In this document: piece after piece, positions 1 to 41,518 of the stretch
How the letters are laid out: each line of letters begins with the position of its first letter
Position numbering within the stretch: position 1 is the first letter of the stretch
IMG/VR virus record: IMGVR_UViG_3300044825_002344
Coordinates: 1-41,518 of that record
Origin: a virus
Direction: 5' to 3' (one strand)
Length of the DNA: 41,518 nucleotides
The notes under the pieces: generated by a model
Database searches by the model: none
Told to the model about the DNA's origin: nothing
What the model saw: the letters and a program-made list of their open reading frames with translations, nothing else
Translations under genes and position numbers: made by a program

Positions 1-1
1 A

Positions 2-166
2 TTTGTCATGATCCCAATCACTGAGATCGTACAAAAGTTTGAGCGTAACCACCGCACGATTCAACGTCGCATCTGTGCTCTTAAAGATGAAGGGCTTCTC
101 ATCCCTGTCATCCGCAAGAACACCGTCACACTCTACAACGTCAGGGAGCAGGAGGATCAACCGTGA
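2..166 (+). CDS. HTH DNA-binding protein, 5'-truncated by the window edge or starting at ATG 8
   Basis: The reading frame is open to the left edge, and an ATG at position 8 gives 52 residues. The core reads like a winged helix-turn-helix: a first helix (ITEIVQKF), a recognition helix (HRTIQRRICALKDEGLL), then a short wing (IRKNTVTLYNV). This pattern is common in small phage transcription regulators. The stop codon overlaps the GTG start of the next gene (GTGA), so the two are probably translationally coupled. It may be a complete tiny repressor or the C-terminal end of a larger protein; the window cannot decide. Confidence 0.6.
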   Translation, partial: FVMIPITEIVQKFERNHRTIQRRICALKDEGLLIPVIRKNTVTLYNVREQEDQP

Positions 167-465
167 CTGAACAACCAAATAACAGTCAGCTAGAAGTTCT
201 ATCCTTCCTGCTCTCTTCTTTTACTGATAATGGCCGATCTCTGCGGGCGTTTACGACTCACCCGCAGGAACTGGCCATCACAATCCTGACCGCTGGATTA
301 CTGTCAAACAGCAAACTCATGATTAATCCTGAGGATGCTGTCAAATCTGCATTTGATATCCACGCCAGGATTCAGCGGCACGTGGCAAACTACCAGTCGA
401 TGACGTTCACGAGCAGCATCGATAACTGCTTCGCAGATTCTCATCCAGAGGTTGACCAGGACTGA
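163..465 (+). CDS. Hypothetical protein, 100 aa
   Basis: This is a GTG-start ORF coupled to the upstream HTH frame by a GTGA overlap. The protein is mostly alpha-helical with no recognisable domain, membrane segment or signal peptide. Its last 59 bases overlap the 3' end of the minus-strand speD gene in a tail-to-tail arrangement. That is unusual but seen elsewhere in this compact genome. Coding potential is supported mainly by the overlap with the HTH gene and the even residue composition. No function can be assigned. Confidence 0.5.
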   Translation: MTEQPNNSQLEVLSFLLSSFTDNGRSLRAFTTHPQELAITILTAGLLSNSKLMINPEDAVKSAFDIHARIQRHVANYQSMTFTSSIDNCFADSHPEVDQD

Positions 466-865
466 TCGCAGAATTGCGACGGGTCAGCAGTTGAATCGCA
501 CCGCTCTTCGATTCAAACGCATATTTCAAACTGTGACAAGCTGCCTCTGGGTCTGTGTGCTCCCCACAGGTGAAACTGTCCACTGCGGCATACCCAAACT
601 CAGGGTACGAGTGAAAAGAGATGTGCGATTCGGACAACAGGGCAATCGCGGTCACGCCCTGCGGTTGAAACTTGTGAGACACAAGCTGCAATAAGGTTGC
701 CCCAGAAGCCTCAACGGCTTGCTCCAGGGCGGTCCTCACGAAAGCCTCGTCATCCAATAAGGCCGGATTGGCGTCTTGTAGTTCGTAGATACAGTGCCGA
801 CCAATGACACCTACCGACCCATACACCGCAATCAAAGCAAGGTTACATCCATTGTACTGCCCCAA
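407..865 (-). CDS. speD: S-adenosylmethionine decarboxylase proenzyme
   Basis: The 152-aa product matches the bacterial class 1B AdoMet decarboxylase. This enzyme supplies decarboxylated S-adenosylmethionine for aminopropyl transfer in spermidine synthesis, in the cytoplasm. The self-cleavage motif SESHISFHSYPE is intact: cleavage is expected between E79 and S80, with S80 becoming the pyruvoyl group. The processing and catalytic residues H85 and C100 sit at the family spacing (+5 and +20 from the serine). The AAVDSFTCGE block also fits. The gene stands alone on the minus strand between plus-strand replication genes, consistent with a host-acquired metabolic gene. speD has been reported in other cyanophages. 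The first about 15 residues are less conserved, so the true start could be slightly downstream. Confidence 0.95.
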   Translation of the reverse strand: MGQYNGCNLALIAVYGSVGVIGRHCIYELQDANPALLDDEAFVRTALEQAVEASGATLLQLVSHKFQPQGVTAIALLSESHISFHSYPEFGYAAVDSFTCGEHTDPEAACHSLKYAFESKSGAIQLLTRRNSAISPGQPLDENLRSSYRCCS

Positions 866-918
866 GTTCTGGACAGGGTTTTGACGGCCTGGTAACTTCT
901 CTTAGTCGCGGCACCCTA

Positions 919-1845
919 ATGCCCCCTGCAGTGCTTGAAATTCCCGCTGCAGTTCTGGCGACGGAAGAAGTAGAGCGCAAAGTTTATACAAGTTACTCTC
1001 GGACTGCATCGTATGAGCAGTTCGTGGATTATCGCTCAGAGGGAGACACCCGTTTAACGATTAACGGGTCACGTCATTACAAGACTCCTTACGGTGCACT
1101 TCCTTCTGTAACCACGATTCTGTCTGCAACGGGTGGTAATAAGGCCGCACTGGAGCGATGGGCAAAGAAGAATCCCGGTGGACGCGAGGCTGCCGCTGCC
1201 AGGGGTACAAAAGTCCACTCCCTAATGGAAGAATACCTGCTGGGTATCGACAAAAATCCTGTCATTGACGATGAAGAGATTGCTCAGTTCTGGGGCGGTC
1301 TACCTGAAAACCTTGACAAGCTGGGTCGTGTGATCTGGGCGGAAAATCCAGTCAATGATGCGTTCCCTTGGTGCAAAGGGGGAGATGGCATTAGTCGGGT
1401 TTGGCACCCAGGAGTACATGAAAGTGAAACTTGGGGTTGGGCTGGCGCTCCTGACATCGTTGCAGAGTACAAAAATAAAGTAGTTCTCGGTGACCTGAAG
1501 ACCAGTAATGGACCGTATTACGCCAAATGGCCAGGGCCTGAAACGCCTAAAAACGAGTATGCAATGCGGCGTGCTGGTTTCATGAAATATCAGAAATGCA
1601 TGATGCAGATGGGTGCTTATGCTTTAGCCCTGGAGCATACCGTTAACATTGTGCCCGAAATCCTGATGATCTTCGTGGCAACACGAGACCGCTCCCAGGT
1701 GTTTGCTGTGCAGGGTGGGACCATCCAGAAGTACAAAGATAAGTGGCTGGATGCTGTGGCTAAGTATTACGGTGAGATCCTGCCAGCCGAGAAGGCGAAG
1801 GAGATTGATTTTGAAGTCATTGATGGCGACTCAACGGACTCATAG
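919..1845 (+). CDS. PD-(D/E)XK family nuclease (RecB/Cas4-like phage exonuclease)
   Basis: This 308-aa protein has the signature of RecB/Cas4-type PD-(D/E)XK nucleases. An early GTKVHSLMEEYL helix corresponds to the family's GTxxHxxxE region. The metal-binding core follows: PD at D179, then D192-L-K194 in a GDLKTSN strand. Such enzymes act as 5'-3' or recombination exonucleases in phage replication and repair. It lies directly upstream of the primase-helicase on the same strand, with a 136-bp gap, which supports a replication or recombination role. Substrate polarity cannot be read from the sequence. The ATG start follows a 53-bp divergent gap from speD. Confidence 0.85.
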   Translation: MPPAVLEIPAAVLATEEVERKVYTSYSRTASYEQFVDYRSEGDTRLTINGSRHYKTPYGALPSVTTILSATGGNKAALERWAKKNPGGREAAAARGTKVHSLMEEYLLGIDKNPVIDDEEIAQFWGGLPENLDKLGRVIWAENPVNDAFPWCKGGDGISRVWHPGVHESETWGWAGAPDIVAEYKNKVVLGDLKTSNGPYYAKWPGPETPKNEYAMRRAGFMKYQKCMMQMGAYALALEHTVNIVPEILMIFVATRDRSQVFAVQGGTIQKYKDKWLDAVAKYYGEILPAEKAKEIDFEVIDGDSTDS

Positions 1846-1981
1846 TGAGACTGCCCCGTGCGGATGAATGCACCGTACGGTAAAAAGACACACATTTGCT
1901 CCAGATTTGGGGGTTACAGTTCCCGGTCCATCGGGCTATCCTCTAGCTGGCGCACACCCAAAACGACTGAAATAAAGGACC

Positions 1982-4573
1982 GTGCCGACCGCTGCCCCAG
2001 AGCCCCAACCACCCCGTAAGCACCTCAAGCCTGGGCAGATCGACCTGGCCATGATCCCTCCTGACTGGGCGCTCACCCCGCTCAAGGAGAAAAAAGCTTA
2101 TGTCGCTGGATGGACGAAAAATCCATACAGCATCGAACAAATCCGCGAAGAGTTAGAACAAGGTCGCGCCACTGGTATTGGTCTAATGACCGGACAGTGG
2201 AGCAATGAAGGTGGTTTGATCTGGGCAGATATCGATGGCCCAGATGCAATCCCAGCCCTGGAAGAGTTAGCGGGTGGTCCGCTTGACGTTATCTTCCCCC
2301 AGACATTAACGATTTCGTCAGGAAAACCAGGGCGGCAACGGATGCTTTACAGCGTCCCAGCCTCCAAGCTGTCGCTACTTCCTGATCGTGCCACAATCAA
2401 GATCGGTATCCCGTCATTTGAAATCCTCTTCCGCTCCCGGCAGGGTGCCATCATGGGCGCTCACCCTGATACGGAAGGTTATTTCACCACGTCGCACGGT
2501 GGATTTGAATTTGCCAAGAATCCTCCGGAAATTCCAGAGTGGCTCTACCAGGCGATTGCGAAAGCCTTCCCGACGAATAAATACCGCAAACCAGTTTCCA
2601 GCGGGGTCGTTACTCAGCAGATTAACCTCCATTATGAAGAAGGGTCGCGGTTTCAGATTGAAGATGCGATCCAAGAAGCGCAGATCTATTTAGATCACCT
2701 CAGCCTTGAGCGAGCCATCGACTATGAAGAATGGCTTGCCATCGGCATGTGCCTGCATCAGGTTGATGACAGCCTGTTAGGCGCCTGGATTGAATGGTCT
2801 GCCCAGGTTGATAATTTTGAAACAGGCGCTTGTGAGCAAAAATGGGCTACCTTTGAGCGGCTGCCTGGTGGTCCTAGCCCTGAAGGTGCCCGTGGTCTGC
2901 ATTCACTTCGCGCCAAAGCAAAAGAAGATGGCTTCCTAGAATTAGGTGGCTTCGTTGTCGAATCACCGGAAGTCCTGGCTCAACAAGCACGGGAACTCTT
3001 CGGTGATGACGAAGATGATATGCCCATATTCGGCGGTGCACTGCAACGTGCCGTACGCCGCACCATGGGCGATCCTGATGAAGAAATGGAGGAGGAAGCC
3101 CGTAAAGCCCTGAAGGGTAAGGGGAAGCCTAAGACTCCACCAGCATCTGAACTGGCTGAGATTGTAGCCGGGATGGTGGATATGTGCGGTTGGAAGTACG
3201 ATCCTAAATTCTCAACGTATTTTTCCTACAGCGAAAGCCGTGGCATTTGGAAGCGAGAGGAGCATCCGCAAGAGTACAAATACTTTGTTCAGGATCTGTT
3301 CATCCATGAAAAAGCAATTCCTACCCCAGGTGGTTTTACTTCTCACCTGATTAATGATGTTGTCAACCTGACCCAGGGTTACATTGTCCACACCACCTGG
3401 GATAAGGACGATGATAAACTCGCCTTCCGCAATGGCGTATTAGAGGTCAGCACAGGCGAATTCCTGGAGCATAGCCGTGAACATTTCATTACCTGGGGGC
3501 TTGATTTTGAATACGATTCCAGTGCTGATCCTGGTCCGATCATCGATTGGCTAAAACGGACTCAGTTTGGTGATGAAGAGCGTGTTCAGGTGCTGCGGGC
3601 TTGGTTGCGAGCGTGCCTGATGGGTCAAGGCCACGAAATCCAGCGATTCATGGAGATCATCGGCCCTGGTGGGCGTGGTAAATCCACCTTCGCGAATCTC
3701 TGCTGCGCTCTCGTAGGTAATGGGAACTACGCCAGCACAACCCTGAACCAGTTGGAGCAGAGCCGATTTGAAGTGGCTTCCATCAAAGGTAAGCGGCTGA
3801 CGCTGATCAATGACTCTGAGCGTTATGGCGGTTCTGCTCAGATTTTTAAGGCACTGACCGGGGGTGACAACCTCCGTTATGAGGAGAAAAATAAGAACGT
3901 TGGTGAACCGTTTGTGTACACCGGCATGGTGATGGTTGTCGCAAACGAGCCAATTCAGACCACGGATAACACTTCTGGTCTGACTCGCCGCCGTCTCACC
4001 ATTGAATTTAACCGCCCCCTTTACGACCGTAACTCGGAAGCAAAGGAGATGATCAAGCTGGATAACGGAATCGTAAGAGGTTTATGGAAGCATTATTTAC
4101 CCGGCTTGGTGAACTGGGTATTGGAGATGAGTGAGCAGGAAATGCGTGAATATCTGCTCGATACTTACGATAAGGTGCCGTCGCTGCGCCGTGTTCGCAA
4201 TGAAATCCTGCTCAACAGCAATAACCTGATCGAATGGATGCAGTCTGAAGTGGTGTACGCGCCAGAGGCTGTATCTTCCGTTGGCAAGAAAATTCCCGCT
4301 TCTAAAGATGCGCCAGAGCGCTACAGCAACAGCAATTATCACCTCTACGCCAGCTACTGTGGCTACTGCGAAGATACCGGCAGTAAGCCAGTGGGACAGA
4401 AACGATTCATTGCGCTGCTGCTTGACTGCTGTAGCAATCAGCTCGGCTTAAAGGACGTACGGAGTTTCACTAAACAGGGTCGGCCTTTTATCAAAGGCTT
4501 AGCGATTCGGGCCAGCGATCAGAAATACACTGGCCACGCCACCATCATCCCTGAAGGAAAAGATCAAGGCTGA
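1982..4573 (+). CDS. Bifunctional primase-polymerase / SF3 (D5-like) helicase
   Basis: An 863-aa GTG-start protein with three regions. (1) An N-terminal archaeo-eukaryotic-type Prim-Pol domain, about residues 20-200: metal site IWADIDG near residue 82, then SSGKPGRQRMLYSVP and GAIMGAHPDTEGYF. These resemble cyanobacterial Prim-Pol proteins, although the usual His after the SG turn is not obvious. (2) A PriCT_2-like linker, about 220-330 (EEWLAIGMCLHQ, WIEWSAQ). (3) A D5_N/SF3 helicase from about 400: Walker A GPGGRGKST at 561-569, Walker B-like LTLINDSE near 606, sensor VVANEP near 652, then an arginine-rich TRRRL. It probably primes and unwinds phage DNA at the fork. The 3' end overlaps the convergent gene by 10 bp. 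Confidence 0.92.
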   Translation: MPTAAPEPQPPRKHLKPGQIDLAMIPPDWALTPLKEKKAYVAGWTKNPYSIEQIREELEQGRATGIGLMTGQWSNEGGLIWADIDGPDAIPALEELAGGPLDVIFPQTLTISSGKPGRQRMLYSVPASKLSLLPDRATIKIGIPSFEILFRSRQGAIMGAHPDTEGYFTTSHGGFEFAKNPPEIPEWLYQAIAKAFPTNKYRKPVSSGVVTQQINLHYEEGSRFQIEDAIQEAQIYLDHLSLERAIDYEEWLAIGMCLHQVDDSLLGAWIEWSAQVDNFETGACEQKWATFERLPGGPSPEGARGLHSLRAKAKEDGFLELGGFVVESPEVLAQQARELFGDDEDDMPIFGGALQRAVRRTMGDPDEEMEEEARKALKGKGKPKTPPASELAEIVAGMVDMCGWKYDPKFSTYFSYSESRGIWKREEHPQEYKYFVQDLFIHEKAIPTPGGFTSHLINDVVNLTQGYIVHTTWDKDDDKLAFRNGVLEVSTGEFLEHSREHFITWGLDFEYDSSADPGPIIDWLKRTQFGDEERVQVLRAWLRACLMGQGHEIQRFMEIIGPGGRGKSTFANLCCALVGNGNYASTTLNQLEQSRFEVASIKGKRLTLINDSERYGGSAQIFKALTGGDNLRYEEKNKNVGEPFVYTGMVMVVANEPIQTTDNTSGLTRRRLTIEFNRPLYDRNSEAKEMIKLDNGIVRGLWKHYLPGLVNWVLEMSEQEMREYLLDTYDKVPSLRRVRNEILLNSNNLIEWMQSEVVYAPEAVSSVGKKIPASKDAPERYSNSNYHLYASYCGYCEDTGSKPVGQKRFIALLLDCCSNQLGLKDVRSFTKQGRPFIKGLAIRASDQKYTGHATIIPEGKDQG

Positions 4574-5058
4574 TCAGGCCACACAACTTCCCAGGGAAAT
4601 CCTTCCTGCAGTGTAATATCGCGGAGAGCCTGACGATAAATAATCCAAGGCTCTTTATCGATTGGAGTATTAGGAAGGTCAGTCCAATCAGACTCTGCTA
4701 GCCGACGATTGCGATCAGCTCGCACAACCTTAGCCTGCTCCGCATCCTTTGCGAAGCAATACGCCTCATACTGCTCAGATGCAGTGTGGACTACACCTTC
4801 ATCATCGGTGTAATCAGTGAAAATCGGTCCGGCTACATATTTTGTAAACCACTGACCGTTGATGTTTTCAACGCCATCTTCAACGCTGGTTTGATAAGGA
4901 GGGATGAGAGTTGGTTGTGCTCCTTCTAGAACTGGGTCATAGCCAAGTTCATCAATCGTCGTAGCAGCTAAAACATCTGGGAAGCTGGTATTTGGATTTT
5001 CGTTGCGAAGTTGCTGATCTGTAATGACAGCACCAGTTTCACGATTGCGTAATTTCAT
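4564..5058 (-). CDS. Phage tail assembly chaperone-like protein
   Basis: The C-terminal half carries the hallmark of the phage tail assembly chaperone family (Pfam PF16778 type): RADRNRRLAESDW, then YRQALRDIT, then a terminal GFPW...WP. These proteins help fold or attach the fibre encoded beside them. Here the upstream neighbour, 2 bp away, is a 648-aa repeat fibre protein, which fits. The N-terminal about 90 residues are not recognisable and may bind the fibre. A second copy of the same C-terminal motif occurs in the gene at 29505-29879, also beside fibre genes. Confidence 0.75.
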   Translation of the reverse strand: MKLRNRETGAVITDQQLRNENPNTSFPDVLAATTIDELGYDPVLEGAQPTLIPPYQTSVEDGVENINGQWFTKYVAGPIFTDYTDDEGVVHTASEQYEAYCFAKDAEQAKVVRADRNRRLAESDWTDLPNTPIDKEPWIIYRQALRDITLQEGFPWEVVWPDQP

Positions 5059-5060
5059 GA

Positions 5061-7007
5061 TCAGGCTATGGCGAGATAAATAAATGTTCCGCCATTAGCA
5101 TTGATGGCGGCAGGGGCAGTAGAGCTGATCTGAAAGCCAGAACTCAGCGGGTCGATGTAGTCGGTGTTAGTGACTTCTGCGGCGGTGGAATTGAGCAGTA
5201 AGTATGGATCATCGCCGCTGATAATGCCGCGAGCGGTATCCCACACGTACCAGTCACCGCTGCTATCGGTGCGTTTGATCAGCACGAAGCGGGCACCGTT
5301 GGTAAAGCCGCAGTCAATGTTCAGGGTAGTGCCGGTGCCGGTGTAGATGCCGACCTTACTGACGCCAAGGCAGGAGGCGAAGAGGTAGGCGATATAGGTA
5401 GTGCCACTGTTATTGATTACAGTACTGTTGGCAGAAACACTAAACGTTGTAACAGTTGGAGCAGTCGAAAAAGACTCAAAATTTGGAAATCCTCCTGGCC
5501 CGTAAGTCCCGTTTGAGGCAGCACTAGTACTATTCAGGTTAAAGTCTTTATAGGTAGTTGAAGTAAACGAATAATACGTTTTCCAGTTTGTTGACTGACT
5601 TCTTCCCTTGATGATCACCAGCTCTGGCACGACGCCTAGGTTATGACTCACCGTTTGCGCTGATCCCGTGCCCGTATAAGCCACCACGTCGAAGAATCCG
5701 GGGGCGCGGCGGAAATTGAAATAGGCAAGACTTGACCCACTGCCAAAGAAGTCGTCCTCGACACCAACATTGGAGTCAAAACGAATGACCGGACTGGCAC
5801 CTGCCGTCTGTTCAGCGTTTGTAGAAGCAGTTTCTAGGTACTGAGTTCCTCCCTGTAGACGAGACAATGCATACGTCGTCTCTACATTGGTTCGCCTCTT
5901 GAGCAACGAAAGATCAACAGGAAATGATGTCGTGACAAAGCTGCCTCCTGCTTGAGCGTCAACGTCAAACACCTTCGTCGCATCGGTGGGCGTCTTCATC
6001 GGCCCACGGCGGATGGCGATGTAGATGTAGGTGTCGCCAGAATTATTGATAATAAGATTATTAGTGTTGAGTATAAAACCTGTCGCTGTAGGATTTGCAA
6101 AGTTACCACTATCTGACGCGTCAGATGAATGTGGGAACAGGCGCTCTGCGTTGGTTTGCGAAAAATCTCTCATGGTGTCAATTACAGCCCAGCCCCAAGA
6201 GCCTGTTATATTTTTAATCAAAACATATTGAGGTTCCCAGCCAAGTGCAACTACATTTCCTGCGCTACTAGTTCCCGTATAACTCCCACACTTCACCACA
6301 CTCTCACTGCCGCTATCCCCAAACCCGCCGGCGTCGTGCGCGAGCAAGTAGGCGACGTAGGTGCCGCCGCTAGCGTTGACCGTGGCATCAGTGCCAAGGC
6401 TGAAGACCGTGCTAGTGGGCGTGGTGCTGTTCCAGCGTGTTGTGCCGGTGGCCTTTGCGGCCGTACTGTTCAGGACAAGGTATTCGGTATTCGCCAGGCT
6501 GCGGTGATAGACCTGCCAGTCGCCAGTAGTGTCAGTGCGCTTGACGATAATCGTGCCAGGGATGCTGCCTAAGTTATGGCTGATGGTGCGGTTGCTGCCG
6601 GTGCCCGTATAAGTCACCACGTCAAAGAACTTCGCCGCCTTGCGGAAGGTCCAGGAGGCGTAGGTATAGGTGTTGTCGTTATATCTTGGGTAGTTTCCTA
6701 ATGAAAAACCGCTTGCGTTAAATGCGGTGACACCGCCCGTGGTCTGATCAAACTCTTGACTCGATAAATTAGAGGCAAGTGACTTGGTGACACCTCTGGC
6801 CGAGTCGTGCAAGCAATGATCGACGTTGCCAAAACTTGTACCGTTACGGTTTTTAATCCAAACCAATCCCCCCTTCCCGCTCAGATCAATACCATTCGTG
6901 ATCGTCTGCGTGCTGCCGTTGCCGGTGTACAGCCAGGTGCTGAATACGTCCTCAACGTAGAGCTTCGCAGCACTTGCACTGGCAGATAATGATTTCCTAG
7001 CAAACAT
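5061..7007 (-). CDS. Repeat-containing tail fibre / virion protein (DUF7483-like repeats)
   Basis: A 648-aa protein built of about five diverged beta-rich repeats. Each begins with a YTGTG-T-SHNLG type strand, continues with a (V/L)(I/V)IK-W block and ends with N(S/A)GGTY(I/V)AYL. Such repeats occur in marine phage fibre and structural proteins. The middle, about residues 330-400, departs from the repeat (TDATKVFDVDAQAG, LLKRRT) and may be a junction. The start ATG overlaps the stop of the upstream gene by one base (TAATG). The downstream gene is its likely assembly chaperone. The role is inferred: host-surface binding or virion decoration. Confidence 0.75.
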   Translation of the reverse strand: MFARKSLSASASAAKLYVEDVFSTWLYTGNGSTQTITNGIDLSGKGGLVWIKNRNGTSFGNVDHCLHDSARGVTKSLASNLSSQEFDQTTGGVTAFNASGFSLGNYPRYNDNTYTYASWTFRKAAKFFDVVTYTGTGSNRTISHNLGSIPGTIIVKRTDTTGDWQVYHRSLANTEYLVLNSTAAKATGTTRWNSTTPTSTVFSLGTDATVNASGGTYVAYLLAHDAGGFGDSGSESVVKCGSYTGTSSAGNVVALGWEPQYVLIKNITGSWGWAVIDTMRDFSQTNAERLFPHSSDASDSGNFANPTATGFILNTNNLIINNSGDTYIYIAIRRGPMKTPTDATKVFDVDAQAGGSFVTTSFPVDLSLLKRRTNVETTYALSRLQGGTQYLETASTNAEQTAGASPVIRFDSNVGVEDDFFGSGSSLAYFNFRRAPGFFDVVAYTGTGSAQTVSHNLGVVPELVIIKGRSQSTNWKTYYSFTSTTYKDFNLNSTSAASNGTYGPGGFPNFESFSTAPTVTTFSVSANSTVINNSGTTYIAYLFASCLGVSKVGIYTGTGTTLNIDCGFTNGARFVLIKRTDSSGDWYVWDTARGIISGDDPYLLLNSTAAEVTNTDYIDPLSSGFQISSTAPAAINANGGTFIYLAIA

Positions 7008-7696
7008 TATGCGTCACCAACTCGTGCACCGTAGACTTGTGTGCCTACTTTCCAGAGAGTAATTACAGTATAACCAGTCGTATTCAAAGTAGGCGCAGTA
7101 CCGCCACCTGTCTTCCAAACCACACCGGAACCACCAAAAGTAGCGTCGGTCCAAGTCAATGTAAAGGCGGAACCATCATCCACCATCAACGTAACAGATT
7201 CACCGGCAGCAAAATTTGTCGCTTTTGGTGTACGGCTTGCACCAAGGGTAATCAATTGAATCGACCCATTGCCAGGATCAATTTCAAATGCTGCACCATC
7301 AGTAATCGTAAAAATATCTTCTGTAATTGTACCGACAATTGATGGATCGGTAAGTGATAAATTGCTGGCAAGTTTTGCAGTGGTTATAGAGCCATCGGAA
7401 GGCACATTTGTATTTAACGCATCTCCGCAAAGAACACCAAAGAAGCTAAGTCCTGCAGCAGGTGCTGTCGTGAATGTAATACTATTAGTACTGACAGTGT
7501 AATCAATGTCTGGCTCTTGGATTACACCACCAAGCGAAATGATTAACTGATTAGCGCTACCAGCTGTAACGTAATACTCTGCAGTTCCAGGAGGAACAGA
7601 AGTCGTAAAAGTGGTTGTTGCACCATTAAAGCTACCAGAAATATCCGTCAACTTCCGCCACTGACCACGTGCTGGAGAATTACCGACGTACCCCAC
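7007..7696 (-). CDS. Tail fibre / structural protein with fibre N-terminal attachment module
   Basis: A 229-aa beta-rich protein. Its N-terminus (RKLTDISGSFNGATTTFTT, then LIISLGGVIQEP, then LSFFGVLCGD) closely parallels the N-terminus of the fibre at 28458-29498 (NIDNISGSFNGVTTSF, CLISVNGVVQKP, SFFGVILAG). This points to a shared particle-docking module of about 110 residues. The rest is a different beta domain (FAAGESVTLMVDDGSAFTLTW). It is coupled to the downstream repeat fibre by a one-base overlap. It probably forms part of a fibre or its adaptor. There is no enzymatic motif. Confidence 0.65.
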   Translation of the reverse strand: MGYVGNSPARGQWRKLTDISGSFNGATTTFTTSVPPGTAEYYVTAGSANQLIISLGGVIQEPDIDYTVSTNSITFTTAPAAGLSFFGVLCGDALNTNVPSDGSITTAKLASNLSLTDPSIVGTITEDIFTITDGAAFEIDPGNGSIQLITLGASRTPKATNFAAGESVTLMVDDGSAFTLTWTDATFGGSGVVWKTGGGTAPTLNTTGYTVITLWKVGTQVYGARVGDA

Positions 7697-7742
7697 AGTG
7701 TTTCCTAACTCAATTTTGTTATTCTAATTCAACTTACTCAGC

Positions 7743-7994
7743 CTATTCTTGCCGTGGTGGCTGAGAAGCTAAACCTAATAATGTAGCCAGAAGTGCCGAT
7801 AAACCTGCCGCTGCTTTATCAGATGCACCTTCACACGAATCACTAATTACAACTTTTCCGTCAGTCTGTGCATGAAGACGCAACAATCTAGGGCCGTACA
7901 GGAATGAACATGCGGCCCAATTACCAACAAGTTGTAAGGCAGATGTAAGTACTACCCCGATGATTGATATCTGCAACCATCGGGGTATGCTCAT
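7743..7994 (-). CDS. Small membrane protein (possible lysis or envelope protein)
   Basis: An 83-aa protein with one clear N-terminal hydrophobic helix at about residues 8-30 (LQISIIGVVLTSALQLVGNW). A polar middle follows with two cysteines, then a second weakly hydrophobic helix (AAAGLSALLATLLGLASQ) near the C-terminus. One to two membrane spans in a small phage protein is compatible with a holin or spanin, but no family motif proves it. It sits 2 bp from its upstream neighbour and is surrounded by fibre genes, not by the endolysin (24508-25758), so a lysis role is only a guess. Confidence 0.55.
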   Translation of the reverse strand: MSIPRWLQISIIGVVLTSALQLVGNWAACSFLYGPRLLRLHAQTDGKVVISDSCEGASDKAAAGLSALLATLLGLASQPPRQE

Positions 7995-7996
7995 CT

Positions 7997-8332
7997 TCAG
8001 CTAGCCCAGGGAAGACCAGCAGCCTTGGTAGGCTGACGCTGTTCAGACAGTTGCTGCAGCAGAGCGGCTTCCACTTCTGCCACTTTTTCTTCACCAAGAG
8101 CATCTTTTACCCAGCTAACCACAAGCTCAGGAGTTAGTTCAGAGAACGGAATCATGCCGGATTTAGGGCGCTCCAGGCCGATGGAGCCGTAGGCACCTGC
8201 AGCATAGGCATCATCTTTGGCGTCAACGGTATAATGCACCGTCAGAACACAACCATCTTTCACTACACGCTCCAGTTGGGTGACGTTCCAAATGACAATG
8301 GCAGAAGGAGCAGCAGATTTAGCAGCAGTCAT
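7997..8332 (-). CDS. Conserved cyanophage-type hypothetical protein, 111 aa
   Basis: The N-terminal half reads as a small beta domain (IVIWNVTQLERVV, CVLTVHYTVDAKD, AAGAYGSIGLERP). A predicted helix with FSELTPELVVSWVKDALGEE follows. Proteins of this type are common in cyanophages and pelagic phages, usually near fibre genes, with no known function. The segment resembling a small fibre-associated head is consistent with its neighbours, a DUF218 protein upstream and a membrane protein downstream. No catalytic motif is visible. Confidence 0.65.
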   Translation of the reverse strand: MTAAKSAAPSAIVIWNVTQLERVVKDGCVLTVHYTVDAKDDAYAAGAYGSIGLERPKSGMIPFSELTPELVVSWVKDALGEEKVAEVEAALLQQLSEQRQPTKAAGLPWAS

Positions 8333-8363
8333 GCTACGAACAGAATCTGAACTATTTTAACAA

Positions 8364-8864
8364 CTAAATGCCAATCTCAATCCAGGAATGTCCTTTTTCC
8401 GGTTCAAAGTATGGTTTTCTCTCCTCATACACAGATTTCCAGTAAATCAAAATCCTGGTTAAACGCCAAAGTAAGGCGCGGAAGCAATCAAATGCAGCAA
8501 AGTTTTCGTCTGATGGCGAAACTGACGTGCCATGAGGAACGATATAAATTGGCACTCGTTTACCCCAGATGGAAATGGCAATCAGCATTGACCGATAACA
8601 ATGAAACATATCAGTCACGACGTAAAGTCGCGTGCAGCCTAATGCTTTTAGTAGCTTATAGGTATGTGTGAAATTGGTTACCGTATCCCATGCTGCGCGA
8701 TTGCTAATAATCCTGGTTGGATCGATATCGGCATCTTTGTAATACCTCATATAATCTCCGCTTTCAGTAGATACGACAATCTTGGCATTAGGTAGGTCTC
8801 GTGCGAGCGCAGCAGCAGTCTGCGCCCGCTCAGAATTACCGCCAAGATGTAGAATAATGTCCAC
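8364..8864 (-). CDS. DUF218 (YdcF/SanA-like) domain protein
   Basis: This 166-aa product has the DUF218 pattern: an N-terminal strand and glycine turn (IILHLGGNSERAQTAA), a Rossmann-like second strand (NAKIVVSTE), and the diagnostic VVTDMFHCYRSMLIA block that matches the family's strand-xxH-x-R motif. Bacterial members (SanA, YdcF, ElyC) are linked to envelope or peptidoglycan precursor homeostasis. YdcF binds S-adenosylmethionine. The protein is shorter than typical bacterial members and has no membrane anchor, so a soluble catalytic-like core remains. Its position inside a fibre block suggests a cargo gene. The precise reaction is unknown. Confidence 0.7.
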   Translation of the reverse strand: MDIILHLGGNSERAQTAAALARDLPNAKIVVSTESGDYMRYYKDADIDPTRIISNRAAWDTVTNFTHTYKLLKALGCTRLYVVTDMFHCYRSMLIAISIWGKRVPIYIVPHGTSVSPSDENFAAFDCFRALLWRLTRILIYWKSVYEERKPYFEPEKGHSWIEIGI

Positions 8865-8883
8865 TTTGTATTAGTGAGTGGAT

Positions 8884-10293
8884 CTACGCGGACTCAAGGG
8901 CTGCAACTTTGGCCTCAAGGATTTCAATCTTGGCCAGCGCCTCTTGCAGTGCCTTTGTTAATGGTGCAATGAATTGGTCATAACGCAGTCCTTGATCACT
9001 ATCGGGATTGCTTGGGTCATCCAAAATCCAACCACCGAAGTCAACGCCAGCAGCATCAACTGCTTCTTTTACTTCTTGCGCTACAAAACCCCAGTGGGTC
9101 CGCTTACCTGGAACTTCTTGATAAATCCAATTTCCTTCGGAGTCTGTCTCGCCAGTTGGCTTGTTGCCTCCAACGATAAACTTATAGGAAACAGGGCGCA
9201 AAGATTTGACAAAATCAACTCCAAGAGATGAAGTGACGATCTCTGTCTTTTGTCTAGCATCGGACGTCTGGATTGTTCCATTTGCAGCGTAGACAGCAAT
9301 CCATCGAAGATTTGTTCCTCCGCCTAGATATACGGCGTTGTCTGTTGCAGGTTGCAGATAACTAGAGTTACTAATCGTACAGGTTCCACTGCTATTAATC
9401 CTCATCCGCTCCGTCGGGCTGCTCGCTCCGTCGGCGGTCGTCGCCAGAACAATTCTGCCCGGAAAATCATTTGTTCCAGTTGTGCCGTCTGCTTGGCAAG
9501 CGATGTAGCCGTACTCACCCGCGCTTGCATCACTAAAAGAAAGAATCCCAACACTTACGCCATTGCCAACTGACGCTGTTGGTAGCGTAGAACCAATGCT
9601 CAGAACACCGATATTTCCGGAGGTGTTCCCTGCTACGTGAAGCTTGCTGAGAGCTGCATTCCCTCCGGTAGGAGCAGAAGACGTGCCAACTAAAAAACGA
9701 CCACTTGAGTCCCAGCGGCCTCTTTCGGTGCCGTTTGTACCAAACAAAACTGGATGCGCTCCACGCGCCCACCCTGCGTACACGTTATTTGAAGAATCTT
9801 GTCCATAAAGCGCGCTGTTAGTTTGAGGCGTATTTCCATTGCCTGCCATCTCAAGCAAGCAGTTCTGGCCTGAACCATTTGCAACCCAAACATCACCACC
9901 AGCGCCATTGCTGACAATGTGTAGCTTAGTGCTAACTGAATTAGTGCCAATCCCTACTCGGCCGCTGCTGTCAATAAACAACCTTCCAGTGCCATTAGTT
10001 GAGATGGCTACTTGGTCTGCACCAGGAGAGTAAATACCTGTGTTGGGGTCATCAACAAAGCTCCATGTTGGAGCAGAAGCGCTCCCTAAAGACTTTGCTT
10101 CAATTTGACCTGCACCATCAATTAGCAGGCGCTGTGTACCACCTGTTGTAAATGCAATCTGATCAGCGCCTGTTGAATAAAGACCAGTGTTTGCGTCCCC
10201 AGTAAATGTAATACTCGGCGTCAATGCACTGCCGCCAGTAAATTCAATTGTTGCTACCTTGCCATCAAGTAGTTGGGCCTTGGTCTGAGACAC
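8884..10293 (-). CDS. Tail fibre with C-terminal S74 intramolecular chaperone
   Basis: A 469-aa trimeric-fibre-type protein. The N-terminal about 110 residues hold two copies of a TGLY/TGIYSPGADQ...RL.ID module. A middle beta region follows. The C-terminus is a peptidase S74 intramolecular chaperone, beginning at TSDARQK near residue 341, with FVKSLRPVSYKF, HWGFVAQEV and a terminal coiled coil (ALAKIEILEAKVAALES). In this family the chaperone drives trimer folding and cuts itself off at the serine of the SDxRxK motif, which is present here. It is probably a receptor-binding fibre. The repeat module is shared with the proteins at 28458-29498 and 30228-30632. Confidence 0.88.
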   Translation of the reverse strand: MSQTKAQLLDGKVATIEFTGGSALTPSITFTGDANTGLYSTGADQIAFTTGGTQRLLIDGAGQIEAKSLGSASAPTWSFVDDPNTGIYSPGADQVAISTNGTGRLFIDSSGRVGIGTNSVSTKLHIVSNGAGGDVWVANGSGQNCLLEMAGNGNTPQTNSALYGQDSSNNVYAGWARGAHPVLFGTNGTERGRWDSSGRFLVGTSSAPTGGNAALSKLHVAGNTSGNIGVLSIGSTLPTASVGNGVSVGILSFSDASAGEYGYIACQADGTTGTNDFPGRIVLATTADGASSPTERMRINSSGTCTISNSSYLQPATDNAVYLGGGTNLRWIAVYAANGTIQTSDARQKTEIVTSSLGVDFVKSLRPVSYKFIVGGNKPTGETDSEGNWIYQEVPGKRTHWGFVAQEVKEAVDAAGVDFGGWILDDPSNPDSDQGLRYDQFIAPLTKALQEALAKIEILEAKVAALESA

Positions 10294-10299
10294 GATCTA

Positions 10300-10485
10300 C
10301 TAAGTTACTTCCTTATCTACAATTTTACATTCACACGACTTGCAATTGTTCGTGCATTTTTTCCTCGCCCACGTACGATCTCCTGGAATTGGCTCCATGC
10401 CTCGTTCCCAGTCATCATATGAATCTTCGTTACGCAACCAACGTGCAAACTCTTCCAAGTACTTACGAATTAACTGCGTGGGCAT
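10300..10485 (-). CDS. Small hypothetical protein with Cys-rich tail
   Basis: A 61-aa product with a helical, acidic N-terminal half (YLEEFARWLRNEDSYDDW). The C-terminus is cysteine-rich (CTNNCKSCEC), with four cysteines in ten residues that could bind a metal. It sits between the S74 fibre and a small virion-type protein, with one to six bases to each neighbour. This packing supports it being real. No family recognised. Confidence 0.55.
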   Translation of the reverse strand: MPTQLIRKYLEEFARWLRNEDSYDDWERGMEPIPGDRTWARKKCTNNCKSCECKIVDKEVT

Positions 10486-10486
10486 C

Positions 10487-10873
10487 TCAGACCCTCATTC
10501 GCATCCGGCGATCCAATTCTAAAACCCTGCGCCGCATTTCCTGAGGCGAAAGAAAAGTAGGTGGTTTGTAGCCAGGAGCACTGCGAACGTCCTGAATCCA
10601 CCGATCAACGGCTGGTGAATCAATATCTGGAGCTAAATCAAAGCTAGGACTTCCTGCAACCTGCTGAGGAGCAGCGTAGTCATAGGCAAAACCTGCGGGC
10701 TCCATGCCGGTACCAGCGGCATAGGCACCGCCACTGCCTTCCGCAAGTGTCGGAATGTCAGTCCCCGTCTGGAAGTAATCCTGGCTACCAAAACCAGATT
10801 TACTCCAGAGCGTTGCTTTGTCTTTTGCCTTACCCCAATTCGGCATTAGAGCAGGGAAATCATTATCTCCCAT
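10487..10873 (-). CDS. Hypothetical virion-associated protein, 128 aa
   Basis: A low-complexity, glycine-, alanine- and proline-rich N-terminal two thirds is followed by a basic helix at the C-terminus (LSPQEMRRRVLELDRRMR). There is no transmembrane segment or catalytic motif. It lies in a tight minus-strand run (1 bp from the downstream gene, 8 bp from the upstream gene). The flexible linker with a terminal helix resembles small phage structural or internal proteins, but this is an inference from composition and neighbours. Confidence 0.55.
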   Translation of the reverse strand: MGDNDFPALMPNWGKAKDKATLWSKSGFGSQDYFQTGTDIPTLAEGSGGAYAAGTGMEPAGFAYDYAAPQQVAGSPSFDLAPDIDSPAVDRWIQDVRSAPGYKPPTFLSPQEMRRRVLELDRRMRMRV

Positions 10874-10881
10874 GATTACAC

Positions 10882-11793
10882 TCAGAAAGAACCTGGATAC
10901 TGCCCAGTGGTGGGGAAATTAGGCATCCCGCTACCTGTTGTCTTTGATGCTTGCCAGGCACGCAGGAGGGGCGCACCACGACCTGCATCCACACGCTCAC
11001 CTTGGGTTAAACCCGAGCCACCACGATCCTCGGTTGGCACCACAGGATTAGCTACAGCTTGGAATAAACCAGGCTGTTCGCGGAACGTACCGGCATAACC
11101 ACCTTCTGATTGAGCACGAGCACCAAACTCTGCAGCACCTTCAGGAGCAGCAGAAGGTGCAGATTCCAACTGGGCCTGCTGTTTTGCATACAGACGTTGA
11201 GCCAACATCGGATTGGCCTGTGCCCATTCTGCTAAGGCTGAACCTTTTTCGTAACCTAATGATTTCTGAATCTCAGGCATGTTGCCACGGCCAGCAGCAC
11301 TTTGGGCGCGGTAATACGTCGAGAGCGATGTATCGGCTGGTGCTTTAGTTTGAGCAGCTAATGATTGCATAGCTGCCAGGTTTTCGGGAGCGCCTTTACC
11401 ACGGGATGCAGCACCGAAATACTGATCCATCTCAGGAGATTGGAAATAACGCTGGAACTGACCTTCTGGTGTCTGAGCGTATTGACTTAAAGCAGCGCGG
11501 TACTGGTCGGATTGAGTTCGATCAGGAGTTACACCATCACGAGTGCCACGGACAATAGGTGTAGGCGCACCACCTGGGCCGTAATAAGAAGGCGTAGGCG
11601 GCCCCATCATCTCACGAGCAGCCGCAGGGCGACCAATATTACCTCTTAAAAGATTTGTGTAATCCTGCGCAGCTCGTTCAGAGCCTAAATAAGCACCAAT
11701 CTTACCGAGAGCGCCAAAAAGGCGGCCTGGCATCGCTTCAACACCACGTGCAAATTCTCTGGAGAATGGACCTGTCTGCTTAAACGGTGCCAT
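10882..11793 (-). CDS. Hypothetical protein, 303 aa, possibly internal or structural
   Basis: A glutamine-, alanine- and glycine-rich protein with short predicted helices and no hydrophobic span. It contains YRAALSQYAQTPEGQFQRYF, QKSLGYEKGSALAEWAQANP and a Pro/Gly-rich C-terminus. The composition is like internal virion or scaffold-type proteins, but no family is recognised. It is the first gene of the leftward run. The minus-strand start at 11793 has a good ribosome-binding site (AAGGA) in the 49-bp divergent gap with the next plus-strand ORF. Related composition occurs in the product at 14700-15146. Confidence 0.6.
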   Translation of the reverse strand: MAPFKQTGPFSREFARGVEAMPGRLFGALGKIGAYLGSERAAQDYTNLLRGNIGRPAAAREMMGPPTPSYYGPGGAPTPIVRGTRDGVTPDRTQSDQYRAALSQYAQTPEGQFQRYFQSPEMDQYFGAASRGKGAPENLAAMQSLAAQTKAPADTSLSTYYRAQSAAGRGNMPEIQKSLGYEKGSALAEWAQANPMLAQRLYAKQQAQLESAPSAAPEGAAEFGARAQSEGGYAGTFREQPGLFQAVANPVVPTEDRGGSGLTQGERVDAGRGAPLLRAWQASKTTGSGMPNFPTTGQYPGSF

Positions 11794-11842
11794 TTAATTA
11801 CAACATCCTTTCTTACAATATTACTACCGCTCAATAACAGCA

Positions 11843-12043
11843 ATGCAAATCATTCAAACATTACCGAATGGCACAACGATTGAATTTGGCGAGGATATAC
11901 ACGGCAATCAAGTTCACCGCGTTTGTACAGCTAGCGGATCGATGTGTCGGTACGTTGAGCCACATCATTGTGCTGCCACATATGCTCAACAATTCGATGA
12001 ATATTACGTTATTAAATCGTCCGAACCGGCTCCAGGGGGCTGA
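11843..12043 (+). CDS. Small hypothetical protein, 66 aa
   Basis: A short beta-rich ORF (TLPNGTTIEFGEDIHGNQVH) with two His-Cys rich patches (VCTASGSMCRYVEPHHC) that could bind a metal ion. It opens the plus-strand accessory island, divergent from the virion gene that starts at 11793. There is no convincing ribosome-binding site, and an overlapping minus-strand frame is also open, so coding status is uncertain. The plus frame is favoured because its residue pattern looks like a folded protein. Confidence 0.45.
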   Translation: MQIIQTLPNGTTIEFGEDIHGNQVHRVCTASGSMCRYVEPHHCAATYAQQFDEYYVIKSSEPAPGG

Positions 12044-12368
12044 GATGGTTTGGGTAGGTAGGCGAGCCTGCCAAAAGCAGTCGTAATCCGCTGCGCTGCA
12101 AGGTTTCTGGTGAACAGGGCTGATTTGATGTTTTTGCTGTTCCATCCCCCTGATCCTTTTACCCGTGTAGTGTTGGGTTAGCGATTGAGTGTACATTTTT
12201 AATGGGTCTCATAAGACGCAGAAAATGTACGGGCAATTGTTAACCCAACTCAATAGTAAAGAATATAAAGACAGGGTGACACCCCCAAAATCGCTCCGTT
12301 TGCCTGTACATGAAACCCTTGACGCAGTAGTAACTTTGCCGTAGGCTGTCCTGAAAAGCGCTCAACCC
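12044..12368 (+). promoter_or_regulatory. Non-coding regulatory gap holding a large palindrome
   Basis: This is the longest clear gene-free stretch in the window (325 bp). It contains the imperfect palindrome described separately at 12170-12251, and a third copy of the TGTACAT hexamer-like word near 12305. A weak sigma-70-like promoter, TTGACG at 12319-12324 with 17 bp to TAGGCT at 12342-12347, lies 21 bp before the ATG of the HNH-like gene. The first 120 bp show no ORF or RNA that I can support. Function as operator or origin is an inference. Confidence 0.4.
12170..12251. repeat. Long imperfect inverted repeat with a nested hairpin
   Basis: Two 31-nt arms (12170-12200 and 12221-12251) are inverted copies identical at 24 of 31 positions. 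They include perfect blocks GTTGGGTTA/TAACCCAAC and GTACATTTT/AAAATGTAC. The 20-nt spacer holds a small GTCT-CATA-AGAC hairpin. There is no U-tract on either side, so it is not a simple terminator. The structure could be an operator, an origin-type cruciform or the end remnant of a mobile element. Confidence 0.7.
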
Positions 12369-13499
12369 ATGACGCTGCACGAGGTTTTCCTCTACGCTGG
12401 GCTCACTCCGGCAGACCAAGTGGCCTTCGCCAAGGCGTTCCAGATCTGCCTCCGCCTCCGTGGGAGGGACAAATGCTGGCCAGCGGACAAGCTGAAGCAC
12501 CCTGCCTTTGAAGGGTTCAGCACGGCAAACCGCACAACCACCGCCTACCTCGGTACAGACGCACGCCCTCTGCTCCTGGCGTTCACAGGACAATTCCAGC
12601 AAGACGGCCAAGTTGCTGTTCGCCGTGCAATCTGCAAATCCCCCTACTGCATCAATCCGATGCACTATTACTGGGGATCACGCGCCAATGTCAGCCTAGA
12701 AAACCAGAAAGACAAAAAGAAACAAGTCTCACCAGAAATTGTTGAGGCGATGCGAGCTGAACGGGCTGAAGGTAAGCGCGTTTTGGATATTGCCAGAAAA
12801 TACAAATTTTCTTACAGCATCACGCGTAGAATCTGCGCTGGAGAGACATATACAAAAATTGATCTACCAGAACAAGAATTCAGTGAGGACTTTCAATGGG
12901 AATTGCTGATTGAAGTTTGCAAAGGGTTAGTAGAAAGGTATCCTTATGAAGCCAGAAATCGTCACCTAGCGGTTCACGTGTCTAATCAACTGGAATGTCC
13001 TTGGCACAAGCCAGGATTGCCGGGTCACAAAGGAAACTTTGGACTCATGGGAGAATGCCTAGACTGCATGGAGGAGATCAAAAGCGGTCGCTGTACCGTT
13101 GACGTGACTCAGTTCAGTCTGGATTGGTACTGGCAAGTAAAACGTTTTTGGGAGCAAGTCGATATCAAGGGAGAAGATGAATGTTGGCCGTGGTTGGGCA
13201 CAACTCGTCGTGGTAAATCTGAGTCCATCGCGTACTTCCCGTCTCCTTTTCACTCCGGCAAAACTCAGTCTGCCCCACGAGTTGCATTCTGGTTGAGCCG
13301 TGGATACACTGGCAAATATAAGGTGTTCAGTCAGCCTGCTTGCGAACCATTTTGCTGTAATCCCAGACATTTAACGATTCGCGAGTTCAAGGATCTACTA
13401 CCACCGGCTAAGATCGAGAAAATCCAACTTCATCATGGCAACATCTTCGACCAATACCGAAAAAACCTCTCACAAATGCAGCCAAATCCTGTCGAGTAA
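12369..13499 (+). CDS. Twin degenerate HNH-fold protein with central HTH
   Basis: A 376-aa protein with two copies of an HNH-endonuclease-like zinc fold. Copy 1 is about residues 30-112 (DKCWPAD, then CKSPYCINPMHYYWGSRANV). Copy 2 is about 258-345 (DECWPWLG, RVAFWLSRGY, then CEPFCCNPRHL). Between them is a helix-turn-helix-like segment (EIVEAMRAERAEGK, DIARKYKFSYSITRRI). Intact phage HNH nucleases have a catalytic His just before the first Cys of the finger (HxC). Here both copies have another residue at that place (AIC and PAC), so cutting activity may be lost and sequence-specific DNA binding kept. It lies just downstream of the palindrome at 12170-12251, suggesting a regulator or relic of a homing nuclease. 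Confidence 0.75.
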   Translation: MTLHEVFLYAGLTPADQVAFAKAFQICLRLRGRDKCWPADKLKHPAFEGFSTANRTTTAYLGTDARPLLLAFTGQFQQDGQVAVRRAICKSPYCINPMHYYWGSRANVSLENQKDKKKQVSPEIVEAMRAERAEGKRVLDIARKYKFSYSITRRICAGETYTKIDLPEQEFSEDFQWELLIEVCKGLVERYPYEARNRHLAVHVSNQLECPWHKPGLPGHKGNFGLMGECLDCMEEIKSGRCTVDVTQFSLDWYWQVKRFWEQVDIKGEDECWPWLGTTRRGKSESIAYFPSPFHSGKTQSAPRVAFWLSRGYTGKYKVFSQPACEPFCCNPRHLTIREFKDLLPPAKIEKIQLHHGNIFDQYRKNLSQMQPNPVE

Positions 13500-13776
13500 C
13501 TACCACCTGCCAGAGAAACAATATTGCGGATGTGTCACCATTGGCAACAAAAATTACTACACTCCGTATTACGACTCCATTGATGAAGCCCGCTTGGAAT
13601 TACGCTGTTTGGAGAAACAACTAAGCTACGAAATTGTTGAAACTGTTCAAGAGGAAGGCTATTATCCTCATCGCGCTATCATGGTAGAAGAACTATATCA
13701 GAAGTCCGGTCGTACCAACGGTCTTTATTCCGGGCTAAATGTAAACGATGGCTCGATTTCTGACGACGCTGCCTGA
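13435..13776 (+). CDS. Hypothetical protein, 113 aa
   Basis: This ORF starts inside the 3' end of the HNH-like gene (65-bp overlap) and overlaps the next gene by 29 bp. The core (YCGCVTIGNKNYYTPYYDSIDEARLELRCLEKQL) alternates short strands and then a helix. That order faintly recalls AP2-type DNA-binding domains that accompany HNH homing nucleases, but the match is too weak to name. No alternative in-frame ATG exists near the overlap, so the long overlap may be real. No function assigned. Confidence 0.5.
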   Translation: MATSSTNTEKTSHKCSQILSSNYHLPEKQYCGCVTIGNKNYYTPYYDSIDEARLELRCLEKQLSYEIVETVQEEGYYPHRAIMVEELYQKSGRTNGLYSGLNVNDGSISDDAA

Positions 13777-14419
13777 AAACCTCGGGTTTTACAATCTTGG
13801 AACTGTTCAAGCCTACCCCACTGGCGGTACTGGGCCTACAGCCTATGGAAGTACCGGTTACTTTGGTAGTTCACCACTTCCCGCTACTCCTGGTGACAGC
13901 ATTTACACTGCTGTTGACTTGGGCGATTTTAGCACTGCGTTACGAACAGTCACGTTAAACAACACGCATGGTGGATTGACTCGTCGTCAATCCACTTTTT
14001 ATAAAATCAAATTAAATAGACCGCGTTCGGTCCAATTCACACAGAATTTTAATCAATTTTCATATCAAGAAAAAACCAACAGAAACACGCTTTTAGCGTT
14101 TTATCGTGTCCAAGATGGTACGCATCGAGTAGAGCTACCGATCAACGACAGCGGCTATGTATATGATTCAACTGGAATTGAGTACGATTCACAGATACTT
14201 TTAACAAACGACTATCCAATCACAACGCTTGATCCTGGAGAGTACACATTCGTAATTACAAACGATATCCGCTATCAAGAGACAACGTATTCAATCAGTG
14301 TAAATATTGCTGTCACTGACTGGCGGTTCGTGGCGGAATCAGTAGAAGATTCCCTTGATTTCAGGTCTGTTGCTGAATCCGCAGAAACATTCCTTGATTT
14401 CGGCACCCTTGCAGCTTAA
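13748..14419 (+). CDS. Secreted-type beta protein, possibly virion or adhesin (PPC-like)
   Basis: A 223-aa protein with a Gly/Pro/Thr-rich N-terminus. A beta-sandwich-like core follows (LRTVTLNNTHGG, FYKIKLNRPRSVQFTQNF, LDPGEYTFVITNDI). The pattern resembles pre-peptidase C-terminal (PPC) or calcium-binding bacterial surface domains. The C-terminus carries tandem short motifs (RFVAESVEDSLDF, then RSVAESAETFLDF). It is on the plus strand away from the fibre blocks, which is odd for a structural protein and may mark transfer. No signal peptide is visible. Confidence 0.55.
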   Translation: MARFLTTLPENLGFYNLGTVQAYPTGGTGPTAYGSTGYFGSSPLPATPGDSIYTAVDLGDFSTALRTVTLNNTHGGLTRRQSTFYKIKLNRPRSVQFTQNFNQFSYQEKTNRNTLLAFYRVQDGTHRVELPINDSGYVYDSTGIEYDSQILLTNDYPITTLDPGEYTFVITNDIRYQETTYSISVNIAVTDWRFVAESVEDSLDFRSVAESAETFLDFGTLAA

Positions 14420-14458
14420 TAGACGATCTGTTAAGCTACACAAAGCTTATCCATAACC

Positions 14459-14695
14459 ATGAAAGTCGTCACGCTCCAGCAGTTGGAATCTGACTTTGAT
14501 GCCATTTTGGATGATGTGGCAGACAATAAAGAGTATTACCGAATTCAAACGGAACAAGGTGATTTTATGCTTGTCCCGTATGAAGAATATGAGGTACTAA
14601 AAGACACCTACCAGGAGTGGGTTGACGAGCCGCAAATTGACCCGTTTCCACTCCCGGTTGAGTATGTAGGCGACGCAGAACCTGAAAAGATTTAA
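14459..14695 (+). CDS. Phd/YefM-like antitoxin-family protein (orphan)
   Basis: The 78-aa product has the N-terminal dimerisation and DNA-binding pattern of type II antitoxins of the Phd/YefM family: MKVVTLQQLESDFDAILDDV, then a strand pair (YYRIQTEQGDFMLVPYEEYEVL). The C-terminal tail is acidic and proline-rich. No toxin gene (RelE, Doc or PIN type) is next to it; its downstream neighbour is convergent. Phages carry such orphans to neutralise host toxins or as transcription regulators. Which applies here is inference. Confidence 0.7.
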   Translation: MKVVTLQQLESDFDAILDDVADNKEYYRIQTEQGDFMLVPYEEYEVLKDTYQEWVDEPQIDPFPLPVEYVGDAEPEKI

Positions 14696-14699
14696 GGCG

Positions 14700-15146
14700 T
14701 CAACCAGCTTCTGGAATTGTACCTTCAGCCCAAGAAGGCGTTTTAAACGGCGTTTTCTTTGGCTTTTGAGTAATATTCTCCAAAGCCTTGGCGTAACTGA
14801 GCTGTGCTTCTGTTAAGCGATCACGCGCAGCTTCCCTTGCCGGTGCAAACCGGTCTGGAGCCATGAATCCGCGATCGGCGCGACTGAAAAAATCTTCCTG
14901 TGGGATGGACGCCAAATAAGAAGCAGCTTCTTGCGCTTGGATACCTGCTTGCCTTGCTCCTGTTTCTGCTGGCGTGCCAGCTTGCAAGTAGCGCTCCTCA
15001 AGTGCTACGTCAGTATCAGCTTTGATACGGCCTAGCTGCTCAGCCAGATCTTTATAACTTTTCTGTGGAACAACCGACTGCAGCAGCGTTGGCGATGTTG
15101 CTGGCTGCATAACTATGGTTGACGGGCTTGGGGGAGAACCGCCCAT
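14700..15146 (-). CDS. Hypothetical protein, 148 aa, helical
   Basis: Mostly helical and rich in Ala, Gln and Glu (YKDLAEQLGRIKADTDVALEE and ARQAGIQAQEAASYLASIPQE), with a Pro-rich N-terminus and a Pro/Lys-rich C-terminus. It resembles the 303-aa product at 10882-11793 in composition. It is the only minus-strand gene inside the plus-strand island and starts 56 bp from a divergent plus gene. It might be a stray virion protein. No motif was recognised. Confidence 0.5.
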   Translation of the reverse strand: MGGSPPSPSTIVMQPATSPTLLQSVVPQKSYKDLAEQLGRIKADTDVALEERYLQAGTPAETGARQAGIQAQEAASYLASIPQEDFFSRADRGFMAPDRFAPAREAARDRLTEAQLSYAKALENITQKPKKTPFKTPSWAEGTIPEAG

Positions 15147-15202
15147 GGCTGCTACTTGACACGTACTTCTATACTGATTCTATCGGTGACAAACCCGTAG
15201 AA

Positions 15203-15601
15203 ATGTTGGCCACCAACGAAAGCAGCGGGGACCAAAATCAGAACCAGCAACAGCTCGGCATAAGTGATGGGGCGGCGCATGGTCAAAGTTATCCGTTTAT
15301 TGAGGAGTTTAGCGAGTTCTTATCCTCTGTGTCTACCCAGGCGTTGAAATATAAACTTATGACGTACCAACAACGGCTTTTTGCGAAGGCCCTGTGGGAA
15401 GCAGAAAATTATGGGGGGTCGAGATCAAAATGTGAAGCACATCTTAAGGAAATCTACGGCAAAAACTGGCGATCAGTTACGCGAATAGAGGATCATATGG
15501 CCCCAGAGCGCGACTATTGCGAGTATGTTTTGATTTTAGAACATCAACGACAGTGGAACGACGCGCAAGAAAAGGCTAAGATGCAAGCAATCAAAACTTG
15601 A
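15203..15601 (+). CDS. Hypothetical protein, 132 aa (start chosen at internal ATG)
   Basis: The frame opens earlier (ATG at 15119), but that start would overlap the divergent gene at 14700-15146. The ATG at 15203 gives a cleaner divergent gap. The product starts with a Gln/Asn-rich stretch. A helical region follows (FIEEFSEFLSSVSTQALKYK, YQQRLFAKALWEAENYGG), then a basic YGKNWRSVTRIEDHM segment. A TTGACA hexamer at 15156-15161 lies upstream, but its nearest -10 candidates are at poor spacing. The function is unknown; it heads a plus-strand run with the next three genes. Confidence 0.55.
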   Translation: MLATNESSGDQNQNQQQLGISDGAAHGQSYPFIEEFSEFLSSVSTQALKYKLMTYQQRLFAKALWEAENYGGSRSKCEAHLKEIYGKNWRSVTRIEDHMAPERDYCEYVLILEHQRQWNDAQEKAKMQAIKT

Positions 15602-15604
15602 TCA

Positions 15605-16201
15605 ATGCTTCCGGATCCGCCTAGTAGTGCAGAGTGGTTAGACATTCTGGAAACCGTAGATTATGTACCGATTCCTGATGCAGCAAAGACATATCAAAGC
15701 TATCGGTTTACTGATTTAGATATAACTGCTGTCACAATCAGCAACTATAGAGAGAAGCTGGTGCCGTCACTCGCCAAACAAGTCGAAGTATTCGTCCCAC
15801 CAATTGGAAGTTTTGAGACGCTTGACCTGCAAAGGTATCTGGAGCTGGTCTGTAGCTATGAAACCAGCACAACTGATCTGATGATGGGATTATCGCTGGC
15901 CGATCAAATTAGGATCACATTCAGCGATATGAAAACAAGTACAATTTGTGACAGGTTTCCAGAAATTGGCCTTGCCGAAAAACGACGCTATCGTTGCGTG
16001 GCCGAGTACTTAATTCGCCAAGGGGAATTGACAAAGCTGCGAGATGAAAACGGAAAACTGATCAAAAAAATTGGCAACATGCAAAAAGCTGTTGTTCTAT
16101 ACAAGCCACTGCCAAAACTGCTTGAGACGTTGAAGAGGGCCGGTTTAAGCCATCTCATCAAGCAACAAGAAGATAACCGGGAAAATCCCGATCAATCTTG
16201 A
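15605..16201 (+). CDS. Hypothetical protein, 198 aa, possible DNA-binding
   Basis: It follows the previous gene by 3 bp. The C-terminal half has a plausible winged-HTH pattern: CDRFPEIGLAEKRRYRCVAE and YLIRQGELTKLRDENG, followed by a GKLIKKIGNMQK basic stretch. The N-terminal half is a mixed fold without a known motif. It is probably a regulator or accessory replication protein of the accessory island, but this is inferred only from helix patterns. The ORF is clean and closely packed. Confidence 0.5.
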   Translation: MLPDPPSSAEWLDILETVDYVPIPDAAKTYQSYRFTDLDITAVTISNYREKLVPSLAKQVEVFVPPIGSFETLDLQRYLELVCSYETSTTDLMMGLSLADQIRITFSDMKTSTICDRFPEIGLAEKRRYRCVAEYLIRQGELTKLRDENGKLIKKIGNMQKAVVLYKPLPKLLETLKRAGLSHLIKQQEDNRENPDQS

Positions 16202-16227
16202 TAAACTAAACAAACTCTGGAGTATTT

Positions 16228-16632
16228 ATGACAAGCCGTCGCAATAAAATGATCTCGCAGCTCATGAAAGCTAACCCCAGCGAGACCGAGCAGCAGATGA
16301 TTAAGCTGACAATTGAGCGTATTTGCGCTGATATGAGCGAATACTATCGCGGCTTTTACAGCATCGAAGGCCCTGGAGCTATTATTTACGTGCCTAATGC
16401 TGACGAAAAAGACAGCATGTTCTATTTGCCTGTTGATGCATTAATGAATGCGCTTAACGATTTCAACAGTCGCGATATGGAAGGCCCTGCAGAAGTGATG
16501 AAAAAAGCCATCGCCAGAGCCGAATCCTTAGACTCAGAAAAAGAATCCCTTTTCATCATTCAAGATGCAGACCAAATGTCGTTAATTCACTACAAACACG
16601 ACAATCAAGAACATAACTTCATGCGGATGTGA
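16228..16632 (+). CDS. Hypothetical protein, 134 aa
   Basis: A good ribosome-binding site (GGAG, about 8 nt upstream of the ATG) supports this start. The product has a basic helical N-terminus (RRNKMISQLMKANPSETEQQ), a beta region (GPGAIIYVPNADEKDSMFYL) and a helical C-terminal half. It overlaps the next gene's GTG by GTGA, so translation is coupled to the Dam-like protein. The pairing suggests a joint role; nothing recognisable in its own sequence. Confidence 0.55.
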   Translation: MTSRRNKMISQLMKANPSETEQQMIKLTIERICADMSEYYRGFYSIEGPGAIIYVPNADEKDSMFYLPVDALMNALNDFNSRDMEGPAEVMKKAIARAESLDSEKESLFIIQDADQMSLIHYKHDNQEHNFMRM

Positions 16633-17258
16633 GCGACAAACCTGCACTCAGATGGGCTGACTACCAGCGATTCCTGGGGAAGATTACCCATATCACCAGG
16701 GATTGGTTAACGCCTGTTGACTATCTACCTTACATCGATGCTCTGCTCGGTGACATTGATCTTGATCCTTGCTCTACGCACCACGCAAATGCCCAATTTT
16801 TAAGAGCAAAGCGTATTTACACGCTTGATGATGACGGGTTGAACATGCAAGAACCCTGGAAAGGGAAGGTTTATTTGTTTCCTCCTACCTACGGGCGTTG
16901 TTCATTTAATAAACAACGCGGTACATGGCGCTGGAGTATGAGGGCTGGTGCAGCAGCAAAAGCTCCGTCCGTTGTATGGTTTCAACGACTCCTCAGAGAG
17001 TGGAAGTTGCGTAACGTGTCTGAAGCTTTGTTTTATACCATATATCCTGAAATGATGAGAATTTGCCCTGAGATGTGGGAGTATCCAGTTTGTATTCCGA
17101 CTGACCGAGGCAATTTAATTCAGGGAGAAAAATTATTTACTCTCCAAGCTCCGATGTATTGGGGGTACTTTATCTACTTGCCCCCGCTTGAATTAGGCTT
17201 CAACCAAGTTGAGCGATTTAAAGATATTTTCTCTCACATCGGTAAAGTTATTTGCTAG
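16629..17258 (+). CDS. Dam-like N6-adenine methyltransferase homologue, probably inactive
   Basis: A GTG-start 209-aa protein of the phage Dam family (PF05869 type). It has WLTPVDYLPYIDALLG, GDIDLDPCSTHHANAQ, IYTLDDDGL and PWKGKVYL, followed by the place where the catalytic NPPY loop should be. Here that loop reads F-P-P-T-Y-G (residues 84-89): the Asn is Phe and a Thr is inserted. The substrate-binding loop DLDP is retained. The middle (TWRWSMRAGAAAKAPSVVWFQRL) and end (YWGYFIYLPP) fit the family's length. The change to the (D/N)PP(Y/F) motif argues against methylation and for a DNA-binding or decoy role. The gene is coupled to its upstream neighbour. Confidence 0.75.
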   Translation: MSDKPALRWADYQRFLGKITHITRDWLTPVDYLPYIDALLGDIDLDPCSTHHANAQFLRAKRIYTLDDDGLNMQEPWKGKVYLFPPTYGRCSFNKQRGTWRWSMRAGAAAKAPSVVWFQRLLREWKLRNVSEALFYTIYPEMMRICPEMWEYPVCIPTDRGNLIQGEKLFTLQAPMYWGYFIYLPPLELGFNQVERFKDIFSHIGKVIC

Positions 17259-17472
17259 CCCTAAACGCGTTCTTAAACGTGTATCCGGAATCTCCAGGAC
17301 CGCGCATGATGAAACGGTCTTCCGTAAGCCGGTCTTCTGATAAATCTGGGCTTATCTGTTTACGCGCCAAGAACCTCCTCAAGAAGGCTTCTCCAGCCGT
17401 GTTATCAATGGATCTTTTACCGCCCGTATAGCGGCCGTCTACCCTATAATCCTGACTAAGTTGTGGTCCCAT
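17248..17472 (-). CDS. Small hypothetical protein, basic
   Basis: The ORF could start at 17499 (83 aa), where its ATG would share the CATG of the divergent gene. The second Met at 17472 (74 aa) leaves room for regulation and is chosen here. The product is polar and basic (RVDGRYTGGKRSIDNTAGEAFLRRFLARKQ). It is convergent with the Dam-like gene by 11 bp. No family recognised. It reads like a short conserved phage protein. Confidence 0.5.
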   Translation of the reverse strand: MGPQLSQDYRVDGRYTGGKRSIDNTAGEAFLRRFLARKQISPDLSEDRLTEDRFIMRGPGDSGYTFKNAFRASK

Positions 17473-17497
17473 AAGGCCATTCTGACAGATCCACTCC

Positions 17498-17791
17498 ATG
17501 AATACTCAACAGCTAGACACACAAACTCACATCGCAATGATCTGTGATGAAGTCAAGTGTTTACTGATTGAGAAGAATAAAAAATACGGTGACTCTGCGC
17601 TTAATCCATCCAGAATCTTCAGCAAAGCAAATGCAGTAGAGCAAATCCTGGTGCGGATTGACGATAAATTGAACAGGATTCAGAAAGGTGCTGGTTTACT
17701 TGCAAATGATGAAGATGTCATCATGGATTTGATGGGTTATCTGGTGCTGCTTAAAATCGCATTAACACGAACAACCGTTAATCAAGACTAA
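17498..17791 (+). CDS. DUF1599 / nucleotide modification-associated domain 1 protein
   Basis: The 97-aa product follows the Nmad1/DUF1599 pattern: LLIEKNKKYGDSALNPSRIF, then a helix with EQILVRIDDKLNRI, then DEDVIMDLMGYLVLLKIAL. This all-alpha family is widespread in phages and was named for its association with nucleotide-modification systems. It may act on nucleotides or modified-DNA precursors. The gene overlaps the next start by one base. Family call by motif only. Confidence 0.75.
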   Translation: MNTQQLDTQTHIAMICDEVKCLLIEKNKKYGDSALNPSRIFSKANAVEQILVRIDDKLNRIQKGAGLLANDEDVIMDLMGYLVLLKIALTRTTVNQD

Positions 17792-17994
17792 TGGATTACG
17801 AAGAGTTTTTACAGCATTACGCTCCCGAACTTCAGTTAATTGATGCACTCGATAGGATCAGTCGTTACTGCCCTGACGCGGCGGCGACGATAGACTGCTG
17901 GGTTTCTCAGACCAATAACGAAAAAACCGACGCAGAGATTCCCCAGACGGATACCACTCAACCATCTTTCGCTCCAGATATTCAATCGCCTTGA
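17791..17994 (+). CDS. Small hypothetical protein, 67 aa
   Basis: The ATG overlaps the previous stop (TAATG), which argues for translation. The product begins with a short helix pair (YEEFLQHYAPELQLIDALDRI), then becomes polar and Thr/Pro-rich. Its last 137 bp lie antisense to the 3' end of the lysozyme-like gene at 17858-18598, so only its first third is free of overlap. It may be real because of the coupling. No function visible. Confidence 0.4.
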   Translation: MDYEEFLQHYAPELQLIDALDRISRYCPDAAATIDCWVSQTNNEKTDAEIPQTDTTQPSFAPDIQSP

Positions 17995-18598
17995 TTTGTG
18001 TAGGTGATCCGTTGTAAGTATCTGCAAGATTTAATAAGCAAATCTTTGTCGCACATTTATGTTGAACTTGTGTCGGAACTTCTTTATCAGGAGCAAGGTA
18101 TAAATCCAATTCAACACGACGGCGTTCAATCATCTTCTCTCCTGCCGAACGCCAAATAGTGTTGATATAAGGACTCCACTCACGAATAATATCTTTCTTT
18201 GGGGCTAAGGAATTAATTAGATCGAGTAATTTACATTCTTTAAAAGAAGAAAAGCTTAGGCTATGAGCAAAGCTAAGAATTGCAGCTTTTTTGTTGTCGT
18301 TTAACGGCACAAAAATGTACTGAGCAACTAAATCCGAGAACTCTTTTAAGTCCTCAACAAGTTGCGTTTCAATCTGCTTTCTCGTAGCTTTCTCGTGCCA
18401 GCTAACCCACCGCTTGCCTAGCTTTTTACTCCCATAACCAATTCTCCAAATGTCTTCGCCATAGTCTTTATATGAAGCAAAACGCCCCATACCAACATCA
18501 GTACGGGGCGCTGTATAGCGCCGAATCAATTCGATTCCGCGCTCAGTTAAAAAAGGGTGATTTTGAAGCTCGTCTTCCTGTTTTTTCTTACGGGACAT
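17858..18598 (-). CDS. Degenerate lysozyme-like (GH24-related) protein
   Basis: Start chosen at the ATG at 18598 (MSRKKKQEDEL); a frame extension would overlap the upstream gene further. Residues about 15-165 align with T4-type lysozyme: ERGIELIRRY, then YKDYGEDIWRIGYGS, then FVPLNDNKKAAILSFAHSLS and WSPYINTIWRSAGEKMIERRRVE. The position of the catalytic Glu (usual EG-L after the first helix) is not acidic and carries an insertion. The Thr of the E-D-T set is Arg (WRIGYG), so muramidase activity may be lost. About 80 extra C-terminal residues follow. It may be a virion or baseplate lysozyme-like domain. It sits in an operon with nblA. Confidence 0.65.
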   Translation of the reverse strand: MSRKKKQEDELQNHPFLTERGIELIRRYTAPRTDVGMGRFASYKDYGEDIWRIGYGSKKLGKRWVSWHEKATRKQIETQLVEDLKEFSDLVAQYIFVPLNDNKKAAILSFAHSLSFSSFKECKLLDLINSLAPKKDIIREWSPYINTIWRSAGEKMIERRRVELDLYLAPDKEVPTQVQHKCATKICLLNLADTYNGSPTQIKAIEYLERKMVEWYPSGESLRRFFRYWSEKPSSLSSPPRQGSND

Positions 18599-18974
18599 CA
18601 ACGCTGCCGTTGTAGGCAACCTCACTGTAACCGTCCAAGTTCAGTAATACAACATAATTTTTGCTGGCGTCGGTCACGGTAACAGCTACTACACCCTTAC
18701 CCTTGCCGTCCTTGACAATATTGGCAAATTTAGTGTAGCCAGTAGGAGAAGAGCCGCCTGTATAAGCATCTTCTTGGAAAATCTCCATCGTAGTGATGCC
18801 GACCGAACGATCGAGCTTAACGATGATGTCACCAGTTGAGCTTGGGTTGACGCGGAAACCGCGAATGTCCAGACCACCCGTGGAACCGGCAGAAGTGTTA
18901 CCCAGATAGGTGACTTCGGAACCAGCGTTAACAGTGAATGTGTCGAGAGTACCTTGAATGGTGCGGATGGCCAT
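18588..18974 (-). CDS. Small virion-type beta protein, 128 aa
   Basis: All-beta composition rich in Gly, Thr and Val (FTVNAGSEVTYLGNTSAGST, GDIIVKLDRSVGITTMEIF, AVTVTDASKNYVVLLNLDG). This is like phage head decoration or tail-tube small proteins. It overlaps the lysozyme-like gene by 11 bp and lies 5 bp below the nblA-like gene, so all three are likely co-transcribed. No exact family recognised. Confidence 0.6.
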   Translation of the reverse strand: MAIRTIQGTLDTFTVNAGSEVTYLGNTSAGSTGGLDIRGFRVNPSSTGDIIVKLDRSVGITTMEIFQEDAYTGGSSPTGYTKFANIVKDGKGKGVVAVTVTDASKNYVVLLNLDGYSEVAYNGSVDVP

Positions 18975-18979
18975 GGTGA

Positions 18980-19195
18980 TTACGAAATTTGCCCGATCGT
19001 GGCGAGATTAAAGTTGATATCGGCATCAATGCCGTGATCTTTCAGGATCCCTAAGAACATTTGACGATCCAGGGCTTTTTGATGGAGTAACTCGATGAAA
19101 GCTTCTTCCAGCTCGTCTCGGTCCATGTTCTGGATCGCTAGGGCGGCGGCGTGGATTGAGAACTCCACATCCATTGGTAAGTTCAACGCTTCCAT
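18980..19195 (-). CDS. nblA: NblA-like phycobilisome degradation adaptor
   Basis: This 71-aa protein has the size and helix-loop-helix pattern of NblA. EFSIHAAALAIQNM corresponds to the family's EFS(L/I)...Q(V/I)Q.M helix, then a helix (ELEEAFIELLHQKALDRQ) and a tail with ILKDHGID. L51 and K52 match the conserved Leu/Lys implicated in phycobiliprotein binding in host NblA. NblA docks the Clp protease onto phycobilisomes so that the pigment-protein antenna is degraded. Phage-borne nblA is known in freshwater and marine cyanophages, and its presence predicts a phycobilisome-containing host. It is co-oriented with downstream virion genes. Confidence 0.8.
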   Translation of the reverse strand: MEALNLPMDVEFSIHAAALAIQNMDRDELEEAFIELLHQKALDRQMFLGILKDHGIDADINFNLATIGQIS

Positions 19196-19241
19196 CGTTT
19201 ACCTAAACCTTGGATCTATCCTAACAGCGCTGAACTGATCG

Positions 19242-19409
19242 TCAATTAACTGAATAACCAGGATCGCGCAACGGTCGATTGCGCTGATCAACTGTAAAAT
19301 CTGGCAGGTCAGGAACACCGTCAAAGATGCCTGGAATTAAAGCGGGCAGGCGCTCCTTTATGTAGGATTGCAAGTGGCCGTTTACCGTGGATTTTTCCGT
19401 TAAGTTCAC
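19242..19409 (-). CDS. Small ORF (55 aa, GTG start), possible partner of a membrane peptide
   Basis: A GTG immediately follows a TAA, with AGG about 5 nt before it. The product reads as a coherent soluble peptide: LTEKSTVNGHLQSYIKERLP, then IPGIFDGVPDLPDF, then QRNRPLRDPGYSVN. It overlaps in another frame the 3' half of the ORF at 19321-19491. It is upstream of nblA, 46 bp away. The Pro/Asp-rich C-terminus is typical of small phage proteins. Coding status is inferred from composition and packing only. Confidence 0.5.
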   Translation of the reverse strand: MNLTEKSTVNGHLQSYIKERLPALIPGIFDGVPDLPDFTVDQRNRPLRDPGYSVN

Positions 19410-19491
19410 TTAGACCTGGATTCAAAAAGTATTGGCCAAGTCCGTAAACCCCGCCAAAAGCGAAAACAAACGTTAAAACAACGAATTCCAC
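19321..19491 (-). CDS. Small membrane peptide ORF (56 aa, GTG start), overlapping
   Basis: The first about 25 residues form a clear membrane span (FVVLTFVFAFGGVYGLGQYF), followed by a basic tail (NGKIHGKRPLAILHKG). The ORF ends 80 bp before the end of the second ORF at 19242-19409, which lies in the +1 frame. Two explanations fit: two nested genes, in the manner of phage spanin or holin pairs, or one gene split by a frameshift. There is no strong ribosome-binding site at the GTG. The arrangement sits just upstream of nblA. Confidence 0.45.
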   Translation of the reverse strand: MEFVVLTFVFAFGGVYGLGQYFLNPGLSELNGKIHGKRPLAILHKGAPARFNSRHL

Positions 19492-19542
19492 TTGCGACGC
19501 GGACTACAACCTTTTACATTGTAATTACTCTTTTCCTCTATA

Positions 19543-20337
19543 ATGCCAGAAAATCACCTGCTTTCTTCATTCATGCGTGGCGCAGTAGGTGGCGTCAGTA
19601 AGGCGCAGCTAATCCGAACATTCAAAGAACAGCATGGATGGACAGATGCGGATATTTCACAGGCAATTCAACTTTGTAGTTTTAAACAGAAACCTAAACA
19701 AGTAGATTACGCAAGTTTCTATAATCTTCCTGTCACCAAAAAAGGCAAACGCATCTTTTACCCGTTTACTCAGATTTACACAATTGACAATTTCTTGACG
19801 GCACGAGAATGCAATGATCTAATCAAAATTATCGATGGAAATTTACGACCATCTACGGTGTCAGACCCAAAAGATTCTTGCACAGTGTCGGATTATCGCA
19901 CCAGCAAAACGGCAGATTTGCACTACTTTGAAGATCCTTTTTACCTAGAAATAGATAAAAAGCTGACTGATGCACTGGAAATTAGTCCTTTCTTGGGAGA
20001 GACAATGCAGGCGCAGCGGTACGAACCAGGACAGTATTATAAAGAGCACTGGGATTTCTTTTCTCCTACCACAAAAGAATATAAAGTTTACTGCGATTGG
20101 ATGGGTCAACGTACCTGGACCACCATGATCTATCTAAATGATGTAAAAGAAGGAGGTGAAACTTACTTTAAATATCTAAAACTACGTCTAAAGCCGAAGC
20201 AAGGCACACTCGTTGCTTGGAACAATCTTTATAAAAACGGCCTACCTAATCCTAAGACTATGCACGAAGCTTGTTCACCAATTAGTGGAAATAAGTATGT
20301 AATTACCAAGTGGTGGAGAAGTTGGCCGCTGATTTAA
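19543..20337 (+). CDS. 2-oxoglutarate/Fe(II)-dependent oxygenase (prolyl 4-hydroxylase-like)
   Basis: A 264-aa protein with the prolyl 4-hydroxylase double-stranded beta helix. The Fe-binding triad is H169-x-D171 (EHWDFF) and H241 (TMHEACSP). K251, within KYVITKWWR, is positioned to hold 2-oxoglutarate. QRYEPGQYY and TMIYLNDVKEGGETYF are typical family strands. The N-terminal about 75 residues form a helical extension (SKAQLIRTFKEQHGW). It is the only plus-strand gene in this part, with minus-strand genes on both sides and a 4-bp tail overlap with the next. It probably hydroxylates a protein or a phage/host molecule; the target is unknown. Confidence 0.88.
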   Translation: MPENHLLSSFMRGAVGGVSKAQLIRTFKEQHGWTDADISQAIQLCSFKQKPKQVDYASFYNLPVTKKGKRIFYPFTQIYTIDNFLTARECNDLIKIIDGNLRPSTVSDPKDSCTVSDYRTSKTADLHYFEDPFYLEIDKKLTDALEISPFLGETMQAQRYEPGQYYKEHWDFFSPTTKEYKVYCDWMGQRTWTTMIYLNDVKEGGETYFKYLKLRLKPKQGTLVAWNNLYKNGLPNPKTMHEACSPISGNKYVITKWWRSWPLI

Positions 20338-20678
20338 TTGGCCGCGATGCTGAATTTAACGACAGCATTAGTTCCACCAGTCTCTTTTAAAAAATTACCT
20401 CTAAGAAAGCCTACTGGCGCACCGTTCACATAATAAGGATAAGTGCCATTTTCTGTGATTGTATTGGAAATGAGTGGCCCATAATTAGTGCCGTCAATAC
20501 TCCCATCCAACCGCACAACTACGGATGTGTCGATATTGCTCACAGTTGCAATCAATGTATAGTTACGCGTTGAGAGGTAATTTGTCACCAGTACATCGAC
20601 AGCCTCAGTGACTCCTGGAGAAGTCAGCTCTGGAAAATTCTGAACAAGAGTCTGCTGATAACTCTCAAAATAACCCAT
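20334..20678 (-). CDS. Small virion-type protein, 114 aa
   Basis: A beta-rich protein (NYTLIATVSNIDTSVVVRLD, GSIDGTNYGPLIS, GFLRGNFLKE) that resembles small phage structural or fibre-accessory proteins with a Greek-key-like pattern. It is convergent with the plus-strand oxygenase (4-bp overlap) and ends the minus-strand fibre cluster. There is no catalytic motif. An inverted repeat at 20726-20754 lies in the 83-bp gap upstream of it. Confidence 0.55.
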   Translation of the reverse strand: MGYFESYQQTLVQNFPELTSPGVTEAVDVLVTNYLSTRNYTLIATVSNIDTSVVVRLDGSIDGTNYGPLISNTITENGTYPYYVNGAPVGFLRGNFLKETGGTNAVVKFSIAAN

Positions 20679-20725
20679 AACTCTCTTTTTTGTACAGCAC
20701 TAATACATTATTATGAAGCAGCCTT

Positions 20726-20754
20726 CGCTACTCAGAATTGCGCAAGAAGTAGCG
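20726..20754. repeat. Inverted repeat between fibre genes
   Basis: CGCTACT (20726-20732) and AGTAGCG (20748-20754) form a 7-bp stem with a 15-nt loop. It lies in the 83-bp gap between two minus-strand genes. No U-tract follows on the minus strand, so a weak regulatory or processing hairpin is possible, but a terminator is not shown. Confidence 0.4.
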
Positions 20755-20761
20755 TTAGCGA

Positions 20762-22189
<1,428 letters not shown>

Positions 22190-22191
22190 TT

Positions 22192-22401
22192 TTATGTCTT
22201 AGAAACAGTAAGCAGGTTGTTACTTCCGTCATATGTCAAAACAAGCGTTGCCACAGTGACACCAGCGGAGCCGCCTACCTTATAAATTACTCCTGTCAGA
22301 TTGCTGCCTGTGTAAGAACAGGATACATAATCGTGAATTGGGATATTCAAGCCTGTCATTGTAATAACAGGCTTTGTTCCGCTATTTACATTGACAGTCA
22401 T
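22192..22401 (-). CDS. Small beta protein, 69 aa, fibre-associated
   Basis: The product has alternating beta strands (KPVITMTGLNIPIHDYVSCS, TGVIYKVGGSAGVTVATLVL, LLTVSKT) with no helix or membrane segment. It is translated 2 bp above the collagen-like fibre and is probably a fibre accessory or tip subunit. A promoter at 22424-22452 precedes it, so it is the first gene of this unit. No family is recognised. Confidence 0.55.
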   Translation of the reverse strand: MTVNVNSGTKPVITMTGLNIPIHDYVSCSYTGSNLTGVIYKVGGSAGVTVATLVLTYDGSNNLLTVSKT

Positions 22402-22423
22402 GGAGTATCACAAGCCTAAATTT

Positions 22424-22452
22424 ATTATAGCTTTTTAAGGACTATTTGCCAA
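22424..22452 (-). promoter_or_regulatory. Sigma-70-like promoter
   Basis: On the minus strand, TTGGCA (-35) lies 17 bp upstream of TATAAT (-10). The -10 is 23 nt before the ATG at 22401. The -35 sits inside the 3' end of the dps-like gene. This is the best promoter match I found in the window and would drive the 69-aa gene and the collagen-like fibre. Confidence 0.55.
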
Positions 22453-22906
22453 GATTGCTTTTGATTAGCCATTGAAATTTCTTGTGCGTTCGCCCACGTT
22501 CAACAGCCAAATCCAATGTCAATTGGTCATCAATTGTCTCTGCCATCGATGCTAACTCTCGGAATCGGTCTGCTAACATATTGTGATTTGTTGCAAGCTG
22601 TCTAAGAATGACTTCTTGAGCAAAACAGTCTTCTAAGGGGACCCCTGGCATATTAGAGTAAGTCAAATCTTCTACGGTTTTGGGAGTGCCGATATCGAGA
22701 GATCGGATATGTTCAGCAACAACGTCAATGCCTTCTTGCATTTCTTCGTAAATATCTTGCGTTAACTTATGAATTGAATAGAATTTACCGCCCATTAAAC
22801 CCCAATGCACCAGCAAGGTCTGCTGATAAACGTACATTGAATCGCGCAAACACTGAACAAGCTGCGAATAACAAGTTGTTGTCTTTTCTGAAAGTTGCTT
22901 TGCCAT
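22442..22906 (-). CDS. dps: Dps-like ferritin / DNA protection during starvation protein
   Basis: The 154-aa product fits Dps: LLVHWGLMGGKFYSIHKLTQ, then EEMQEGIDVVAEHIRSL. The ferroxidase set H34, H46, D61, E65 matches the E. coli Dps ligands H51, H63, D78, E82 by spacing; the D67 position is Gln50. Length, helix pattern and a C-terminal Lys-rich tail fit a 12-mer shell that oxidises and stores iron and binds DNA. This is unusual cargo for a cyanophage and may protect phage DNA or scavenge iron under host oxidative stress. It is in a minus-strand run with a small basic conserved protein upstream. Confidence 0.82.
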   Translation of the reverse strand: MAKQLSEKTTTCYSQLVQCLRDSMYVYQQTLLVHWGLMGGKFYSIHKLTQDIYEEMQEGIDVVAEHIRSLDIGTPKTVEDLTYSNMPGVPLEDCFAQEVILRQLATNHNMLADRFRELASMAETIDDQLTLDLAVERGRTHKKFQWLIKSNLGK

Positions 22907-22911
22907 TTAGA

Positions 22912-23181
22912 TCACCACGCAGCACAGGCCCAGTAGCCCGCTGTTAGTTTACTTTTTTTCTCGTCACAGTTGTGTCGAGCACGGAAATTTTTCCGACGTT
23001 CGGGATTGTCACGCTTGATTTCCATATTAGCGTCACCAAAGCGAATAATCTTTTCTTGACCATTCTCGCAAGCTTTAACAACAAACTTCTTTCCGCCTTT
23101 GGTTTCACGGCGCGGCTTGTTGCACTTCATCCGCTCCTTATGTGCTTTCGCCAGTGATTTAGCTTTTGCGTGGTCTGCCAT
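22912..23181 (-). CDS. Conserved basic Cys/His phage protein, 89 aa
   Basis: The protein is strongly basic and carries a conserved phage motif: IRFGDANMEIKRDNPERRK, then FRARHNCDEKKSKLT, then AGYWACAAW. C34-like and C-terminal cysteines could bind zinc. Members are found in marine phages, often of unknown role. It lies 5 bp above dps on the same strand. Nucleic-acid binding is a reasonable inference from charge, but not shown. Confidence 0.75.
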   Translation of the reverse strand: MADHAKAKSLAKAHKERMKCNKPRRETKGGKKFVVKACENGQEKIIRFGDANMEIKRDNPERRKNFRARHNCDEKKSKLTAGYWACAAW

Positions 23182-23183
23182 GA

Positions 23184-23378
23184 TCAGACTTGAATAGCAC
23201 CAGAGCGAACCATACTGGCGATATCCTGCGGTTCTCTTCCTTTTAAGGCGTAATCACCCTCTGGAGGTACGCGCTCATCTTGTAACTCTTGAATAACCTC
23301 TTCAACGCCTTTAGCGTAATCGGTCAGAAATCGTTGTGGGTCAGGTCGCGACCCAGCCGATGTAGCAGTCATTGGCAA
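23184..23378 (-). CDS. Small hypothetical protein, 64 aa
   Basis: A helical product (RFLTDYAKGVEEVIQELQ, then PPEGDYALKGREPQDIA). The start lies inside the 3' end of the HNH gene (38-bp overlap) and the stop is 2 bp from the next gene. Tight packing supports it being translated. No family recognised. Confidence 0.5.
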   Translation of the reverse strand: MPMTATSAGSRPDPQRFLTDYAKGVEEVIQELQDERVPPEGDYALKGREPQDIASMVRSGAIQV

Positions 23379-23760
23379 TATACGGAACAGCAGGTCCCGC
23401 AGAGGATAACTTTATGGAGCAGGGTTTTTGCTCCATCCATTTGGTGATTCTAGCAAGCCTTTCCTCGCTGTAATTGGGGTGATCTTCACTTAACCAATCC
23501 TGAAGTAATGTGCTTGCTTTGGCACGATTACAGTTGCAACAAGCAGCACACATATTGTTCTTGACACTGTGGCCGCCCTTGTGCTTTGGCACAATATGAT
23601 CAATTGTCGCAGTATTTTCGTCTAATTGTTTATCACAGTAAGCACATTTCCAACCCCAAGACTCAAAGATGTGCTCTCTAAATTTTCGACGGGCAAGTTT
23701 CGGAGTGAGAACGATTAGGTTCGCTAATAGGTCTTGCTCGCAATGGAACATGATTGTCAT
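23341..23760 (-). CDS. HNH endonuclease
   Basis: A 139-aa product with an intact HNH finger: CAYC (C39, C42), DHIVPKHKGG (D54-H55 catalytic region), NNMCAACCNC (C74 and C77 as the second pair, N69). The first 30 residues are helical. It could cleave DNA as a homing enzyme, a packaging co-nuclease or a defence nuclease. It is upstream of a basic phage protein and dps on the minus strand. A hairpin (ATGCACC/GGTGCAT at 23759-23788) includes the start codon and may limit translation. Confidence 0.88.
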   Translation of the reverse strand: MTIMFHCEQDLLANLIVLTPKLARRKFREHIFESWGWKCAYCDKQLDENTATIDHIVPKHKGGHSVKNNMCAACCNCNRAKASTLLQDWLSEDHPNYSEERLARITKWMEQKPCSIKLSSAGPAVPYIANDCYIGWVAT

Positions 23761-23788
23761 GCACCGATGACAAAACTGTATGGTGCAT
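23759..23788. repeat. Inverted repeat over the HNH start codon
   Basis: ATGCACC at 23759-23765 and GGTGCAT at 23782-23788 pair in a 7-bp stem with a 16-nt loop. The stem covers the ATG of the HNH gene at 23760 (minus strand). It could be an RNA hairpin that controls expression of the nuclease or an operator. Confidence 0.4.
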
Positions 23789-23821
23789 AAACCCTCCCAG
23801 TGCGCTATCCTTGTACTGTTC

Positions 23822-23895
23822 GCCCGAGTGACCCAGCGGAACGAGGTACTCGACTTAAAATCGAGCAGTCGGCGGTTCGAATCCGCCCTCGGGTA
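23822..23895 (+). tRNA. tRNA-Leu (UAA), short variable loop
   Basis: A 74-nt cloverleaf: acceptor GCCCGAG/CTCGGGT (one G-U), anticodon arm CTCGA-CTTAAAA-TCGAG with anticodon UAA, T arm GGCGG-TTCGAAT-CCGCC. The D stem has three pairs, as in class II tRNAs. The variable region is only 5 nt (CAGTC), whereas tRNA-Leu normally has a long variable arm. The 3' CCA is not encoded. It reads UUA codons. Confidence 0.85.
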
Positions 23896-23898
23896 TTA

Positions 23899-23970
23899 CG
23901 GGGTGTAGCGCAGCGGTAGCGCGTTTGGTTTGGGTCCAAAAAGTCACAGGTTCGATCCCTGTCACCCCGA
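23899..23970 (+). tRNA. tRNA-Pro (UGG)
   Basis: A 72-nt cloverleaf: acceptor CGGGGTG/CACCCCG (7 bp), D arm GCGC-AGCGGTA-GCGC, anticodon arm TTTGG-TTTGGGT-CCAAA with anticodon UGG, T arm ACAGG-TTCGATC-CCTGT. CCA is not encoded. It lies 3 nt after the tRNA-Leu and reads proline CCA and, by wobble, other CCN codons. Confidence 0.95.
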
Positions 23971-23972
23971 TT

Positions 23973-24043
23973 GGCCCTGTAATTTAATGGTAAAATAATC
24001 GCCTTGTAAGCGATCATTCTCGGTTCAAATCCGAGCGGGGCCT
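23973..24043 (+). tRNA. tRNA-Thr (UGU)
   Basis: A 71-nt cloverleaf: acceptor GGCCCTG/CGGGGCC (with a U-G pair), anticodon arm ATCGC-CTTGTAA-GCGAT with anticodon UGU, T arm CTCGG-TTCAAAT-CCGAG, discriminator U. CCA is not encoded. The last base meets the stop codon of the minus-strand ORF at 24043. It reads ACA and other ACN codons. Confidence 0.92.
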
Positions 24044-24279
24044 TAATCAGTTAAACCAATATCAACATCTTCTGCTGGGTCGTAATCAGCGTCCTCTAGA
24101 ATCTTCAATAGGAAGTAATGGACACGCTCCACGACCCAACGCAGATCATCGTCGCTAACGTCGCACACAATGGCGTCTAGGCGCAACTCACGCGATGGCT
24201 GGCGTATGTGTTCAGCCAGCAGTTCAAGGGCCTTGTAGCGCCCCTTGTTGAGTTCGCCTAGCATCCCATCACAGTGCAA
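24043..24279 (-). CDS. Small hypothetical protein, 78 aa
   Basis: A helical, acidic product (YKALELLAEHIRQPSRELRL, then DDDLRWVVERVHYFLLKILE, then DADYDPAEDVDIGL). It overlaps the 3' end of the next upstream ORF by 11 bp and ends at the tRNA cluster. The compact overlap and amphipathic helices support it being real. No function is recognised. Confidence 0.5.
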   Translation of the reverse strand: MHCDGMLGELNKGRYKALELLAEHIRQPSRELRLDAIVCDVSDDDLRWVVERVHYFLLKILEDADYDPAEDVDIGLTD

Positions 24280-24511
24280 TGTTTACAGCTTCATCATCAG
24301 CGGGCTCATCAAGATTCTTTTTTAAAATATCAAGAATCTCCATGGCGCCTTGTACCTTTAAATAACCTTCTTTTGTGGTGATGAGGGCTGTTTCGGCTGC
24401 ACGGATATCATTTGCAAGCTTTGCAAGCTGTGCTTTCAACCCGTTTTCCAATTCTTCAATTTTTTCAAGCATGGTTTTAACGGCAGTGACAGAAGTATAC
24501 CTAAACTTCAC
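24269..24511 (-). CDS. Coiled-coil small protein, 80 aa
   Basis: Starts at a GTG overlapping the stop of the endolysin gene (GTGA), so it is coupled to it. The sequence is a coiled coil (MLEKIEELENGLKAQLAKLA, then NDIRAAETALITTKEGYLKV). Its position just after the endolysin suggests a lysis or virion accessory role, but no membrane segment is seen, which is against a holin. Confidence 0.6.
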   Translation of the reverse strand: MKFRYTSVTAVKTMLEKIEELENGLKAQLAKLANDIRAAETALITTKEGYLKVQGAMEILDILKKNLDEPADDEAVNIAL

Positions 24512-25758
24512 TTCCTGCGGAAGTCAATCCAACACCAGCCATTCGCACCGCCGCTGACAAAAAAACGCGGATTCATGTTTTTGAAGCTGTATTTAATGTT
24601 TTTACCAGCGACGGCACCTGTAGAGGCCCATCCGCCGTTGACAAGATCCAACTCGCCAAACGGATCCTGCACTAACCAATGCGTTTTGTCATAACCAGTA
24701 ATAACAACGAAGTGCCCGCCGCCAGTAGGGTGAGAAACAGTTCCATGATGAAGAATGCCGGCAACAACAGGGAGTCCCTTGTCAATTTGCTCTTTGACAT
24801 CTTGCTCATCCGCAGATAGCGTGAATTTAGCGTAAACGTCTAATTCTTCAAGGGCCTTGAAATGTGGCTCGCGGTGCGTCGTATCTCCGTATTTATTGAC
24901 GATTTTTAAATAGTCTAGGTCGTCGTTAATGCCAGGTACATCGAGATATCGCAGACACATGGCAATTGAACTGGTTTGACACTGGCGCCAGCCTTCTGGG
25001 CCATTGTCACGCTGGTAGAAGTAAGGAAAATTGCGGAGGTAACGCAGATCTCCCTGGATCGCATAAGGTTTAATACCAGTTTCGGTGAGCAGTCCGTCCC
25101 AGTGGGCGTCAAAAACCCACCACTTACCAAGGCCAAAACCAAGCTCAAGAAATGTGTGCTTATCCTTTCTGTCTAAAACCTTACATTCACGGATTGTCCG
25201 TCCCTGGTGAACCTTGGCTTTCTCATCGTTAGGTAGTTCAGCCGATGGGATTGGTTTTTTCTTAAGCCAAGTTTGCTGCTTGGAGGTAATGGTAATCATG
25301 CCAGTCTTAGGTGTCGGTGGATCTTGACAGAATAATTCAACTTCAGCCGAACGCCGACGATCTAACCCCGCTAAAACTTTGCCACCTGCTCCTTTATTCC
25401 AGCGTGGCAATTCCTCTTTTGCGACTGTATTTGGGTCTTCTTTGTTGTTTAAACGCTTTAATAACGTTGATTCCGCAAATGCACCTTCGCCGATGTTATA
25501 GACGAAGGATACTAAAGCGTCGAATTGAGTTTGGTTGAGAGGTGTTTTTGCATGACGAAGCACAGCTTGCTCAAATCGTTGCAGGTCTTTACGCAGAACA
25601 ACCTCAGCTTGCTGTTCAGTATATCGCTGCCCTGGCTTTACATCTGGACCAGTGTGGCCGTAGCCAATTGTTAAAACTCCAGCAGGGCAGATATAACTTG
25701 TCAATGACAGCCCCTCAAACGATTTAATTAAATCAACGCCAGCCTGCGATGTCTTCAT
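24508..25758 (-). CDS. Modular endolysin: GH24 muramidase plus C39-like cysteine peptidase
   Basis: A 416-aa enzyme with two cutting domains. Residues 1-145 are a GH24 lysozyme with the endolysin signature E-8aa-C-5aa-T: E15, C24, T30 in FEGLSLTSYICPAGVLTIGYGHT (E15 in FEG, T30 in LTIGYGH). Residues about 150-235 are a linker with SH3-like strands (KTGMITITSKQQTWLKK). Residues about 235-410 are a papain-like C39/NlpC-type peptidase: C260 (QCQTSSIAMCL), H349 (GGGHFVVITGYD), D365 (QDPFGE). It should hydrolyse both glycan and peptide bonds of peptidoglycan at lysis. Its neighbours downstream are coiled-coil and small genes. No signal peptide, so a holin is needed elsewhere. Confidence 0.9.
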   Translation of the reverse strand: MKTSQAGVDLIKSFEGLSLTSYICPAGVLTIGYGHTGPDVKPGQRYTEQQAEVVLRKDLQRFEQAVLRHAKTPLNQTQFDALVSFVYNIGEGAFAESTLLKRLNNKEDPNTVAKEELPRWNKGAGGKVLAGLDRRRSAEVELFCQDPPTPKTGMITITSKQQTWLKKKPIPSAELPNDEKAKVHQGRTIRECKVLDRKDKHTFLELGFGLGKWWVFDAHWDGLLTETGIKPYAIQGDLRYLRNFPYFYQRDNGPEGWRQCQTSSIAMCLRYLDVPGINDDLDYLKIVNKYGDTTHREPHFKALEELDVYAKFTLSADEQDVKEQIDKGLPVVAGILHHGTVSHPTGGGHFVVITGYDKTHWLVQDPFGELDLVNGGWASTGAVAGKNIKYSFKNMNPRFFVSGGANGWCWIDFRRK

Positions 25759-25776
25759 AGTAGTTTCATTTACGAT

Positions 25777-26484
25777 TTAACGTGCTTTGTCCCAAGCGCA
25801 GTGCGCTCTTTGACCATCTTGGAGCACATAATGGAAAAAGATATTGTGATAATAACAAGATTTTGCTTTTTTAAATAGACCTGCTTTCTCATAGGGCATG
25901 GGAGTTCTCTCGTGTGGCCTCTCTGCACCTTTGTATAAAATTCCATCACCTGGAGATAGATGAAGATCTTTCCATAACCCTGGCACCAAAATTTCGTTTT
26001 TATTTTCATCTGTATAAGTATCTGGCGTTTTAATACGGAAAGCCCAAGGTTCTTTTAAATCAGTAGAAACATGTACACTAACTGAAATTTCACACGCATC
26101 CCTGTCAACATGACGCTCAAGCCTCATGCCAGAACGATAAAACCTGTCGTAATAATAGGTATTGTAAAGTTTTCGGCCAATGATTTTTTCTAACTTTAAG
26201 CGTATCTCACTATGAATTGATCGGTATTGTGGGTGCCAATAACGTGCAGTGGACCCTTCTACTTGATTTTCTACAGGTAAATGCTCAAATTGATCTAATT
26301 TATTTCCCCAGTAATTTAACTGACCGCTAATTCTCGGGACAGGATGATATAACTCTCCTGCATTCCACAACTCTTTAATCACTAAATACCCGTTTTTTTC
26401 AAACTCTTCATTATGCGTCCACGCCGTTCCGGTGTTTTGTTTTTCAAGCAAATCAATCTGTTCTTCTGTCATTTTTTCTAACAT
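25777..26484 (-). CDS. 2-oxoglutarate/Fe(II)-dependent oxygenase-like protein
   Basis: Start at the ATG at 26484, supported by GAGG six nt upstream; an earlier ATG would overlap the upstream gene. The 235-aa product has H125-x-D127 (ERHVDRD), a beta-helix core with GDGILYKGAE, and H191 (RPHERT) as the likely distal Fe ligand. NIFFHYVLQDG completes the pattern of phage oxygenases with a YxG...H and FHYV ending. The N-terminal helix (MTEEQIDLLEKQ) and the middle (YYYDRFYRSGMRLE) fit the same family. It lies 7 bp after another oxygenase. Confidence 0.78.
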   Translation of the reverse strand: MLEKMTEEQIDLLEKQNTGTAWTHNEEFEKNGYLVIKELWNAGELYHPVPRISGQLNYWGNKLDQFEHLPVENQVEGSTARYWHPQYRSIHSEIRLKLEKIIGRKLYNTYYYDRFYRSGMRLERHVDRDACEISVSVHVSTDLKEPWAFRIKTPDTYTDENKNEILVPGLWKDLHLSPGDGILYKGAERPHERTPMPYEKAGLFKKAKSCYYHNIFFHYVLQDGQRAHCAWDKAR

Positions 26485-26491
26485 ATTTACC

Positions 26492-27112
26492 TCACTTCCA
26501 ACGGGGACCGACAGTCCACCCAACAAGAGATTTTCGAGTTCCTTTTGTAACTTTAAGAACCCTATGTTGAGTCCTAGAGTCGAATAGAATCATGGTACCC
26601 CTTTTACGTGGTGCCATGTAACTTTTATTCGATTCGTCTAAAAGTTGCAGGTTACCTCCAGCATAATCATCTTCATGAGAAAGCTGAAGGACAAAAGAAA
26701 GTTTGCGTACAAGTTCAATGTTTTCATTTAAGAAATCTTGAGCCAATCCTTCTTGACGATTTCCAACGCTTACAGGTTTGTACTGCGTTGCAATCCCTGC
26801 ATCGTTGTGCCAACCGTAAAATTGACCGACATCGTATTTAGTAAACTGCATCGATTCACCGTCAATGCAGCGTAAATCATATAAAAAATTCTCTCGATTA
26901 GCGCGTTCAATGTAGTGCCAAATAAATCCACCTACCCAATGCGTAGTTGGAATCCAAGCATTTTGCGAATTTCTTTTGTCTTTGTTAAGGGCATCTCCGT
27001 GCAATTTAGAGTCACCCATCTGCTCATCAAATTTTGACGTTAAGTCCCGTTCTATGATGTCTACTACGTCTTCGGGCAGGTCGGTAAAATACCAAATCGA
27101 TTGAAATGCCAT
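26492..27112 (-). CDS. 2-oxoglutarate/Fe(II)-dependent prolyl 4-hydroxylase-like oxygenase (PiuC type)
   Basis: A 206-aa PKHD/P4H-type protein. H102-x-D104 (WHNDAG), H183 (TQHRVLKVTKGTR) and R193 complete the Fe and 2-oxoglutarate set. LQLSHEDDYAGGNLQLLDE and RGTMILFDSR are the usual strands. It is close in shape to PiuC-like hydroxylases of cyanophages. An inverted repeat at 27121-27145 and a TTGACA element are right upstream, so transcription may be regulated. It starts a two-gene unit with the second oxygenase. Confidence 0.9.
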   Translation of the reverse strand: MAFQSIWYFTDLPEDVVDIIERDLTSKFDEQMGDSKLHGDALNKDKRNSQNAWIPTTHWVGGFIWHYIERANRENFLYDLRCIDGESMQFTKYDVGQFYGWHNDAGIATQYKPVSVGNRQEGLAQDFLNENIELVRKLSFVLQLSHEDDYAGGNLQLLDESNKSYMAPRKRGTMILFDSRTQHRVLKVTKGTRKSLVGWTVGPRWK

Positions 27113-27120
27113 GTGCGACC

Positions 27121-27145
27121 GATGTACTTGACGGAATTGTACATC
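27121..27145. repeat. Perfect 7-bp inverted repeat, operator-like
   Basis: GATGTAC (27121-27127) and GTACATC (27139-27145) are separated by 11 nt, in the 53-bp gap before the minus-strand oxygenase genes. It lies between the start codon and the possible promoter at 27146-27174, which is where a repressor or attenuator would act. The half-site shares GTACAT with the palindrome at 12170-12251. Confidence 0.5.
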
Positions 27146-27174
27146 AGTCTTAAGAGCACGGCAACTTATGTCAA
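27146..27174 (-). promoter_or_regulatory. Possible sigma-70 promoter upstream of the oxygenase genes
   Basis: On the minus strand, consensus TTGACA (27174-27169) is followed by 17 bp and AAGACT (27151-27146), which matches TATAAT at only three positions. The -35 overlaps the stop of the upstream gene. The inverted repeat at 27121-27145 begins right after the -10. Weak -10, so only suggestive. Confidence 0.35.
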
Positions 27175-27566
27175 GAATCTGTCAAGACCCAAGTTTGATT
27201 TTCTTCGTCCCAGACATAAAACAAACCAGCGTTGATTTGCGCTTCCGTAAGAACGGGAGGATCGCCTATGGGAGATACCCATTCACCTGTAGACTCATTT
27301 AAAACCCAACTATTAAAAGGCTGAGAGGCTATAAACGCATCTAGCTGTTCATCGTAAATCATCCCTATTCCAGCATAATTTTTTCTAAACGGTGTTCCAC
27401 CATTCACGTGAATTCCACTGCGCGTGTTATAGCTAGTTCTTTTGCAGGTTTGTCCCACAAAATTTCCGTAATGTTCTTCCCAGTCAATCCCATCTTCGCC
27501 TTCGTCTTTACCAACGATTACATGGGTGACAATATTGTTTTCATCTAAAAACGCGTAATGAGCCAT
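27171..27566 (-). CDS. Conserved cyanophage/marine phage protein, 131 aa
   Basis: The ORF could run from 27656, but the conserved product starts at ATG 27566 (MAHYAFLDENNIVTHVIVG), 4 bp below the upstream gene. The pattern DEGEDGIDWEEHYGNFVGQT, CKRTSYNTRSG, PFRKNYAGIGMIYDE is a widespread marine-phage family often found near fibres. It likely forms a small virion or adaptor domain. The C-terminal part carries PFNSWVLNESTGEWVSPIGD. No enzymatic motif. Confidence 0.8.
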   Translation of the reverse strand: MAHYAFLDENNIVTHVIVGKDEGEDGIDWEEHYGNFVGQTCKRTSYNTRSGIHVNGGTPFRKNYAGIGMIYDEQLDAFIASQPFNSWVLNESTGEWVSPIGDPPVLTEAQINAGLFYVWDEENQTWVLTDS

Positions 27567-27570
27567 TTGA

Positions 27571-28458
27571 TTAAGTCCAAGAAACGCTTCCAGTTCCAGC
27601 AGTGATTTGAGATACGCTGTCACCCCCGATGGACGATGTGCTGATTGTAAGCCCACCCCCAGGATTTGAAATTATATACGCATTTGGATACCTTAAAACA
27701 ACAAAACCCGAACCACCAGTACCTGTATTAACTGGAGCAGGGCCCACCAAAGGACTTGAATAACCGCCGCCTCCGCCCCCAGTATTAACCTGGCCGTTTG
27801 TGGCACTGACACCAGGGCCGCTTGGTGCATTGTAGTATGAGCCATCTCCACCTCCCCCTGTTCCGCCGAAACCACGCATAGGAGCACCAACGCCAGCAGC
27901 ACCACCGCCGCCACCACCCGCTCTAGTGACAGAGCTACCAGTAATCGAAGATGAAATACCTGGGCCACCGTTACCAGCCGCTCCTCCTGTTGGACTGGCG
28001 GTGCCGGGACTGCCTGACCCTCCAGCACCACCTCCGCCACCGCCACCTCTTGGAAGCACAGGTGCACCGGCTCCGCCTGGGAAACCTTGTCCTGGAATAC
28101 CTGCTCCGCCGGAAGTTCCAGGCCCGCTACCACCGCCGCCCGAGCCTCCATCTTGAAACGGTGGACTCGATGAATCTCCACCGCCGGTAGCCACTACTGG
28201 ACCAAAAACAGACGGAGACCCACTTCCACTAGTAGGGGTAAAGCCCGTAGCCCCGCCTCCTCCTCCTACCGTTACAGTGTAATTTGTGTTTGTAGATATA
28301 AGAACAGTACTTTCTAAATATCCTCCCGCTCCTCCACCGCCTGTTCCATTGTTTGCAGAACCACCAAATCCACTTCCTCCACCAGCAATAACAAGATACT
28401 GCGTAGTAAACGAAGGACTCTTTTCGCCCCCTCCCAACAGTAATTGAATGAGTGACAT
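27571..28458 (-). CDS. Glycine-rich tail fibre / adhesin
   Basis: A 295-aa protein of about 40% glycine by eye. It has TQYLVIAGGGSGFGGS near the start, then many GGGG runs and loops such as GGPGISSSITGSSVTRAGG. This is the polyglycine-II sandwich design of tail adhesins, as in T4-like phage S16 gp38. Its start overlaps the stop of the upstream fibre gene by one base. It is probably a receptor-binding tip for the fibre at 28458-29498. Confidence 0.75.
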   Translation of the reverse strand: MSLIQLLLGGGEKSPSFTTQYLVIAGGGSGFGGSANNGTGGGGAGGYLESTVLISTNTNYTVTVGGGGGATGFTPTSGSGSPSVFGPVVATGGGDSSSPPFQDGGSGGGGSGPGTSGGAGIPGQGFPGGAGAPVLPRGGGGGGGAGGSGSPGTASPTGGAAGNGGPGISSSITGSSVTRAGGGGGGAAGVGAPMRGFGGTGGGGDGSYYNAPSGPGVSATNGQVNTGGGGGGYSSPLVGPAPVNTGTGGSGFVVLRYPNAYIISNPGGGLTISTSSIGGDSVSQITAGTGSVSWT

Positions 28459-29498
28459 CAGGTTAAACCCGCTCCACTGATTACAAACGTATTACTAGCA
28501 ACACAAAGGATTGTAGCAATACCGTACTGGGCTAGTGTGCGGTTACCGGTGTTTGCGGTGCCTGCTTGACGCAGAGTAACACTGCTGCCTTGTGTGATCG
28601 TCTGGCTGCTACCACTATTGTTGTACACACTAACCACATCACCAACCGAAAAGACGCCGGCCGGCACTGTGACTCCACCTGTCGTGATACTAATGTGTTT
28701 ACCAAGATCACTCGCGATAAGACTATACGAAGTTGTTTGGCTGTTTTGTGGAATTGCGCGCACATTACCAGCCGTATCCGATACTGTGGTAGATGCCCTG
28801 ATTGCTCCTGTAACATCTAACGCAACGCCGGGACTGGTATTAGCTATTCCTACTCGGTTGTTAACCGCGTCAACGTAAAATGTGCTTGTATCGACAGTTA
28901 AATTTCCGTTTGAATCTATCGATAATCGAACGCTACCATTGGTCGAAATTGCTATTTGATCAGCACCTGGGCTGTAAATACCTGTATTCGGATCTGTAGT
29001 CCAGCTAAACGAAGGAGAGGAAGCGCTTCCTAAACTAACAGATTCAACTTGACCTGCCGAGTCAATACGGAGTCGCTCAGTGCCTGCTGTTGTGAAAGAA
29101 ATCTGGTTGGCACCAGAGTTATAAATGCCTGTATCTAGGTCACTGTCAAATGTAATGCTTGGTACCGATGCAGTGCCGCTCGGGAAATTAGCACCAACGT
29201 TTACATAGTCAGCCCCAGCAAGAATTACGCCAAAGAATGACTGTCCTGTTCCAGGAGCCGCACTAAAAATAATATTTCCGCCACTTAACCTAAAGCCACT
29301 AACGCCACTTGGGTCCGGCTTTTGAACAACACCATTAACAGAAATTAAACACTGTGACTCGTTCAATGGTTGCGGAACTGGCGCAACACCATTTACTAGC
29401 AGCGGAAACGACGTAGTTACACCATTAAAACTGCCAGAAATATTGTCAATATTCCGGTAGGTTGGAAATGCAACCTGAAGATCGTTACCTAAGTACAT
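28458..29498 (-). CDS. Tail fibre protein with shared attachment and SPGADQ modules
   Basis: A 346-aa fibre. The N-terminal about 110 residues (NIDNISGSFNGVTTSFPLL, CLISVNGVVQKPDPSG, QSFFGVILAGADYV) match the module at 7007-7696. Two modules of the type LDTGIYNSGANQISF and DPNTGIYSPGADQIA then follow, as in the fibre at 8884-10293. The C-terminal part is a beta domain (SSYSLIASDLGKHISITT, SSQTITQGSSVTLRQ). It is coupled to the Gly-rich adhesin by a one-base overlap. It probably builds the shaft. Confidence 0.82.
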   Translation of the reverse strand: MYLGNDLQVAFPTYRNIDNISGSFNGVTTSFPLLVNGVAPVPQPLNESQCLISVNGVVQKPDPSGVSGFRLSGGNIIFSAAPGTGQSFFGVILAGADYVNVGANFPSGTASVPSITFDSDLDTGIYNSGANQISFTTAGTERLRIDSAGQVESVSLGSASSPSFSWTTDPNTGIYSPGADQIAISTNGSVRLSIDSNGNLTVDTSTFYVDAVNNRVGIANTSPGVALDVTGAIRASTTVSDTAGNVRAIPQNSQTTSYSLIASDLGKHISITTGGVTVPAGVFSVGDVVSVYNNSGSSQTITQGSSVTLRQAGTANTGNRTLAQYGIATILCVASNTFVISGAGLT

Positions 29499-29504
29499 CG
29501 CTGC

Positions 29505-29879
29505 TTAAACTTTTCCTTCTTTTATTGTATTCGGGCCAGACGTAGAAGGTGCTACAGGCCACTTAACTTTATCAGGAGAATAAGCTCCAAACGTTTGAGG
29601 GATATCGCGAAGGATTTGACGATACCTAGACCACTCATGCTGATCCACGGTTGAACCGGGGGTCATCGTCCAGTCAGTAGTTTTGAGCAAAAAATCGCGT
29701 TTCTTTTTTACAATCTCCCAGTTCGCATCTGGCTGAGTCAGAATTGTATTTTCAAAAGCAAACTGCTGAAGAGAATCGATCTCCTTTTGCAGTGCTTTTG
29801 TTTTTTGTTCAAAATACGCATTTAACTCGTTAATCCGCTGTTCAAGCAGCGCGATATCACCAACAACTGTTAGAGACAT
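29505..29879 (-). CDS. Tail assembly chaperone-like protein with N-terminal coiled coil
   Basis: An N-terminal coiled coil (LEQRINELNAYFEQKTKALQ, KEIDSLQQF) is followed by the phage tail assembly chaperone motif: KKKRDFLLKTTDWTMTPGS, then WSRYRQILRDIPQTFG and a terminal WP. It is the second copy of this motif in the window (the other at 4564-5058), also next to fibres. It probably helps fold or attach the neighbouring fibres. Confidence 0.75.
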   Translation of the reverse strand: MSLTVVGDIALLEQRINELNAYFEQKTKALQKEIDSLQQFAFENTILTQPDANWEIVKKKRDFLLKTTDWTMTPGSTVDQHEWSRYRQILRDIPQTFGAYSPDKVKWPVAPSTSGPNTIKEGKV

Positions 29880-29881
29880 GA

Positions 29882-30226
29882 TTACGGAGTCTGCTCAAGG
29901 TAGCTAATGGCAACATCTAAAGCAGTGCTAGTATCGCTGCGTGCGCGTAAAACATCACTGGATTCAAGAATTACTTTATTACCAGAGATAAGCTCTAGGG
30001 AAGATCCTGCAGGAACAGGCGCATTCCGAATCAGGTAAACATCGTCACCGGTATTAGTGACCACATAAACATCGACGTTGGCGCTCGTCCCAGTCTTGTT
30101 GGAGACCAATATGCTCAGGATGATTAAAGTAGCAGTCGAACCTGCCGTTAAGACATTGGTTGTGCTGTTGCTGACGGCATCTGTAACCAAGCTTGACTTG
30201 GTATCCATTTTAAAAGTATTGGCCAT
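29882..30226 (-). CDS. Small virion protein, beta-rich, 114 aa
   Basis: The product (VSNSTTNVLTAGSTATLIIL, LVSNKTGTSANVDVYVVTNT, VPAGSSLELISGNKVILES) has the pattern of conserved cyanophage small structural proteins. It is 2 bp below its upstream neighbour. No catalytic motif; the role is inferred from the fibre cluster. Confidence 0.7.
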   Translation of the reverse strand: MANTFKMDTKSSLVTDAVSNSTTNVLTAGSTATLIILSILVSNKTGTSANVDVYVVTNTGDDVYLIRNAPVPAGSSLELISGNKVILESSDVLRARSDTSTALDVAISYLEQTP

Positions 30227-30227
30227 A

Positions 30228-30632
30228 TCAGCTTAAGGCGACAATAAGAGCAATGTTTTCGGTGGAAGTAAAAGTACCCGTCACAGTCATGCTACCTGCA
30301 ATGGATATGTTTCCAGGGATGGTGATTGCACCAGATGTATCTATTGTAAGCCTAGCAACACCACCAGTTACCAAGGCAATTTGATCAGAGCCAGGACTAA
30401 TAATACCTGTATTTGGATCACCTGCAAATTTAAGGGCGCAACTACTTAATGATCCAGGGGAAAATGCAGAATTAACGCCACTTTCAAGCATCAGCGGATA
30501 TCCGCCAGCCTGAACAGCGTCGTGAACAACACATGTATTCTTGGTTAGGTCAACTGTAACCTCTCCAACAGCACCAATGAAGGATGCGGTTTCCGCAGAT
30601 GTGCCGCGCCTGAACTGTACTTGTGTGGCCAT
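30228..30632 (-). CDS. Fibre head-type protein with one SPGADQ-like module
   Basis: A 134-aa protein. The N-terminus (MATQVQFRRGTSAETASF, VGEVTVDLTKNTCVVHD) is the common major-tropism-type fibre N-terminal domain. One DPNTGIISPGSDQIALVTGG module and a short C-terminal strand set follow. It is short relative to full fibres and may be an adaptor or truncated fibre. It is 4 bp from the long fibre upstream. Confidence 0.7.
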   Translation of the reverse strand: MATQVQFRRGTSAETASFIGAVGEVTVDLTKNTCVVHDAVQAGGYPLMLESGVNSAFSPGSLSSCALKFAGDPNTGIISPGSDQIALVTGGVARLTIDTSGAITIPGNISIAGSMTVTGTFTSTENIALIVALS

Positions 30633-30636
30633 TTAC

Positions 30637-31983
30637 TTATCCTAAAGCAACTGCAATGGCAGTGGCGAAATCTTGTGTGGAAATAGTACCATTTTCATTT
30701 GGTACAGTCATTGTTCGGACAGTCCCAGTTGAAACACCTGAGCACTCAAATGCCAACTTTTTAGTGTTGTCAGTGTTATCACTTACGCGGAAGGTTGAGT
30801 CACTAAAATCAGATGGTAACGTTGATGTATCTAAAAGAACTGTACCGCTAGCGTCGGGAAGAGTAATCGTGCGGTCTGCAGAAGCATTTGTAGCCGTTAA
30901 AACAGTCTCAAACGCATCAACAGAACTGCCCTCAAAGGTGATTCCATTGGAATCTAATACCAAGCTATTTGCTGTTCCTAGCGATCCGATGTAAATCGCA
31001 GAAGAAGTTAGCGATAATAACCCAGCAATTGTGGTTGCTGAGCTACCCAAGGCGACCGCTGTACTACCGATTGTGATGCTGGAATTCTGCAGTTGGCTAT
31101 TTGGAATATTGCTTGTACCAAACTCACCTGTTGTGTTGTTATAAGTGAGACCCGATCCAACAGCGACACTTAAACTTGTCAGCAGGGCAACGGTGCCAGA
31201 CGCATCAGGGAAAAGGATAGACCGATCGGCGGTTGGATTAACAACTTGCAATGTCGTTTCATTGCCATCGACAGAACTGCCTTCAAAAACAATGCCAGTG
31301 GTGTCAATCGTAATCGAGCCAGAAGCACCTACGGTGCCTACGCTAATGAAACTACTGGCGGTATAGCTGGTGATATCCAGGGCAGTAACAGTGCTTCCAA
31401 GAGAAACCGCAGTGCTTCCGAAAGTAATAGAGCTGTTTGCCAGTTGGGTATTCGGAATTGCGTTTGTGCCAAATTGACCAGTCGTGTTGTTATAAGTTAA
31501 ACCTGAACCAACAGCGACACTAAAGTGCGCCCTAACTTCAGATGCGGAAGGCCCTGTATAAGTAATAACACCTGTGCTGTTGTCGTAGCTTAACGATCCA
31601 TCTCCACCACTATCTGTAACAGATAACTGCTGCCTAATGTTAGACGAAGTGACAACGCTGTATGTAAAAACACCCGTTGTACTGTTATACGCCAGGCTAC
31701 CAAAACCTGTCCCACTATTGGCAGCACTGAAATGAGCCCTTACCTCTGTTGCTGAAGGCCCGGTATAAGTTATAACGCCAGTGGTGTTGTTATAGCTTAA
31801 AGACCCATCACCGCCTGAATCTGTGACAGAAATAGCCTGCCTACTGCGTGTATCAGTGTAATAAAGATTACTGCCCTCAGTTAAATCATTTGTAGTATTT
31901 CCCGCGAAGTCCAGCTTATCTGTAGGAGTCAGTAGCTCCTGAAATAAGCCGTTAATCAGTACAATCGCTTTTCTGGTTGCCAT
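30637..31983 (-). CDS. Repetitive long tail fibre
   Basis: A 448-aa fibre with two sets of repeats. SDSGGDGSLSYNNTTGVITY and VRAHFSAAN repeat in the first third. A long unit of about 115 residues (SVAVGSGLTYNNTTGQFGTN, SSITFGSTAVSLGSTV, GIVFEGSSVDGNETTLQ, ADRSILFPDASGTVALL) occurs twice. The C-terminus (FRVSDNTDNTKKLAFECSG, RTMTVPNENGTISTQ) is a phage fibre end. It is probably a trimeric shaft. The start ATG is 1 bp below the upstream gene. The repeats could expand or contract by recombination. Confidence 0.85.
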   Translation of the reverse strand: MATRKAIVLINGLFQELLTPTDKLDFAGNTTNDLTEGSNLYYTDTRSRQAISVTDSGGDGSLSYNNTTGVITYTGPSATEVRAHFSAANSGTGFGSLAYNSTTGVFTYSVVTSSNIRQQLSVTDSGGDGSLSYDNSTGVITYTGPSASEVRAHFSVAVGSGLTYNNTTGQFGTNAIPNTQLANSSITFGSTAVSLGSTVTALDITSYTASSFISVGTVGASGSITIDTTGIVFEGSSVDGNETTLQVVNPTADRSILFPDASGTVALLTSLSVAVGSGLTYNNTTGEFGTSNIPNSQLQNSSITIGSTAVALGSSATTIAGLLSLTSSAIYIGSLGTANSLVLDSNGITFEGSSVDAFETVLTATNASADRTITLPDASGTVLLDTSTLPSDFSDSTFRVSDNTDNTKKLAFECSGVSTGTVRTMTVPNENGTISTQDFATAIAVALG

Positions 31984-31984
31984 A

Positions 31985-32512
31985 TCAGCTCAGGAGGATA
32001 GGAGGCTCTAATTGAATAGAAAATTCGCTTACGGATACAGCTTCACCAACTCGAACAACATACTGCCCAGCAGTACTGGGAGGCGTTGTTGTAATAGCTC
32101 CGGGTGTTCCTGCGGATAAAAAATAATGATCTCCTGCATTCAGTCCAGACATCGCTTCAACACCTGTCACGAGGACTTTTACGGTCTCCCCGGCTAACTT
32201 AGTTGCATCAGCAAATCCAGCGACATAAGCTTGATCTAATGTACCGCTTGCTACGGCGCGACCAACTTGCCCATCACTACTCCTTAAATATAAGGCTTCA
32301 CCTTGATTTACCGTCTCAAATGCAATTGCATCAAATCCGACACGAAAAGGTACAAACGTAGGAAAACCGTCTTTTAAGTCAATGAGAGCATCGACTAGAC
32401 CTCTATAATTCGGCGCATAAGGTGAGCGCGTCATTGTAAACCCATTCCCTTGCATTAAATCAACCAGAACGGCAAGGGCACCTTCTATGTTGGGTTCGTA
32501 ACCGGTGCTCAT
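31985..32512 (-). CDS. Virion structural protein, 175 aa
   Basis: A mixed alpha/beta protein. An N-terminal helix set (EGALAVLVDLMQGNGFTMTR, NYRGLVDALIDLKDGF) precedes a beta barrel-like region (RSSDGQVGRAVASGTLDQAY, GDHYFLSAGTPGAITTTPPS, QYVVRVGEAVSVSEFSIQLE). The C-terminal region resembles capsid or fibre accessory beta domains with a short-substrate-loop pattern. It begins the fibre unit that runs leftward to 27571. No enzymatic site. Confidence 0.65.
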   Translation of the reverse strand: MSTGYEPNIEGALAVLVDLMQGNGFTMTRSPYAPNYRGLVDALIDLKDGFPTFVPFRVGFDAIAFETVNQGEALYLRSSDGQVGRAVASGTLDQAYVAGFADATKLAGETVKVLVTGVEAMSGLNAGDHYFLSAGTPGAITTTPPSTAGQYVVRVGEAVSVSEFSIQLEPPILLS

Positions 32513-32583
32513 TCCGTCTGTTAATCCTGATTTTAATTCTAAGTCGTTAAATCCTTTAGAATAGTTAAAAACAAAGCGCTGCT

Positions 32584-32832
32584 GTGACGCCAGAATTAAT
32601 CATTGCTGCTATATCTAGCTGCGTTGGTGCTTTTGCAGGTCTTTCCAGGGCTTTAGGCAACTTCAATCGAAAAATAGAGCGCAGATTTGAAACGATTGAA
32701 GGCGATCTTGAGAAGTTTCAAGACCGCGTAATTCATGATTACGTTTTAAAAGAAGACTTTCTAAGAGAGATGCAAGCGGTCCACAACAAACTTGACCGCA
32801 TTCTTGATCACATCCTGACTCAACGTAGTTAA
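32584..32832 (+). CDS. Small membrane-anchored coiled-coil protein (plus-strand cargo gene)
   Basis: A GTG-start 82-aa product. Residues about 3-22 are hydrophobic (ELIIAAISSCVGAFAGLSRA). A long amphipathic region follows (FETIEGDLEKFQDRVIHDYV, EMQAVHNKLDRILDHIL). The single N-terminal span with a coiled coil resembles phage spanins or holin-related proteins. It is the only plus-strand gene in the fibre array and is convergent with the next gene (4-bp overlap), suggesting a moron-type insertion. Confidence 0.6.
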   Translation: MTPELIIAAISSCVGAFAGLSRALGNFNRKIERRFETIEGDLEKFQDRVIHDYVLKEDFLREMQAVHNKLDRILDHILTQRS

Positions 32833-33254
32833 ATAGCGACCCAGGCAGCCGTAGAGGCGTTATACATAAATAACCCTGGTATCAGCTTGTCGTAATGCAA
32901 CTGACCGTCCACTGGGTTAACAGGTTTACCGTTACTGTTCGACACCACTGCCTTCGGAGTTTGCCAGGTGGTGCCGTCAAACAATTTATGAATGTATGTG
33001 CTGGAAGTATCAAGCCAAGACTCTCCTTTGCTGAAAGTTGGATAACCTGTCGCCGGTGTATTCGGTGGAGTCGATCCAATGAATGTGGGACCGACCTTAA
33101 TTAGTCCAGTAGAGGGGGAAGCTGTATTATCAGCAAAATACAATCCTGGATCACCAGGGTTGTTATTAAGCGCTAACTCACCAGTACCTAAGCGGATTGG
33201 ATAAGGGCGATCGTACAAGAGACTGGAACGCCGAGATAAAATTTGAACCGCCAT
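32829..33254 (-). CDS. Fibre/virion protein, 141 aa, with fibre N-terminal domain
   Basis: N-terminal MAVQILSRRSSLLYDRPYPI and LGTGELALNNNPGDPGLYFA are of the phage fibre head type (like the protein at 30228). A C-terminal domain follows (STYIHKLFDGTTWQTPK, PVDGQLHYDKLIPGLFMYN) with short beta hairpins. It is 2 bp below the 766-aa structural protein and probably attaches to it. Confidence 0.65.
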   Translation of the reverse strand: MAVQILSRRSSLLYDRPYPIRLGTGELALNNNPGDPGLYFADNTASPSTGLIKVGPTFIGSTPPNTPATGYPTFSKGESWLDTSSTYIHKLFDGTTWQTPKAVVSNSNGKPVNPVDGQLHYDKLIPGLFMYNASTAAWVAI

Positions 33255-33256
33255 TG

Positions 33257-35557
33257 TTAGCTGTTGATGTAAAGGCCCGCATCTACGACTGTATCTTGAG
33301 CCGTAAGTGGATTATAAGTTTCGCAATCTATGATACTGGTTTGGGAAGCCGGCTCAACTGGTACACCATTTAAATAAGTGCCACCCTGAATTAAACCAAA
33401 TTCAAAATCAGGAACATAGTTAATTAAGGGTTCATCGAGCATTCCAAATTTCGTATCTTGAATCAAACTAGGTTGAATATTTAATAATTTAGTCATCATT
33501 GAGAGCATTCGATTGCTCGTGTTAACGAGTCTGCCGTCTCGATCAAGCGCATCTGCGTCATTCCGCCTAATCGAGTCTGTCATCATCATTGTCACCAATT
33601 GAGGATCGTAATTTGCAGTCTGTTGTGGCTGATTTCTAGATCCTGTAATTGATTTACCACCTACCCACTTCATCCCCTGCTGCATCATCGCAAAGCGCTC
33701 TGCAGCTTGCTTAACTCTTGCGTTCTCTTTCTCAAAATTGCGATAAAAAGTATCTAATTCATCGCCAATCGGCTTATCATTTGGTTCTAATAACCAACTA
33801 CCGACATATTCGTGTTCTTTTAAATTGCTAACAGTGCAATAACCGCTAGTCGTATCGTCGAATGGATAAACAACAATAAATTGATTGGAATTTAATACAG
33901 TTGTAATCGTATATTGGCCTGAAATGGCGTTGCCACTTGTAAACTCCAATTGAATCTTTGTATTTGCCTGCAATCCATGTTGGGGCGCTGTAACAGTAAT
34001 GTTTGGCCCCGCCTGAAAGTAGTCGGCAGCGATTGCAATTGGCTGATTACCCTCATCATGCAGCAAAGCAAACATTGCTGCGTAAATGTGCTTACACCAG
34101 CGAAGCTGGTAGTACATTAAGTTCGGATAAGAGGTATCTTTTGTGTCCTTATAGGTAGGAAGTTGATAAAAATTGTTAATAGTGACGTAACCTAAGTCGG
34201 CAAACGAACCTGGAATGTCCCGCTCATCACTCAGGGTACCATCGCGGTTCTGTACTTGGCCGGGTTTTGTGGAAGTAATCGCCGCCAAGGGGAATCTACG
34301 TCTAGAAACTTCGCTATACAGGTTATACCCATCACGCCGCATAAAATCCTGACAAGAACATTGCCAGCGTAGCTCTGTAGTTAAAAAGCGCCCAACAGTA
34401 AAACCACGATGGGCCGGAACAATAGTCTCAGTCTTGTTATTCGTTGTCCTAGCCCCATAGCTATCGTCTCGCTGGAAAACAATCTCATTTGTTGTTACGT
34501 CAACACCAGTAACCGTGTAACCAACGTAGTCATCGTATCGATAACCGGGGATCAGACGACGTAAAACAAGGTTTCCGGAGGTCGTACCACTGTCAATCGT
34601 TGTGAAGGTCAATTGCGTTGGGCTAGTTACAGTAATTGTGTACTGCCCAGAGCTAACAATCCCGCTAGTAACAGCAACAAATACCTTATTACCTGTAGAT
34701 AAACCGTGCTGAGAACTGCAATTTACTGTGACTAAGGAACCAGTACGTGAATAAGTAGAAAAAATGCCGGGATCACGTTCAATAACTCGATCAGCTAAGC
34801 GTTCGCCAGCAAAGAATCGAACAGGGACTGGCAGAGAACGTAACCGAACCCGAGTTGTAGTCCATCTGGGATCAGAAAAAACAGTAGATAGGTAATAAAG
34901 TACACTGCCACCGGTTGTTACGGGGCTTGCTGCAGTCACTGTAAAACTATTTTGAGTAGCTGCAACAATTGGGAACGTCCCGTCTACGCTACCACCTGAC
35001 AAAAAGTCCAAATAGACGTTTTCTCCAACTCTTAACCCGTGATCCTGTCTTGAAACGACAATAGAAGTACCAGATTGGCTGTATGAGGCCGAAAATACAT
35101 CCCCCAGATAGCGAACAGCCAGAATAGGCAAGCCAAAATTATAAAAACTGAACGAATTCGTATCACGCATTCCCACCATTTGCTCTCCGATCTCTTGATC
35201 GACGCTTGGAAACGTGAAAACACGCGCAGGAATAAATACGCCAGGGAACTGCTGGAATGTGCAGTACATCCTGTAATCGCCACGAGCGGCTCTTTCTTGG
35301 GCGAATGACCCTAATACGCTCTGCGTAATCGTATATAGCTCATATCCTCGTCTCCAGCGTGCCCAAAGAGAGTCGTGATCGTAAAAGCGAACTTGACTTT
35401 TTAAGCTGCTGTTTTTCGGCGTAAATTTAAACGGATTCTCATCCAGTTGCCAGTTAGGCACTTTTTGAAAATCAGCTTCTTCGCCTAAATTCTGTGAAAA
35501 TTTCTTGTTAAATCCGGATTTCGACGGAGGATTGAAGCCACCGACTCCAAAAGCCAT
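33257..35557 (-). CDS. Large virion structural protein, 766 aa, with Ig-like repeats
   Basis: The longest structural protein here. The N-terminal about 140 residues are unique (KVPNWQLDENPFKFTPKN, RWRRGYELYTITQ). At least three beta repeats (about 40-70 aa each) of the HGL-G-V-G-F-V type follow (VVSRQDHGLRVGENVYLDFL, VNCSSQHGLSTGNKVFVAVT, VTAPQHGLQANTKIQLEF), each with a strand like GQYTITVTSPTQLTFTT. The C-terminal part is helical (RMLSMMTKLLNIQ, DSIRRNDADALDRDG). Candidates are baseplate, neck or tail-needle protein; the sequence cannot choose. Confidence 0.75.
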   Translation of the reverse strand: MAFGVGGFNPPSKSGFNKKFSQNLGEEADFQKVPNWQLDENPFKFTPKNSSLKSQVRFYDHDSLWARWRRGYELYTITQSVLGSFAQERAARGDYRMYCTFQQFPGVFIPARVFTFPSVDQEIGEQMVGMRDTNSFSFYNFGLPILAVRYLGDVFSASYSQSGTSIVVSRQDHGLRVGENVYLDFLSGGSVDGTFPIVAATQNSFTVTAASPVTTGGSVLYYLSTVFSDPRWTTTRVRLRSLPVPVRFFAGERLADRVIERDPGIFSTYSRTGSLVTVNCSSQHGLSTGNKVFVAVTSGIVSSGQYTITVTSPTQLTFTTIDSGTTSGNLVLRRLIPGYRYDDYVGYTVTGVDVTTNEIVFQRDDSYGARTTNNKTETIVPAHRGFTVGRFLTTELRWQCSCQDFMRRDGYNLYSEVSRRRFPLAAITSTKPGQVQNRDGTLSDERDIPGSFADLGYVTINNFYQLPTYKDTKDTSYPNLMYYQLRWCKHIYAAMFALLHDEGNQPIAIAADYFQAGPNITVTAPQHGLQANTKIQLEFTSGNAISGQYTITTVLNSNQFIVVYPFDDTTSGYCTVSNLKEHEYVGSWLLEPNDKPIGDELDTFYRNFEKENARVKQAAERFAMMQQGMKWVGGKSITGSRNQPQQTANYDPQLVTMMMTDSIRRNDADALDRDGRLVNTSNRMLSMMTKLLNIQPSLIQDTKFGMLDEPLINYVPDFEFGLIQGGTYLNGVPVEPASQTSIIDCETYNPLTAQDTVVDAGLYINS

Positions 35558-35559
35558 GG

Positions 35560-35715
35560 CTAAACACTATGCTTCTGAGGAGGCTTAAAGCTTCCCGGAT
35601 AAGGATAATTAACCTCTGGAACTTCAAGCATTCGACGCCAGGCATTTGCAAGGTTAACCGCCAACTGCCAATTGCGGCGATCTTGAGATTCACCGAAAAA
35701 AGCGCCGCCTTGCAT
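35560..35715 (-). CDS. Small virion-cluster protein, 51 aa
   Basis: A short gene with ATG at 35715 and stop at 35560 (TAG), 2 bp above the start of the 766-aa gene and 3 bp below the upstream stop. Product: helical (ESQDRRNWQLAVNLANAW, then RRMLEVPEVNYPYPGSFK) with a Pro-rich tail. Its frame exactly fills the gap in the operon, which supports translation. No family recognised. Confidence 0.6.
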   Translation of the reverse strand: MQGGAFFGESQDRRNWQLAVNLANAWRRMLEVPEVNYPYPGSFKPPQKHSV

Positions 35716-35718
35716 AGA

Positions 35719-36510
35719 TCAATAGTACCCAGCTTGCACGTTAACGTAAAACCCGTTAGTCAGTGCAGTAGAACCACTAACAGCGGCATATAAAGCTTGG
35801 CCACGCTGAAGCATTAAGCCACGCATCTTCGGCGAAGTTGCGCTATTCGCAGATGTAAAGTTAGAACCGGCCTGCACAACAGGATGGTTGATCAGAGGGA
35901 GAATACTATTTAATGTCAGGCTATAGGTTTGATTGTCGAAAGTAGCCGGAACGCTCGCGACAAACAGTGGGAAAAACTGGTTAATATTGGTTACCGTACC
36001 TGTGTTTACCAGATAAAAGCAAAAATCAATCGGAAGATAGGCGTTTACATTTCCGGTGATAGGACCAGAAATAGATGCAGCCGTTGTGCCAGTAAAAGTA
36101 GTAAGGGTTGCCGCTGTAACCGTAATAATTTCATCTGCTGGCAGAGTACCAGAGCTGTAACTGGTGTAATCGAGAGCAACTTTCTGACCGACCTGCAAAT
36201 TGTGACCAGTGGAAATGGTTACAGTGACAGTAGTACCGTTAGCTGAATATGTGCCAGCCTTGGGAGACTGTGCATCAATTAGATCGATATTACGACGCGA
36301 ATACTGCAACCAAATTTCATCTATATACGCACCACTGATCGAAGTATCTGTCAACGCAGAATCGACATCAAAAATTTTGGTAGCGTTGCCTACAGCAGTT
36401 GGAATCAGACTGGTAGAAAACGCTTGTCCCGCTGAAACAGTTACGAGCGTAGATGTAGTGGCAGGCCGATCAAGTAGGAGGGGCTGCTTGTTTGTAGATG
36501 AGCTTGACAA
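35719..36510 (-). CDS. Virion structural protein, 263 aa
   Basis: A beta-rich product (STLVTVSAGQAFSTSLIPTA, NGTTVTVTISTGHNLQVGQK, ADEIITVTAATLTTFTG) with one unit of the HNLQVGQKV repeat type also seen in the 766-aa protein. NINQFFPLFVASVPATF, SLTLNSILPL and a C-terminal FYVNVQAGYY occur as well. It probably joins the same structure as its downstream neighbours. There is no catalytic motif. Confidence 0.65.
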   Translation of the reverse strand: MSSSSTNKQPLLLDRPATTSTLVTVSAGQAFSTSLIPTAVGNATKIFDVDSALTDTSISGAYIDEIWLQYSRRNIDLIDAQSPKAGTYSANGTTVTVTISTGHNLQVGQKVALDYTSYSSGTLPADEIITVTAATLTTFTGTTAASISGPITGNVNAYLPIDFCFYLVNTGTVTNINQFFPLFVASVPATFDNQTYSLTLNSILPLINHPVVQAGSNFTSANSATSPKMRGLMLQRGQALYAAVSGSTALTNGFYVNVQAGYY

Positions 36511-36534
36511 TTGACTACCACTCTATTCTTGAAA

Positions 36535-36675
36535 CTATTGTAGCGTATTTCCTTTTTTAGCCGATTTTTGTTCTTTGCGGTGGTTAAGCCAGATTTCAAA
36601 AAATTTAAGCTCTGCTGGTGTGTATTTATCAGGATTTTTGAGTGCGTTTTTCACCAATTTCTTTTTCTTTGCCAT
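36535..36675 (-). CDS. Small basic conserved cyanophage-type protein, 46 aa
   Basis: ATG at 36675, stop at 36535. Product: MAKKKKLVKNALKNPDKY, then PAELKFFEIWLNHRKEQK, then SAKKGNTLQ. The basic N-terminus, ELxFxxIWL helix and RKExKSAKK tail are typical of a small cyanophage protein of unknown function. It overlaps the upstream Lys-rich ORF by 47 bp. The spacing and composition support translation. Confidence 0.65.
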   Translation of the reverse strand: MAKKKKLVKNALKNPDKYTPAELKFFEIWLNHRKEQKSAKKGNTLQ

Positions 36676-36847
36676 GGCCGCGCTTCCGACTCTTTTCCTC
36701 CAGTCTAATACGCGCTTTCTTTACCGCTTCTTTTCGGCGTTCTTTGTCGCCTTCCTTTTTCTCGGCGTGGTCACCTTCTTTGTTGGCGCCTTCTTCTTTT
36801 TTCTTAAAGTGAGCAAGAAGCTCGGGGGGCATTTTACCCTTGGCCAT
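36629..36847 (-). CDS. Small Lys/Glu-rich protein, 72 aa
   Basis: The N-terminus (MAKGKMPPELLAHFKKKE) is a pattern of small cyanophage proteins. The rest is a highly charged Lys/Glu/Arg helix (EEGANKEGDHAEKKEGDKE). The 3' end overlaps the next gene. Charged helical tails of this type occur in phage DNA-binding or virion-internal proteins. Low-complexity composition limits inference. Confidence 0.55.
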   Translation of the reverse strand: MAKGKMPPELLAHFKKKEEGANKEGDHAEKKEGDKERRKEAVKKARIRLEEKSRKRGHGKEKEIGEKRTQKS

Positions 36848-36868
36848 GACAAATAATTTTAAAATTAA

Positions 36869-37144
36869 TTAAAGTCTTAATTCAGCGTTTCCTATGAAAT
36901 CCAAAGGACTCCGTTCAGGGATTCCCGTTGATTTCTGAACGTCTAAAAGCTTGGGAAGTGGGAGGGTACTCGGCGTGCCGGGCGATTTGGATAAATCTAT
37001 ATTTAGTATATCTCCGGCCATCCTTTGTTTCTTAGCTTTACCAAAGAAGAAATCTTCTCCGCCACTCTTCCCCGGTGATTCCCACGGTCTTTCTTCAACA
37101 TTTAACCCGTAAAAATAACCGAGTCTAGCCTTAGGGGCGATCAT
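36869..37144 (-). CDS. Hypothetical protein, 91 aa
   Basis: A loop-rich protein (GLNVEERPWESPGKSGGE, then DILNIDLSKSPGTPSTLPLP, then KLLDVQKSTGIPERSPLDF) without a membrane segment. It overlaps the upstream gene by 4 bp (ATGA-like) and is packed in the small-gene cluster, which supports it being real. No family. Confidence 0.55.
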   Translation of the reverse strand: MIAPKARLGYFYGLNVEERPWESPGKSGGEDFFFGKAKKQRMAGDILNIDLSKSPGTPSTLPLPKLLDVQKSTGIPERSPLDFIGNAELRL

Positions 37145-37359
37145 TGTTGATTTTTCCTTTTGCTTGCCAATTCAACAGCACGCCTAGCTTTCTTTGCGCT
37201 CTCCGTGTTACTGACAAACTGTTTTCCCGTACGCGATTCTCGTTTCTTCTTTTCATCAGTTTGTTCACGCTCTTCAGGAGATAATTTTGCCCAAGCATCT
37301 CTCGGTAAGTAACGCTCTGTGCTTTTTTGCCCAGGTTCAATTGCTTTGTCTGCTGCCAT
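37141..37359 (-). CDS. Small basic phage protein, 72 aa
   Basis: Start chosen at the ATG at 37359, which overlaps the upstream stop as ATGA; a longer frame to 37416 lies in the neighbour. Product: MAADKAIEPGQKSTERYLPR, DAWAKLSPEEREQTDEKKKR, NTESAKKARRAVELASKRKN. A conserved cyanophage pattern with NTxxAKKAR near the C-terminus. Function unknown; likely nucleic acid or virion associated by charge. Confidence 0.65.
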   Translation of the reverse strand: MAADKAIEPGQKSTERYLPRDAWAKLSPEEREQTDEKKKRESRTGKQFVSNTESAKKARRAVELASKRKNQQ

Positions 37360-37778
37360 CAGTCTTGAATGGGTCCACCGTGAAGCCAAGCATCGCAGGT
37401 GCGGTCTCCTGCGCACTTAAATTTAAAGAGCTGGCAATAACCTAAATTAGCGCGACACTGTACATCCCAAGGATCTGCAGCTTCATTCTCATTAATTCCC
37501 TTGATAATGCAATCAATAACATTGGAGGACTGATCAAATGCAGCACAGTTGCAACAACGTGCTGTCATCACCGTATCAACATCGCTATTCCACATCTCGG
37601 CTTTTTTATCCCAAAAACCGGGGTCAGGTGCATCCGGATTTAAAGGACCATAACCAAAATTCTTAATCGTCCAATTACGGTTTTTAATATTTTCCTTCAC
37701 ATCCGTAGTGGCGCGTGGACAGGACTCTCCTACTTCAGTGCTTGTTTTACCGAGAAGAATAACAGCTTTGTGGTTCAT
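37359..37778 (-). CDS. Cys-rich conserved phage protein, 139 aa
   Basis: ATG at 37778 overlaps the upstream stop (ATGA). The product has a Cys-rich core: CCNCAAFDQSSNVIDCIIKG, then YCQLFKFKCAGDRTCDAWLH. At least seven cysteines could form one or two zinc sites or disulphides. The family is seen in marine phages and cyanophages next to small virion proteins. There is no defined function. Confidence 0.75.
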   Translation of the reverse strand: MNHKAVILLGKTSTEVGESCPRATTDVKENIKNRNWTIKNFGYGPLNPDAPDPGFWDKKAEMWNSDVDTVMTARCCNCAAFDQSSNVIDCIIKGINENEAADPWDVQCRANLGYCQLFKFKCAGDRTCDAWLHGGPIQD

Positions 37779-38008
37779 TTGTTGTCCTTTTCGTATTCTT
37801 CTTTGGTCATCCATTTCTGATCACCCCAACGCTTCAGCGATTTCTGACCTTCAGTTTTTTCACCTTTATAACCACCGCCCTTTTCTTTATAGGCACGAGC
37901 CAACATCTGGGCTTTGCGAGCTGACCATTCTCCGGGTTTACCACCTTTAGATCCTGCTTTGATTCGCGCTTTTAAGCGTTCACGAAGCTCTGGTTTGGTA
38001 TACGCCAT
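37775..38008 (-). CDS. DUF5872-family phage protein
   Basis: The 77-aa product fits DUF5872: KPELRERLKARIKAGSKGGK, then PGEWSARKAQMLARAYKEKG, then SLKRWGDQKWMTKEEY. The family is a short basic protein found widely in phages and environmental bacteria, and its role is unknown. It sits in the small-protein cluster with ATGA overlap to the next gene. Motif match is strong. Confidence 0.85.
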   Translation of the reverse strand: MAYTKPELRERLKARIKAGSKGGKPGEWSARKAQMLARAYKEKGGGYKGEKTEGQKSLKRWGDQKWMTKEEYEKDNK

Positions 38009-38288
38009 TGAGGTTATTTTGTGGTGAATTGCGGCTCAACGCTACTGGCGGTACTGGGTCTGTGTGGGAACGAATAACTTCCCGGTAATACGCTGGATTG
38101 TTGAGCTGAAAACGAGGCTCTTCAATACCATTGTAGGCGACAACATGCGGGCAAGTCATATGTTCTTCCTTCCTTTTCATATTAAAAGGATCAGAAAAAC
38201 CTGAAGTTGTCATGCTCCCGTCGCCATATAAATTCCCGTAGGTAACCGGGAACGATGGATAATATCCAGGGACGGCGGCGAATCGCAT
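37980..38288 (-). CDS. Hypothetical protein, 102 aa
   Basis: A loop-rich product (PGYYPSFPVTYGNLYGDGSM, then EEHMTCPHVVAYNGIEEPRF, then NNPAYYREVIRSHTDPVPP). It overlaps the DUF5872 gene by 29 bp and is next to the M23-like lysin (shared base with its stop). The small-gene packing supports it. No function recognised. Confidence 0.5.
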   Translation of the reverse strand: MRFAAVPGYYPSFPVTYGNLYGDGSMTTSGFSDPFNMKRKEEHMTCPHVVAYNGIEEPRFQLNNPAYYREVIRSHTDPVPPVALSRNSPQNNLNGVYQTRAS

Positions 38289-38962
38289 TACGATAAATAA
38301 TTAGGGGTTTGCGAGAAAGCCTGTGCCAGCATTGAGGCTGGATCGATCATGGATTTAATTTCAGGTACTCCACCAGACAGTGATTGGCTGATGTACGAAT
38401 TTAAAAAATCTGTTGGATTTTCTTTTCGTTGTCCTTGACCACCAATAAAAATATAAGTATCCGGTAGCCTGCCTGCAGTTGTTTGTGCAGGGCCTTGAGC
38501 AGGTTGTGTAGGCTGACCAGCTACGGAAGATGATTTCCCACCCTTCGTGTGGAGTAATTTGATTTCGTAAGGATTACCTTGTGCGTCCGTTGTCTTAATT
38601 GTTCCGTAACCTTTTCCAGGGACAAAAGTTCCTGGTCCTTCCCAAAAAAGAGGAGTGCCCCCTGCTACTGCATAATCATGAGCAGGATGCCAAGAAGAAG
38701 CGCCTGCGGTTGGGGGCTTACGCTTACCAAATCCAGAAGTAATCGCAAACCCCGGTTTCCACTCCTCTCCTTGTTGTTGCCACAGTGGTTTGCGTTCTTT
38801 ACCTACTTTTAATCGTGTCAATAAAGACCGCAACGAACCAGGATCAATATATTTATCACCGCTTTTAATCCGTACATCTAAATGTGGTGCGGTGGTCGGG
38901 AAAATGTCCTCACCAGAAGGTGTAACGTACCCTGCTTCTAAATAGGAAGGAGAGGAGACCAT
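38288..38962 (-). CDS. M23-like virion peptidase (LytM fold)
   Basis: A 224-aa product. The Zn site HxxxD is at H92-D96 (WHPAHDYAVAGGTPL), and H138 (IKLLHT) is the likely third ligand; the second His of the usual HxH is not obvious. FAITSGFGKRKPP precedes it. The N-terminal APHLDVRIKSGD segment also occurs in phage metallopeptidases. The C-terminus (GGVPEIKSMIDPASMLAQAF) ends in the same SQTPNYL-type tail as the SLT lysin downstream, probably a virion-attachment signal. It cuts peptide cross-links during entry or lysis. Confidence 0.78.
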   Translation of the reverse strand: MVSSPSYLEAGYVTPSGEDIFPTTAPHLDVRIKSGDKYIDPGSLRSLLTRLKVGKERKPLWQQQGEEWKPGFAITSGFGKRKPPTAGASSWHPAHDYAVAGGTPLFWEGPGTFVPGKGYGTIKTTDAQGNPYEIKLLHTKGGKSSSVAGQPTQPAQGPAQTTAGRLPDTYIFIGGQGQRKENPTDFLNSYISQSLSGGVPEIKSMIDPASMLAQAFSQTPNYLS

Positions 38963-38964
38963 GA

Positions 38965-39549
38965 TTAACCTAAATAATTAGGTGTCTGGAAGAAAGCCTG
39001 CGCTAGCAAAGCTGTTGGATCAATTCCAATTGGCTTAATGCCTGGCTTTTTATCAATATAATCACGTAAAAACCCACTCGTGTCTGGTTCGCTGTCATCA
39101 CCGGTATTGATGATAAAAACACGACCACCTTGATTGGCCGCAGAAATCTCCTGCGGCTTCTGGGTTTGTGCAGGTTGTGGTTGACCTAACGCACCAATAG
39201 CCTTCTGTGCTTCAGGTAAAAACTCTTTGTATTTACCGCTTTTGTAAACACTCCAAGCCCCTAAACCTTGACTACCTAAGATTTGTTTCGCCGCACGTAC
39301 ATTAGTTGATGGATCAAACAAATCTTTTTCATTCTTTAATCCAAACTGTTTCATACGCTCGGGGCCAAGCCCGCCGTACATATTGACCTGGAACAAACCG
39401 TAAGAACGGTCTAATCCAGTGGGGTTGAAAGCTTGCTGGCGCCCACCAGACTCAGCCAGCGCAATGGCAGTCATGGTAGGAATTTTCTCTCTTGCAATGC
39501 CTTCCTTTTGAAGTAAAGCTGCGATTTGCTGAGCGTTTAAAGTTGCCAT
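38965..39549 (-). CDS. SLT (lytic transglycosylase) virion lysin
   Basis: Start at ATG 39549 (MATLNAQQIAALLQKEG); upstream frame belongs to the neighbour. The catalytic Glu is E33 in ALAESGGRQQAFNPTGL, with SYGLFQVNMYGGLG as the SLT motif. Residues 80-115 include YKSGKYKEFLPEAQKAIG. The C-terminal tail (GFLRDYIDKKPGIKPIG, then LLAQAFFQTPNYLG) matches the end of the M23-like lysin. It is a lytic transglycosylase that would cleave glycan strands at DNA entry. No signal peptide. Confidence 0.86.
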   Translation of the reverse strand: MATLNAQQIAALLQKEGIAREKIPTMTAIALAESGGRQQAFNPTGLDRSYGLFQVNMYGGLGPERMKQFGLKNEKDLFDPSTNVRAAKQILGSQGLGAWSVYKSGKYKEFLPEAQKAIGALGQPQPAQTQKPQEISAANQGGRVFIINTGDDSEPDTSGFLRDYIDKKPGIKPIGIDPTALLAQAFFQTPNYLG

Positions 39550-39568
39550 TGTTTTTTGCTGCTTAGCT

Positions 39569-40048
39569 TCAACGGAAATCGGTAGAAAGCATGAGCCTAG
39601 TGCCCACAGCAACGTCGGCAGGGCCAGGGAGGGCTTGGATAAACTCAGCACCTTCCCGATTAAACCTGTACCGAGCTTGCTCGGGGTTTCGGTAATTCGG
39701 AACATAAAGATGTAGGGCTAGTCGATCCGTCTCGTATAAATAGATTGCCGTCCAAGTTTTCAGCGTGTCTGTAAAATCAGAAGTCGAAATCGTACGATCA
39801 ACATCGCCAGCAATACTCTCAATACGATTACGAGGGACGGTATTATTATTCACGCTGCCAGTCATGTCAGTGCGTTTTTCAGCCTCGTCGCACCGACCGA
39901 TCTGTTCGACAATCTTTGAATACCAGAACGAATCTTGGATATTATTGATAGCTTCCTCAAGACGCGCTTGATCACCAGCAGGTACAGAAGTCAGGTTATA
40001 CCCAAGGTGCCAGCGGACCTTTGATTTAAGGAAGGTATCGAGTTGCAT
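39569..40048 (-). CDS. Virion structural protein, 159 aa (connector-like)
   Basis: The N-terminal part (KSKVRWHLGYNLTSVPAGDQ, then ARLEEAINNIQDSFWYSKIV) has a pattern like conserved phage neck or head-tail connector proteins in cyanophages. The rest is mixed (STSDFTDTLKTWTAIYLYET, LALHLYVPNYRNPEQARYRF). It sits between the lysin and the HhH protein. The family is not named with certainty. Confidence 0.6.
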   Translation of the reverse strand: MQLDTFLKSKVRWHLGYNLTSVPAGDQARLEEAINNIQDSFWYSKIVEQIGRCDEAEKRTDMTGSVNNNTVPRNRIESIAGDVDRTISTSDFTDTLKTWTAIYLYETDRLALHLYVPNYRNPEQARYRFNREGAEFIQALPGPADVAVGTRLMLSTDFR

Positions 40049-40064
40049 TACTCAAAAGAAATGC

Positions 40065-40101
40065 GTTATTGGGTGCAGTGTCTTTAAATACACCCAATAA
40101 C
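40065..40101 (-). terminator. Perfect 11-bp hairpin, possible terminator or regulatory stem
   Basis: GTTATTGGGTG (40065-40075) and CACCCAATAAC (40091-40101) form a perfect 11-bp stem with a 15-nt loop. It is in the 73-bp gap between two minus-strand genes. On the minus strand the stem is followed by a mixed T-rich run (ATTTCTTTT). A weak terminator or a processing hairpin fits both the location and the length. Confidence 0.5.
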
Positions 40102-40121
40102 ACAGTAGCACGCGCAAATTA

Positions 40122-40562
40122 TCACTCAACGCGGACTAAATTTTCTTTGAAAATTTCATCCCAATCAACTCGCTTAATGCCTTTCAGTTGATCTAGGCGT
40201 TGAAATTTCTCACCCGGCATGGATGTCTGCAGATCCTTAATGTCGCGTGCAGTTTTCAGTCCAACACCAGGAAGAGCATCTGCAATCTGCCGTGCGCTGG
40301 CAGTGTTGATGTTGATGCGTGTATCAACTGGGAATGTTTCACGCGTAGTTGGTTTTGCTGGCTTAACGCCCTCAGATTCAAGTTGCGCGGTTAAACGTTC
40401 CTCGGTGCGAATTTTTTCATTCGTCGCTTCCAGGTGGGGAGTCAAATTTGATTCCTCAACATAAATAACTTCATCCTGAGAATCGATGCACATCAGGATG
40501 CCGTCACCATGTTTGGAAACAACTTCAACCAGACCGCCAGTCAGCTTGTATTGATACAGCAT
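40122..40562 (-). CDS. Helix-hairpin-helix (ComEA-like) DNA-binding protein
   Basis: A 146-aa protein. The N-terminal about 50 residues are a beta-type domain (YKLTGGLVEVVSKHGDGI). Residues about 83-133 are a HhH motif (RININTASARQIADALPGVG, then LKTARDIKDLQ) of the ComEA type, which binds DNA non-specifically. It lies in the virion-gene block, which suggests DNA packaging, ejection or protection of the genome end. The upstream terminator (40608-40635) separates it from the strongly expressed structural protein. Confidence 0.82.
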   Translation of the reverse strand: MLYQYKLTGGLVEVVSKHGDGILMCIDSQDEVIYVEESNLTPHLEATNEKIRTEERLTAQLESEGVKPAKPTTRETFPVDTRININTASARQIADALPGVGLKTARDIKDLQTSMPGEKFQRLDQLKGIKRVDWDEIFKENLVRVE

Positions 40563-40607
40563 AATTGCAGTTTTAGTCTCCGCTTAGCATAACAAGGTCA
40601 ATCCCAA

Positions 40608-40635
40608 TAAAAAAGCGGGCCCGAAGACCCGCTCA
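40608..40635 (-). terminator. Rho-independent terminator with UUCG tetraloop
   Basis: On the minus strand the stem GCGGGTC-TTCG-GGCCCGC (7 bp, one T-G pair) is extended by an A-T pair and followed by a run of six T and then ATT. The UUCG loop closed by C-G is a classic stable terminator. It ends transcription of the structural gene at 40654-41472. Confidence 0.88.
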
Positions 40636-40653
40636 TTTATTTGTAGCTGTAAA

Positions 40654-41472
40654 TCAGCTATCAGTGCCACCCACCTGGGAGGCAAAGTCAATGAAGCCCT
40701 GAATATCATTCCAGGACACAGCAGCGGCAGGACGCAGGTAGTTCACGCGGCACAGGATGTAACCGGCCTTACCAGCATCTTTGTCAGCCTGGCTGATGAA
40801 CACGCCATCACCGTCAACGGTGGTGGAGGTCACGCCATTCACGTTAAACACCTTGAAGGTGGTGTCGGCAGTGACACGGTAGAACATCGCATTGGCGAAG
40901 TCAGCCGCAACGATGCCACCAGTAGTCACACTGGCAGTGAAAGGCAGATCAGCAACGGTGGTGTCACTCAGACCCTGTGCAAAGGTGCTGCTGGTAGCAC
41001 TCACAATCGAGCTAGCAGCGGCGAGACCGTTGGCCTGGGTAGAAGGAACACCGAAAGGAGCGCCAGCGTTGTTAGGGCCGAGCAGCAGACCTTCGGTAGA
41101 AGTGCCGCCGATATTGGCGGTTACAGGGGAGGCAGGGAAACCAGCCAGGCCACCGGCAGGATAATCCTGAGCGATAGCAATCGAAGCGCCGTAAATATAG
41201 GCGGGACGATCGGAGCTGGCTTGCACCACGAGGGAGGTGCGGTTATCGCGAACACGGTCGTCAGGGCGACGATCGGGCGAAGGGATGGTGATATCAAAGC
41301 TCTTAAAGGAAGCTTTATCGGCAGCCAGATTATCAATCTTGACGTAGCCAATCAGCTCAAAAGCTTCAACACCAGGCCAACCGTACACACCTTCGGTGTT
41401 GTACGAGGAGAGACGGTTGATTTGGTTACCGGGCTGGAGAATAGCACCGGCTTCTTCTTTGTAAGCAGCCAT
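40654..41472 (-). CDS. Virion structural protein, 272 aa (strongly expressed)
   Basis: A beta-rich product (SSYNTEGVYGWPGVEAFELI, FKSFDITIPSPDRRPDDRVR, TFKVFNVNGVTSTTVDGDG, AGYILCRVNYLRPA). A full consensus Shine-Dalgarno (AGGAGGT, 8 nt before the ATG) and a strong terminator afterwards indicate high expression, typical of capsid or decoration proteins. The few bases upstream end another frame (VTAAFTIV). No exact family was recognised; head decoration or minor capsid is the leading guess. Confidence 0.72.
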   Translation of the reverse strand: MAAYKEEAGAILQPGNQINRLSSYNTEGVYGWPGVEAFELIGYVKIDNLAADKASFKSFDITIPSPDRRPDDRVRDNRTSLVVQASSDRPAYIYGASIAIAQDYPAGGLAGFPASPVTANIGGTSTEGLLLGPNNAGAPFGVPSTQANGLAAASSIVSATSSTFAQGLSDTTVADLPFTASVTTGGIVAADFANAMFYRVTADTTFKVFNVNGVTSTTVDGDGVFISQADKDAGKAGYILCRVNYLRPAAAVSWNDIQGFIDFASQVGGTDS

Positions 41473-41480
41473 TGTTAGTT

Positions 41481-41487
41481 ACCTCCT
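41481..41487 (-). promoter_or_regulatory. Consensus ribosome-binding site
   Basis: AGGAGGT on the minus strand, 8 nt before the ATG at 41472. It is the strongest Shine-Dalgarno I noticed in the window and marks the structural gene downstream as highly translated. Confidence 0.85.
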
Positions 41488-41491
41488 ATCC

Positions 41492-41518
41492 TCAAACGAT
41501 GGTGAAGGCAGCAGTCAC
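41492..41518 (-). CDS. 3' end of an upstream protein (partial)
   Basis: The minus-strand frame VTAAFTIV followed by TGA is open to the window edge. It is 4 bp upstream of the Shine-Dalgarno for the next gene. The beta-type ending fits a virion protein such as the major capsid protein, but eight residues cannot establish this. Confidence 0.45.
   Translation of the reverse strand: MTAAFTIV

Follow-up and report, generated by a model that had tools for sequence, protein, structure and literature searches.

An open reading frame on the minus strand of IMG/VR virus record IMGVR_UViG_3300044825_002344, which was analysed over its full 41 518 nucleotides (the window), begins with ATG at 19195 and ends with a stop codon at 18982–18980. 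The protein encoded by 19195 to 18980 is MEALNLPMDVEFSIHAAALAIQNMDRDELEEAFIELLHQKALDRQMFLGILKDHGIDADINFNLATIGQIS. A 71-residue NblA-like protein had been placed at these positions by an original prediction that named no strand; the protein is present and its strand is minus. The gene and its relatives are called A-type below and the features around it are listed in Table 1.

Table 1. Features of the nblA-like locus (positions in the window).
Feature	Positions	Strand	Remarks
Degenerate phage-lysozyme-like protein	17858..18625	−	Overlaps the end of the 128-aa gene
128-aa β-sandwich protein (predicted fold)	18588..18974	−	Follows the nblA-like gene at a distance of 5 bp
nblA-like gene (A-type), 71 aa	18980..19195	−	NblA helix-loop-helix core (predicted) and conserved C-terminal tail
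Putative extended −10 promoter, TTGACG-N16-TAGGAT	19218..19245	−	Consensus match directly upstream of the cluster
Small conserved ORF, 55 aa, GTG start	19242..19409	−	Upstream of the nblA-like gene

A-type relatives are encoded in at least 113 IMG/VR viral contigs, the best 80 of which are 69–97% identical to the 71-residue protein with full or nearly full coverage; an alignment-based scan raised the count of relatives to 329 stretches. Differences between A-type genes fall mostly at third codon positions (0.149, 0.045 and 0.481 for the first, second and third positions, respectively) and the median dN/dS is 0.05–0.11. Because third-position differences dominate and dN/dS is low, positions 18980–19195 are a real gene under strong purifying selection, which is not relaxed in the low-GC relatives (dN/dS 0.08). 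The EFSI, Q-N-M and L-K motifs on which the prediction had been based were all found in the window protein. Across this protein and 61 distinct relatives E11, F12, I14 and K52 are invariant, Q22 is kept in 61 of the 62 sequences, and either I or V occupies position 50. The same sequences share a C-terminal tail of the pattern HGIDA...T.GQ.S, with no variation in HGIDA, T66 or Q69 and almost none in G68 or S71. This tail has no counterpart in canonical NblA; being conserved although no fold is predicted for it, it hints at a further binding surface.

Gene cluster and late-type position

The three-gene arrangement was followed through 189 relative loci, some of which are incomplete and some of which come from contigs counted twice (by two scans with different flanks). 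The 128-residue gene was found on the same strand at a fixed spacing in 186 of these loci and the lysozyme-like gene in 178, with order and strand kept; the spacings across relatives are 4–6 bp followed by an overlap. With median identities of 80% (NblA-like), 69% (128-residue) and 59% (lysozyme-like), the A-type product is the most conserved of the three proteins.

The 128-residue protein was predicted by AlphaFold2 to be an all-β protein forming a β-sandwich (pLDDT 86). Family searches gave no firm family for it, and a fold-based name was dropped as the best Z score (9) was to unrelated β-sandwiches. It is possibly a virion or decoration protein, and its earlier description as a virion gene is plausible from the predicted fold, short of proof. 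The degenerate lysozyme neighbour that had been proposed was borne out: the protein matches Pfam Phage_lysozyme (E = 1.5e-12), and its usual FEG glutamate motif is missing, this catalytic region being replaced by RRYTAPR and not restored in relatives. A protein conserved in this way without FEG looks like an exaptation for a function other than catalysis. At 24508–25758 lies the gene for another, complete lysozyme-domain protein, the C-terminal half of which resembles a cysteine peptidase by eye.

Upstream of the cluster the aligned high-GC sequences have a conserved block in common, TTG...AGCGCTG.TAGGATA..T..AAGGT; promoter-consensus matches overall are no more numerous than in shuffles. Homologs of the 55-residue ORF were found by tblastn in 34 relative loci, and those listed sit directly upstream of the nblA-like gene; the ORF is possibly the first gene of the transcription unit. 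Divergent to the cluster lies a 2OG-Fe(II)-oxygenase gene (19543–20337), which is there in 132 relative loci.

In an 87 kb relative (G010) the A-type gene shares its strand and block with terminase, portal, capsid and tail genes. Expression of the A-type gene late in infection, with its structural and lysis-related neighbours, is therefore likely, and the late-type position originally proposed holds, resting on the structural-gene block of this relative. The minus-strand genes of the window also include a Ferritin/Dps-like protein (22442–22906; Pfam Ferritin, E = 6e-12), which S-EIV1 has as well, and on the plus strand three tandem tRNAs (Leu-taa, Pro-tgg and Thr-tgt; 23822–24043) lie inside the minus-strand late block.

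Relationship to NblA

The window protein is not above the cut-off of either curated NblA family (Pfam PF04485, 14.3 bits, cut-off 25, E = 0.057; NCBIfam NF045916, 21.2 bits, cut-off 100, E = 2.5e-4). A verdict of 'no family' from Pfam, PHROGs and NCBIfam scans alone was rejected, such scans being too insensitive here. A custom HMM was built from nine accepted NblA proteins (five from cyanobacterial plasmids, two from the PDB and two from phages) and finds the window ORF with E = 3.1e-9 to 2.5e-8, the second-ranking ORF of the window reaching only E = 0.81; with a cyanobacteria-only HMM the value is 5.4e-9. The HMM search that had been suggested as a check thus came out positive with custom profiles and below cut-off with Pfam and NCBIfam. 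Profile–profile comparison with hhalign gave a probability of 95.8%. Among 177 635 PDB sequences the NblA entries 3cs5 and 1ojh rank as the top two, both in a single-sequence phmmer search and with the family profile.

The alignment with NblA is ungapped across the ∼52 core residues. Identity to canonical NblA is 17–30%, in keeping with the 'diverged copy' of the original prediction. In the crystal-structure paper on Anabaena NblA, L51 and K53 of the C-terminal helix are reportedly linked to phycobiliprotein binding; the K53 equivalent is the invariant K52 (62 of 62 sequences) and the L51 equivalent is position 50. AlphaFold2 predicts helices at residues 8–22 and 26–53 (pLDDT 76) and a low-confidence tail, so that in length and predicted helices the protein fits the ∼60-residue helix-loop-helix monomer. 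Foldseek and VIA searches with the model, a two-helix query, returned no NblA chain. A tblastn search of isolate phages with the window protein and Anabaena NblA found no relatives and missed even Ma-LMM01; it is therefore insensitive for such short proteins, and its negatives were set aside. The profile evidence supports the A-type protein as a divergent NblA homolog; it is called NblA-like because the curated family cut-offs are not reached although divergent homology is supported.

The A-type protein resembles cyanobacterial NblA (PF04485; Anabaena 1ojh, S. elongatus 3cs5) in size, in its predicted helix-loop-helix core, in the conserved F at 12 and K at 52 and in the significant profile match; it differs in its low identity, in being phage-borne within a late-type cluster and in carrying the extra conserved tail. 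Homologs of nblA are known from freshwater and marine cyanophages, and expression of a freshwater phage nblA leads to phycobilin loss (PMC9602691). The NblA proteins of Ma-LMM01 and PaV-LD are likewise phage-encoded homologs, 17–20% identical to the A-type protein, whereas their genes stand beside nrdA and near nrdB (Ma-LMM01) or beside a thymidylate kinase gene (PaV-LD). Nothing was found in these two genomes with the A-type profile.

Phage lineage, further NblA-like types and hosts

Homologs in S-EIV1 were found for 24 window proteins at E ≤ 1e-5 (primase, 35% identity; exonuclease, 44%), and G010 shares 65–66% identity with S-EIV1 in TerL, 70% in a capsid-like protein and 54% in a portal-like protein. 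By these homologies the window belongs to an S-EIV1-type cyanophage lineage. A gene for S-adenosylmethionine decarboxylase (speD; 407–865) adjoins the exonuclease and primase genes, and a weak match to phage N6-adenine methyltransferases (16629–17258; TIGR01712, E = 0.018) is at a position conserved in S-EIV1. The A-type gene comes near to being a core gene in this lineage, because it is carried by all seven contigs of at least 55 kb that were found by terminase alone; it was absent from a terminase-found contig of 49 kb and from five under 30 kb, in which the locus was perhaps not reached. The S-EIV1 genome has no A-type gene and carries an NblA-like gene of another kind (E-type) instead. No nblA is listed under the S-EIV1 group in a survey covering environmental genomes (PMC5332604).

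A second NblA-like gene was found in 16 of the 20 long S-EIV1-type contigs examined. It is of the known S-TIM5/S-SCSM1 type, because the profile that recovers it also recovers a gene of S-TIM5 and ORF237 of S-SCSM1, which has been named NblA (PMC9602691). Like the A-type protein, this type is a divergent cyanophage NblA homolog, and ORF237 adjoins virion and 2OG-oxygenase genes in a context resembling that of the A-type gene; the two types are nevertheless distinct, with an hhalign probability of 3.8% between them. The S-TIM5-type profile (A4) has no match in the window and does not recover the A-type gene. In G010 the S-TIM5-type gene adjoins replication genes. The Synechococcus phage isolate S-EIV1 (KJ410740) encodes AHV82171.1 of the S-TIM5 type (27768–27986) and AHV82245.1 of the E-type (73902–74222), both annotated as hypothetical. 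AHV82245.1, which matches a combined NblA profile with E = 3e-9, lies directly after a lysozyme gene in the same genome segment as the A-type gene; it is ∼23–26% identical to the window protein and differs in a longer acidic tail. In hhalign comparisons with NblA the E-type (67%) and the S-TIM5 type (81%) are both weaker than the A-type. All three coexist in an 88 kb phage contig, G002 (E-type, L230:6014-6313; S-TIM5 type, L231:19655-19900; A-type, L234:7601-7816).

The hosts of A-type phages are cyanobacteria, as indicated by psbA and by the infection of Synechococcus by S-EIV1. A psbA gene was found in nine of the 42 records searched; in a tree of seven of these, six fall in the Prochlorococcus-phage group, which also contains Synechococcus phage S-TIM4, and the seventh (G012) groups with Synechococcus phages. 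GC content is below 40% in 123 of the 189 A-type loci, with a minimum of 31%. CpeT, a sign of a phycobilisome-bearing host, was sought in 32 contigs and not found, which is weak evidence. Prochlorococcus has neither phycobilisomes nor nblA (PMC7439483), and by GC content and psbA type some A-type carriers seem to infect such antenna-less hosts. If Prochlorococcus hosts are real, phycobilisome loss is not the sole function of the gene. A scan of genome contigs gave one match, QQUU01000116.1 (L084), from a 'Bacteroidetes' MAG with an A-type gene 86% identical; a Bacteroidetes host was set aside, the contig probably being a misbinned cyanophage.

Proposed function and alternatives

NblA links phycobilisomes to ClpC (PMC7966870). 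By analogy, the A-type product is best read as a late NblA-like Clp-adaptor host-takeover protein, directed at phycobilisomes where these are present and possibly at a broader target; a probability of roughly 55% is assigned to this reading. The protein would be made late, alongside the neighbouring structural and lysis-related gene products, would presumably form a small helix-loop-helix dimer and would hand host proteins over to the protease ClpC. Where the host has phycobilisomes these would be the target, and their breakdown would free amino acids and lower light harvesting during virion assembly. That infection would dismantle the antenna, and would do so through Clp, as originally proposed, is in both parts carried over from known NblA. 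NblA-like action is supported by the profile match, the ungapped core, the invariant K52, the two predicted helices, the cyanobacterial hosts and the phycobilin loss seen on expression of other phage NblA proteins (PMC9602691); the sub-cut-off curated scores, the low identity and the conserved extra tail count against it. The many Prochlorococcus-phage-like carriers and the unrelaxed selection at low GC argue against a purely phycobilisome-directed role, and an auxiliary metabolic gene would not normally be more conserved than its neighbours, as this one is.

An NblA-derived Clp adaptor with a changed target is a less probable alternative, in which a conserved non-phycobilisome host protein, conceivably one of photosynthesis, stress or defence, would be delivered in hosts with and without phycobilisomes. 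Retention of the gene, under selection that is not relaxed, in contigs whose GC content falls as low as 31% and whose psbA resembles that of Prochlorococcus phages would fit, as would the private conserved tail and the failure to find CpeT; the host assignment from GC and psbA is indirect, however, since this psbA type also occurs in S-TIM4, a phage of Synechococcus, and the core retains the residues linked to phycobiliprotein binding. Slightly more doubtful is a scheme in which the two- or three-part NblA-like set (the A-type of the late cluster, the S-TIM5 type next to replication genes and in some phages an E-type) would act as staged or heterodimeric Clp adaptors, the A-type member being retargeted to a protein also found in phycobilisome-less Prochlorococcus. 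Pairing of two phage types in a heterodimer deserves consideration because the NblA1/NblA2 heterodimer of Synechocystis is reported as essential in the title of Baier (2014), cited in PMC7966870.

The nearly invariant cluster with its tight and overlapping spacings, the strand shared with structural genes, the highest conservation falling on the A-type gene and the E-type gene of S-EIV1, another NblA-like type, also directly following a lysozyme gene would all suit an accessory of virion morphogenesis or lysis, descended from NblA or merely like it, that partners the 128-residue and lysozyme-like proteins and has no role in proteolysis. This is unlikely, as the sequence signal is NblA-specific, with only NblA topping the PDB ranking, and the second NblA-like gene of S-EIV1 and most relatives sits away from structural genes. 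That a short helical protein should resemble NblA by chance is disfavoured as very improbable: the Pfam score is under its cut-off and some relatives match other Pfam families equally weakly, but none of 20 000 shuffles exceeded 12.4 bits, against 32.5 for the A-type protein, and detection by phmmer against the PDB, by the cyanobacteria-only HMM and by profile–profile comparison was independent. The resemblance to NblA originally claimed is far beyond chance (profile E = 3e-9).

Within the literature covered, the A-type as a distinct kind is new, and so are its conserved cluster and near-core status in S-EIV1-type phages, its occurrence alongside the S-TIM5 type and the NblA-like genes that stand unannotated in S-EIV1; earlier marine-phage nblA sets and listings may overlap with these. 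Phage nblA is usually regarded as an accessory gene for recycling the host antenna. Here, in contrast, an NblA-like protein is near-core in a widespread cyanophage lineage, usually alongside a second NblA-like gene, and S-EIV1, an isolated phage with two such genes, makes part of the proposal testable. Should the carriers indeed infect Prochlorococcus, they would be retaining an NblA-type adaptor in cells without its classical substrate, and NblA-like proteins may serve phages as a means of turning host Clp proteolysis on other targets.

Follow-up and report, generated by a model that had tools for sequence, protein, structure and literature searches.

The record IMGVR_UViG_3300044825_002344 is a linear virus fragment of 41.5 kb and was analyzed over its whole length of 41,518 nt (hereafter, the window). 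Its host is cyanobacterial. Two uncultured relatives, G002 and G007, align collinearly with the window, and contigs related to it reach 75–88 kb; by primase, the closest isolate is the freshwater Synechococcus phage S-EIV1, which is remote (35% identity), and a PF13640 gene was looked for in S-EIV1 and none found. Within 8 kb of the window lie three open reading frames, here called oxygenases A, B and C, which an earlier note on this DNA had read as 2-oxoglutarate (2OG)/Fe(II) oxygenases that are not close duplicates. Their coordinates (Table 1) were confirmed, as was the assignment of all three, A and B by PF13640 (2OG-FeII_Oxy_3; 54.9 and 57.4 bits, respectively, against a cut-off of 27) and C by its predicted fold and HxD...H motif. 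They are indeed not close duplicates: A and B share by BLAST a single 20-residue segment around HxD (E 9e-4) and align weakly as profiles, and profile comparison of B with C found no similarity.

Table 1. Features of the window bearing on the three oxygenases
Feature	Coordinates	Strand	Basis or remark
Conserved phage protein whose N-tail (MGGSPPSPSTIVMQPATSPT...) is rich in Pro; candidate substrate of A	14700..15146	-	Family alignment A4; substrate role putative
NblA-like 71-aa protein adjoining A, divergently transcribed	18980..19195	-	NCBIfam NblA E 2.5e-4, below cut-off; Pfam NblA E 0.057
Oxygenase A, P4H-type 2OG oxygenase	19543..20337	+	PF13640, PDB profile matches, AF2 model, invariant residues
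Fibre/tip protein with a short stretch of Gly-X-Y and a C-terminal domain rich in Gly	20762..22189	-	Gly_rich_2 PF21722; no collagen Pfam
15 Gly-X-Y triplets of the fibre, residues 69-113	21851..21985	-	0 Y-Pro, 5 X-Pro, 1 Y-Lys
Dps-like ferritin	22442..22906	-	PF00210; NCBIfam Dps, below cut-off
Core endolysin, left edge of cassette	24508..25758	-	Phage_lysozyme and Peptidase_C39_2; 70-72% identical in relatives
Oxygenase C, divergent 2OG oxygenase of a family annotated 'ferrochelatase' (T4-GC 615, PHROG 2954)	25777..26484	-	AF2 fold, HxD...H
Oxygenase B, 2OG oxygenase resembling PKHD/PiuC (HxD...H...R), partner of C	26492..27112	-	PF13640; 85% to S-SM2 SSM2_035
Fibre-locus gene of inserted cassette, PHROG 7759	27171..27656	-	Relatives in many marine phages; cluster c30 in T4-like B-C loci
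Gly-rich tip protein of inserted cassette	27571..28458	-	PF21722, 66 bits; missing in G002/G007
Tail-fibre protein, right edge of cassette	28458..29498	-	PHROG tail-fibre matches; partial homology to G002/G007

Oxygenase A is a protein of 264 aa with an N-terminal three-helix part followed by a catalytic domain (residues 66–264). Profile searches of the PDB matched it to prolyl 4-hydroxylases (P4Hs) of Bacillus anthracis, human (C-P4H alpha-2) and Chlamydomonas (P4H-1), at E-values of 4e-36 to 2e-26. Its AlphaFold model (pLDDT 94.5) is a double-stranded beta-helix nearest to P4Hs; the top fold match by far was Chlamydomonas P4H-1 in complex with (Ser-Pro)5 (3gze; Z 28.0, rmsd 1.7 Å, 193 residues), with PHD2 entries at Z 18 and below. 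The iron triad and the 2OG lysine (H169, D171, H241 and K251) are invariant in 38 relatives, as are E153, R190 and W257 among the counterparts of the peptide-positioning residues (E153, Q156, Y166, R190, W257); position 166 is Tyr in 34 of the 38 and Phe otherwise. In total the counterparts of nine Chlamydomonas P4H-1 (Cr-P4H) residues (E127, Q130, Y140, H143, D145, R161, H227, K237 and W243), placed by a hand alignment built from the profile alignment of A to 2jig and the alignment of relatives, are invariant except for the Tyr/Phe exchange at Y140. The iron ligands of Cr-P4H and the substrate roles of its E127 and R161 have been described (PMC5684110). On predicted fold and residues A is thus of the prolyl 4-hydroxylase type, the class that the earlier note had invoked, and it is presumably active.

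The catalytic fold, the HxD...H...K set and the counterparts of E127, Q130, Y140, R161 and W243 are shared by A with both Chlamydomonas P4H-1 (3gze/2jig) and the collagen P4H alpha subunit, from which A differs in being a phage protein, in its N-terminal three-helix part and in having Arg for His after Trp-x. The B. anthracis enzyme (3itq, 5hv0) was the top sequence-profile match (E 4e-36), but it is the product of a cellular gene and leaves the N-terminal helical part of A unaligned. The viral collagen prolyl hydroxylase vCPH of PBCV-1 (5c5t) has the same fold (Z 20.3); PBCV-1 is an algal virus, whereas A belongs to a tailed phage. Cellular relatives of A include proteins of picocyanobacteria, some of which, by eye only, appear to have the N-terminal helical part in common with it. 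A belongs to the core genes of an uncultured phage lineage and is syntenic there: in 69 IMG/VR loci fetched with A it is adjoined by an NblA-like gene, a gene for a 128-aa protein and an endolysin gene, with A on the opposite strand. This is also the strand opposite to the fibre genes and the same as that of the replication and early-type genes. Each of the larger A-lineage contigs examined carries a single PF13640 gene, apart from one contig in which there is also a weak second.

Oxygenase C has no Pfam match, no NCBIfam match for the window's own copy and no meaningful hit in a PDB sequence search; the label 'ferrochelatase' comes to it from PHROG 2954. Its AlphaFold model (pLDDT 90.9) has the double-stranded beta-helix of 2OG oxygenases and superimposes on PHD2, a bacterial P4H and SnoN at Z 13–14 over ~165 residues, and AlkB structures rank high in Foldseek. 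H125, D127 and H191 are invariant in 38 relatives, as are R193 and R226, basic residues considered for binding the C5 carboxylate of 2OG. The HxD...H motif is likewise invariant across nine diverse proteins that bear the ferrochelatase annotation or are placed in that class, ranging from S-PM2 to pelagiphage HTVC023P. No ferrochelatase Pfam match was obtained for any of 38 family members at E-values up to 1, and C does not qualify for the ferrochelatase family; weak matches to PF13532 (2OG family) were obtained for eight of the 38. With ferrochelatase (HemH) C has the inherited annotation alone in common, and it differs from HemH in its oxygenase fold, its Fe/2OG motif and the lack of a ferrochelatase Pfam match. 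Because of the modelled fold and the motif, C is best described as a 2OG oxygenase and not a ferrochelatase. The same evidence indicates that the label is mistaken for these nine diverse proteins, and it is probably mistaken for the family as a whole, relatives of C being found in 147 phage records. The label figures in published haem and iron reasoning for phages (PMC3037559, PMC9599517).

B and C have orthologues in the T4-like cyanophage S-SM2 (85% identity of B to SSM2_035 and 66% of C to SSM2_036; T4-GC 412/615), with the same gene order, short spacing and fibre locus. In S-SM2 a further two 2OG genes come after the pair, within a tail-fibre region; the window pair lacks these and lies in a non-T4 phage. 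The B-C regions of phages Bellamy and S-MbCM25 resemble that of S-SM2 and have fibre neighbours, and in pelagiphage HTVC023P a C-family gene adjoins two 2OG genes with a tail gene nearby. B adjoins C in 61 of 68 C-bearing loci, and a C-type and a B-type domain are fused in one protein in ACG-2014f gp197 (362 aa) and S-SCSM1 gp124 (453 aa), which suggests that B and C may act together. A long fusion was also sought for PHROG 61 (689 positions long) in 16 genomes, and none was found. The C-terminal half of B is shared, at weak similarity, with PiuC/YbiX PKHD-type hydroxylases (PDB profile E 3e-6, NCBIfam E 1e-14), but B falls under every NCBIfam cut-off (54 bits against 143 for the PKHD type), has no iron-uptake context and is placed only at the level of the PF13640 superfamily.

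In the window, B-C and the genes at 27171-28458 form an insertion with the core endolysin on one side and a fibre gene on the other; the fibre sequence that G002 and G007 carry at this point is different. No true B was found in 33 A-lineage records (fragments below 19 bits only), and neither B nor C in 160 partly overlapping A-lineage locus entries. B-C is an acquired pair that moves with distal tail-fibre genes. Since A is a core gene and B-C a cassette inserted 5.4 kb away, the three oxygenases in 8 kb have two separate origins and are not one inherited cluster.

The earlier note had proposed fibre hydroxylation as one possibility, with the collagen-like fibre at 20762-22189 as a tempting target. 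Collagen P4Hs act on X-Pro-Gly. Proline at the Y position is found in none of the 15 Gly-X-Y triplets of this fibre, and the fibre is missing at the corresponding position of G002 and G007, both of which have A. Collagen Pfam matches above cut-off were obtained in two of 33 A-lineage contigs (fragments may conceal some), and a Gly-X-Y run of at least eight in one of 65 B loci, that one being the window's own. The collagen-type fibre was therefore ruled out as a P4H substrate by triplet counts and co-occurrence; that A, or B or C, hydroxylates this fibre is very improbable, even with A in the fold class of collagen P4Hs and 0.4 kb from the fibre, and with one Lys at a Y position. The other part of the proposal stands for B and C, for which fibre modification is a fair reading because they are part of a fibre module. 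The Gly-rich tip as the specific substrate of B-C was considered and rejected: a Gly-rich ORF is found within 4 kb of B in 47 of 66 cases versus 4 of 82 for A, but such tips are equally common in fibre loci without B-C in the stretch covered, and linkage by itself therefore does not identify the substrate. Retrieval of T4-like control loci anchored on gp26 returned mostly short contigs.

A better candidate substrate of A than the collagen-like fibre would be the Pro-rich N-terminal tail of the protein encoded at 14700-15146, which may be a virion protein. The tail reads MGGSPPSPS... in the window and MGRKSPPPPTIIMPPPPPPP in relatives, some with (Ala-Pro)n further along. A Pro-rich protein occupied this slot in all 39 slot-covering loci of a first set, in three of them with a preceding Hint-like domain; no relatives of the family were found among phage isolates. 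The family has too few conserved stretches for a direct search. Covariation was tested on fresh loci retrieved with the gene for the 128-aa protein near A as anchor, which recovers relatives that have the A slot and lack A, by phylogenetic generalized least squares (PGLS) on a tree from seven other proteins. Among 60 loci, 11 of them without A, tail proline was lower where A was absent, with about two more tail prolines in the presence of A (p 0.005 for count, 0.0013 for fraction). With three loci with replaced slot proteins added (the A-bearing L316 and L322, plus one more A-absent locus without the tail), p was 0.036 for count and 0.013 for fraction. Proline in the remainder of the protein had no link to A, nor had that of other proteins in 10 of 11 cases, the exception being Dps (p 0.02, small and of opposite sign). 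One A-absent clade retains a decayed remnant of A with stops; A was therefore lost in that clade.

L316 and L322 form an A-bearing clade that has a different slot protein without a proline tail, with a divergent A (290–304 bits) that keeps HxD, and L310, which lacks A, keeps a Pro-rich tail (9 Pro versus 12 in its closest A-bearing relative). Because of these exceptions, and with only some five A-absent groups and a protein picked after its prolines had been noticed (partly offset by the testing of new loci), the link between tail proline and A is real but modest. That the phage has a P4H dedicated to the proline-rich tail of its own protein, with enzyme and tail co-evolving, is a tentative proposal.

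As the other possibility, the earlier note had joined the oxygenases with Dps and NblA in a common control of iron and oxygen chemistry. Gene content lends this no support: B-C is missing from every relative with A and Dps, and relatives without A retain the NblA-like gene and often Dps. The NblA assignment is itself weak (21 bits against an NCBIfam cut-off of 100, and 14 against 25 for Pfam), so that the product of 18980-19195 does not qualify as NblA, although it is well conserved in relatives (mean column identity 87%).

Other roles were weighed for each enzyme. Pseudomonas and Bacillus P4Hs hydroxylate EF-Tu, and the fold matches of A include the P. putida P4H together with EF-Tu, as well as an entry for a Bacillus P4H whose title describes it as EF-Tu-modifying; A could accordingly be a host-takeover enzyme that hydroxylates a host protein (e.g. 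EF-Tu or one related to photosynthesis), in keeping with its NblA-like neighbour and its place on the strand of replication and early-type genes. The fold closest to A is nevertheless the Chlamydomonas-type P4H, a phage protein has a tail whose proline content covaries with A, and the NblA-like gene is kept in relatives after A is lost; a host target is judged rather unlikely, if a serious contender. For B-C, the substrate might be a sugar, a lipid or another small molecule (on the host surface or as a fibre glycan) instead of a protein, given that B-C adjoins a Nol-like carbamoyltransferase in P-RSM4, that nine ORFs of a sulfotransferase family occur at B-C loci, and that SnoN and amino-acid halogenases are among the fold neighbours of C. 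With B being PKHD/PiuC-like, PHD2 and P4H dominant among the matches of C, and fibre genes the commonest partners of B-C, this seems unlikely too.

A metabolic role, in which host metabolism is steered by oxygenases that use up 2OG or that sense iron and oxygen (2OG/NtcA, DNA repair, or haem and iron by way of the 'ferrochelatase'), follows published proposals: 2OG drawdown and AlkB-like repair for phage 2OG oxygenases (PMC3037559, PMC2984593) and a ferrochelatase-oxygenase partnership (PMC9599517). The high Foldseek rank of AlkB structures for C fits such a role; C being no ferrochelatase, the travel of B-C with fibres, and the fold and residues of A, which are those of a peptide P4H, all count against it, and it is judged improbable.

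The preferred reading, to which a probability of roughly 0.45 is assigned, is that two independent protein-modifying systems meet here by chance, A acting on the 14700-15146 tail and B-C on a fibre or tip protein. With a polyproline-II segment bound in its groove, A would use Fe(II), O2 and 2-oxoglutarate for 4-hydroxylation of proline, its most likely target being the proline-rich tail at the N-terminus of a protein of the phage itself, that of 14700-15146. B and C would be a functional 2OG oxygenase pair travelling with distal tail-fibre genes, most likely hydroxylating a fibre or tip protein of the same module, with a presumed effect on the virion.

The occurrence of 2OG oxygenases in cyanophages and of P4H-like viral auxiliary genes is already known (PMC3037559, PMC2984593, PMC9602691, PMC9301287), with up to 24 cyanophage 2OG oxygenases per genome (PMC9602691). 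The open-access literature yielded no paper on prolyl hydroxylase in connection with cyanophage or on hydroxyproline in phage virions, and none naming the substrate of a cyanophage 2OG oxygenase or connecting the P4H of a phage with a phage proline tail. Relative to that literature, correcting the ferrochelatase label and the fusion of C with B both appear to be new, but they could be known beyond it. Of the cyanophage genes that lack an explanation, 2OG oxygenases are some of the commonest, and two testable pairs are offered here: a P4H and a single proline-rich protein of the phage, and an oxygenase pair and its fibre module. If the proposal is true, the former would be a hydroxyproline protein made by a phage, joined in this virus to a fibre-borne oxygenase pair.

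Some phages that have lost A, the prolyl-4-hydroxylase-type oxygenase, retain its N-terminal piece in decayed form, interrupted by stop codons. L352 (QQUU01000116.1), although assigned by binning to a Bacteroidetes genome, is a contig from a phage of the A lineage; it carries A at 63% identity together with the genes neighbouring A. Two proteins annotated as ferrochelatase each consist of two domains, a C-type oxygenase fused to a B-type one.

In three relatives, the Pro-rich protein has a Hint/intein-like domain (...HTYVCDGVLMHNKGG) immediately ahead of its SPPPP tail; such a domain is likewise present at L305, a locus lacking A. The window encodes two separate endolysin-like genes, each conserved across the lineage.

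Coordinates of features in the window and related phages
Feature	Location	Protein
Decayed N-terminal A remnant	L274:7282-7422 = G044:64435-64575	
Decayed N-terminal A remnant	G043:6162-6302	
C-type/B-type fusion	L350:1141-2229	NC_047714.1 gp197
C-type/B-type fusion	L351:1234-2595	NC_070962.1 gp124
Hint/intein-like domain and SPPPP tail	L115:927-1925	Pro-rich protein
Hint/intein-like domain and SPPPP tail	L127:874-1926	Pro-rich protein
Hint/intein-like domain and SPPPP tail	L135:862-1908	Pro-rich protein
Endolysin-like gene, first	window 17858-18625	
Endolysin-like gene, second	window 24508-25758	additional C39-like peptidase domain

Over a short stretch (9397-9451), the DNA of the window is 93-100% identical to tail-fibre genes from two cyanopodoviruses, S-CBP4 and S-RIP1, which suggests that fibre sequence was exchanged recently.

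Follow-up and report, generated by a model that had tools for sequence, protein, structure and literature searches.

The window analysed here is the whole 41,518-nucleotide stretch of the viral record IMGVR_UViG_3300044825_002344. A complete ORF with an ATG start on its minus strand encodes a protein of the Dps family (Table 1). The start of this gene lies 5 bases from the stop of the upstream gene. A slot of about 2.6 kb is filled by the Dps gene and three others, which encode proteins of 69 and 114 residues and a glycine-rich fibre-type protein. PADLOC gave no match at E ≤0.01 for four slot proteins.

Table 1. Genes in and around the slot that carries the Dps gene of the window.
Feature	Position	Strand	Remarks
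2OG-Fe(II) oxygenase	19543..20337	+	delimits the slot on its right; convergent with 20334-20678
114-aa protein	20334..20678	-	no family match
Glycine-rich collagen-like tail-fibre-type protein	20762..22189	-	in the variable segment
69-aa protein	22192..22401	-	directly downstream of Dps; PHROG 26903
Dps-family mini-ferritin, 154 aa	22442..22906	-	ORF, Pfam, PHROG, PDB, model, E. coli Dps alignment
Upstream neighbour, 89 aa	22912..23181	-	PHROG 7595 (2e-17); DUF5754 below cut-off; left border of the slot
HNH endonuclease	23341..23760	-	conserved left neighbour of the slot
Endolysin (phage lysozyme + C39-like peptidase)	24508..25758	-	starts the conserved block

Other features of the window deserve mention. 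Three tRNA genes (Leu-taa, Pro-tgg, Thr-tgt) stand close together at 23822-24043 on the plus strand, opposite to that of the endolysin and HNH genes. Two overlapping genes, 25777-26526 and 26492-27112, carry the PHROG labels ferrochelatase and 2OG-Fe(II) oxygenase, respectively. The ferrochelatase label looks doubtful, as Pfam gives nothing for that gene at E ≤0.05. Further host-type cargo includes an S-adenosylmethionine decarboxylase (407-865) and a DUF218 protein (8364-8864) with a relative in phage S-SRM01 (41%).

Identification and fold of the Dps protein

The preliminary description of this DNA had proposed a Dps-like ferritin. This identity is borne out by matches to Pfam Ferritin PF00210 (6e-12, 46.1 bits, above the curated cut-off of 24.5), to PHROG 3636 (3.7e-20, labelled 'DNA binding protein') and to 58 distinct PDB sequences at E ≤0.01. 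Nearly all of the latter are named Dps or mini-ferritin; the top match is P. aeruginosa Dps PA0962 (8ff9, 6e-14), and the lowest-ranked one is a designed scaffold fusion. Because the homology rests on these Pfam, PHROG and PDB matches, it is independent of the ligand motif discussed below. With the NCBIfam Dps equivalog model NF006975, the protein scores 48.2 bits, below the cut-off of 114.

An AlphaFold model was calculated from 23 fairly close sequences of the window and of viral contigs. It describes a monomer and therefore lacks the inter-subunit site. The model (mean pLDDT 91, pTM 0.87) contains helices 2-36, 42-69, 78-81, 97-124 and 128-150, in the order typical of Dps: four long helices and the short BC helix (78-81), with no fifth (E) helix. 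Searches with Foldseek ranked Dps chains first, with TM scores of about 0.8-0.9. A second structure aligner also placed Dps chains first, the best being T. elongatus Dps (Z 20.0, rmsd 1.6, 150 aligned residues), whose Z score is tied with several other Dps and exceeds the helical-bundle background quoted for the aligner. The assignment had been staked on profile homology to Dps and on a predicted four-helix ferritin bundle, and both are found. Judged by sequence and predicted structure, the product of 22442-22906 is a genuine Dps-family mini-ferritin.

The structure search also retrieved Dps-like domains in four uncultured-phage proteins of 290-763 residues (BFVD A0A6J7XDU5, A0A6J7WIS1, A0A6J7WPK9 and A0A6J5RFH1). 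Three of the four are labelled prohead protease and may be fusions of Dps domains to capsid-maturation proteins.

Ferroxidase ligands and position 50

As a reference for the ligands we used E. coli K-12 Dps, translated from the MG1655 record. In the alignment, H51, H63, D67, D78 and E82 of the E. coli protein correspond to H34, H46, Q50, D61 and E65 of the window protein. The earlier reading of four ligands out of five at E. coli spacing, with a glutamine in place of D67, is exact. Within the window, the H-12-H-15-D-4-E spacing occurs in one of 217 ORFs (stop-to-stop, at least 60 aa), namely the Dps ORF, and shuffling of the Dps protein reproduces it in 91 of 200,000 trials. These two controls rule out a chance motif.

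The family set comprises 130 coding sequences, corresponding to 65 distinct proteins, or 66 with the window protein. H34, W35, H46, D61 and E65 are invariant in all 66. Because the ferroxidase residues are fixed, oxidation of iron by the protein is suggested. The invariant D61 is the canonical aspartate at E. coli position 78. This rules out a cyanobacterial His-type ferroxidase centre, which according to passages of PMC6675082 is defined by a histidine at that position.

Position 50 behaves differently. Its commonest residue is E (34 of the 66 family proteins), followed by Q (25) and G (7), and none of the proteins has the Asp of E. coli. The equivalent residue is G in the Dps proteins of phages S-EIV1 and S-SRM01 and E in a Bacteroides phage Dps. 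Among 41 cellular Dps rows (43 minus the two phage rows L269 and L270; L152, L255 and L257 represent one gene), 35 have an acidic residue, 3 have M, 2 have Q and 1 has G. Passages of PMC6675082 describe the Glu or Asp at position 67 of canonical Dps as contacting site B through a water molecule, and report that NpDps4, with a non-binding Asn there, oxidises iron with O2. Thus, the window protein has Q50 where the canonical ferroxidase centre has D or E, but an acidic residue at 67 is not a defining feature of Dps overall, as illustrated by E, Q and G in close relatives, by M, Q and G in cellular proteins and by the Asn of NpDps4.

The preliminary description had suggested that the D-to-Q change may alter iron oxidation. 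The substitution is real; a special role for it is weakened by the variation among relatives whose other ligands are fixed, by the cellular M, Q and G residues and by the water-mediated nature of the contact. On the alignments, the change looks like variation at a tolerant, water-mediated position. In view of the family and cellular variation and of the water contact and Asn case of PMC6675082, it is not unique, and loss of activity from it is unlikely. Q50 could lower activity; it would at most alter the water-mediated site B.

Lineage and host of the phage

At E ≤1e-6, 20 of the 49 genes of the window have a match in Synechococcus phage S-EIV1 (KJ410740), and the window primase shares 35% identity with that of S-EIV1 over 98%. 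Gene content thus assigns the window to the S-EIV1 lineage, and the cyanophage context proposed earlier is supported by this relationship. The isolation host of S-EIV1 is Synechococcus sp. PCCC-A2c; by analogy with this isolate, the uncultured phage of the window presumably has a cyanobacterial host. The virus is of the freshwater cyanobacterial type. The S-EIV1 group is credited with 3.3% of marine cyanophage content in part of the text of PMC5332604. Passages of that article and of PMC9382816 mention S-EIV1 and not Dps.

The Dps slot in related genomes

A first search found 30 viral-contig loci whose Dps is 66-77% identical to that of the window, and a broader Dps query matched 289 viral-contig stretches. 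The conserved order is endolysin, HNH, DUF5754-like gene, Dps, conserved block. In 63 of 66 rows (L188-L253, drawn from the best 80 of the 289 stretches) an HNH and/or DUF5754-like gene lies upstream of Dps; the remaining three begin at Dps.

The slot is not always occupied. Dps is present in 32 of 76 non-redundant loci that span it and absent in 44; the loci, 98 before removal of near-identical ones, were gathered with four queries, two of them biased towards Dps or its slot neighbour. With a neutral query (15605-16201), Dps was found in 16 of 65 spanning loci, without deduplication and among the best 80 of 153 matches. Ten long records of slot-empty phages from the lineage were scanned end to end: nine contain no Dps, and the tenth (G149) has one outside the compared stretch. 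Absence of the gene from these 44 loci and nine long records argues that the lineage can do without Dps. Where Dps is missing and a DUF5754-like gene is present (32 loci), the latter is 7-521 bases away from the next right-hand marker.

The position of Dps relative to the DUF5754-like gene also varies, being to the right in 24 of the 32 loci and to the left in 8. Left-placed copies are more divergent (39-50% identity to the window Dps in four aligned cases). The 114-residue protein is encoded in 24 of the 32 Dps loci and in none of the 44 Dps-less loci. The two genes do not form an obligate pair, since distant members carry Dps without an adjoining 114-aa gene. As for the 69-aa gene, a homologue with 60% identity (L035, 19249-19494) adjoins the divergent S-EIV1 Dps and is followed by a fibre-type match.

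Selection and origin

The median omega (dN/dS) is 0.03 for 54 Dps pairs with dS between 0.05 and 1; for the window Dps itself, 61 of 65 comparisons give a saturated dS. These values point to strong purifying selection. In a FastTree phylogeny of 67 rows, all sampled family members, with Dps on either side of the DUF5754-like gene, group in a single clade (support 0.999). The Dps of S-EIV1 is placed outside this family, among long branches, and the backbone of the tree is weak (0.26-0.81). The pattern suggests an accessory gene with a fixed place, long inherited in the lineage and sometimes lost, gained or moved.

Among the cellular sets compared, none of them a cyanobacterial Dps set, the best matches are mostly alphaproteobacterial (about 30-38%); on this basis, a recent capture from the cyanobacterial host is not supported. 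One scan of genome contigs with a short peptide pattern gave no match.

Comparison with known Dps proteins

The window protein shares its fold, the BC helix, the H/H/D/E ligands and the tryptophan with bacterial Dps (PA0962, C. jejuni, T. elongatus, E. coli). It differs from E. coli Dps, to which it is 19% identical, by Q at 67 and by the lack of a basic tail. Cyanobacterial His-type Dps (NpDps4, TeDpsA, TlDps1) also have the same fold (Z 19.1-19.7) and, according to passages of PMC6675082 and PMC7327923, no acidic ligand at 67, but have His78 where the window protein has the canonical D61.

Two cyanophage Dps are of particular relevance. That of S-EIV1 (AHV82153.1, 'DNA-binding ferritin-like protein') comes from the same lineage, belongs to PHROG 3636 and keeps H/H/D/E with G at 67. 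However, it is 24% identical to the window Dps, has a proline-rich N-terminal extension and L in place of W, and its gene occupies another genome position, beside a sulfate adenylyltransferase gene. The Dps of S-SRM01 (MW015081.1) keeps H/W/H/D/E like the window protein, with 26.5% identity over 83%, but is encoded in another neighbourhood of a 240-kb Kyanoviridae phage. The words Dps, ferritin and starvation are all missing from the text of PMC8557907, which concerns S-SRM01.

Dps genes have also been reported for Gratiaviridae and a further 36 gut phage genomes (parts of PMC8008677) and for Lactobacillus plantarum phages (parts of PMC6669764). In the same passages these phage-borne Dps are suggested to curb stress from iron and oxygen; unlike the window phage, their carriers belong to other phage groups and infect anaerobes or lactic acid bacteria. 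A tblastn search with S-SRM01 Dps matched 141 phage records, 91 of them from Escherichia phages. Among the matches listed, several Escherichia phage genes (e.g. H63, H71, H80) are deposited as 'integrase', although they align with 96% of the Dps query. The view of phage Dps as rare cargo goes too far, given these 141 records, the 289 viral-contig stretches, the annotated Dps of S-EIV1 itself and the gut and Lactobacillus phage papers. Literature searches returned no description of the window Dps family, which is not proof of absence; the ferritin-like mention in a passage of PMC9611531 refers to a Pithovirus protein. As a branch the family is new and distinct; as a type of phage cargo it has precedents.

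Proposed function

We consider it probable that the gene encodes a Dps mini-ferritin that a cyanophage of the S-EIV1 lineage makes late in infection, and that protects by removing iron and peroxide while photosynthesis of the host continues. Late expression is likely, because the gene begins 5 bases past the upstream stop and shares its strand with the endolysin and fibre-type genes, with the endolysin on one side and the tail-type genes on the other. The protein would assemble into a dodecamer, oxidise Fe(II) with H2O2 or O2 and store the ferric product. Iron freed in the infected and still illuminated cell would thereby be kept from Fenton chemistry, sparing replicating and packaged phage DNA as well as virion proteins.

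Protection would operate through this removal of iron and peroxide and not by coating DNA. A Dps that binds DNA and directly compacts or shields that of the phage or host is an unlikely alternative; shielding of phage DNA had been considered in the preliminary description. The family name and the PHROG 3636 label speak for it, and in certain conditions DNA binding also occurs with some Dps that have no lysine tail. The window protein is, however, acidic (net charge -5, pI 5.5), the lysine-bearing N-terminal extension of E. coli Dps is missing, its first 20 residues contain two K/R, and no basic extension is seen at the C-terminus. Because the protein is acidic and has no lysine tail, DNA binding of the E. 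coli type is disfavoured, and shielding by direct contact appears less likely.

Slightly less probable is a role in the virion or its assembly, either within the particle or in fibre or capsid maturation, with iron chemistry as a secondary matter. The location of the gene, flanked by endolysin and tail-type genes of its own strand, would suit such a role. So would the viral-model search, in which Dps-like domains turn up within long proteins of phages, a part of them carrying the label prohead protease. The role is countered by ferroxidase residues that structure alone would not require and that are invariant in 66 of 66 proteins, and by the empty slot in many relatives. A more specific version seems improbable: a phage-only Dps clade in a late-infection cassette with adhesin-type genes, placed in one slot of the S-EIV1 lineage, to the left or right of a single neighbour gene, would store iron for virion maturation or tail iron loading and not for general stress.

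We regard as very improbable that Dps is an iron store that feeds phage Fe(II) enzymes instead of a detoxifier. At least two 2OG-Fe(II) oxygenase matches exist in the window (19543-20337 and 26492-27112), one of them bordering the slot, but the bordering gene is kept in 26 of 44 Dps-less loci and missing in 8 of 32 Dps loci, so that it is not tightly linked to Dps. Finally, a degenerate, non-functional copy whose ferroxidase site is broken by Q50 in place of the usual acidic residue is hardly credible against an omega of 0.03, fixed other ligands and the recurrence of this Q (25 of 66 proteins of the family, 2 of 41 cellular rows).

The discovery is a modest one, since phage Dps, including those of cyanophages, are already annotated in public records. 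It shows that a widespread lineage of cyanophages repeatedly carries iron and peroxide control as optional cargo. Genomes with and without the gene at one slot form a natural set in which to ask when a Dps gene pays, and the E, Q and G series at position 67, with the other ligands fixed, is a natural experiment on the role of this ferroxidase position.
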